Shown here: piece after piece, positions 1-43,851 of the stretch
Layout: each line of letters starts with the position of its first letter
Numbering within the stretch: position 1 is the stretch's first letter
Source: an uncultured Synechococcus sp.
Lineage (GTDB): Bacteria > Cyanobacteriota > Cyanobacteriia > PCC-6307 > Cyanobiaceae
Assembly: GCA_913052185.1 (NCBI GenBank)
Contig: CAJXFG010000003.1
Location: 1 to 43,851 of the forward strand
Reading direction: 5' to 3'
Length of the DNA: 43,851 bases
The notes under the pieces: model-generated
What the model saw: only the letters and a program-made list of their open reading frames with translations
Told to the model about the DNA's origin: nothing
The model's database searches: none
Translations under genes and position numbers: made by a program

Positions 1-2
1 CT

Positions 3-1517
3 GACTGGGCTTATCAGGCTCTCAGCAACCTGATCGAGCGCTACGGCTGCGTCGCCGGTTACCCCAACGGCACCTACCGCGGTAACCGTGCAATGACCCG
101 CTTTGAAGCGGCTGCACTGCTCAACGCCTGCCTCGACCGCGTCACCGAAGTGACCGACGAGCTCAAGCGTCTGATGAAGGAGTTCGAGAAGGAACTCGCC
201 ATCGTCAAGGGCCGTGTGGACGGTCTGGAAGCTCGCGTTGGCGAACTGGAAGCAACCCAGTTCTCCACCACCACCAAGCTGGATGGCCAGGCCACATTTG
301 ACATCGGTGCTAACTCTTTTGGTGGAGACTTGTATTTAACACAGGTCAATGTTGATAGAATTAAGAAGCATTTTCCTGATACAGACGGTATTTATCTTCC
401 GACTGGCTCTGGGCCAAAGTCGAGAGATAGTAATTATCAAAAAAATGCCAGTAGCGAATTTGGTGCTACAACGTTTAACTACGATTACCAGCTCTATCTA
501 AATACTAGTTTTACTGGTAAGGACCTTTTGTCAGCGACGATTAGGTCAGGTAATTTCGGTGATGATAATGCTTTTAATGGTAACCCAACTAATCTTTCAA
601 CACTGGAGGTTGCCTCAGGGTCTGGAGATAAATTATTCATTGACAAACTCTGGTATAACTTTCCAATTGGTGAGAATTTCACAGTTTTTGTCGGACCCAA
701 TGTTGGTCAAGATGACATGATGCCAATGTGGCCCTCTGTATATCCTTCAGGTGATGGCAATACAGTTCTTGATATCCTCACTCTTAATGGAGCTCCAGGT
801 GCTTACAACAAAACTCAGGGCCCCGGTGTAGCGCTTAATTATGAAAATAATGGCTGGAACGTTGGCCTTCAGTACGTATGTGACCTTGACACCTGCACAG
901 GCAGCAATCCAAGCGATGGAGGCATTGCCGCAGACAACTCGAACGGGGTAGGAACAATTCAAATCGGCTATGAAGGAGAGCAGTGGGGATTTGCTGGCAT
1001 TTACAGCTGGCTGCAAAGTCCTTCGCTCGTTCCGTATTCAACTTCATACACGCAGTTAAGTTATGCGCAGGACATTGACATGTCCTTAAACGCATTTGGT
1101 CTTGCTGCTTACTGGCAACCCGAAGACTCTGGCTGGATCCCTGCGATTAGTGCTGGATGGGGTTTAAATACAACCAATTTTGCTGACAACAGCGCTGCTG
1201 ATGCCTATGTCTCAACCTCGCAGTCTTGGCAGATTGCTATTCATTGGGACGATGTTTTCCTCCAGGGTAATTCTGCCGGTATGGCTGTTGGGCAGGCTAC
1301 TTTTGCCACTGACCTCAAAGGTGGAGATACTCCATTTGATGGCAATTATGTGTGGGAATGGTATTACGGATTCCAGGTTACAGATAACATCACTGTGACA
1401 CCTTCGATGTTTTATCTGAGTCGCCCTCTTGGTCAACTCACTTTCGACGGGGTGGATGGAAAAGACGGAACATTTAGTCAGTTTGGCGCCCTTGTTCGTA
1501 CTACATTCACATTCTGA
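3..1517 (+). CDS. Iron-uptake/OprB-type cyanobacterial porin with SLH domain and coiled-coil (5' end outside window)
   Basis: Frame is open from base 3 (DWAYQALSNLIERYGCVAGYPNGTYRGNRAMTRFEAAALLNACLDRV = SLH domain), followed by a coiled coil (LKRLMKEFEKELAIVKGRVDGLEARVGELE) and a beta-barrel-like C-terminus ending in aromatic F (TFTF). The true start is upstream of the window. Confidence 0.9.
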   Translation, partial: DWAYQALSNLIERYGCVAGYPNGTYRGNRAMTRFEAAALLNACLDRVTEVTDELKRLMKEFEKELAIVKGRVDGLEARVGELEATQFSTTTKLDGQATFDIGANSFGGDLYLTQVNVDRIKKHFPDTDGIYLPTGSGPKSRDSNYQKNASSEFGATTFNYDYQLYLNTSFTGKDLLSATIRSGNFGDDNAFNGNPTNLSTLEVASGSGDKLFIDKLWYNFPIGENFTVFVGPNVGQDDMMPMWPSVYPSGDGNTVLDILTLNGAPGAYNKTQGPGVALNYENNGWNVGLQYVCDLDTCTGSNPSDGGIAADNSNGVGTIQIGYEGEQWGFAGIYSWLQSPSLVPYSTSYTQLSYAQDIDMSLNAFGLAAYWQPEDSGWIPAISAGWGLNTTNFADNSAADAYVSTSQSWQIAIHWDDVFLQGNSAGMAVGQATFATDLKGGDTPFDGNYVWEWYYGFQVTDNITVTPSMFYLSRPLGQLTFDGVDGKDGTFSQFGALVRTTFTF

Positions 1518-1568
1518 TTAATTGATTCATCAGGATTCATTCCTCATGGATTTAATGAGTATCCAAAG

Positions 1569-1595
1569 GCCGGCCCCGCAAGGGTCGGCTTTTTT
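1569..1595 (+). terminator. Rho-independent terminator of porin gene
   Basis: GCCGGCCC-CGCAA-GGGTCGGC stem followed by TTTTTT. Confidence 0.85.
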
Positions 1596-1650
1596 GTGAT
1601 GTGTCTTTTCCCTGTTGATGAGATTCTGGTGTGGTGCACTCCATTCACCC

Positions 1651-1965
1651 ATGAGTGATCAGACCGAGCAGACGCATCCCCTCTACGGCACCGATCGCGA
1701 CCAGGTTGATGCTTTGCTCGGGCATCAGGGGGATCCAGGACCTGAGCAGCTCACTGTGGCAGCGAGGCTTGTGATGCGATATGGAGATTTCCCTGGTGCT
1801 GATGACATCAAGCAGGACATCCAGAAGGTCGTTGCTGGATGGGGTCTTGATTCCAAAAGCCTCAATGCTCGTTGTCGGGAGATCTGGGCCAGTGGTTGGA
1901 AGCCCGGTCAGCAAATCGAGAGTGAGCTTGGTTCAGGGGCTGATGTGGCCGACCAGGACGCTTAG
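1651..1965 (+). CDS. DUF3288-like small cyanobacterial protein
   Basis: ATG at 1651 gives MSDQTEQTHPLYGTDRDQVDALLG...; resembles DUF3288 proteins. The upstream ATG at 1615 is less likely. Confidence 0.7.
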   Translation: MSDQTEQTHPLYGTDRDQVDALLGHQGDPGPEQLTVAARLVMRYGDFPGADDIKQDIQKVVAGWGLDSKSLNARCREIWASGWKPGQQIESELGSGADVADQDA

Positions 1966-2011
1966 CCCAAGTCCCACACCTTGCCCCGTCTTGTTTGTCT
2001 AGGAGTGTCCA

Positions 2012-2032
2012 CCCCGGGTGGCCCGGGGTTTT
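2012..2032 (+). terminator. Rho-independent terminator between convergent DUF3288-like gene and rpe
   Basis: CCCCGGG-TGG-CCCGGGG perfect 7-bp stem followed by TTTTGG. Confidence 0.7.
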
Positions 2033-2046
2033 GGTTTCAAGGTTGC

Positions 2047-2781
2047 TCAGGCAGGTGTGGGCAGCACTTGTCCGGCCTGGGCTTCAGTGGCGACACGTCG
2101 CAGGTCATCGCAACCCTCCTTGAGCGTGGGGTAGGCAAACATTCCGCTGCCTGCGATGAAGCAGTTGGCACCGGCTGCGCAGCACTGGGAGATGGTCCAG
2201 TTGGCTTTGATTCCACCGTCGACTTCGATATCAACATCGAGATCCCGTTCGACGATGGTCTGTCTGAGCTGGGAGATCTTGTCCAGCATCGTTGGAATGT
2301 AGGCCTGGCCACCGAAGCCAGGGTTCACGGTCATCACCAAAACGTGATCGACCATATCCAGAACGTTTTTGACCATCTCCATCGGTGTGTGGGGGTTCAT
2401 GGCCACCGAAGGACTGCCTCCCAGCTGGCGAATGCGGCCGAGGACGCGATGCAGATGAGTGTTCGCCTCAACGTGAGCAATCACCACCCCTGGTTCTCCG
2501 TTGGGCCCTTTGGTGGCTTCGACGTATTCCTCAAGCATCGTTTCGGCGTTGTACTGGCTGACCATCAACTGGGTCTCAAACTTGACGTTGCAGTACTTGC
2601 GGCACGCCTTGATCAACTCTGGACCAAAGGTGAGGTTCGGTACGAAGTTGCCGTCCATCACGTCGAATTGAATCCTGTCGACCCCCGCTGCTTCCAGATC
2701 CTTGACGCATTGCCCCATGGCAGCCCAATCCGCGGGAAGCACCGAGGGGATGATTTGAATCGGGCGATGGGGTGCGGTCAT
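2047..2781 (-). CDS. rpe: Ribulose-phosphate 3-epimerase
   Basis: MTAPHRPIQIIPSVLPADWAAMGQCVKDLEAAGVDRIQFDVMDGNFVPNLTFGP...VMTVNPGFGGQ...DVDIEVDGGI. ATG at 2781 preferred over ORF-track start 2913. Confidence 0.95.
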   Translation of the reverse strand: MTAPHRPIQIIPSVLPADWAAMGQCVKDLEAAGVDRIQFDVMDGNFVPNLTFGPELIKACRKYCNVKFETQLMVSQYNAETMLEEYVEATKGPNGEPGVVIAHVEANTHLHRVLGRIRQLGGSPSVAMNPHTPMEMVKNVLDMVDHVLVMTVNPGFGGQAYIPTMLDKISQLRQTIVERDLDVDIEVDGGIKANWTISQCCAAGANCFIAGSGMFAYPTLKEGCDDLRRVATEAQAGQVLPTPA

Positions 2782-2939
2782 GAAAGGCTTTAAATCTCGG
2801 GGGACTTTAGAGAAGCGCCATTGATCGCAAGGCTGCTCGAAGTCACTGATACAGTAAGCCGCGCTTTTGAGCGAAAAGCCCAGTGGCGCCAAGTCCTGAG
2901 AGCTGATCCTCACCGCATCTAGTTCCCCGCCGCACTCCA

Positions 2940-3944
2940 GTGGATCGCACTCTCATCCAGGAAATTCTCGAGGTCGTTGAGCAGGCGGCCATCGCCTCCG
3001 CCCGCCTCACAGGCCTCGGCAAGAAGGATGAAGCCGACGCTGCAGCCGTTGAAGCCATGCGTCAGCGCATGGGCAAGATTCAGATGCAAGGCCGGATCGT
3101 GATCGGCGAGGGCGAGCGTGATGAAGCCCCCATGCTCTACATCGGTGAAGAGGTGGGCAGCGGAACGGGTCCTGGTGTTGATTTTGCTGTTGACCCCTGC
3201 GAGGGCACCAATCTCTGCGCCAACAATCAGCGCGGCTCGATGGCTGTTCTGGCCGCTTCAGACCGTGGTGGCCTGTTCAATGCTCCCGACTTCTACATGA
3301 AGAAGCTGGCTGCACCCCCGGCCGCCAAGGGCAAGGTCGATATTCGCAAGTCCGCAACGGAAAACATCAAGATTCTCAGCGAGTGCCTCGGTATGGCCGT
3401 TGAAGAACTCACCATCGTTGTGATGGACCGCACTCGCCACAAGGATCTGATTGCAGAAATCCGCGCAACTGGTGCGCGGGTTCAGCCCATCTCCGACGGT
3501 GATGTGCAGGCTGCCATCGCCTGCGGTTTCGCCGGCACAGGCACCCACTGCCTGATGGGTATCGGTGCTGCCCCTGAAGGTGTGATCTCCGCTGCTGCCA
3601 TGCGCGCTCTCGGTGGCCATTTCCAGGGTCAGCTCGTGTACGACCCGGCCGTGGCGCAAACCAAGGAATGGGCTGACCTCACCAAGGAGGGCAACCTGGC
3701 GCGTCTGGCAGAGATGGGCATCAGCGACCCTGACAAGATCTACGAAGCTGATGAGCTCGCCTCCGGTGAGCATGTGGTGTTCGCCGGCAGCGGCATCACC
3801 GATGGTCTGCTTTTCCACGGCGTTAAGTTCGAGAAGGACTGCACCCGCACCAGCAGCCTGGTGATTAGCAACCTTGACGACACCTGCCGTTTCACCAACA
3901 CGGTTCACATCAAGGAAGGCGCACAGAGCATCGCTCTGAGCTGA
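2940..3944 (+). CDS. glpX: Class II fructose-1,6-bisphosphatase / sedoheptulose-1,7-bisphosphatase
   Basis: GTG start; [29 protein letters not shown] and [20 protein letters not shown] are GlpX-type signatures. Confidence 0.95.
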
Positions 3945-3975
3945 CTTTCTTTTTCAAGCAGCGAGGGTTTTCTCC

Positions 3976-5289
3976 ATGCACATCGCCGTTGTCGGCCTCA
4001 GTCATCGAACGGCACCGGTCGAAGTGCGCGAAAAGCTCAGCATCCCTGAGCAGACCATGGAGGAATCCCTGCAGAACCTGCGGGGCCATGATCAGGTGCT
4101 TGAGGCCTCCATCCTCAGCACCTGCAATCGTCTGGAGATCTATACGCTCGTTCGTAATCCTGAGCTGGGAATTTCAGCTGTCAGGGAGTTTCTCAGCGGC
4201 CATTCCGGCCTGGATACCGGAGATCTCAAGCCGCACCTGTTCACCTTCCATCATGAGGATGCCGTTGCCCACCTGATGCGGGTTGCCGCCGGGCTGGACA
4301 GCCTGGTGCTTGGCGAGGGGCAGATCCTGTCCCAGGTCAAGAAAATGATGCGCCTGGGTCAGGAGCACAAATCGCTCGGTCCGATCCTCAACCGTTTGCT
4401 CACCCAGGCTGTGAGCACAGGAAAAAGAGTTCGCAGCGAAACCAACCTGGGCACCGGAGCCGTTTCCATCAGCTCTGCAGCCGTTGAACTTGCCCAGCTC
4501 AAGCTGGGGCAGAGCCGAGGTCTGGACGATCTCGTCACTCTTGAAGATGAGCAGGTGGCCGTCGTCGGCGCCGGCCGGATGAGTCGTCTGCTGCTTCAGC
4601 ATCTGAAAGCCAAGGGCGCCTCAGGCGTTGTTGTTCTGAACCGCACGGTCAGCCGAGCTCAGGCACTCGCCGCCGACTTCCCGGATCTGCCTGTGCAGTG
4701 TCGTCCTCTCGAGGATCTTGATCACTGCCTGAGCACCTGTTCGCTGGTCTTCACCAGCACGGCATCGGATGATCCGATTATCGATGCCAGCCGACTTCAG
4801 CAGTTGAATCGTCGCAGTTCACTGCGACTGGTCGATATCGGTGTCCCCCGCAATATTGCTGCGGATGTGGAAGGAATCAGCGGTGTTGAGGCTTTTGACG
4901 TTGATGATCTCAAGGAGGTTGTTGAACGCAATCAGGAAGCTCGGCAGCAGGTCGCTCGAGAAGCTCAGGGGCTCTTGGATGATGAAGCCAGGCTTTTCCT
5001 GGAATGGTGGGACAGCCTGGAGGCGGTGCCCACCATCAACAAGCTGCGGTCTTCGCTGGAGTCGATCCGCTCCGAGGAACTGCAGAAGGCTCTCAGTCGC
5101 ATGGGGCCGGATTTCTCGGCCCGTGAGCGCAAGGTGGTTGAGGCTCTCAGCAAGGGCATCATCAACAAAATTCTGCATACCCCTGTGACCTCACTGCGCG
5201 CTCCTCAGCAGCGGAGTGAACGGCAGAACGCCCTGAATGTGGTGGAGCGACTGTTTGATCTTGTGCAGGACGACGAACAGGATCGTTGA
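3976..5289 (+). CDS. hemA: Glutamyl-tRNA reductase
   Basis: MHIAVVGLSHRTAPVEVREKLSI...ILSTCNRLEIY...LVLGEGQILSQVK. Confidence 0.97.
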   Translation: MHIAVVGLSHRTAPVEVREKLSIPEQTMEESLQNLRGHDQVLEASILSTCNRLEIYTLVRNPELGISAVREFLSGHSGLDTGDLKPHLFTFHHEDAVAHLMRVAAGLDSLVLGEGQILSQVKKMMRLGQEHKSLGPILNRLLTQAVSTGKRVRSETNLGTGAVSISSAAVELAQLKLGQSRGLDDLVTLEDEQVAVVGAGRMSRLLLQHLKAKGASGVVVLNRTVSRAQALAADFPDLPVQCRPLEDLDHCLSTCSLVFTSTASDDPIIDASRLQQLNRRSSLRLVDIGVPRNIAADVEGISGVEAFDVDDLKEVVERNQEARQQVAREAQGLLDDEARLFLEWWDSLEAVPTINKLRSSLESIRSEELQKALSRMGPDFSARERKVVEALSKGIINKILHTPVTSLRAPQQRSERQNALNVVERLFDLVQDDEQDR

Positions 5290-5419
5290 GACATTCCGGC
5301 GCTCAAGTTCCCTGTCTAAAACTGATTCCCAGCAGTCTTGTCGGATCTGTCCCAAGCATCGGTTTTGAGCACCCAAAGTCCGGTAGGTTTGCCCGGCAAA
5401 GCCGATCTGCGGGGGCGGC

Positions 5420-6715
5420 ATGAAGCGTGTTCTGGCCATCATTCTCGGGGGAGGAGCGGGAACGCGTCTGTATCCCCTCACCAAGATGCGGGCCAAGCCC
5501 GCTGTGCCTCTGGCGGGCAAATACCGACTGATCGATATTCCGATCAGCAACTGCATCAACTCCGACATCAACAAGATGTACGTGATGACGCAGTTCAACA
5601 GCGCGTCGTTGAATCGTCACCTGAGTCAAACCTTCAATCTCAGCAATTCCTTCGGTGGCGGATTCGTCGAGGTTCTTGCAGCCCAGCAGACTCCCGACAG
5701 CCCTTCCTGGTTCGAAGGAACTGCTGATGCTGTTCGGAAATACCAGTGGCTGTTCCAGGAATGGGATGTGGATGAATATCTGATCCTTTCGGGCGATCAG
5801 CTGTATCGCATGGATTACAGCCGTTTCATCGAGCACCATCGCCGCACCGGTGCTGATCTCACCGTTGCCGCCTTGCCGGTGGATGCCAAACAGGCTGAAT
5901 CCTTTGGTCTGATGCGGACCGACGGAGATGGCAACATCCAGGAATTCCGTGAAAAGCCGAAAGGTGATTCCCTGCGTGAGATGGCAGTGGATACCTCACG
6001 CTTCGGGCTCAGTTCCGAATCTGCCCAGGAGCGTCCCTATCTGGCATCGATGGGGATCTATGTGTTCAGTCGTCAGACGCTGTTTGATCTGCTGGATGGA
6101 AACACCGATCACAAGGATTTCGGCAAAGAGGTGATTCCCGCATCGTTGTCCCGTGGAGACAAGCTCCAGAGCTACGTCTTTGATGACTACTGGGAGGACA
6201 TCGGCACGATCGGGGCGTTCTATGAGGCCAATCTCGCGCTGACGCAACAGCCAAAGCCGCCATTCAGCTTCTACGACGAGAAATTCCCGATCTACACAAG
6301 GCCTCGTTATCTGCCCCCAAGCAAATTGGTGGATGCGCAGATCACCAACTCGATCATTGGTGAGGGATCAATCCTCAAATCCTGCAGCGTGCATCACTGT
6401 GTTCTGGGTGTTCGCAGCCGGCTTGAGTCCGATGTGGTGATTCAGGACACCCTTGTGATGGGTGCTGATTTCTTTGAGTCAAGTGAAGAGCGTGCCGTGC
6501 TGAAGGAGCGTGGTGGCATCCCTCTTGGAGTCGGTCAGGGCACAACGGTGAAGAGGGCCATCCTCGATAAGAACGCTCGCATCGGTTCCAATGTCACGAT
6601 CGTGAACAAGGACCACGTCGAAGAAGCTGATCGCGCTGAACATGGCTTCTACATCCGCAACGGAATCGTGGTTGTCGTCAAGAACGCATCGATTCCCGAT
6701 GGAAGTGTGATCTGA
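5420..6715 (+). CDS. glgC: Glucose-1-phosphate adenylyltransferase (ADP-glucose pyrophosphorylase)
   Basis: [48 protein letters not shown]...[18 protein letters not shown]. Confidence 0.97.
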
Positions 6716-6735
6716 TCGTTCATTCCTGACAGAGA

Positions 6736-6795
6736 TGGACCATGTTGCAGCCGACTTCGGTTGCCGTGGTCACACTGTCTGCAGTGAATGGTCCA
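6736..6795 (+). promoter_or_regulatory. Candidate structured 5'-leader (three-way junction) upstream of gnd
   Basis: Outer 8-bp stem TGGACCAT (6736-6743)/ATGGTCCA (6788-6795) enclosing two hairpins: GCAGCCG-ACTT-CGGTTGC (6747-6764) and CACTG-TCTG-CAGTG (6773-6786). Confidence 0.4.
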
Positions 6796-6802
6796 CCTGC
6801 GC

Positions 6803-8221
6803 ATGTCCAAGTCCCACTTCGGACTGATTGGTCTCGGCGTGATGGGGGAGAACCTTGTCCTCAACGCTGAGCGAAACGGTTTTTCGAGCGTCGTCTACAA
6901 CCGTACCTATTCCAAGACGGAAGAATTCATGGCCGGTCGTGGGGCTGGCAAAAACATTCAGGGCGCGACGGACCTCCAGGATTTCGTCAACAAACTGGAG
7001 CGTCCCCGACGCATCCTGATGATGGTGAAGGCGGGCGGACCTGTGGATGCTGTGATTGAACAGATTTCGCCTTATTTGGATGAAGGAGACCTGTTGATTG
7101 ACGGAGGCAACTCCGAATATCACGACACCGAACGACGCGTCGCCGAGCTTGAAAGTAAGCGTTTTGGATTCATCGGGATGGGTGTCTCCGGTGGAGCCAA
7201 AGGTGCTCTTGAAGGCCCGAGCATGATGCCGGGAGGCACAAAGGCCTCCTACGACGCGATCGAGAGCCTGGTTTGCAAGATGGCGGCCCAGGTTGAGGAT
7301 GGTCCCTGTGTCACCTACATCGGGCCTGGAGGGTCAGGTCACTTTGTGAAGACCGTGCACAACGGCATCGAATACGGCATTGAACAGATCCTGGCTGAGG
7401 GGTACGACCTGATGAAACGGGTCGGAGGTATGAGCAGCCTCGAGATGGCTGATGTGTTCGCCCACTGGAACAGCACCGAGGAACTCTCCTCCTACCTCGT
7501 TGAGATCACCGAGGTCTGTCTGCGCACCATGGATCCGGATGACGGCACACCACTTGTTGAGAAGATCCAGGACAAGGCCGGTCAGAAGGGAACCGGCCTC
7601 TGGACAGTGGTCAGCGCGCTGCAGATGGGGGCCTCGGTGCCCACCATCTATGCGGCTCTGAATGGACGTGTGATGAGCTCCATGAAAGACCAGCGGATCA
7701 GAGCCGAGTCAATCCTGAGCGGACCCTCCATCCAGTCGTTCGATATGGGGGCACCGGCCGATGGCATGGCCCCTCTGATGGATGCCATGGTTCTGGCCTG
7801 CATGGCCAGTTATGCCCAGGGAATGGAGCTGCTTCGCATCGCCTCCGCTGAGCACAACTACAACCTCAACATGCCCTCGATCGCCCAGATCTGGAAAGGA
7901 GGCTGCATCATCCGTGCTCGCTTGCTCAAGCGCATCCAGGATGCCTTCAATGCCGATCCACAGCTGGCGAATCTGTTGATTGATCCGTGGTTCGCCGATC
8001 AGGTCAACCGTCGTCTACCCGGACTGGCCAAGGTGGTCGCCGGTGCCGCCGCAGCGGGGATCCCCGTGCCCTGCCTCAGCAGCACACTCGACTACATCAA
8101 CAGCTACCGCAGCGCTCGTCTTCCCCAGAACCTTGTGCAGGCCATGCGTGACTGTTTCGGCTCCCACACCTACGAGCGCGTCGACAAAGACGGCACCTTC
8201 CACACCGAGTGGCTCAGCTGA
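6803..8221 (+). CDS. gnd: 6-phosphogluconate dehydrogenase (decarboxylating)
   Basis: MSKSHFGLIGLGVMGENLVLNAERNGF...MGVSGGAKGALEGPSMMPGG...HNGIEYG. ATG at 6788 is an alternative start. Confidence 0.96.
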   Translation: MSKSHFGLIGLGVMGENLVLNAERNGFSSVVYNRTYSKTEEFMAGRGAGKNIQGATDLQDFVNKLERPRRILMMVKAGGPVDAVIEQISPYLDEGDLLIDGGNSEYHDTERRVAELESKRFGFIGMGVSGGAKGALEGPSMMPGGTKASYDAIESLVCKMAAQVEDGPCVTYIGPGGSGHFVKTVHNGIEYGIEQILAEGYDLMKRVGGMSSLEMADVFAHWNSTEELSSYLVEITEVCLRTMDPDDGTPLVEKIQDKAGQKGTGLWTVVSALQMGASVPTIYAALNGRVMSSMKDQRIRAESILSGPSIQSFDMGAPADGMAPLMDAMVLACMASYAQGMELLRIASAEHNYNLNMPSIAQIWKGGCIIRARLLKRIQDAFNADPQLANLLIDPWFADQVNRRLPGLAKVVAGAAAAGIPVPCLSSTLDYINSYRSARLPQNLVQAMRDCFGSHTYERVDKDGTFHTEWLS

Positions 8222-8231
8222 GGAACGCGTG

Positions 8232-8948
8232 ATGAGTTCCTATCGCATCGAAACAACACCTTCAACGCAGGATCTGGCACGTCGAGCCGCCGAGCACATC
8301 GGAGCAGCGATCGATCTGGCCCTGGATCAGCGGGACCGTGCTCAGATTGCTTTGTCGGGAGGCACCACTCCTGCGCTGGCCTATGCCTTGCTGGGGCAGG
8401 AACATCTTCCCTGGGACCGGGTTGATGTGTTCCTTGGTGATGAGCGATGGGTTGCCGCCGATGATGATTCCAGCAACGCGCGCATGTTGCGCAACACCTT
8501 GCTCAAGAGGGATCAGCCCGGAGCCCGTGCCTGCTTCCATCCCGTACCCACCATCGAACTGGTGTCTCCGGAAGCCAGTGCTGAGGCTTTCGCCGAACTG
8601 TTGGTGAACGTCTGTCAGGGCGAACCCCCCGTGTTCGATTTCATGCTTCTCGGCCTTGGTGATGACGGCCACACAGCCTCTCTCTTCCCTGGAACCGAGG
8701 CTCCGTCTGTTCAGGACCGCTGGACCACCATTGGCCGGGGCAAAGGCCTTGAGCGAATCACACTGACGGCACCTGTGCTCAGCGCTGCACGACAGGTGGT
8801 GTTTCTTGTGAGCGGAGAAGCCAAACACCAGGCGCTTTCACGACTGATCGATCCTGCCGAATCTCCCGAACGCACACCTGCCAAGCTGGTTCAACCGGGT
8901 TCCGAAATTCTCGTGCTCGCCGATCAGGCTGCTTCTCAAGGTCTTTGA
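8232..8948 (+). CDS. pgl: 6-phosphogluconolactonase
   Basis: MSSYRIETTPSTQDLARRAAEHIG...IALSGGTTPALAY...VDVFLGDERWV...LGLGDDGHTASLFPGT. The ORF-track start at 7980 overlaps gnd; ATG at 8232 preferred. Confidence 0.95.
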   Translation: MSSYRIETTPSTQDLARRAAEHIGAAIDLALDQRDRAQIALSGGTTPALAYALLGQEHLPWDRVDVFLGDERWVAADDDSSNARMLRNTLLKRDQPGARACFHPVPTIELVSPEASAEAFAELLVNVCQGEPPVFDFMLLGLGDDGHTASLFPGTEAPSVQDRWTTIGRGKGLERITLTAPVLSAARQVVFLVSGEAKHQALSRLIDPAESPERTPAKLVQPGSEILVLADQAASQGL

Positions 8949-9517
8949 CGACACCTCCCCATCAACCTCCTCCGGACATTCGCGTGATCGCCGCCGGCGA
9001 TTCTTTTCGTGAATGGGCCAGCCTCAACGACACCATCATGGGCGGCTCCAGCAGCGCAGGCTGCCGGTTGAGTGACCAGGGCCTTGTCCTCGAAGGCGAG
9101 GTGGTGAGTGAGGGAGGCGGGTTCGTCAGCTGTCGTTCACCGGTTTATCGCCCGCCGTTGGATCTCAGCTCCAAGACAGGTCTGCGTCTGACCCTGGATG
9201 GGGAAGGGCGCAGCTTCAAGTTCGCGGTGGCCTGTCATGACGGAGTGTTCGGTCTCACCGAGCTGATCCCTGGCGGCTTGCGTTGGGTCACGACTGTCGC
9301 CACCGAGTCCACCGACACCACGGTTGTGGAGATTCCGTTCGCCCGGCTTCAGCCTGTGGTGCGTGCGAAACCTGTCAGTCTTCCGGTTCGCTTTGATCCT
9401 GCCTGCATTACCCGGCTTCAGTTGCTGCATTCACGATTCGGTGACGACGGTGCGCCGAACCCCGGCTACCGAGCCGGTGCCATCAAGCTGCTGATCCGCT
9501 CGATTGAAGCGTTCTGA
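8945..9517 (+). CDS. CIA30-family (NADH:ubiquinone oxidoreductase intermediate-associated protein 30-like) protein
   Basis: REWASLNDTIMGGSSSAGCRLSDQGLVLEGEVVSEGGGFVSCRSP resembles the CIA30 domain. TTG start overlaps the pgl stop. Confidence 0.75.
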   Translation: MTTPPHQPPPDIRVIAAGDSFREWASLNDTIMGGSSSAGCRLSDQGLVLEGEVVSEGGGFVSCRSPVYRPPLDLSSKTGLRLTLDGEGRSFKFAVACHDGVFGLTELIPGGLRWVTTVATESTDTTVVEIPFARLQPVVRAKPVSLPVRFDPACITRLQLLHSRFGDDGAPNPGYRAGAIKLLIRSIEAF

Positions 9518-9518
9518 A

Positions 9519-9881
9519 ATGAGTGCATGCTCCGCGCTTGAGACGTTGATCGCCTCGGCGGCGGATCTCTGTCGCAAGCCTTTTCATCACGCCGTTCTGT
9601 CTGCCGACGATGCAACGCTCGACGACTACCGCGGACGGATTGAGTGTCGTGATGGCGATGGGCAGCGCCTCGATGAACTCGATCTCGAGCTGGAGGTGTA
9701 TCGCAGTGGTGTGGATCTGAACCTCACCCTTGCCTGGGTTGATCAACCGACCAGACCGATCCTCTGGCACGGTCAGCACCCGGTGTGGATGGATGGTGAA
9801 ACCGGCAAACGCTGCTCAGCTCCTGCCGATGGAGCACCTCTTGAGGCCCTGGCGAGGCGGCTCAGGGCTCTGCTGGCCTGA
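9519..9881 (+). CDS. Hypothetical cyanobacterial protein
   Basis: ATG at 9519 two bases after the CIA30 stop; MSACSALETLIASAADLCRKPFHHAVLSADDATLDDYRGRIECRDGDGQRL... Confidence 0.6.
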   Translation: MSACSALETLIASAADLCRKPFHHAVLSADDATLDDYRGRIECRDGDGQRLDELDLELEVYRSGVDLNLTLAWVDQPTRPILWHGQHPVWMDGETGKRCSAPADGAPLEALARRLRALLA

Positions 9882-11552
<1,671 letters not shown>

Positions 11553-11604
11553 GAAGGTTCTCGCGTTGCGGCGAATGACTTCCGTCAACCTACCGGCCGC
11601 TCTG

Positions 11605-11901
11605 TCACTGCCTGGAGCCGAGATCCTCCAGTTGACGGCGCACATCCGCGATTGCCGAATTCAGCTGTTCGACCCGAGCCTCCAGGTGGCTGTCGGCATC
11701 CACCTCGGGTCGGTCTCCGGCACTGATTGCCTCGCTGCCGTCCTGCATGCGCGGTGCGTAGAGCATCGACCGCTGGTTGCGCAGGCGACGGCGACGGTCA
11801 GCCTCCGAAAGCAGCCACCAGCCAAAGCCTGCGGCGCCCAGAACGGCGCCACTCACCAGCGTGGCCAGAGTTCCTGATGCAGAGTCCTGCTGCCGCGCCA
11901 T
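11605..11901 (-). CDS. Small single-TM hypothetical protein with C-terminal coiled coil
   Basis: [45 protein letters not shown]...[26 protein letters not shown]. Confidence 0.6.
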
Positions 11902-11925
11902 GGGCTTCCATTGAATGCATCCAGC

Positions 11926-12543
11926 CTAGTTCGGCTGAGAGGTTCTGATTCCCAGTCTCTGCAGGGGATCACCGATTCCTGGAAGGATCCGGTTTCGCTC
12001 ATCGAGGTCCGCATCGATGCAGGCTGTGTGGATGGTGATCTCCGGGTAGGCCTCGCCGATGCGTTTCAGTCCTGGACTGGCGCTGAGGGCAGTGATGACC
12101 CGCAGCCTCGGCGCTTCGACGCCCAGTTGCTCCAGCCTTTCAAGCAGGCCCATCAGCTCGTCGCCATGACGGATCTGATCCAGAAGCAGCACCACACCTG
12201 CCTGGCTTTCAATCGCGTCCGGCAGTCCAGCCAGGCAGAGCTCAGCATTGGGCAGCACCTGGCGGGCACCCTGCCAGAGGTGGAGTCCACCCGGGATCAT
12301 CGGCACGGCCAGCAGTGGCACGGCTGACTCGATCACGGTGCCCTCCGTGCTGCCCAGAGGGGTTTTCACCACATCTCTGCGATGGGGCAGCCAGTCACGC
12401 AACGCTTCGTAGCTGAGCCAGCGGCCCAGTTCCTCCATGGCGGTTCGGAACAACGCCGGTGGCGTTCCCTCATGCCTCAGCACGGTCAGCCAGTGGGCGA
12501 TCAGGGGGTGGGGCGGCACCACCACCCGGAGAGTCTTGGCCAT
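11926..12543 (-). CDS. upp: Uracil phosphoribosyltransferase
   Basis: MAKTLRVVVPPHPLIAHWLTVLRHEGTPPALFRTAMEELGRWLSYEALRDWLP; UPRT-like N-terminus and VVLLLDQIRHGDELMGLLERLEQLGV. Confidence 0.85.
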   Translation of the reverse strand: MAKTLRVVVPPHPLIAHWLTVLRHEGTPPALFRTAMEELGRWLSYEALRDWLPHRRDVVKTPLGSTEGTVIESAVPLLAVPMIPGGLHLWQGARQVLPNAELCLAGLPDAIESQAGVVLLLDQIRHGDELMGLLERLEQLGVEAPRLRVITALSASPGLKRIGEAYPEITIHTACIDADLDERNRILPGIGDPLQRLGIRTSQPN

Positions 12544-12630
12544 GACGCGTGGCTGGGCAGTCGTCTGCCATATCGTGACGGCTCAAGTTACGGCAGTTGT
12601 TCCCAGGAGCCTGTCGAGCGTTCATTCACC

Positions 12631-13161
12631 ATGTTCTTGCCAGCACCTTTTCCGTCTGTTGTCCGGCGCCTGATCGCCTCGTTGTTCTGTGGTCTGCTTG
12701 TTGTGACCGGGCTTGTCACCACTGCTGGTTCTGCGCATGCGATCACGGCTCCCGAGCTTCGTGGTCAACGGGCTGTTCAGGACATCACAGCCGACATGCA
12801 TGGACGCGACCTCAAGGAAAAGGAATTCCTGAAGGCAGATCTGCGCGAGGTCAATCTCAGTGAGACGGATCTCCGGGGTGCCGTGATCAACACATCCCAG
12901 CTGCAGGGTGCTGATCTACGCGGAGCGGACCTTGAAGATGTGGTGGCGTTCTCCAGCCGCTTCGATGGTGCGGACCTTCGCGACGCCAACTTCACCAATG
13001 CGATGTTGATGCAGAGCCGTTTCAATGATGCAGAGATCGAAGGGACCGATTTCAGCAACGCGGTGATCGATCTCACGCAGCTCAAGGCTTTGTGCAGTCG
13101 TGCCAGTGGTGTCAACAGCCGCAGCGGCCTCAGCACCCGTGAATCGCTCGGGTGTCGCTGA
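12631..13161 (+). CDS. Secreted (probably thylakoid-lumenal) pentapeptide-repeat protein
   Basis: Signal peptide (LFCGLLVVTGLVTTAGSAHA) then A(D/N)LxG-type repeats: LKEKEFLKADLREVNLSETDLRGAVINTSQLQGADLRGADLEDV... ATG at 12631 preferred over 12382. Confidence 0.9.
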   Translation: MFLPAPFPSVVRRLIASLFCGLLVVTGLVTTAGSAHAITAPELRGQRAVQDITADMHGRDLKEKEFLKADLREVNLSETDLRGAVINTSQLQGADLRGADLEDVVAFSSRFDGADLRDANFTNAMLMQSRFNDAEIEGTDFSNAVIDLTQLKALCSRASGVNSRSGLSTRESLGCR

Positions 13162-14234
13162 TGCCTTCACGGCTTCCGGTCACTGTCATCACCGGGTTCC
13201 TTGGTGCCGGTAAGACCACACTTCTTCGTCATCTCCTGGTCAACAGTGGCCAGCGTCTGGCCGTGATGGTCAATGAATTCGGCACGGTCGGTCTCGACGG
13301 TGATCTGATCCGCAGCTGTGGTTTCTGCCCCGACGACGAGGTCGATGCCCGGTTGGTGGAGCTCAACAACGGCTGTCTGTGCTGCACGGTGCAGGACGAT
13401 TTCCTCCCGACGATGGAGACATTGCTCCAACGTGCCGAGCAGCTGGATGGCATCGTCGTTGAGACCAGCGGCCTCGCTCTGCCCAGGCCTTTGCTGCAGG
13501 CTCTTGAATGGCCAGCCATCCGTAAGCGGGTGCATGTGAATGGTGTGGTCACCGTTGTGGATGGGGAGGCACTCAGTGCCGGCAGTCCCGTCGGAGATCC
13601 TGCGGCCCTCGAGCGTCAGCGTCAGCAGGATCCCAATCTGGATCACCTCACAGCCATCGATGACTTGTTCAGGGATCAACTTGAGGCCGCCGATCTCGTC
13701 CTGATCAGCCGATCGGATTGTCTTGATGCTTCCCAGACGGAGACCGTGCAGCAGCAACTGGCTTCACGGCTGAGGTCGGGAGCCAGAACCCTTGCCATGT
13801 CGCGCGGCGTTGTCGACCCATCTCTGGTGCTGGGACTCAACGGTTCAAGGCCGCACGTCGACCACGATGCCAGCCATCACGACGGTCACCACCATCACGA
13901 TGACGACCACCATCACCATCACGATCACACCCATGTGGAGGCTGTCAGCGGTCAGATCCGTCTGGAGAGATCCTTCGAACGTGACGAGCTCGAACAGCTC
14001 CTCCGGAGCTTTGTCACTGACCATGATGTGATCCGGCTCAAGGGTCGTCTCTGGTTGCAGGGCAAAAGCCTTCCGCTTCAGATCCAGATGGTCGGACCTC
14101 GTCTTGAGAGCTGGTTTGAGTCAGCACCGGCATTGGCCTGGAAGCCTGAGGGGGCAAACGGTCTGGAGTTGGTGGTCATCGGGTTGCAGAACGATGCCAC
14201 GCAACAGCTGGAACATTGTCTTGAGGCCGTCTGA
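13161..14234 (+). CDS. CobW/COG0523-family GTP-binding metallochaperone with His-rich loop
   Basis: VTVITGFLGAGKTTLLRHLL (Walker A), NNGCLCCTVQDD (CxCC metal motif), and the His/Asp-rich run HDASHHDGHHHHDDDHHHHHDHTH. Confidence 0.95.
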   Translation: MPSRLPVTVITGFLGAGKTTLLRHLLVNSGQRLAVMVNEFGTVGLDGDLIRSCGFCPDDEVDARLVELNNGCLCCTVQDDFLPTMETLLQRAEQLDGIVVETSGLALPRPLLQALEWPAIRKRVHVNGVVTVVDGEALSAGSPVGDPAALERQRQQDPNLDHLTAIDDLFRDQLEAADLVLISRSDCLDASQTETVQQQLASRLRSGARTLAMSRGVVDPSLVLGLNGSRPHVDHDASHHDGHHHHDDDHHHHHDHTHVEAVSGQIRLERSFERDELEQLLRSFVTDHDVIRLKGRLWLQGKSLPLQIQMVGPRLESWFESAPALAWKPEGANGLELVVIGLQNDATQQLEHCLEAV

Positions 14235-14602
14235 TGCGACGTTGCTGCGCTGCCATCACGGCCGCTGGTCTTCTCGGAATCGGCTGGACACCGTGCACTG
14301 CCGTCAGGGCGGATCAACTGGAGCTGGAGAGACGCTCGAGTGTCAGCTACCGCTGCGGTGGCGGAGAGCAGATCAAAGCCAGTTATTACGGTCTTCGCGA
14401 TCGCTCTCTGGACTTTGTGCGTCTTCAACTTCCGGATGGTCGTGAGCTGACGTTGCCACAGGTTTCCTCGGCATCGGGGGCCCGATTCAGTGCTGATCGC
14501 GACTTCACATGGTGGATCAAAGGCAACAGCGGCTTTCTTCAACAGCGTGACGCGCAGGGTCAGTGGCGCGTCACCCTGAACGCCTGCGATTCAGCGACCT
14601 AG
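14234..14602 (+). CDS. Secreted MliC-like (C-type lysozyme inhibitor superfamily) protein
   Basis: Signal peptide; YRCGGGEQIKASYYG...VRLQLPDGRELTLPQVSSASGARFSADRDFTWWIKGNSGFLQQ matches the MliC pattern (YxC..G..., sASGaRY, fWxKG..a.L). Confidence 0.65.
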   Translation: MRRCCAAITAAGLLGIGWTPCTAVRADQLELERRSSVSYRCGGGEQIKASYYGLRDRSLDFVRLQLPDGRELTLPQVSSASGARFSADRDFTWWIKGNSGFLQQRDAQGQWRVTLNACDSAT

Positions 14603-14621
14603 CGGCCTGGATACTGGTCTT

Positions 14622-15230
14622 TCAATCACGAACCTCAAGCCGATCAGTACCACTGCGTTCGATCAGTTGAGCCAGTTCAAGCATGTCGGCTCTGTTGACA
14701 AGGCCGATGCAACCCAGGGTGCCGCTGTTGGCATTCCGGAGTCCTGCGCTGGGATCCAGATGGATGCCCAGCACTCTGCGCCCGGTCACGAACGTGGGCT
14801 CGATGCTGATCCACACAGGGCCAAGCTCGGGATAGGCGCCGTCGTTGAGAGGCTCGACAACCCCCACGCTGTAGCGCCCGACGGGTAGTGGAGCACGGCT
14901 TCCCATGCGGTCACGATCCGCGTTCTGCCGGTTTGCCCTGCCGCTGACGGCGTCGAAACGGCGAAGGGGTTCCCCAGGGATTTCAACCTTGAGATTCCAG
15001 ATGGGATCTCCGGTTGCCTGCAGCTGCCGCTCCGTTCGTTCCAGCACGAGTGTGGGAACCGGATCTTCCTTCGGAGGTGCAGGCTCCAGCAACGCCATCA
15101 GCGACTGTCGTTGAGGTGGCTGCGCTTCAGCCCTTGCCTCAGACGACAAACCTGCACCTGCCACAACCAGGGCCAGGGTCAGACCTGAAACCAGGGGGCT
15201 GATCAGAGGACGAGTTCCGGCGATTTGCAT
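14622..15230 (-). CDS. L,D-transpeptidase (YkuD)-like secreted protein
   Basis: Signal peptide; PLPVGRYSVG...VLGIHLDPSAGLRNANSGTLGCIGL resembles the YkuD catalytic H...GC region. Confidence 0.75.
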   Translation of the reverse strand: MQIAGTRPLISPLVSGLTLALVVAGAGLSSEARAEAQPPQRQSLMALLEPAPPKEDPVPTLVLERTERQLQATGDPIWNLKVEIPGEPLRRFDAVSGRANRQNADRDRMGSRAPLPVGRYSVGVVEPLNDGAYPELGPVWISIEPTFVTGRRVLGIHLDPSAGLRNANSGTLGCIGLVNRADMLELAQLIERSGTDRLEVRD

Positions 15231-15299
15231 CCCGTTGGCAGAAAACCTGCCCTTACCTAAGGGGGATGATTATCCCTTGATGAACGAATAAACGGTTTC

Positions 15300-15857
15300 T
15301 CAGCTGGCCTTGAGTTGGCGCCAGTCCAGGCCTGGGCAATGGGCAACGATCGCCGCCGTTCTGACCATGTAATCCCCATAGGCGGGAAGCTGTCGAAGCA
15401 GCGCGCGCTCCTCTCGTCGTGCCTTCCCCACCAGGACTCCTGCGAGACCAAGCAGGAGCAGGAGATGCAAGAGGCTTCCCAAGGCGATCACCACTCCTAG
15501 CGAACACACCAGAACCGCTCGGTAAAGAGGATGTCGGCAGTGTGCATAGACCCCTGTGGTCACCAGAGCCGCTCCCTGTTTGGGGTCTGGCAACGGAGAC
15601 AGGCTGGGGCCAAGTGCCAGGAAGCCCTGCAGGGCCAAGACCAGTCCCAGCCCCAGGGTCATCAGGCCCATCAGTTGAACAGCATGAGGCCAGTCAATCC
15701 CGAAGGCCTGTGGCTTCGGCCAGGCAGGGGCCAGATGACAGCTGATCAGGGTCAGCTGTGCCAGCAGCCACCACTCACCGCGGCGGTTGTTGAGCCAACC
15801 TTCCCAGCTCAGTCCCCAGCCTGTGAATGCTTGCTTCCAGTCGGACACGGTGGGCAC
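15300..15857 (-). CDS. Isoprenylcysteine carboxyl methyltransferase-like / PEMT-type membrane methyltransferase
   Basis: Several TM segments with GVYAHCRHPLYRAVLVCSLGVV...ARREERALLRQLPAYGDYM. Confidence 0.75.
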   Translation of the reverse strand: MPTVSDWKQAFTGWGLSWEGWLNNRRGEWWLLAQLTLISCHLAPAWPKPQAFGIDWPHAVQLMGLMTLGLGLVLALQGFLALGPSLSPLPDPKQGAALVTTGVYAHCRHPLYRAVLVCSLGVVIALGSLLHLLLLLGLAGVLVGKARREERALLRQLPAYGDYMVRTAAIVAHCPGLDWRQLKAS

Positions 15858-15916
15858 CTCCCATCACGGCTGTCCCGGGAGTGGGACCATGCATCAATCC
15901 TGACGTCCGATGCATC

Positions 15917-16621
15917 ATGAGAACCGTCGTGATCACAGGTTCCAACAGGGGTATCGGAGCTGCGGTGGCGCATACCCTGCTCCAGCAGGGGCATCGTGTC
16001 TGCCTGGCAGTGCGTGAGCCTGAGAGATTGCTGGGAACTGATCTGGATCCAGGCCAGGCACCCGAGAAACTCATCGCATGCCCCTATGACGCTCGGGTGC
16101 CAGAGGATGCTCAACGGATCGTCGAGAGGGCTCTGACGCACTTTGGCTCTCTGGACACGCTCATTCACTGCGCCGGGATTCTGCGTCGCACCCCTCTGCT
16201 ATTCAGTGAGGAGCAACGTCATGAGCCGGACGAACTCTGGTCTGTGAATGTGATGGGGCCATGGTGGTTGACCCGGGCTGCCTGGCCTGCACTTGTGGAG
16301 TCCGGGCGGGGTCGGATCCAGGTGCTGGTTTCCATGAGTGGCAAGCGTTGCAAAGGAACGCTTGCTGGTTACACAGCAAGCAAATTCGCATTGATGGGCC
16401 TGTGCCAGGCCATGCGCAACGAGGGCTGGGACCAGGGGATTCGTGTCACGGCCGTCTGTCCCGGCTGGGTCAACACAGAGATGGCCGCAGGGGTCAAAAC
16501 AATGCCGCCCGAGCAGATGACGCAGCCCCAGGATCTGGCGAGTCTCTGCGCCCATCTGCTCACACTGCCTTCGGCAGCGGTGCCGTTTGAGTGCGCTGTC
16601 AATGCATCGCTGGAGCGGTGA
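15917..16621 (+). CDS. Short-chain dehydrogenase/reductase
   Basis: MRTVVITGSNRGIGAAVAHTLLQQGH (TGxxxGIG), VSMSGKRCKGTLAGYTASKFALMGL (YxxxK). ATG at 15917 preferred over 15827. Confidence 0.92.
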   Translation: MRTVVITGSNRGIGAAVAHTLLQQGHRVCLAVREPERLLGTDLDPGQAPEKLIACPYDARVPEDAQRIVERALTHFGSLDTLIHCAGILRRTPLLFSEEQRHEPDELWSVNVMGPWWLTRAAWPALVESGRGRIQVLVSMSGKRCKGTLAGYTASKFALMGLCQAMRNEGWDQGIRVTAVCPGWVNTEMAAGVKTMPPEQMTQPQDLASLCAHLLTLPSAAVPFECAVNASLER

Positions 16622-16972
16622 TCAATCCAGAGGGATCTCCCCTCTGGCACAAACCTCGTTCCAGCAGAGCGTCTGTTCCGCAATCCAGCGAGCCTTCACT
16701 GTGGTCCAGTCGCTTTGCTCATTGAGCTGCATCCGCATCTGACCGCTGCCGTCATGGCGGAAGCGGACGGTGCGGTTCTCGAATGCGAGTTGCCAGCTGG
16801 CTCCAGGCTGATCGCTTTCGTAGCGACAGAGCTGCCAATCCTGCTGCTGTTGCCGGCACTCCACAGGCAGGCTGAGTGCTGGTCTGGCTGGAGCCGCCAT
16901 GCCGAGTCCCGCCGTGATCATCAGCGCGGCAGGCGTCAGTGAGCGGATCAGGGGCGCCAGTGGAACGATCAC
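16622..16972 (-). CDS. Secreted hypothetical protein
   Basis: Signal peptide (LTPAALMITAGLGMAAPARPALS) and cysteine-containing mature domain; stop directly abuts the SDR stop. Confidence 0.6.
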   Translation of the reverse strand: MIVPLAPLIRSLTPAALMITAGLGMAAPARPALSLPVECRQQQQDWQLCRYESDQPGASWQLAFENRTVRFRHDGSGQMRMQLNEQSDWTTVKARWIAEQTLCWNEVCARGEIPLD

Positions 16973-17073
16973 GGACCGGCTATCGCGTGGAAGGGGCTGT
17001 TTTCAACCTGCATTTCGTCGAACGAAAGCGGTCCCCTGGCCTGTCAAGATTTAACAATTGCCGCTCGGAGCCC

Positions 17074-17328
17074 GTGCCGCGTTACCAAGCCCGTGTTCTG
17101 GTGCATCTGCGCCCATCGGTTCTCGATCCAGCCGGAGAGGCCGCCCGGGCTGCCGCCTCCCGCCTCGGTGTGGATGGAGTGGAGCGACTGCGCATCGGCA
17201 AAGCCGTGGAACTGGAGCTGGAGGCGGCCGACGAAGCGGAAGCACGGCGAAACCTGGAGTTGCTCAGCGATCGGCTGCTGGCCAATCCTGTGATCGAGAA
17301 CTGGACTCTTGAGCTGACCCAGTCATGA
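17074..17328 (+). CDS. purS: Phosphoribosylformylglycinamidine synthase subunit PurS
   Basis: GTG start; [51 protein letters not shown]...[14 protein letters not shown]. Confidence 0.92.
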
Positions 17329-17978
17329 CCATCGGGGTTGTCGTTTTTCCAGGATCCAACTGCGATCGCGATGTTCGCTGGGCCACAGAGGGATGTCTGG
17401 GTCTGCCCACGCGCTATCTCTGGCATGAGGAACGGGATCTCAGTGGTCTTGATGCTGTCGTGCTTCCCGGAGGATTCAGTTACGGGGACTACCTGCGCTG
17501 CGGAGCGATTGCCAGATTCGCTCCGGTTCTTGAATCACTGCTGACCTTTGCTTCATCCGGTGGACGGGTGCTGGGCATCTGCAATGGTTTCCAGGTGTTG
17601 ACGGAGCTGGGACTGCTGCCTGGCGCGCTCACCCGCAACCGTGATCTCCATTTCATCTGTGAGGACACCGCCCTTTCTGTGGTGAGTGATCGCTCGCCAT
17701 GGTTGTCGTCTCACGATCGCGGAAGTCAGTTCTCCCTGCCCATTGCCCATGGTGAAGGGCGTTACCACTGCAGCGATGACACGCTCAAGCAGCTGCAGGA
17801 TGATGACGCCATTGCCCTGCAGTACTGCACGAACCCCAACGGATCCGTGTCTGATATCGCCGGCATCACCAATGCCTCGGGTTCGGTTCTTGGCCTGATG
17901 CCTCACCCTGAGCGCGCCTGTGATCCACACACAGGTGGCACGGCCGGTCGCGCCATCCTGGAAGCGCTGCTCTCCTGA
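17325..17978 (+). CDS. purQ: Phosphoribosylformylglycinamidine synthase subunit PurQ
   Basis: [22 protein letters not shown]...[24 protein letters not shown]...[24 protein letters not shown]...MPHPERA. ATGA overlap with purS. Confidence 0.97.
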
Positions 17979-17981
17979 CCC

Positions 17982-18956
17982 ATGCGTCGTCGTTCTCTTC
18001 TGGCGCTGGCGCTCTCTGCCGGCTCAGGGGTTGTTGCGTCCGTCGCTGGAGGTCAGGCCAAGGCCGCCTCAGGGTTCCGATCACTTCGGCCTTTGGCTCC
18101 ACTCCGCCCTGGTTCACGGTTGAGGGCCATCAATCCAGGCACCTGGATGGACCCCGATACGGATTTCACACCGCTGATGCAGCGTTGCGCTGCACAGGGA
18201 TGGAGTCTTGAAATCCCAGAGAGCGTCAGAGGGCAGTGGCAATGGTTTTCAGCAACGGATGCTCAGCGGCGCGCGTCACTTGAGGAGGCTTGGAATGATC
18301 CGACGCTCGATGGCGTGGTGTATGTCGGAGGTGGCTGGGGTGCTGCGCGAGTTCTTGAGTCAGGACTGAGGTTTCCCAGGCGGCCTTTCTGGTCTCTGGG
18401 CTTCTCTGACAGCAGTGCCCTTCTGCTGGCGCAGTGGCAGGCCGGTCTGCTGGGCGCTGTCCACGGGTCTGCCTGGGGCGTTGATGAACAGTGGCAACGC
18501 ACGGTCGACCTGATGTGCGGACGACCGACCCCTCCCTTGCAAGGCCGTGGGTTGCGTGGCCTTAAGGCCTTGGGTCGACTGGTCGTCACCAACCTGACGG
18601 TTGCAACGCATCTCATTGGCACCCGATGGTTTCCCTCGCTCAAAGGAGCGATTCTGGTGCTGGAGGATGTGGGCGAGGCGCCCTATCGGGTGGATCGAAT
18701 GCTCACCCAGTGGCGAAGTGCCGGTCTTTTGAACGGTCTGTCAGGCGTGGCCTGTGGTCGTTTCAGCTGGAAGAAAGATGACATCCTTCCTGGCGACTTC
18801 ACGATGGCGGAAATTCTTGAAGAACGCCTGGGGGATCTCGGCGTGCCCCTGGTTGTGGATCTTCCCCTGGGACATGGTTTGCCGAACATGGCACTCCCGC
18901 TGGGTCGGCAAGCATTGCTCGATGCGAGATCAGGACAACTCTCCCTGCAGACCTGA
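17982..18956 (+). CDS. LD-carboxypeptidase family (S66, LdcA/MccF-like) with possible Tat signal
   Basis: MRRRSLLALALSAGSGVVASVAGGQAKA leader; LRAINPGTWMD...DPTLDGVVYVGGGWGAARVLE...WSLGFSDSSALLLAQW...GAVHGSAWG. Confidence 0.85.
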   Translation: MRRRSLLALALSAGSGVVASVAGGQAKAASGFRSLRPLAPLRPGSRLRAINPGTWMDPDTDFTPLMQRCAAQGWSLEIPESVRGQWQWFSATDAQRRASLEEAWNDPTLDGVVYVGGGWGAARVLESGLRFPRRPFWSLGFSDSSALLLAQWQAGLLGAVHGSAWGVDEQWQRTVDLMCGRPTPPLQGRGLRGLKALGRLVVTNLTVATHLIGTRWFPSLKGAILVLEDVGEAPYRVDRMLTQWRSAGLLNGLSGVACGRFSWKKDDILPGDFTMAEILEERLGDLGVPLVVDLPLGHGLPNMALPLGRQALLDARSGQLSLQT

Positions 18957-18974
18957 AGCATTTTTGGGTGCGAA

Positions 18975-19631
18975 TTAACTGTTTTTTCGTGCTGTTCTTT
19001 TCCTCAAGGCCAGGTCCATGGGAATGATTCCCACACTGAGATAAGGCACCAGTTGAGGTGAAAATTCGGCGGCAATGCCAATCAACAGAAAAGCGCAGAC
19101 GAAGCTTGCACCTCGATATCGTTTGAGACCTGAATGTTGGCGACGTTCAAGGAGTGCCGACTCCTCAAGCAGCTCTGGCTTCTGCCAGGCATGGATTGCA
19201 ACAAGCCATCCAATGCCGCTGATCAGTGCAAGAGTCCACCAGTACAGGAGGCCAACCCCCTGGGTTTCAGCCAGCTGCCCATCATTCAGCGAACCATAAA
19301 GTGCTGTTGGCCAGGGAAGAAAGACAATCAAGGCCATCCATAACGAATTCAGCCAGAAAATCGTTGCGTCAAAAGACCTCATTGAATTAAAGACCTGATT
19401 ATGTTTTAGCCACAAAACAGAAAGAATTAAAAAGCTGAACCAAAACACGAAGATCTGAGAAGAATTATCGCTGATTAATTTCCAGATCGATTCTCCAGCA
19501 GTTGCTTTGATGTCAACCAGTGGAAGCAGCTGCAGAGTGATGGCAATGGCCACGACTGCATCGGTGAAATTGATCAGTCGATCGAATGATCGCCGTTGAA
19601 CAGCTGAGATTGGCTTATGACTGTCTTCCAT
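18975..19631 (-). CDS. TMEM175/DUF1211-family integral membrane protein (potassium-channel family)
   Basis: RSFDRLINFTDAVVAIAITLQLLPLVDI matches the TMEM175 TM1 motif (RxxxFSDxVxAIAiTLL, here FTD); hydrophobic TMs follow. Confidence 0.8.
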   Translation of the reverse strand: MEDSHKPISAVQRRSFDRLINFTDAVVAIAITLQLLPLVDIKATAGESIWKLISDNSSQIFVFWFSFLILSVLWLKHNQVFNSMRSFDATIFWLNSLWMALIVFLPWPTALYGSLNDGQLAETQGVGLLYWWTLALISGIGWLVAIHAWQKPELLEESALLERRQHSGLKRYRGASFVCAFLLIGIAAEFSPQLVPYLSVGIIPMDLALRKRTARKNS

Positions 19632-19828
19632 TCTTGCTGGATCGCAGGATCTCTACGTTATAGCTTGCCTGGCAAAAACTTTGCTTGTAATCAATCGATT
19701 GGCTGATTGTATTGACTTCAATGCAATGATCTGGCTTTTTCTTTTCTGAATTTGCCTGAAGTTCAAGATCATTGCCTGGATGTATTGCTGCCATCGGATG
19801 CATTGCATTGCCCCCTGATCCAGCCATT

Positions 19829-19852
19829 AAAAAAGGGGCCTCCAGGGCCCCC
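19829..19852 (-). terminator. Rho-independent terminator downstream of class II fba
   Basis: Plus strand AAAAAA-GGGGCC-TCCAG-GGCCCC; on the minus strand a GC stem followed by TTTTTT. Confidence 0.8.
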
Positions 19853-19879
19853 TTCTGACTGATGAAATGATCTCTGGGA

Positions 19880-20953
19880 TCACGCAGCGACGGCAGCCTT
19901 GGGATCAAGCGCGCCCTTGGCGTAAAGGCCCGCGTAGTAAGTGATGCTCTGCTGTTGAATCTTGCTGGCATTGCCTGCAGCCCAGAACTGCTGATAGCGG
20001 TCGAGGCAGACCTGCTTCATATATTTGCGGGCAGGCTTGTTGAAGTGGCGGGGGTCGAAATTCGCGGGGTCTGCAATGGCCGCTTCACGCACTGCAGCGG
20101 TGAAGGCAAGGCGGTTGTCAGTGTCGATGTTCACTTTGCGAACACCGTTGCGAATGCCTTCCTGGATTTCCTCCACGGGCACGCCATAGGTTTCAGGGAT
20201 TGAACCGCCATGCTGGTTGATCATTTCCAGCCATTCCTGGGGCACTGACGAGGAGCCGTGCATCACCAGGTGGGTGTTGGGAATGGCCTTGTGGATTTCA
20301 GCGATGCGGCTGATTGCCAGCACTTCACCGGTGGGTTTGCGGGTGAACTTGTAGGCCCCATGGCTGGTGCCGATTGCGATTGCCAGAGCATCGCATTTTG
20401 TTTTTGCCACAAAATCCGCTGCCTCAGCTGGATCGGTCAGCAGCATGTCCTTGGACAGCTCGCCTTCGAAGCCATGGCCGTCTTCCGCTTCGCCTTTTCC
20501 TGTTTCCAGTGAGCCCAGGCAACCCAGTTCACCTTCGACACTCACGCCAACGGAATGGGCGAAATCAACAACCTGCTTGGTGACAGCAACGTTGTAGTCG
20601 TAACTGGCTGGTGTTTTGGCATCAGCTTCCAGTGATCCATCCATCATCACGGATGTGAATCCGTTGATTGCCGCGGAGTAACAGGTATCAGGAGCATTGC
20701 CATGGTCCTGGTGCATCACCACGGGGATGTGGGGATAGGTCTCGGTTGCAGCGAGGATCAGGTGACGCAGGAAAATCTCACCTGCATAGCTGCGTGCTCC
20801 GCGTGACGCCTGCAGGATGACCGGACTGTCTGTTTCGTCGGCCGCTTCCATGATCGCCTGCACCTGCTCAAGGTTGTTGACGTTGAAAGCAGGAATGCCG
20901 TAGCCGTTTTCGGCAGCGTGGTCGAGCAGGAGCCGAAGCGGAACGAGCGCCAT
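19880..20953 (-). CDS. fba: Class II fructose-bisphosphate aldolase
   Basis: [38 protein letters not shown]...[14 protein letters not shown]...[26 protein letters not shown]...VRKVNIDTD. Confidence 0.96.
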
Positions 20954-20964
20954 AGATAAAGTCC

Positions 20965-21002
20965 AAAAAAAGGCCCTATCGAACCAAAAGGTCCGTAGGG
21001 CC
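20965..21002 (-). terminator. Strong hairpin with U-tract (terminator/attenuator) between class I fda and class II fba
   Basis: Plus strand AAAAAAA GGCCCTATCGAACC-AAAA-GGTCCGTAGGGCC; on the minus strand a long stem followed by 7 T, ending 11 nt before the fba ATG. Confidence 0.8.
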
Positions 21003-21005
21003 GAG

Positions 21006-21035
21006 ACTTTACCTGAGTGATGTTCTTTTTGTCAC
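21006..21035 (-). promoter_or_regulatory. Candidate promoter for class II fba
   Basis: Minus strand GTGACA (21035-21030) - 18 nt - TAAAGT (21011-21006); would start transcription at the hairpin. Confidence 0.3.
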
Positions 21036-21080
21036 GCGCGGCTGTGGCGCAAGCGGCCCCAGCACGTGCGTGATGAGTGA

Positions 21081-22148
21081 TCAGTAGGTGTATCCAGCTA
21101 CGAAAAGCTGTTCGTCGGAGGAGGGTTGGGAGCCAGGGACGTAGCGGCCGAGCGACGCTTCAGAGTTGGCTTGTGCGCGAGCCAGCAAGGCTTTCTGACC
21201 GGCTTCGATGTTGGTTCCAGCCCATCCCTTGAGGCAGGAGTGCTGCAGAGCTCTTCCGTAGGAGAAGCCGAGATTCCATTTCGCTTTGCGCTCAATGGTG
21301 TTCATGTGGTTCAGGTACACGGAGGCGGCTTCCTCACTGAGACCTCCGGACAGGAAGACGATTCCGGGCACGCTGGCAGGAACGCTGCGCTCGAGTGTGC
21401 GCACGGTCATCGCTGCAACCTTGGCTGGATCAGCCTTGTCAGCACAATCGGCGCCCTGAACGGTCATGGAGGGCTTCAGAAGAGTTCCCTCAAGCAGAAC
21501 ACCATTGGCCTGGCAGGCGTGATACACCTCCTGGATCACGTGCTCCTGGATTCTGGCGGTGGTTTCGATGCTGTGATCGCCATCCATCAGGATCTCGGGC
21601 TCAACGATCGGCACAAGACCGGATTCCTGCACTGAGCGGGCGTAGCGGGCGAGCCCCCAGGCGTTCTCCCTGACTGAGAGGGCGGAAGGGCATCCGTCGG
21701 AAGTGATTTGCAGAACAGCGCGCCATTTGGCGAAACGTGCGCCTTGGGCGTAGTAGTCGGCGGCACGCTCGACAAGACCGTCCAGGCCGGTGCAGAGGGT
21801 TTCAACTGAGCCTGCGCCTGCGAGCGGGCGGAGACCCTTGTCGACCTTGATGCCGGGGATGATGCCCAGCTTGCCGAGTTTGTTGACCATGGACTCGCCG
21901 TCAGCATGGTTCTGGAAGAGGGTCTCCTCGTAAAGAATCGCTCCGCTGATGAAGTCTCCGAGACCGGCTGCGGTGAAGAGCATTCCGCGATAGGCCTGGC
22001 GATTGGCTTCGGTGTTCTCAACACCGATGGAGCCCAGGCGCTTGCCGATGGTCTTCGTGGATTCATCCACAGCGAGGATTCCCTTGCCAGGTGATGCGAG
22101 GGATTGCGCTGTTGCAATCAGTTCGGAGGAATAATCAGACAGTGCCAT
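21081..22148 (-). CDS. fda: Class I fructose-bisphosphate aldolase
   Basis: MALSDYSSELIATAQSLASPGKGILAVDESTKTIGKRLGSIGVENTEANRQAYRGMLFTAAGL...FAKWRAVLQI...LEGTLLKPSM. Confidence 0.96.
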   Translation of the reverse strand: MALSDYSSELIATAQSLASPGKGILAVDESTKTIGKRLGSIGVENTEANRQAYRGMLFTAAGLGDFISGAILYEETLFQNHADGESMVNKLGKLGIIPGIKVDKGLRPLAGAGSVETLCTGLDGLVERAADYYAQGARFAKWRAVLQITSDGCPSALSVRENAWGLARYARSVQESGLVPIVEPEILMDGDHSIETTARIQEHVIQEVYHACQANGVLLEGTLLKPSMTVQGADCADKADPAKVAAMTVRTLERSVPASVPGIVFLSGGLSEEAASVYLNHMNTIERKAKWNLGFSYGRALQHSCLKGWAGTNIEAGQKALLARAQANSEASLGRYVPGSQPSSDEQLFVAGYTY

Positions 22149-22382
22149 TTGATTCTTCTGAATTGAAGGAGTCTCGGGGCCTCGAAGGCCGTCTTGGCCT
22201 CTCTGTTTACACCTTAAAGTGAGATTTGTTACGGCGCTAGCGCATCATTTGACTCTGCGCGAGCTGGGATGTTGCTTCCGTGCGCCAGCTGAGCTAAGGG
22301 GTTTCAGCTTTCTTTTCTGGGCAACGGCGGGCGATCTCAGTTCACCGGAGAGATCGTCGAATGTTGTTGTTGTTCAGGTCAA

Positions 22383-22412
22383 TAAAAAGGCTGACACCAT
22401 GAGGTGTCAGCC
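22383..22412 (-). terminator. Rho-independent terminator of the histidine-phosphatase gene
   Basis: Perfect 10-bp stem GGCTGACACC-ATGA-GGTGTCAGCC preceded on plus strand by AAAAA (T-tract on minus). Confidence 0.9.
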
Positions 22413-22448
22413 CTGCTGATTCGTGAATTCAATCGCAATGAGACCGAT

Positions 22449-23201
22449 TCAGTTCTGAGCGAGCGTTTGCCACTGATTGGGCAGGATCTTGGCGACCAGA
22501 TCGAACTTGCCGTCACCAAGGGGCTTTGCCACGTAGGCAACACCCATGGGTGCGGGATAAATTCCGTTTTCGGGGATCACCGGCATCGTCACGCCCTGGA
22601 AGGGATCATCGTGGCCCACCAGGAATGTGTTTTTTCCGGCCTCAGGCTTTGCGGACAGCAAGGGAGAAACACGAGCTGCGTATTCCTCGTAATCCTTAGG
22701 AGTGCACTCAACACAGGGCAGGAAATTCAGATTTGAATTCTTGGTGTAGGTGCCGAACGCAAGATCTGCGGTGTTGTAGGCGCGGCAGTAGTCGCTTGAG
22801 ATCACATCTCCAACAGGAATTCCTGCAGCTTTGATGCCTTCACCGATCTGCTTGGCATCAGCCTTGCCTTCGTCGCTCAGGCGGCGCTGGGTGCTGCAGT
22901 CGGAAAGATCCAGTTCAGGGCTGACCTGATCGCCCCAGTCCTTGTTTGTTTTGGCATGGCGGATGTAGATCACATGACCACCATCTCTCAGTGCGCTAGC
23001 GAGTGCCTCGTCGTCGAGTTTGTTGACGAACTCTTTGTTGTTCTGCTCACCCGAAAGGGTGGTGTCGTTTTGCTCATAGGCTTCGACTTCACTACTGTCC
23101 GCGGTCGGTTGTTGCTTGCTGGCCGAGTCATCGCTGACTGATCCAGAGGAACATGCCGCCATCAGAAGCAGGGCTGCAACACACGATGCTTGTTTAATCA
23201 T
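22449..23201 (-). CDS. Histidine-phosphatase-superfamily lipoprotein
   Basis: Lipobox signal (VAALLLMAACSSGS); DGGHVIYIRHAKTNKDWGDQ (RHA motif) and FLVGHDDPF (second catalytic His). Confidence 0.85.
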   Translation of the reverse strand: MIKQASCVAALLLMAACSSGSVSDDSASKQQPTADSSEVEAYEQNDTTLSGEQNNKEFVNKLDDEALASALRDGGHVIYIRHAKTNKDWGDQVSPELDLSDCSTQRRLSDEGKADAKQIGEGIKAAGIPVGDVISSDYCRAYNTADLAFGTYTKNSNLNFLPCVECTPKDYEEYAARVSPLLSAKPEAGKNTFLVGHDDPFQGVTMPVIPENGIYPAPMGVAYVAKPLGDGKFDLVAKILPNQWQTLAQN

Positions 23202-23315
23202 TGAGTCAATGAATTTTCTTAATTAAAGCCATTTTCATGATTGGCAACATTTTGTAAGACACGAGAAACTGTCGCTGTTGATACGAGGCTTGCTCGCGAC
23301 GGCCCCCCTTCAGGA

Positions 23316-24395
23316 TCAGCGCGACGACAGCGTTCTGTCGCAGGCGGTCTGGCTCGCCAAGCCTTCAGCGAGGCCAGGCACCATCGGATGACCGCTGTGG
23401 ATGCTGTCCGCCCACCAGCGCTGAATCCGCGCCACCGGCGCGATGCGGCCATCGCTCCATGTTGTGGAGAAGGCCAGATCCTCATCCGCCTGGATGGTCC
23501 TCGGAGCTTCTCCGCTTCTCTGCAATGTGAGTGAAAAGCCGTGCACATAGTCCTTCTGATTGTCACTTCCCAGAACCAGGCTGCCTTCAGATCCATAGAC
23601 CTCAATCCAGCATCCCCGACCATTGCGTGCAACGGAGGCCAGTGCCATCTGGGCGGGCACGACTCCGCCCTGATGGAGCTGTAATTCAAGGTTGATCATG
23701 GCGATGTCGTCAGCATCGACCTCGCGTAGTACGCCTTCGCCATCTGGTCGCTGCTCGATGGCGGTGCGCGTCACGGCTTGAAGGTCACCAACAGGGCCGA
23801 ATAACCACGCCAAGGTGTCGAAGGCATGCGTACCAAGTGCTCCGAGGACCCCACCCCCCTGGTCAGCTTGCGAATACCAGCTCCAGGCCCGATCTGGATT
23901 GGCTCTGCTGCTCATCAACCAGTCGAATTTCACGAGCCAGGGAGTCCCCACGGCACCCTGTTCCAACAGACGTGCTGCCTGCTGAAACAGGGGGACAGCC
24001 CTGTATTCGAAGTCAACCGCCACGCTGAGACCTCTCCCGATCGCTTCGCGTTGCAGATCAGCCACCTGTTGCGCGTTGAGCGCGACAGGCTTTTCCAGAA
24101 GCAAATGCTTGCCCGCCTTGAGAGCTTGCATCCCAAGCTCGTAGCGAGGTGCCGGGGGGGTGGCGATGATCACGGCATCAACCCTGGAATCCTCGAGAAG
24201 GGAGTCCCAGGACTCGTAACCCTTCAGGCCGGAATTGGTGCAGGCCTGATTCAACCGGTCCTGACGACGATGCCAGAGAGCGACAGGTTCCAGTTCAGGG
24301 ATGCTGTTCAGCGCGGGCAGATGCACTGCTTCGCCGAAGCCGAGACCGGCGATGGCAACTCCGATCGGGCCTTGGAGCGTCGGTCTGGAGGGCAT
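23316..24395 (-). CDS. Gfo/Idh/MocA-family NAD(P)-dependent oxidoreductase
   Basis: IGVAIAGLGFGEAVHLPALNSIPELEPVALWHRR...DAVIIATPPAPRYELGMQALKAGKHLLLEKPVALN. Confidence 0.93.
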   Translation of the reverse strand: MPSRPTLQGPIGVAIAGLGFGEAVHLPALNSIPELEPVALWHRRQDRLNQACTNSGLKGYESWDSLLEDSRVDAVIIATPPAPRYELGMQALKAGKHLLLEKPVALNAQQVADLQREAIGRGLSVAVDFEYRAVPLFQQAARLLEQGAVGTPWLVKFDWLMSSRANPDRAWSWYSQADQGGGVLGALGTHAFDTLAWLFGPVGDLQAVTRTAIEQRPDGEGVLREVDADDIAMINLELQLHQGGVVPAQMALASVARNGRGCWIEVYGSEGSLVLGSDNQKDYVHGFSLTLQRSGEAPRTIQADEDLAFSTTWSDGRIAPVARIQRWWADSIHSGHPMVPGLAEGLASQTACDRTLSSR

Positions 24396-24428
24396 GGTGA
24401 ACCAGGCAGCGGATGAATGGAGAAGACG

Positions 24429-24824
24429 TCAGGTCAGTCCGGAACTGCAGACGGCGTTGATGACTTCCGTGATCAGATCATCCTTGGCCGGCGCCTCCCA
24501 GTCCGCCCTGAAGCGGGGGAGTCCGTTCTTCTGCGTGTCTCGATAAAGCGACTGATCACAATCAATCTCCATCACCACAAGTGTTCCCAGCGCTGGGGAT
24601 TCATCCTCGGTTTTCAGGCTGTATCGACTGAGAACCGACAGGTTTCCATCTTTCGTTCTGCGCACGCTCCCGGCGTCCCACCACTGTTGACCTTCGCTGG
24701 TTGAGGGCACTTCCCGCCAGTCAACGGGACCGGCAAGAGCTGGAGTCGCCAGGACGACGATCAGCAAGGGCACCAGGGCTGCTTTCAACCACTCACGAAC
24801 GCATTTCCGCAGACTGCTTTTCAT
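24429..24824 (-). CDS. Secreted small hypothetical protein (possible surface-adhesin-E-like domain)
   Basis: Signal peptide; [43 protein letters not shown] overlap with accD stop. Confidence 0.65.
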
Positions 24825-25711
24825 GCCTGGACGGCCACCTCGGGGCGACAGCCATGGAGGCTCAGCAGTGTTGCCAGGGTGCTCTTCAGCTGGGTGCGCG
24901 GCACGATCGTGTCCACAAAACCGTGCTCCTGCAGATACTCCGCTGTCTGGAAGTTGTCGGGAAGTTTCTCTCTCAAGGTCTGTTCAATCACCCGCCGACC
25001 CGCAAATCCGATCAGAGCCTTCGGCTCAGCGAGAATCAGGTCGCCAAGCATGGCAAAGCTCGCTGTCACCCCGCCGGTGGTGGGATGGGTGAGCAGTGGC
25101 ATGTAGAGCACACCGGCTTCTCGATGGCGCTCCAGTGCGCCGGAGATCTTGGCCATCTGCATGAGGCTGAGCATGCCCTCCTGCATGCGTGCACCACCTG
25201 AAGCGCAGACGATCAGCAGGGGCAGACGTTTGGTTGTGGCTTCCTCGATCAGGCGTGTGATCTTTTCTCCCACGACCGACCCCATCGATCCCCCCATGAA
25301 GCGGAAATCCATCACGGCAAGGGCCATGGGTATGCCGTCCACACGGCACAGGCCCGTGATCACGCCGTCGCGGAGTCCCGTGCTGGCCTGGGTTTCGCGC
25401 AGGCGATCCGCGTAGGCACGTCGATCCTTGAAGCCCAGTGGGTCCGTTGGAGCCAGTTCGTCATCGAGCGGCTCAAAGCTTCCTTCGTCAGCAATGATCG
25501 CGATCCGTTCAGCACTGAAGATCCGGTGGTGATAGCTGCAGCTGCTGCAGACGCTTGCATTGGCCAGGAGGTCTTTGCGGTAGACGACCTGGGAGCATTC
25601 AGGGCATTTGCTCCAGAGTCCGTCACCCTCCTCAGGTTCCTGTGTGACCTTGACCACGGACTGACCCTTGCGGCGATCAGCAAACCAGTCGAAAAGAGAC
25701 ACGGCGACCAT
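24821..25711 (-). CDS. accD: Acetyl-CoA carboxylase carboxyltransferase subunit beta
   Basis: [12 protein letters not shown]...[33 protein letters not shown] (zinc finger), [47 protein letters not shown]. Confidence 0.97.
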
Positions 25712-25978
25712 CCAGACCTGCCCATTAAAAGGCTGACCGGGTCAAGAACCATGCCATCGATCGTTCTTTCCATCGCTCAGGGCTGGCTCAGATGGTCGGA
25801 ATTGACCTCAATGGTCCCTGTTTCAACAAAAGCCATTCGTGGAAACCAGTCACGAATGGGACAGTATTGACCCGTAGCATTTGTTACTTAGGGAGCGGGA
25901 TCGAAGCTGATTTTTTAATCTTTGCTCCCGGGTTTGCCTGGGATTGAATGCCTATAAAAAAATATCAGCTTTCTTTTG

Positions 25979-26527
25979 ATGACATCGCATACTGAGGCAA
26001 TCAATGAACATCTGGCGCTTGAGTTTCAGGCCAGTCATACATATTTAGCGATGTCGATTTGGCTGAGAGAGAGGGATTTGATTGGTTTCTCCAGTTATAT
26101 GTTGAACAAGAGCACGGAAGAGCGGGGTCATGCTTCCAAGTTCATCGCCTATCTCGTGGACAGTGAATGCAAGGTGCAGCTGCCCACCATTGAGTCGCCT
26201 GAACGGGAGTGGCAGTCTGTGAAAGCACTCTTTGACAAGGTCTACGAGATGGAGAAAACCGTGACCAAGTCAATCAACAACATCTACACACTTTCTGAAA
26301 ACGAGGGCGACAGGACTGCGACTGCCATGCTCGATTGGTTCGTCGGTGAGCAGTTGCAGGAAGAATCAGAAGCTCGCTTTGTGCTGAAGCGATTGCGTCT
26401 GGCTGACTCCAACGCTGCAGCCCTGATCTTGCTTGATCAGCAGTTTTTGGATGGCACTCTGCTGGCCAATGTCAAAGCCGGTGGAGCCTTTGATGTTGCA
26501 GGGGCTGGCGGAGCTGCAGCTGTCTGA
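25979..26527 (+). CDS. Ferritin
   Basis: EAINEHLALEFQASHTYLAMSIWLRERDLIGFSSYMLNKSTEERGHASKFIAYL...GEQLQEESEA: non-heme ferritin ligand pattern. Confidence 0.93.
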   Translation: MTSHTEAINEHLALEFQASHTYLAMSIWLRERDLIGFSSYMLNKSTEERGHASKFIAYLVDSECKVQLPTIESPEREWQSVKALFDKVYEMEKTVTKSINNIYTLSENEGDRTATAMLDWFVGEQLQEESEARFVLKRLRLADSNAAALILLDQQFLDGTLLANVKAGGAFDVAGAGGAAAV

Positions 26528-26580
26528 TTGGAATCAGATCCGGGGCTGGTCTGTTGTCTGTTCGAAGGTCCTCAGCGCTT

Positions 26581-27417
26581 TCATGGTTCGATCAGAGCCA
26601 CCCATTGGCTCCACCACCACTGCGGGCCCATCAACCAGACCAGCCAGATCCCTACGGCAATGAACGGACCGAAGGGAAAGGGCTCTCTGGGTTTCAACCG
26701 GCCAGTGATCCTGGCAAGACCCCCGAACAATGCCCCTGAAAACACGGCGATGCCCATGGACACTGTGAGGCCTCCGAGGCCCAGCCATGCCCCTGCCATG
26801 GCGGCCAGTTTCGCGTCGCCCAACCCCAGTGCAGGCTGTCCCACCAACCGTTCCGCCAACGCGCTGAGTGATTCCAGCACCAGCAATCCCGCCGCTGATG
26901 CCAGCAGATGATTGAACAGCACGCTTCGTGCCGTTTCCTGCTCTGCGAAGAGGGCAACAAGTCCGGTGGCGAGCAGCCCCGCGATCACTCCTGCACGACA
27001 GATCGGTTCTGGCAGCCAGAGGTGATCGATGTCGATCAGCACGAGCGGCATCAACAGACTGATCAGCACGACGCCGCCAACCAGCGTGATCACAGTGGTT
27101 TCCGGTGCTGTCAAAAGATGGTTGCTGCTGAAGCCGCTGGCCCAAGCCGCACTGACCCACAACCCCCCAGTGAGAGCCTCGACCAGGGGGTAACGAGAAG
27201 CAATGGGCTGATGGCAGTCCCGGCAGCGTCCGCGCAGAGCAAGCCATCCCATCACTGGGATGTTGTCATGCCACTGCACCGAGTGACCGCAGTGAGGGCA
27301 GTGGCTCCCAGGCCAGACAACGGATTCCTGTCTTGGTAAACGCCAGGCGACGACGTTGATGAAACTGCCGACGCAGGCCCCCGCCAGCAGCAGGATCCAC
27401 AACAGCGATGCATTCAA
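26581..27417 (-). CDS. pilD: Prepilin peptidase / N-methyltransferase
   Basis: GACVGSFINVVAWRLPRQ...CPHCGHSVQWHDNIPVMGWLALRGRCRDCHQPIASRYPLVEALTGGLW; GLGDAKLAAMAGAWLG. Confidence 0.95.
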   Translation of the reverse strand: MNASLLWILLLAGACVGSFINVVAWRLPRQESVVWPGSHCPHCGHSVQWHDNIPVMGWLALRGRCRDCHQPIASRYPLVEALTGGLWVSAAWASGFSSNHLLTAPETTVITLVGGVVLISLLMPLVLIDIDHLWLPEPICRAGVIAGLLATGLVALFAEQETARSVLFNHLLASAAGLLVLESLSALAERLVGQPALGLGDAKLAAMAGAWLGLGGLTVSMGIAVFSGALFGGLARITGRLKPREPFPFGPFIAVGIWLVWLMGPQWWWSQWVALIEP

Positions 27418-27704
27418 CTTCCCTGCCCTCTGAGCCGATCTTTCGGATTGCGTGGTCTTCTGAGTCGTCGGCTGATCAGCTCGGCGCTGATGAATTGTTC
27501 ATCGGGCAGCAGCGTGGGTGCATCAATCACCACGCGCCCTTCGTTCAGATTGATATTCACCACAACGCCGCAGGGTTCAATCGAGTGAGTTGATTCGCTG
27601 AGGTGTTGAAAATAAATTTTCCGGGCCAGAGCAATCAGACGCCTGCTGTCCACTCGGTCCCAGCGTGGGGTGAGGCTGGCGTTTCCGCCGGCTCCCGCGA
27701 TCAC
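27414..27704 (-). CDS. Small conserved-looking hypothetical protein upstream of pilD
   Basis: GTG at 27704: VIAGAGGNASLTPRWDRVDSRRLIALARKIYFQHL...; ATGA overlap with pilD. ORF-track start 27758 would run into the prk terminator hairpin. Confidence 0.6.
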   Translation of the reverse strand: MIAGAGGNASLTPRWDRVDSRRLIALARKIYFQHLSESTHSIEPCGVVVNINLNEGRVVIDAPTLLPDEQFISAELISRRLRRPRNPKDRLRGQGS

Positions 27705-27721
27705 GAAGGAGGGAGGTGAAA

Positions 27722-27755
27722 CAGAAATAGGCTCACCTGAACAATCAGATGAGCC
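27722..27755 (-). terminator. Rho-independent terminator of prk
   Basis: Minus strand GGCTCATCTGA-TTGT-TCAGGTGAGCC (11-bp stem with one U-G pair) followed by TATTTCTGT. Confidence 0.75.
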
Positions 27756-27792
27756 CACGATAGGACTGATTGGTGCTGCTGTTGAGAAGAAC

Positions 27793-28695
27793 TCAGCTCA
27801 GCTTTTTCTTCTCTTCAATCATGCGGTGAATGATTGGGGTGAGAATCAGTTCCATTGCAAAACCCATCTTGCCTCCATTCACCACGATGCTGGTGGGGCT
27901 CGACATGAAGGAGTCGTGGATCATGTTGAGGAGATCGTTGAAGTCAATTCCCCATTTCTCACGGGCACCCTTGCGGAAGTGAATGATCACGAAGCTTTCA
28001 TCCGGGCTGGGAATGTTCCTGCAGATGAAGGGGTTGGACGTGTCGACCGTGGGAACCCGCTGGAAGTTGATATCGGTGCGACTGAACTGCGGACAGATGT
28101 GATTGATGTAATCAGGCATCCTGCGCAGGATGGTGTCCACGATCGCCTCGGCGGAGTAGCCACGCTCGGCATTGTCGCGGTGGATTTTCTGAATCCATTC
28201 GAGATTGGTGATCGGCACCACACCCACCAGCAGGTCTGCGAGTGAGGCCACGTCGTAGGCATCCCCTTTCACACCGCCGTGAAGACCTTCGTAGAACAGC
28301 AGATCAGTGCCTGTTGGAATGTCTTCCCAGGGGGTGAACTGGCCGGGGTTCAGATCGACACCCAGGCGTGAATTGTGCTCAGCAGCCTCTTCAGGGCTGT
28401 GCAGGTAGTAACGCTTCTGTCCACCGCCGGTTTCGCCGTAAACGCGGAAAAGCTCTTCGAGCTTGTCGAACAGGTTGGCTTCAGGGCCGAAATGGGAGAA
28501 ATTCTCACCCTTGGCCAGTGCATCAGCCATGGCATCTTTCATGGCCGCCCGCTCGAAGCGGTGATAGCTGTCACCTTCAACGACAGCCGGTGTGATGCTT
28601 TCACGGGCGAAGATGTGCTCGAAGGCACGCTTCACGGTGCTGGTGCCGGCACCTGAGGAACCGGTGACAGCCACGACGGGGTGACGCTTCGACAT
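27793..28695 (-). CDS. prk: Phosphoribulokinase
   Basis: MSKRHPVVAVTGSSGAGTSTVKRAFEHIF...VVEGDSYHRFER...LFYEGLHGGV; class-I-like PRK. Confidence 0.97.
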   Translation of the reverse strand: MSKRHPVVAVTGSSGAGTSTVKRAFEHIFARESITPAVVEGDSYHRFERAAMKDAMADALAKGENFSHFGPEANLFDKLEELFRVYGETGGGQKRYYLHSPEEAAEHNSRLGVDLNPGQFTPWEDIPTGTDLLFYEGLHGGVKGDAYDVASLADLLVGVVPITNLEWIQKIHRDNAERGYSAEAIVDTILRRMPDYINHICPQFSRTDINFQRVPTVDTSNPFICRNIPSPDESFVIIHFRKGAREKWGIDFNDLLNMIHDSFMSSPTSIVVNGGKMGFAMELILTPIIHRMIEEKKKLS

Positions 28696-28770
28696 CGACG
28701 GAGGCAGTTCTGGCCCGAAGAGTTTGGCAGGTCAACGGGCCGATTTCGAATTTTGTTTAATCCGACCTGT

Positions 28771-29844
28771 TCAGAGCGCCTTGAGCAGCTCCTCACCCAT
28801 GGCCTTGCATCCCAGTGAGGTGCATCCTTCCGCCATCAGGTCGCCCGTGCGGAAGCCCTTGGCCAGCACTTGATCCACCGCCGCCTCCAGAGCATCTGCA
28901 GCGCTGGCCTGCTTCAAACCTGTCCTCAGCATCATCGCTGCGGACAGCACCATGGCCATGGGGTTGGCCTTGTCCTGGCCGGCGATGTCCGGGGCCGAAC
29001 CATGCACAGGCTCAAACAGACCCGGCCCCTGACTTCCCAGTGATGCTGAAGGAAGCATGCCGATGGATCCGGTGAGCATGGCTGCCTCGTCGCTGAGGAT
29101 GTCGCCGAACAGATTTCCAGTCAGCAGCACATCGAACTGGCGTGGAGCGCGGACGAGCTGCATCGCGGCGTTGTCCACATACATGTGACTCACCTCCACA
29201 CCGCTGTAGCTGCTGGACATGGCATCCACCCTGTCCCTCCACAGCTGGCTCACATCGAGAACATTGGCCTTGTCCACTGAGCAGAGGCGACCACTGCGCT
29301 CTCCCGCCAGTTCAAAGGCCACCTTGGCGATCCGATCCACCTCTGAATCCGAGTAGGTCATGGTGTTGAAACCACGCTCTTCTCCGTCGGCCTGGATACG
29401 CCCCTTCGGTTGACCGAAGTAAATGCCACCTGTCAGTTCGCGCACAACCATCAGGTCAACTCCTTCAATGACCTCCGGACGGAGACTGCTTGCGCCGATC
29501 AGGGCGGGCACGATCTTCACCGGGCGGAGGTTGGCGAACAGTTCCATCCCTGAACGCAGAGCCAGCAGTCCGCTTTCCGGTCGCTTCTGCCGTGGCAGGT
29601 CATCAAAACGGGGACTGCCGATGGCTGCCAGCAACACGGCATCCGCTGAACGGCAGGCTTCCAGAGTCCCTGCGGGCAATGGTTCGCCGGTGGCGTCGAT
29701 TGCAGCACCGCCGATCAGCTGCTCATCGAACAGAAGATTGAAGTTGAAGCGTGAGGCGACAGCCTCAAGCAGTTGCCGCGCCACGGCAGTGATTTCCGGA
29801 CCGATGCCGTCACCGGGCAGAAGAACGACGCGATGCTGATCCAT
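28771..29844 (-). CDS. leuB: 3-isopropylmalate dehydrogenase
   Basis: [29 protein letters not shown]...[15 protein letters not shown]...[30 protein letters not shown] at 29844 preferred over 29910. Confidence 0.96.
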
Positions 29845-29875
29845 GTAGCCGAGCCCGGACAGTGCTGGTGGGAGG

Positions 29876-30955
29876 TTACTGAGCGGTCTCTGATTGCCCA
29901 GCTCGGGCAACCGGTTGATCGATCTGTCGCTGAAGCTGACGAAGTTGTTTGGTCATTTCAGGCAACTTGCTGAAGGCTGCAGAACAGCGAAGCCAGAGCC
30001 GGTTGGGGATGGCCGGATAACCACTCACCACTTCACCTGCGGCGATCTCGCCGTGGATGCCGCTCTTGGAACTTGCGATTGCACGGTCGCCAATCACGGC
30101 ACGATTGGCGACGCCCACCTGCCCGGCAAGAATCACTCCATTCCCAAGGCGGGCTCCGCCGGCAATGCCCACCTGTGAAGCGAGGGCACAGCCTCGGCCG
30201 GTCACCACGCCATGACCGATCTGCACGAGATTGTCGACTTTGGTGCCGGCTCCCAGGCGCGTTTCACCGACGGAGGGTCGGTCGATCGTGCTGCCGCATC
30301 CGATCTCGACATCGTCTTCAAGCACGACCAATCCGGTCTGGGGCATCTTGCGCCAGCCCTTCGCTGTGGGGACAAAGCCAAATCCCTCTGAGCCCACCAC
30401 TGCATTGGAATGCACAACGCAACCATCGCCGATGCGGCATCCGGGGTGGAGCACGGCATTGGCGTGCAATTCACATCGGTCCCCGATCTCCACGTTGCCG
30501 TAGATGACCACGCCTGGATGGATCACTGTCTGAGCTCCGATCCTTGTGTCATCGCCGATCGTCACGTTGGCGGCCACGCTGACACCGGCTCCCAGCTGAA
30601 CACGGTCAGCGATGACAGCACTGGGGTGGATGCCGGCGTTCTGGACAGGACGAGGATGCAGCTGCTCCAGAGCCTCAGCGAACGCAAGCCTCGGGTCCCT
30701 GCAGACGGCCCAGGCCAGTTGTCTCTGCTCGGCAAGCGTCTTCAGTTCGTCTTGGTCGGGGATCAGCACTGCTCCCACAGCGCTGGTTTCGAGGGTTGTG
30801 GTGAGGGCATTGCCCTTTTCAAGAAAGCTGAGCTGATCGGGTTGTGCGCACTCGAGAGAGGCGGCCCCTCGAAGTTCCGGATCGTGCCCTGCGACCACGT
30901 TCAGAATTCCGGCCTCGCCCTGCTCAAGAACGGCGATCAACTCGCTGAAGCGCAT
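29876..30955 (-). CDS. lpxD: UDP-3-O-(3-hydroxymyristoyl)glucosamine N-acyltransferase
   Basis: Left-handed beta-helix hexapeptide repeats ([50 protein letters not shown]...) with LpxD N-terminal domain. Confidence 0.92.
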
Positions 30956-31010
30956 GGGAACGTACCGATTGACTGACGATTGGGTTCACAGCTGGCATTC
31001 ATGAACTGCT

Positions 31011-31229
31011 GTGCAACGCATTCGTCACTCACAGCTTTCGCAAATCCAGTGGGAAGTTGCGCTCAAGTTAGCTGCAGAACACCTCGGCCATGCCCTCGGT
31101 GTTCTGCCGAAATCACGACCTGTCAGAGCTGCAATCAGACAGCGAGCATGGCTTCTGAGTCATCAAGGCCAGGCTTCAGTTCTGATCAGAAGCCAGCACT
31201 TCCGCGCTTTGACCAATGTCGTGCATTGA
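31011..31229 (+). CDS. Possible small basic hypothetical protein (72 aa)
   Basis: GTG start; VQRIRHSQLSQIQWEVALKLAAEHLGHALGVLPKSRPVRAAIRQRAWLLSHQGQASVLIRSQHFRALTNVVH has a plausible amphipathic-helix pattern. No family recognised. Confidence 0.35.
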   Translation: MQRIRHSQLSQIQWEVALKLAAEHLGHALGVLPKSRPVRAAIRQRAWLLSHQGQASVLIRSQHFRALTNVVH

Positions 31230-31460
31230 AGCCCCATGCGTCCCAACTCCTAACGATTTGCCGCCGAGAGTGTTCCGCTGTTGCTCTTGCCTTTGTGATC
31301 AATAACCACGGTGAACAGTCAGGGAGCGACTTCAATCATTGAGCTCAAATGTCATGCTGACGAAATGATGCTTGTTTGTTGAATTCTTGGTCGTGGCAGG
31401 TTGGCTGTTGATGATCTTTTTGTTGTTTTTGAAGCTGTGTATTTCAATGGTTTTAATGGG

Positions 31461-31491
31461 TTGAAAAACCTGAGTTTTTTCTGGTTATAAT
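31461..31491 (+). promoter_or_regulatory. Candidate sigma-70-type promoter with dyad in spacer
   Basis: TTGAAA (31461-31466), 19-nt spacer containing AAAAAC-CTGA-GTTTTT, perfect TATAAT (31486-31491). Confidence 0.5.
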
Positions 31492-31512
31492 GTAATCACT
31501 GATCAATTGACT

Positions 31513-31596
31513 ATGTCGAAGTGGTTTCTCGTTCTTGGTGTTCTCTATGCAGCGATTCTTCTGTATATCTATGTGGTTTCGCCGGCGCTCAGATAA
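31513..31596 (+). CDS. Putative 27-aa single-TM micropeptide
   Basis: atg tcg aag tgg ... aga taa = MSKWFLVLGVLYAAILLYIYVVSPALR*, beginning ~15 nt after the predicted start site of the promoter above. Confidence 0.45.
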   Translation: MSKWFLVLGVLYAAILLYIYVVSPALR

Positions 31597-31785
31597 ACGC
31601 TTTCTCGCGGTTCTAGACGGAGATTTGCTGCTCTTGGTTTTGCTGTCGAGCCTCCGGCATTCGTCAAGGCGAAGGATTGGCGCGCCAGGCAGCTTTGGCG
31701 ACGGATGTTGGCGATTGGTGTAGACGCTGATACGGCTCTGCAGCGCTGTTTTCGCTACTCTTGATGCCAGCTTGTGTGAGTTGTT

Positions 31786-31968
31786 TTGGCCAGGCAGGAT
31801 CCGATTGTCAGCCTGTTTGCTGCTGCATCGCTAGGTGCTTTTGTTCTGACGTCCTGGCTGGCCCATGATTACGCGAATATCCTGATTCCGTTTCTCTTTC
31901 TCAGCATGATTTGTGCCAACGGATTTGGTTATTATCTGGGCCTTTCCGCAAATAAAAGATCGTACTGA
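31786..31968 (+). CDS. Small (60 aa) two-TM hypothetical membrane protein
   Basis: TTG start; MARQDPIVSLFAAASLGAFVLTSWLAHDYANILIPFLFLSMICANGFGYYLGLSANKRSY. Confidence 0.45.
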   Translation: MARQDPIVSLFAAASLGAFVLTSWLAHDYANILIPFLFLSMICANGFGYYLGLSANKRSY

Positions 31969-32056
31969 GCGATATGATTTGCCTGTCAATATGATTCTTG
32001 GCTTCTTTGAAATCAGTTGAAGCTTTTCATTGTCTGATGTTGTCGTTTTGAGTTGA

Positions 32057-33175
32057 TCAATCGGCTGGCTGCCGTGATGTTGTCATCATCAACACCAAGG
32101 CGTCGCGATGCACCACGACAGGTGAACCACCGGTGCCTTGCTGGTTGGATGACTGCAAGCACACCAGATCATTGAGTTTCTCGCTGCTCATCGTCGTGAG
32201 GCCACGGGCCACCTCCTGTCCGTCTTCGTTGAGCATGCGTACCGCTTGATTGGCGTCGAACTGTCCGTCCACACCGGTGATGCCCACAAGCAGAAGCGAG
32301 GCCCCTTTGTTCAGAAGTGCTCTGCAGGCTCCTGGATCAATCTTCAGCGTGCCTGTTGGTTGCAGGGCGTGGGCCAGCCAGCTCTTGCGGTTGCCGAGCG
32401 GTTGTGGATGGGGGTGGAACACCGTGCCGCCACGCCCACCCAGCAGAATCGTCTGCAGCGCTTCAGATTTGCGGCCATCGCCCAGATGCACCGTGATGCC
32501 GCTGGCTGTGGCGATGCGAGCAGCGGCAAGCTTTGTGGCCATGCCCCCGGTGCCCCACCGACCACCGCTGCCTGCCCCTTCCTCAAGCTCTCCGATCTGC
32601 TCGGGATGATGAACGTCCTTGATCGGCGTGGCTGTGGTGTCACTGCGTGGATCGGCTGAGTAGAGACTGTCCACATCGGTGAGCAGGATCAGTTCATCGG
32701 CCTTGACAGCTGCTGCTACGAGCGCGGAGAGGGTGTCGTTGTCTCCGTAGTTCAGCTCGTCCGATGAGACCGTGTCGTTGCCATTGACGACGGGCAGCAC
32801 TCCCCACTCCAGGAGCTGATTCAAGGTGGCGGAGGCATTGTGATAGCTCAAACGGTCAGCCAGGTCGGCGCGGGTGAGAAGCACCTGTGCCACAGCGATG
32901 GAATGCCTAGAAAATTCCTTTTCATAGAGGCTCATCAGATAGCCCTGTCCCACGGACGCTGCAGCCTGCAGGCCTGGCAGGCTCAGTGGACGCTGGGTCA
33001 TGCCGAGGCGTTGACAGCCGAGCCCCACGGCGCCTGAAGACACGAGCACTGTGCGGTCGCCGCGACGCATGCTTTCCGCCAGGTTGCCCGACAACCTCGC
33101 GATGGCATCCGCTGTTGATGCTTCCTGGCGTTGTCGCAGCAGGCTTGTGCCCACCTTCACAACCCGGAGAGTCAT
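32057..33175 (-). CDS. proB: Glutamate 5-kinase
   Basis: MTLRVVKVGTSLLRQ...VLVSSGAVGLGCQRLG...VNGNDTVSSDELNYGDNDTLSALVAAAVKADELILLTDVDSLYSADPR; C-terminal PUA-like domain. Confidence 0.97.
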   Translation of the reverse strand: MTLRVVKVGTSLLRQRQEASTADAIARLSGNLAESMRRGDRTVLVSSGAVGLGCQRLGMTQRPLSLPGLQAAASVGQGYLMSLYEKEFSRHSIAVAQVLLTRADLADRLSYHNASATLNQLLEWGVLPVVNGNDTVSSDELNYGDNDTLSALVAAAVKADELILLTDVDSLYSADPRSDTTATPIKDVHHPEQIGELEEGAGSGGRWGTGGMATKLAAARIATASGITVHLGDGRKSEALQTILLGGRGGTVFHPHPQPLGNRKSWLAHALQPTGTLKIDPGACRALLNKGASLLLVGITGVDGQFDANQAVRMLNEDGQEVARGLTTMSSEKLNDLVCLQSSNQQGTGGSPVVVHRDALVLMMTTSRQPAD

Positions 33176-33681
33176 TGGCCCATGGCTCCAAAGAACCTGG
33201 CCAGATTCCTCTCCAGTCTTTGCACGCGATCGTGGCTGCAGGGTGTGCCGTCGGGGCGGGGCGGTCTGACCAGCACTGTGTAGAGCCCCAGTCTGTTGCC
33301 GGCAAGCACGTCGGTGAACACGCGATCACCCACCATGGCGATCTCCGCCGGGGCGTTCGGCAGCTTGCCGATCACGCGACGAATGGCACCGCTGCGTGGC
33401 TTTGATGCCGAGGAGGTGTAGGTCACGTTGAGCTGTTCCGCCACGGCCTGAATCCTCTGACGCGATGGGTTGTTGCTGATCAGATGGATGTGGAGGAGAC
33501 GAGATGCATGCTCGGCCCAACGGCGCATCGGAGCGGGGAGCTGCACATCGCGTCCGGGCAGCAATGTGCGGTCCACATCAAGCAGCAGCACCTTGATGCC
33601 CCTTCCCAGCAGTGGTTCAAGGGGCAGGTGAGCCAAGGTCAGGCCTGGATCCCAATCCGGTATGAGCCAGTGACGGTGCAT
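33172..33681 (-). CDS. YqeG-family HAD-IIIA-type phosphatase
   Basis: KVLLLDVDRTLLPGRD...HLISNNPSRQRIQAVAEQL...KPRSGAIRRVIGKL...IAMVGDRVFTDVLAGNRLGLYTVLV. Confidence 0.92.
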   Translation of the reverse strand: MHRHWLIPDWDPGLTLAHLPLEPLLGRGIKVLLLDVDRTLLPGRDVQLPAPMRRWAEHASRLLHIHLISNNPSRQRIQAVAEQLNVTYTSSASKPRSGAIRRVIGKLPNAPAEIAMVGDRVFTDVLAGNRLGLYTVLVRPPRPDGTPCSHDRVQRLERNLARFFGAMGQ

Positions 33682-34223
33682 TACTCAGGCAATCCCTGCT
33701 CATCCAGCTCGGCCTCGATTCGTGGTTGAACGCGGTCGAACTCTTCACCTTCCACGAGCAAGGCGGCCCCGTCATCCATCCTGGCCACCACGAAGAAGGG
33801 GTCGAGAGGGATGTACAGGCCGTATTCCTGTTCATCGACAAGAAAACTCACCAGCAGTTCATAGGTCTCCGATTCATCGTCGCCGTCTTCCTCTTCGAGA
33901 TCCTCCGGATCCGGTTCATCCAGTTCACCATTGACGGTCAGCGTCACTGCAGAGCGAACCAGGGTGAGGTCGTGTTCCTGAAGCACGACATCCGCGACCG
34001 AGAGAATGGGCTCACTGCTGGTGATGCTTTCGATCAGTTCAGGATCATCTCCGTCACGCAGTCGGAACAGACAGACAGGCGTGTCCACCGGAGTCAGCAG
34101 GGCGTAATCCTTGTCGTCAAGAGGGATCAGCTGCTCAAGGAAACACAGCAGATCGTGTCCGTCACGGTCCTTGACGAGAACGGTGGGCACCTCACCGCTG
34201 GATGCAGGTCCGCTTGAACTCAT
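33681..34223 (-). CDS. DUF3727-like protein
   Basis: PTVLVKDRDGHDLLCFLEQLIPLDDKDYALLTPVDTPVCLFRL...EEYGLYIPLDPFFVVARM-type sequence; overlaps both neighbours. Confidence 0.8.
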   Translation of the reverse strand: MSSSGPASSGEVPTVLVKDRDGHDLLCFLEQLIPLDDKDYALLTPVDTPVCLFRLRDGDDPELIESITSSEPILSVADVVLQEHDLTLVRSAVTLTVNGELDEPDPEDLEEEDGDDESETYELLVSFLVDEQEYGLYIPLDPFFVVARMDDGAALLVEGEEFDRVQPRIEAELDEQGLPE

Positions 34224-34726
34224 GGCTCTGGATGGATTGAAGTCCAGGATCCTGCATCAGCATCCGTTTCGCCACGATTTTCAGGCGCCGTCTGGACTGG
34301 TTGCGCTTCAGGTCCATCGGCCAGCCACTGTTCCAGGAGCAGGGCTGCAGCGGCGCTGTCCAGTCGCCCACTGCGATCTCCGTGCAGGCGATGGCGCTCC
34401 CCAGCGGCCCAGCTGCTGCTGTGCTCGTTCACAAGAGCCATCGGAAGTGCCAGTGCGCGAGCCAGCCGGACTCCGTAGCGCTGACAGTGTCTGGCCTGCA
34501 TGGTGGGGTTTCCCTCGTCATCGAGTGGGAGACCAACCACCAGCGCTTGCACCCGACGTTCGGCACAGAGTTTCTCCAGTTGCCTGAGGTCGTTGCTGAA
34601 CGCACCACGGTTCAGGGCATTGAGTGGTGTGACAGTCAGTCCCAGGGCGTCGCAGCCTGCCAGTCCGATGCGTTTGCGGCCCACATCAAGGCTCAGTGCT
34701 GAACGTGCCCGGGGACGGTCGCTCAA
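34220..34726 (-). CDS. ruvX: Holliday-junction resolvase-like RuvX/YqgF
   Basis: SALSLDVGRKRIGLAGCDALGLTVTPL...VVGLPLDDEGNPTMQARHCQRYGVRLARAL...VNEHSSSWAA. TTG at 34726 proposed; the 34816 start would extend into the upstream gene. Confidence 0.85.
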   Translation of the reverse strand: MSDRPRARSALSLDVGRKRIGLAGCDALGLTVTPLNALNRGAFSNDLRQLEKLCAERRVQALVVGLPLDDEGNPTMQARHCQRYGVRLARALALPMALVNEHSSSWAAGERHRLHGDRSGRLDSAAAALLLEQWLADGPEAQPVQTAPENRGETDADAGSWTSIHPEP

Positions 34727-34727
34727 G

Positions 34728-35795
34728 TCAACGCCTCGGCGCCAGGCTGGGTGTGGGAAGTTGAGGTTGTTGAGGCTGCAGGCGGCCGAGCATCGATTCA
34801 AGCGGCCGTATGCCACCCAGGTTGCGCTGCTGCACGCGCTTCCAGATGCTTCTGCCCAACATCATTTCCAGTGCTCCCGGCTCCCACCCCTGGCTCTCGA
34901 GCACTGCACTGAGCTGCTGGTCGTCCTCGGCCAGCAGAAGGGAAGGGCAGATCCGCTGGTTCTGTAATTGAGACAGGGCTGCCGGCAGGCCAGCACCGAT
35001 GCGTTCATCCCATGCCGGTCCACGCAGCAATTCAAGACGGGGGGAATCCATCCCCCACGGACGTCTGATCAGTCCTGCGATGACCTGACTTGCTCCATCA
35101 CGGTCAACCGTCAGAACCATCGATCCGCCTCCGCTCAGATCGAGAAGGTCGCACCACTGGCGATCAAGGATCTGTCGGTGCTGAGGGCTGATGCTGGCTT
35201 GCTCAAGAGCCAACAGCTGTTTTGCATTGTCGCGAGTGAGTGCACTCCAGCAGAATCCCTCCGGAAGCGGCACGCTGCGATTCTGCTGCGAGGACGAGAC
35301 CGTCTGCGCTGGGTTCCAGACACGTCCCTGGCGCAGAGGCTGGAACCCAAGCTCCCGCAGGAGATCCAGCTGTGGCCGGTCGTTCGGGTCGCAGCGCACC
35401 AACCAGCTGCGACAACGGGCGATGTCATCGCTCAGACCGTGCTGGATCAGCAAGCGAAGGGCCTGCTGGCGACTGAAGTGTCGAGGGGCGCCAAGGCTGA
35501 GCACATCAAGCTGCCAGCAGCTGTTGCGACGGTTGCTGGAGCGCATCAGCAGCAGGGAATTGATCTGATCGGCCGATTCGGATGAGGTTTCGATCAGGCT
35601 GAGCACCCGTGTCAGGCGCGTATTGAGTGGATCGGGCAGTAACCGGTCCAGACGGCTGAACCATGACTGAACGAGCAGGTTCTGCAGGGCACTGTTCTCG
35701 ATGGCGGAGGTCGCGTCAGCCAATGACGCGATCAGGGCCAAATGGCTGGCTTTCAAGGGCTCGACCCGGAGCCGGAATCCCGCTGTCGCTGCCAC
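34728..35795 (-). CDS. Putative GNAT-like (N-acetyltransferase-fold) protein
   Basis: FRLRVEPLKASHLALIASL...CDPNDRPQLDLLRELGFQPLRQGRVW...FCWSALTRDNAKQLLALEQ; GNAT-like layout. Confidence 0.5.
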   Translation of the reverse strand: MAATAGFRLRVEPLKASHLALIASLADATSAIENSALQNLLVQSWFSRLDRLLPDPLNTRLTRVLSLIETSSESADQINSLLLMRSSNRRNSCWQLDVLSLGAPRHFSRQQALRLLIQHGLSDDIARCRSWLVRCDPNDRPQLDLLRELGFQPLRQGRVWNPAQTVSSSQQNRSVPLPEGFCWSALTRDNAKQLLALEQASISPQHRQILDRQWCDLLDLSGGGSMVLTVDRDGASQVIAGLIRRPWGMDSPRLELLRGPAWDERIGAGLPAALSQLQNQRICPSLLLAEDDQQLSAVLESQGWEPGALEMMLGRSIWKRVQQRNLGGIRPLESMLGRLQPQQPQLPTPSLAPRR

Positions 35796-35846
35796 GGCAG
35801 GCCTCCACCACCTCTTAAATCTATCGCCGCCTTTCGTTGGGTGAGA

Positions 35847-37013
35847 TCAGGCCGGCCGAACCAGTACCAGTGGCGTGCGCTCATTGGCGTTCCCTGCTGG
35901 GTTGGGGCGCAGAGCACGATGCAGCAGCGCTTCATCGCAGCCATTGCTGGAGGCCAGCACCTTCACCCGTCCAAGATCGTTCACATCGACGATCGCAACC
36001 GAGATACCGAGAGTCTCGGCTGCCTCCTGGCAAAGACGGACCGGATCCGATGGCCCAAGCACGATGGTCTGGTCATAAGGAGGCGTTGTCCCGGTGATGT
36101 CATCAATCAGGCGTGCCTGCTCCCCGGCCAGTCGATAGAACCAACCCTTCAGTCTCAGGATCTTCAGGGCGAGGCCGATCGACCAGGCGAGGATCACGCG
36201 GGTTGGTCCGACCTGATCGATCAGGGTCTGCAGGCCGCAGGCGGTGGCGAGGCTGCTGGTGGGATGGAACACCCTGCACAGCAAGCGAGCGATCCAGGTG
36301 GGGGTCACCATGGAAGGGTGGGTGTAGCGCCCCTGGATCACTGCTACAGGAGTCTCTCCAATGGTGAGAATGTCTCCAGGCTGCACGAGCTCGCCCGCGT
36401 AGTCGCGAAGCACGTCAATGGTGTTGTCGAGCGGGCCGAGAAGGTGGGTCTTCAGAGGCAGCACCTTGCAGTTTTCACCGGAACGGAATTCAGCTTGAGC
36501 TGGCTTCAGAACGGCAGGTCTGCGCAGGGGTACCACCACGCCCTGGCGACGGGTGAGGCGTCCGAAGGGTCCGTAGTTCACCCAGTTGACATCCATCCAG
36601 ACCGAATCGACCCTCTCGGCCACTGGGGCACCGCTTGAACCGCTGAGGGTCACGCTCACCTCGATGCGAGTGCTTTTGCGGCCTTTCACGATGTACGCGG
36701 GCCAGTAGCCATCGGCCCGGGTCTGCTCATCGGGGTGATGGGGGGTGATTCTGCTGTTGACCGTCACATCACTGAGGTCCTTGCTGCCGATCAGGACAGG
36801 ATTGACCTGCAGTTCTGGCACCATCACCTCCATGCGCGGGTGAGGGTTGCTGATCTCGATCCATCCCTTCAGCTGGAGATCAGCCCCTGAACTGCTCACG
36901 TTCCAATCGAGCTGGCGAAGCTTCAGTGGCGATGCCGGCCTCAGACGATGACGCGCTTCGATCCAGAACACTCCCAGTCCGATCAGGAGCAGGATCAGCA
37001 GCAGAACACACAT
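35847..37013 (-). CDS. F420-0:gamma-glutamyl ligase-like (CofE-related) membrane-anchored protein
   Basis: N-terminal TM; LKTHLLGPLDNTIDVLRDYAGELVQPGDILTIGETPVAVIQGRY...DDITGTTPPYDQTIVLGPSDPVRLCQEAAETLGISVAIVDVNDLGRVKVLASS. Confidence 0.75.
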   Translation of the reverse strand: MCVLLLILLLIGLGVFWIEARHRLRPASPLKLRQLDWNVSSSGADLQLKGWIEISNPHPRMEVMVPELQVNPVLIGSKDLSDVTVNSRITPHHPDEQTRADGYWPAYIVKGRKSTRIEVSVTLSGSSGAPVAERVDSVWMDVNWVNYGPFGRLTRRQGVVVPLRRPAVLKPAQAEFRSGENCKVLPLKTHLLGPLDNTIDVLRDYAGELVQPGDILTIGETPVAVIQGRYTHPSMVTPTWIARLLCRVFHPTSSLATACGLQTLIDQVGPTRVILAWSIGLALKILRLKGWFYRLAGEQARLIDDITGTTPPYDQTIVLGPSDPVRLCQEAAETLGISVAIVDVNDLGRVKVLASSNGCDEALLHRALRPNPAGNANERTPLVLVRPA

Positions 37014-37073
37014 GTCAACGTCGGCGGACAGCCGGTCTCAATGGCGCGCAGCGTAAGGCGTCTTTGTGATCGC

Positions 37074-37610
37074 TCAACGAGAGATCACCTCCGTGTTGAG
37101 TTCGTTGAAACTGAGGCTCATGCTTTGTCCCTGCGGCGCTGGAATGCCTGTTGCCTGGCTGATGGCACCGTTGATCTGCTCCAGGGGGACCTGCCCGTTC
37201 TCATCCAGCAGAACCTGGCCGTTGCCATCGATCACCACGACCTGAGGAACGATTCCATGCCAGTAGTGGGCAGGATCCGTTCGATCGCTGTTGGTTCTCC
37301 CCTGCAGGGCATCAGTGGTCAACGGCAGAAGGTCCACATTGTTTCCCCAGAGCCTCTGCAGTTCCGACACGGAGGGAGAAAAGGCTTTGCTTGTTCTGCT
37401 GTCATCCAGGTAGTAGACGATCACACTGGTGCGACCGGCCTGCTGGGAATCAGCCAGGGTGACGGCCGGGGGAACCAGAGATCCGTTGCCGGCGTACAGC
37501 GCGAAAATATTGCCGTCGTAGCTGTCGGTTTCGCGGATGGCCTGAGCCGGTAACACCATCACGACCAGGGACAGCACCATGGCGATGAAACGGATCAGCA
37601 ACGCAGTCAT
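37074..37610 (-). CDS. Thioredoxin-fold-like secreted/thylakoid protein (PSI accumulation factor-like)
   Basis: Signal peptide (MVLSLVVMVLPAQA); YDGNIFALYAGNGSLVPPAVTLADSQQAGRTSVIVYYLDDSRTSKAF...VPQVVVIDGNGQVLLDENGQ. Confidence 0.65.
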   Translation of the reverse strand: MTALLIRFIAMVLSLVVMVLPAQAIRETDSYDGNIFALYAGNGSLVPPAVTLADSQQAGRTSVIVYYLDDSRTSKAFSPSVSELQRLWGNNVDLLPLTTDALQGRTNSDRTDPAHYWHGIVPQVVVIDGNGQVLLDENGQVPLEQINGAISQATGIPAPQGQSMSLSFNELNTEVISR

Positions 37611-37664
37611 GGCACTGGAACAGTGCGAGCATTCTGAGCCCTGACCAGCCCCGTTGGTTCAGGT

Positions 37665-39281
37665 TCAGCCGCGGCCGAGGCTGCGCCCCATGCCCTGGGC
37701 GATGCCACGCCCGATCAAACCGATCGCACGGCCGACCACCTGGGTCAGCAGCACCACCATCAGATCACCGAGACGTTTCACCAGGGCCTGAACCTGTGGT
37801 GCGATGGCGTCGCGAGCCTCAACGATCAGTGCAACCTGCTGTTGCCACCAGCGCAGACGCCTGAGCTCTTCATCGCGCGGTTCGGTCAGAAGCAGTGGTT
37901 CGATCCGTCCTGTTTTAAGGCTGAACAACAGTCGGCGACTTTCATAAAGACGGATGGGTCGTTCAATCCAGTCCTGCCACCGTGACTGGCTGTTGAGCTG
38001 ATTGCGCAGGCGTTCCAGCTCGCGTGTTGAGATCAGATCCTGCTGCAGAAGGTATCGGCGCAATTCGGGCCATTCGCCGCAGATGCCGAGCAGTTCTGAT
38101 CCAATCAACTCGGCAGTGCGTACAAGCCAGTTGCTGATCAGGGTCTCAAGCTGCAGCAATGCCCGGGGATCGTCTGATGGCAGAAGCTGCCCGTCGACCA
38201 AAACCGGCTGATCCAGCACCAGCGAAGCCAGCATGGTCTGTGGGTCAGGCAGCTCGTCGTCTGACTGACGCAGATCCGAGCGATGCACGAGTTGGTCGGC
38301 AACGGCCACGAGACTTTCGCCCTGGGGAAGTCGCACGTAGTTGCCTGCAACGCTCCGCAAAGCCTGTTGCCTCACTTCTGTCTGCAATGACTGCCAGCGG
38401 GCGCTCAGTGCTTTCTGGTCACGCGTGCTGACAAGCTGGTCTCCGCGCAGACGCTGCAGCACCTCATGCAGTTGCTGCAGCAGAGCCAGCAACAGGTCGC
38501 GGCGACGTTCCGGATGCAGGCCCTCGATGGCCAGCAACTGTCCTGTGCCATTGCCAAGGCCGCTGCTGACAGCACCTTCAAGACGTTCCTGGATGGCCTT
38601 CCAGACAGCCGTCGGTTGTCGGTCGTTCAGGGTCAGTTGCAGTGTGTTGTTCTGATCACGCAGCGGAACTGCCTCTGCCAGGCCTGTGTGCAGAGGTCCC
38701 CAGAGCCAGAGCAGCAGGTTTCTTGCACTGCGCAGTTCACGGCAACGACCCTCCAGCATCAGACGCATCACTAGATGCTCCGGAGGTGGATCCAGCAGCG
38801 CTTCGATCACCTGAAGATCGCGACCGATCTGCTGCAGACCACTGACCAGAAGCCATTGCCCCATGCTCAGCGGCTGGTCATTGCTGGATGCATGGGCTGT
38901 CCGGGGTTTGAAGTTCAGCACCCGGCCTCCATTCAGGAGGGTCTGCACAGCTGATCTCAGTGCTTCGAGATCAGCGTCCTGCAGGACGCCGTCGCAGTTC
39001 AACGCCAGCAGGTCCTGAGGATCACCTCTGAAGTCAGCGGGCAACAGCAGCAAGATTGGTGCCGGAGTCCAGCGCTGTTGAAGCTGAAGAATCTCTCTCT
39101 GAAGAATCAGTGGCTGCGGTTCCGTCGGCAGTGACCAGATCACCAGTGAAGGGTGCCCTTGAAGCTGATCGGCAGAGAGCCTCACCTGCAGGGGGCGCTC
39201 GTCTGTGGGAATTTCCGCCGCGAGGCTTTCACCGAGCAGATCGGGAGCGAAAAGCAGAATCTCCCGGTCCTGGTCGATCAC
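37665..39281 (-). CDS. DUF3685-like protein
   Basis: Response-regulator-like N-terminus (ILLFAPDLLGESLA...LNCDGVLQDADLEALRSAVQTLLNGGRVL) and long helical C-terminus typical of cyanobacterial DUF3685. Confidence 0.75.
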   Translation of the reverse strand: MIDQDREILLFAPDLLGESLAAEIPTDERPLQVRLSADQLQGHPSLVIWSLPTEPQPLILQREILQLQQRWTPAPILLLLPADFRGDPQDLLALNCDGVLQDADLEALRSAVQTLLNGGRVLNFKPRTAHASSNDQPLSMGQWLLVSGLQQIGRDLQVIEALLDPPPEHLVMRLMLEGRCRELRSARNLLLWLWGPLHTGLAEAVPLRDQNNTLQLTLNDRQPTAVWKAIQERLEGAVSSGLGNGTGQLLAIEGLHPERRRDLLLALLQQLHEVLQRLRGDQLVSTRDQKALSARWQSLQTEVRQQALRSVAGNYVRLPQGESLVAVADQLVHRSDLRQSDDELPDPQTMLASLVLDQPVLVDGQLLPSDDPRALLQLETLISNWLVRTAELIGSELLGICGEWPELRRYLLQQDLISTRELERLRNQLNSQSRWQDWIERPIRLYESRRLLFSLKTGRIEPLLLTEPRDEELRRLRWWQQQVALIVEARDAIAPQVQALVKRLGDLMVVLLTQVVGRAIGLIGRGIAQGMGRSLGRG

Positions 39282-39308
39282 GGTGCCCTGAAACTGTGCT
39301 GATAAGCG

Positions 39309-39794
39309 TCAAGGTAACGGCCCTGGCGAGGATGCTCCAGTGGCAATTTTGGGACGGCCGTTCAGCTGCAGGGTGTAGGACTCGATGTTGAAACCGGTTC
39401 GACGTTCGATCTCCCTGAGCAGATCGTCGGGAAGAGTGACATCCAGGTCTTCGATCGCACCTGTCTCCAGGCAGGTGAGATGACTGTGAGGATCGTTTCG
39501 ATAGCCATAGAGCCGGCCACTGGCTCGGTCGAGGCATTCGATCACGCCCGCACTCTGCAGTGCTTCAAGGTTCTGATACACCGAGGTATGGCCGATTTGC
39601 CGGCCTTGACGGTTGAGTTTCTCGAAGATGTCTCGCGCACTGAGGTGACTGGCTTCGCTCCATAACAGGTCAAGCACCATGCGTCGTTGTCGGCTCAGTC
39701 GCATCCCCAGATCTCGGCAACGATCGAATGCATCCTGAAGGGTGCGCTGGTTGCTGGATCCCTTTGACAGATAGGACTCGACTAGCGACTCCAC
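39309..39794 (-). CDS. Fur-family transcriptional regulator
   Basis: GMRLSRQRRMVLDLLWSEASHLSARDIFEKLNRQGRQIGHTSVYQNLEALQSAGVIE; DPHSHLTC. CxxC motifs absent. Confidence 0.92.
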   Translation of the reverse strand: MESLVESYLSKGSSNQRTLQDAFDRCRDLGMRLSRQRRMVLDLLWSEASHLSARDIFEKLNRQGRQIGHTSVYQNLEALQSAGVIECLDRASGRLYGYRNDPHSHLTCLETGAIEDLDVTLPDDLLREIERRTGFNIESYTLQLNGRPKIATGASSPGPLP

Positions 39795-39854
39795 GGCAGT
39801 CGTCGTAATGGTTTCAGACTAAACCCGTCAAACGACCACGTCCTGTGAGGGGTG

Positions 39855-40625
39855 TCAGGCCAGATCTTTCAACAGTCCGTTCGGAGGGTCCTGCAGTCGA
39901 CCATCCCCAAGTCCTTGAAGGGCTTCCCTGAGATCGACGCGGCCGTCGTAAAGAGCGCGACCAACGATCACGCCTTCAACACCGAGCGGTTCGAGGGCCA
40001 GCAGGGCCAGCAGATCAGCCATGCAGCCCACGCCACCGGAGGCGATCACAGGAACACTGCTGGCAGCGGCCATCTGCCTCAGAGCGTCGAGGTTGGGGCC
40101 CGCAAGGGTTCCATCCGTGCTGATGTCGGTGCTGATGATTGCCGCAATCGCTGATTCACTGAATCGCGCGGCCAGTTCCGTGGCTTCGGTGTCGCTGTTT
40201 TCAAGCCATCCCCGCGTAGCGACTTTGCCGTGCCTGGCATCGATCCCCACGATGATCCTGCCGGGATGGCGGTTCGCCAGCTCCACGACAAGCTGCGGTT
40301 GCTCCAGCGCGACCGTTCCGAGGATCACACGCTCAAGCCCGCAATTCAGCAATTCCTCAGCCCGTTCCGCCGAGCGCACACCTCCGCCGAGCTGAACGGG
40401 GATTGACAGTGCTTCTGTAATCGCGCGAACCGCTTCATCGTTGATCGGCTGACCGCTGCGTGCACCGTCGAGATCCACCAGGTGCAGACGGCTGGCACCC
40501 TGGTCCTGCCAGCTCCTGGCCTGGGCCACAGGGTCATCGCTGAAGCGGGTGACCTGGTCGTAATCGCCTTGATGCAAGCGGACGCAGGCCCCACCCAGCA
40601 GGTCGATGGCTGGAATGATCTGCAT
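39855..40625 (-). CDS. hisA: Phosphoribosylformimino-5-aminoimidazole carboxamide ribotide isomerase
   Basis: [33 protein letters not shown]...[12 protein letters not shown]...VQLGGGVRS...[11 protein letters not shown] at 40625 preferred. Confidence 0.97.
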
Positions 40626-40704
40626 GGCCGTCGCAGTGGAGTGACCCCCATCCTGCACGGATGGGTTCAGCACGCTTCAATACCTGCTGGTCTGCCTGGG
40701 TGCT

Positions 40705-41625
40705 GTGCAAATCCTGTTGATGGGGGGAACCCGTTTCGTTGGAAAGCCCCTGGTCAGTCGTCTGCTTCAGCAGGGTCACAGCCTCACCCTCTTCACGCGC
40801 GGTCGTCAGCCCGTTCCCGAAGGAGTGGAGGCTGTGAATGGCGATCGTGGTGATGACCAGGCACTCGATCAGCTCAAGGGCCGCGGCTTTGATGTGATCG
40901 TCGACAGTTCCGGTCGCACCCTCAACGACAGTCAGCGTGTTGTGGAGCGCACCGGCGCACCCTCCCATCGTTTTCTCTATGTGAGTTCCGCGGGTGTCTA
41001 CGCAGGCAGCCCCATCTGGCCTCTTGATGAGGACAGCCCGCTTGATCCGGCCAGTCGTCATGCCGGCAAGGCCGAAACTGAGCAATGGCTGATGCGTGAA
41101 GGCATTGCCTTCACGAGTTTCAGGCCCACCTACATCGTCGGGCCAGGGAACTACAACCCTGTGGAGCGATGGTTCTTCGATCGCATCGTCAATGATCGAC
41201 CTGTGCCATTGCCGGGAGACGGCTCAACCATCACCCAGATCGGCCATGTTGAGGATCTGGCCGAAGCGATGGCCCGCAGCCTTGAGGTGGATGCCTCCTG
41301 CAATCGGATCTACAACTGCTCCGCCAAGAAAGGGATCACATTCAGAGGTCTGATTGAAGCTGCGGCGCTGGCCTGCGGTCGTGAGCCCGACACCCTTGAT
41401 CTGCGCAGTTTCGACCCGGCTGGGCTCGATCCCAAGGCTCGCAAAGCCTTTCCCCTGAGGCTCAGTCATTTCCTCACGGATATCAGCCGGGTCGAGCGCG
41501 AACTCGCCTGGACCCCGAAGTTTGATGCCCATGCCTGCATGGCTGACAGCTTCCGGCGTGATTACGCTTTGGCGCCAACCGCTTCCCCGGATTTCAGTGC
41601 CGATGAGGTGTTGATCGGGGGCTGA
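40705..41625 (+). CDS. NAD-dependent epimerase/dehydratase (CSP41-like)
   Basis: GTG start; ILLMGGTRFVGKPLVSRLLQQGHSLTLFTRGRQPVPEGV...VYAGSPIWPLDEDSPLDPASRHAGKAETEQWL...RPTYIVGPGNYNPVERWFFDRI. Confidence 0.9.
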   Translation: MQILLMGGTRFVGKPLVSRLLQQGHSLTLFTRGRQPVPEGVEAVNGDRGDDQALDQLKGRGFDVIVDSSGRTLNDSQRVVERTGAPSHRFLYVSSAGVYAGSPIWPLDEDSPLDPASRHAGKAETEQWLMREGIAFTSFRPTYIVGPGNYNPVERWFFDRIVNDRPVPLPGDGSTITQIGHVEDLAEAMARSLEVDASCNRIYNCSAKKGITFRGLIEAAALACGREPDTLDLRSFDPAGLDPKARKAFPLRLSHFLTDISRVERELAWTPKFDAHACMADSFRRDYALAPTASPDFSADEVLIGG

Positions 41626-42139
41626 GGTAGGCGAACGCCGACCACAGGGCAAGCACCAGTCCAGGCCAGAACAACCACCAGCCCAGTGTGTGCAGGCTCC
41701 TCGTCAACGGCACCGGGGTCCAGTTCGTTGGCCAGAGCATCAGAAAGAGGCTGAGAAACTGAAGGGTGGTTTTCCATTTCCCCAGCCATGAGGCGGGAGC
41801 TCCGCTGGAGCTGCCGGCTCGCCATCCGGAGATCAGCAGCTCTCGAGCCAGCAGCAGCCACACGGCCCACAGGGGGAGCCGTTGCTCCGCTGCCAACCAG
41901 ATCAGGGGAGCACTGATCAATAATTTGTCGGCCAGCGGATCAAGCCTGGCGCCCCAGCTGCTGCCACCATCAGCCTTGCGGGCCATCCATCCATCCGCCC
42001 AGTCGCTCAAGGCTCCGAGCAAAAGCAGCAGCCATGCCCAGCCCAGCTGTTCTGAAGTCAGCAGCAGAAGAACGGGCACGCCGAGAACGGCTCGCAGGAG
42101 CGTGAGTCGGTCGGCCCACAAGCGCCAGGGAGAGACCAA
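41594..42139 (-). CDS. pgsA: CDP-diacylglycerol--glycerol-3-phosphate 3-phosphatidyltransferase
   Basis: LGALSDWADGWMARKADGGSSWGARLDPLADKLL matches the CDP-alcohol phosphatidyltransferase signature DG(x2)AR(x8)G(x3)D(x3)D. Confidence 0.93.
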   Translation of the reverse strand: MVSPWRLWADRLTLLRAVLGVPVLLLLTSEQLGWAWLLLLLGALSDWADGWMARKADGGSSWGARLDPLADKLLISAPLIWLAAEQRLPLWAVWLLLARELLISGWRAGSSSGAPASWLGKWKTTLQFLSLFLMLWPTNWTPVPLTRSLHTLGWWLFWPGLVLALWSAFAYLSPRSTPHRH

Positions 42140-42170
42140 GGCTCAGAATGCGTGAAGTTGATCAGGTCCC

Positions 42171-42641
42171 ATGGTGCTCCAGCAGACGGTTGGGGAGGTG
42201 ATGTCCGCTCCGGTGCTGACGGTCACGGCAGAGACCCCTCTTCAGGATGCCGTCAGCCTGCTGAACGATCACCACGTGAGTGGGCTTCCTGTTGTTGATG
42301 GTCAGGGCGTTCTGGTGGGGGAACTCACTGAACAGGATCTGATGGTCCGCGAAAGCGGTGTGGATGTGGGGCCGTACGTGATGCTTCTCGACAGCGTGAT
42401 CTACCTGCGCAATCCGTTGAACTGGGATCGACAGGTGCATCAGGTGCTCGGCAACAGTGTCGGAGATCTGATGCACCGTGACAGCCACAGCTGTGAAGGC
42501 AGCCTTCCGCTGCCGAAAGCCGCTTCGATGCTGCATGACAAGGGAACACAACGTCTGATCGTTGTTGACGCGCAGCGCCGTCCGGTCGGCGTCCTCACCC
42601 GGGGTGATGTGGTGAGGGCGCTGGCATCAGCTCAGACCTAA
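42171..42641 (+). CDS. Tandem CBS-domain protein
   Basis: TVGEVMSAPVLTVTAETPLQDAVSLLNDHHVSGLPVVDGQGVLVGELTEQDLM ... LMHRDSHSCEGSLPLPKAASMLHDKGTQRLIVVDAQRRPVGVLTRGDVVRAL. Confidence 0.95.
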   Translation: MVLQQTVGEVMSAPVLTVTAETPLQDAVSLLNDHHVSGLPVVDGQGVLVGELTEQDLMVRESGVDVGPYVMLLDSVIYLRNPLNWDRQVHQVLGNSVGDLMHRDSHSCEGSLPLPKAASMLHDKGTQRLIVVDAQRRPVGVLTRGDVVRALASAQT

Positions 42642-43840
42642 CGCCGGGCAACCGGTTGAATCCGGATCGCGATCGGATTGATCAGACGGAAGTCCACCAT
42701 GTCGCCGACGCTCAATCCAGCGAAGACCTCGCTCTCCAGTTCAGGGCGGATGTCGAGCTTGTGAATCTTGCCCAGTGGACCGCGCAGCGTGATCTTGTGG
42801 TCGGTCCGTGACAGACGCACAACTTCTGCGGTTCCCGTGGCCATGGCGATACGGGCACCCGCCGGCACCGGACCGAAATCACGACCCAGCCGGCGGTCTT
42901 CTCGTTGAAGCATGAGCTCTGTCTGCCGGGAGCTGCGCAGATCAACCACCAGCCCCTGCAGCATTTCAATGTTCACCCGATCACCTGCTTTGAGACCCGC
43001 TTCCGTGGGGTCAACCGCAGACGTGAGCAGCATGCTGTGCCCCCGTGATCCCTTGACCTTGAGCAGCTTCTGTCCGGGGACCAGCCGTTCGATGGTGGCG
43101 GTCAGCTGAGCAAGCTCAAAGGCTTCAAGCAGCTCGCTTTTCAGGCTGACCTCCTGATCTGCGAGGGGGCTGATCAGCAAGGGTTCTCCCTCGCTGCGGT
43201 AGCCAGCGAGGGCCTGCCCCGTGGTGGATCGGGGCAATTTGCGCACATTCACAGCCAGTGGCTGGATCAATCGGAAATTCACGGTGTCGCCGACCTTGAT
43301 GCGATCAAAGGGGTTGGCTCCATCGGTGATCACCACATCAAGGTTGTTGATGCCACCGAGAGGCCCCAGAAGATCAATGCTGTTGTCCTGCCGATCGATG
43401 CTGACCACCTGAGCTGTGCCGGAGGCCAGGGCCACGCGCATGCCCTTTTTGAGCTTTCCCATGTCCTGGGGAAGAATGATGTCTTCGCGGTTGAAACTCA
43501 GGTCTTTGGTTGTGCTGGGTTCCAGCTCAACAACCAGGCCGTCGAGGATGGAGAGTGCGACTTCATCACCTTGCTCAAGGTCAAGGGGTTCGAGATCGAT
43601 CCCCACCGTGAGGATTTCCCTGTGCCCATGGGGATCGATCACCTCGATCACTTTCTCAGCGGGGAGTGCCGTGGTCACCGTGGCTCGCATCTCCGTGATC
43701 TCAAAGGCGGCCAGTTGTTCCGGGGAGAAGCCTGCGTTTGCTCTCTGAGGAACCCCGAACGAAACACCAAGAAGTGCGGCCGCAATCCACCTGGCAGGGA
43801 GCTTTTTCAGCGCGGAACCAAACGCCTGGAATTGAGTCAC
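42638..43840 (-). CDS. Secreted repeat protein with duplicated beta-rich modules (start may lie at or beyond the window edge)
   Basis: Signal peptide (WIAAALLGVSFGVPQRANA); two ~155-aa units, each ending L(N/D)(L/I)...(I/L)(K/S)VGD(T/M)V(N/D)FRLI(Q/N)P(L/I)A(V/I)(N/R)(V/I). GTG at 43840, frame open to window edge. Confidence 0.7.
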   Translation of the reverse strand: MTQFQAFGSALKKLPARWIAAALLGVSFGVPQRANAGFSPEQLAAFEITEMRATVTTALPAEKVIEVIDPHGHREILTVGIDLEPLDLEQGDEVALSILDGLVVELEPSTTKDLSFNREDIILPQDMGKLKKGMRVALASGTAQVVSIDRQDNSIDLLGPLGGINNLDVVITDGANPFDRIKVGDTVNFRLIQPLAVNVRKLPRSTTGQALAGYRSEGEPLLISPLADQEVSLKSELLEAFELAQLTATIERLVPGQKLLKVKGSRGHSMLLTSAVDPTEAGLKAGDRVNIEMLQGLVVDLRSSRQTELMLQREDRRLGRDFGPVPAGARIAMATGTAEVVRLSRTDHKITLRGPLGKIHKLDIRPELESEVFAGLSVGDMVDFRLINPIAIRIQPVARR

Positions 43841-43851
43841 AGGTCTCAGCA

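Follow-up and report, generated by a model that had tools for sequence, protein, structure and literature searches.

A gene at the very edge of a Synechococcus contig encodes a repetitive, apparently secreted protein, and the question is what this protein is built from, where it comes from and what it does outside the cytoplasm. The window analysed here (43,851 nucleotides) is an entire contig, C3, from the draft genome of an uncultured Synechococcus sp. that is 80.8% complete and divided into 210 contigs. The gene, here called the four-barrel gene after the predicted fold of its product, encodes 400 amino acids from a GTG start (42638..43840, stop codon at 42638-42640). It lies on the reverse strand, as do all of its parts given below, and its convergent left neighbour is a CBS-domain gene (42171..42641, forward strand) that forms the border of a two-gene cassette.

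The gene product and its internal repeats

As the initial annotation of this DNA had anticipated, sequence beyond the right edge is needed to fix the start of the gene. A second contig, C113 (L003), shares 55 bp with the right end of the window and is its continuation; positions 43841..43851 (unstranded) are the beginning of a divergent intergenic region that continues there. The ortholog L007 carries an in-frame stop immediately upstream of the equivalent GTG. This stop and the overlap with C113 make it very likely that the four-barrel protein starts at GTG 43840. Its first 36 residues were read by eye as a probable type I signal peptide ending in QRANA|GF (43733..43840), with a predicted mature protein of 364 residues. 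The signal peptide has no lipobox cysteine, and an A-x-A|GF-type junction is found throughout an alignment of 27 proteins (the window protein and 26 orthologs) and in 16 named records. The protein is predicted to be exported and soluble, in agreement with the secretion originally proposed. The mature N-terminal Gly-Phe (43727..43732) is invariant in the 27 aligned proteins, in which mature residues 3 and 4 vary, and it recurs in the 16 further named records, some of them from the same strains as the alignment.

The protein consists of two units, each composed of a module A followed by a module B, in the layout (A-B)-(A-B). Module A1 covers mature residues 12-73 (43514..43699) and module B1 residues 99-168 (43229..43438), with five predicted strands in A1 and five strands and a short helix in B1. 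A variable linker (residues 169-197, 43142..43228), delimited by the alignment, by dN and by pLDDT, separates them from module A2 (residues 206-268, 42929..43117) and module B2 (residues 294-362, 42647..42853); the module borders are taken from the structural models and from comparisons between modules. The two units, proposed at the outset as homologous stretches of ~155 amino acids, are 39.6% identical over 164 residues with zero gaps. Their BLOSUM62 local score of 310 was reached by 0 of 1000 shuffles, which average 32 (z = 50), and their ortholog profiles align in hhalign with 100% probability (E 4e-58). At the level of the modules A1 corresponds to A2 (z = 18, hhalign 99.8%) and B1 to B2 (z = 32, hhalign 99.9%). 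The best pair between the two types is B1 with A2 (z = 7.8, hhalign 90%), followed by A2 with B2 (z = 4.3, hhalign 77%), and A1 scores only z of about 1.5 and hhalign of about 5% with either B1 or B2. The suggested four modules are therefore certain as far as the A1/A2 and B1/B2 pairs are concerned, and the A-to-B resemblance, although weaker than claimed, is significant in sequence and is backed by the barrel pattern shared in the predicted structure.

The 27 full-length proteins align nearly gaplessly except in the linker between the units, which evolves fastest (dN 0.28 for mature residues 173-192 as opposed to 0.05-0.07 in the units) and is predicted with low pLDDT at residues 174-184. A dN/dS of 0.085-0.096 against three close orthologs indicates that the gene is under strong purifying selection. 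A search for variation in module copy number, recommended by the initial annotation, found none: each of the 27 aligned full-length proteins has exactly two units, the 2x2 layout is fixed, and the shorter copies encountered are decayed relics. The four-barrel gene is matched in 30 of 200 genomes of the order, confined to two genera (g1 and g9), and a profile search of 386 genomes across the cyanobacterial phylum revealed no credible relative outside these two. The named ortholog records are from marine Synechococcus and include WH7803. Two distant cyanobacterial matches (G496 and G212) were dismissed as chance since the regions concerned, a hisA/hisI-hisE-like frame and an MMPL-like frame read in antisense, encode no relative. 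No cyanophage copy of the gene was found in viral sequence libraries.

Small barrels and a proteobacterial family

Pfam and NCBIfam hold no family above cut-off for the whole protein, in keeping with the initial remark that a four-module architecture was unfamiliar in a picocyanobacterium, and sequence searches of the PDB with the single protein and with a profile returned nothing below E 0.1. Matches below the cut-offs to Pfam MazE, MS_channel, TOBE and Prot_ATP_ID_OB were read as generic small-barrel resemblance. DUF5666 (PF18914), likewise a small beta-rich bacterial domain, was matched below threshold by one of the 27 orthologs (E 0.0067). AlphaFold, given the 27-row alignment, models the whole protein with a pLDDT of 79.9 and a pTM of 0.66, and unit 2 alone with 81.6 and 0.63. 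The full model has the beta-rich character that had been proposed, with five strands per module in the strand order of an OB fold, and it shows repeated modules rather than a single continuous fold, just as the comparison of units revealed strong similarity in place of a lack of off-diagonal self-similarity. Foldseek searches retrieve IF-1 OB folds that match over single modules (probability 1.00, rmsd 2.6-3.1 over ~53 residues). In the viral structure library BFVD the matches are of a generic kind, to OB or long beta proteins, at a TM-score of about 0.1. The models thus indicate, with moderate confidence, that the modules are OB-type small barrels. Since full-chain TM-scores are low (0.1-0.3) and the arrangement of the barrels is unmatched, it is the module type alone that is supported and not the arrangement.

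The Foldseek matches of one unit against the PDB are headed by the molybdate di-barrels ModE and ModG (E 9e-4 to 1e-2), which like one predicted Synechococcus unit consist of two small barrels in tandem, and TOBE is a weak Pfam match in 10 of the 27 orthologs (best E 3e-4). These observations raise the possibility that the four-barrel protein binds an oxyanion in the manner of the MOP/TOBE proteins. The likeness to ModG and ModE is however structural and taken from a predicted model, and their TM-scores are only 0.2-0.3. ModG and ModE are cytoplasmic and MOP proteins bind molybdate at subunit interfaces, whereas the four-barrel protein is predicted to be exported. Its sequence homology moreover leads to a CusF-like two-module family and not to MOP proteins, and oxyanion binding is considered most improbable.

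This two-module family was reached with a probe made from a proteobacterial sequence pattern, which served as a lead and not as evidence. The probe retrieved real plasmid-encoded proteins of ~195 amino acids, some of which are also reached with the four-barrel protein itself as query (Cupriavidus, E 3e-3). They include WP_248324293.1 from Caballeronia, WP_115684006.1 from Cupriavidus, WP_051140265.1 from Azospirillum and WP_084199822.1 from Halioglobus, and their alignment comprises 11 natural sequences sampled from plasmids only. In hhalign the Synechococcus and proteobacterial alignments match with 98.4% probability (E 6e-15), with A pairing with A and B with B. Unit 1 aligns to the proteobacterial profile over 160 columns (97.3%, score 73.9) and unit 2 over 153 columns (98.8%, score 106.5), as compared with a maximum score of 22.8 for column-shuffled profiles. 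Conversely, the only find of an HMM of the proteobacterial set in the 386 cyanobacterial genomes is the four-barrel gene. The proteobacterial A-B proteins are exported, collinear with one Synechococcus unit and have a linker of similar length, but possess one unit where the Synechococcus protein has two, at about 25-30% identity. The periplasmic proteobacterial homologs suspected from the start do exist, as two-module A+B proteins and not as the single-module proteins that had been supposed. On sequence grounds the four-barrel protein is a duplicated variant of this periplasmic family. As an A+B protein matches one unit over its whole length, a single tandem duplication is favoured over the assembly of four single modules, and the simplest history would be that an A-B gene was acquired or retained and then duplicated once in tandem before g1 and g9 diverged.

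The same relatives bring into view CusF, a periplasmic copper/silver chaperone with a five-stranded OB-type module like those predicted here. Two of the four proteobacterial relatives tested exceed the gathering score of Pfam CusF_Ec (30.6 and 34.3 against 27), module B is weakly matched by plasmid-encoded CusF-type proteins, and three histidines of the mature four-barrel protein (H37, H232 and H324) are invariant, all of which would fit a CusF-like binder of copper or silver multiplied fourfold. In an alignment with the CusF-type protein L079, however, none of the four modules has the tryptophan and Met-x-Met loop that supplies the metal ligands of CusF (NWPAMTM in L079), and the A-B family lacks this loop as well. 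The four-barrel protein, with its four modules per chain, has no cysteine or methionine cluster, the genes adjoining it are not metal efflux genes, and neither the window protein nor its 26 aligned orthologs match CusF_Ec (PF11604) at E <= 1. Because it lacks the ligand loop as well as a match to the profile, the protein is not filed under CusF, and a role in metal binding is regarded as improbable.

The surroundings of two proteobacterial genes provide further observations. On plasmid p1 of Caballeronia sp. Sq4a (L069), the A-B gene is preceded on the same strand by DUF3300, DUF2950 and glycine-zipper genes, with which it possibly forms one operon. On a Halioglobus japonicus plasmid (L074), it lies two genes from those for a lytic transglycosylase and a LysM peptidoglycan-binding protein, a neighbourhood that hints at a wall context.

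A cassette with a divergent L,D-transpeptidase

About 78 bp from the GTG, and divergent from the four-barrel gene, contig C113 carries a gene (L003:123-596, forward strand) whose product, a minimal L,D-transpeptidase composed of a signal peptide and a YkuD domain, is predicted to be exported. Situated past the end of the window, this gene was out of reach of the initial annotation. Its YkuD domain (PF03734) is recognised with E 1.4e-26 and 94 bits against a cut-off of 23.4, and the catalytic motif IHG...SLGCIR is present in 35 of 35 non-truncated or motif-retaining copies checked. The gap between the two genes is ~70-160 bp in the genomes measured. In WH7803 (CT971583) the four-barrel gene occupies 1065825-1067009 and the divergent transpeptidase gene about 1067112-1067564. 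Beyond the transpeptidase follows a gene for a small secreted protein of ~94 amino acids (L003 about 631-912, joined coordinates 44427-44708, forward strand) with a KEMPEQ.FLDQVE motif and a CxxxP.xDCN.LF end, whose counterpart in G114 (L181) matches no Pfam family. The four-barrel and transpeptidase genes thus make up a cassette between the CBS-domain gene and the small secreted gene, the latter of which persists in several genomes that lack the cassette.

Both genes were searched for across g1 and g9, which together comprise 65 genomes. They are both intact in 42 genomes, in none is one found intact alone, eight contain wreckage, and 15, several of which are incomplete drafts, have neither. 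In g1 the intact four-barrel gene is present in 23 of 31 genomes and the adjacent transpeptidase subtype in the same 23; in g9 the numbers are 19 of 34 and the same 19, with the transpeptidase match in G093 crossing one TAG. This subtype has 64-100% identity, and other transpeptidase paralogs (about 40-58%) occur in nearly all genomes of the two genera. Seven carriers (G018, G020, G076, G094, G185, G530 and G531) have a second, closer paralog elsewhere in the genome (54-59%), which is confined to this group and is not known to adjoin another four-barrel gene. Three YkuD genes featured in work on nitrogen in WH7803 (SynWH7803_0567, 0607 and 0745) look, by their position, like other transpeptidase copies. 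The WH7803 locus, searched under guessed locus tags, found no mention in the literature outside supplements, and the main text of an exoproteome paper names no transpeptidase.

Relics of the four-barrel gene occur in G004, G034, G058, G540 and G541, and fused remnants of both genes, which look like single deletions, in G025, G543 and G071. In these three (G025 at L033 and L131) what is left of a truncated transpeptidase is joined tail to tail with the four-barrel gene at the end of the latter; the junctions in G025 and G543 look similar, both beginning at transpeptidase residue 51. A tree built from the CBS and PgsA proteins encoded on the flanks places the relics of G004, G034, G025, G058 and the named strain AG-670-B23 (L067) beside intact relatives, and by this tree at least five independent losses are forced by well-supported branches. 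Four g1 genomes have an empty site, and in three of these the CBS gene is directly followed by the small secreted gene.

That the two genes are kept or lost together in every genome examined suggests that they act together at the cell wall. The co-loss is weaker evidence than it seems, since neighbours can disappear in one deletion as in G025, G543 and G071. Two functionally unrelated genes might be lost jointly merely through adjacency, as both lie within about 2 kb and, being divergent, do not form one operon. Chance co-loss of this kind would nevertheless have to account for at least five separate losses alongside 42 joint retentions without one intact gene alone in 65 genomes. Both flanking genes are retained in most losses, so that the deletions repeatedly end at the cassette borders, and G541, which has already lost the transpeptidase, retains a four-barrel relic that is decaying through stops scattered along it. 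Adjacency as the whole explanation is therefore judged somewhat unlikely.

A possible role at the cell wall

It is proposed, with about an even chance of being correct, that the divergent transpeptidase has the four-barrel protein as a partner or client associated with the cell wall. Both proteins would be exported and the transpeptidase would act on peptidoglycan stems. The four-barrel protein would be a partner dedicated to this enzyme, whether as a client that becomes linked to peptidoglycan, possibly via its mature N-terminal glycine, or as an adaptor that binds the wall. L,D-transpeptidases are known to join exported proteins to peptidoglycan via lysine or via an N-terminal glycine or alanine (PMC8263019; PMC11841132; PMC12274547). 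A precedent for attachment through an N-terminal glycine exists (PMC8263019), and for Coxiella BbpA the muropeptide GM-AEJGGPDYVPAPS has been described (PMC11841132). Like the tethered proteins Lpp (Braun), BbpA/BbpB (Coxiella) and OutB (Dickeya), the four-barrel protein is predicted to be exported and is encoded beside an L,D-transpeptidase, and with BbpA it would share an N-terminal glycine, which in BbpA is the attachment site. These proteins are however outer-membrane barrels, lipoproteins or inner-membrane proteins, whereas the putative Synechococcus client is a soluble four-barrel protein. The predicted mature Gly-Phe, invariant next to variable residues 3 and 4, makes the protein a plausible client and a candidate for attachment at this point. 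Folding or cleavage of the signal peptide may instead account for the conservation of Gly-Phe, and no L,D-transpeptidase is annotated within 2.5 kb on either side of the proteobacterial A-B genes at the loci inspected, as far as these carry annotation. Covalent tethering through the N-terminal glycine is a speculative and rather unlikely form of the proposed partnership.

Through the link to the transpeptidase, what was a hypothetical protein becomes half of a pair that can be tested in the cultured model strain WH7803, for which gene inactivation is reported (PMC10651935), and the uncharacterised proteobacterial two-barrel family gains a home through its Synechococcus homolog. Most strains of the two genera of marine Synechococcus keep the four-barrel protein under strong purifying selection, yet it is gone from others, which points to a real difference in the envelope between close relatives. 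If tethering were true, an L,D-transpeptidase would here attach a protein to the wall in cyanobacteria, and marine Synechococcus would possess an optional wall protein layer whose two genes come and go as one unit.
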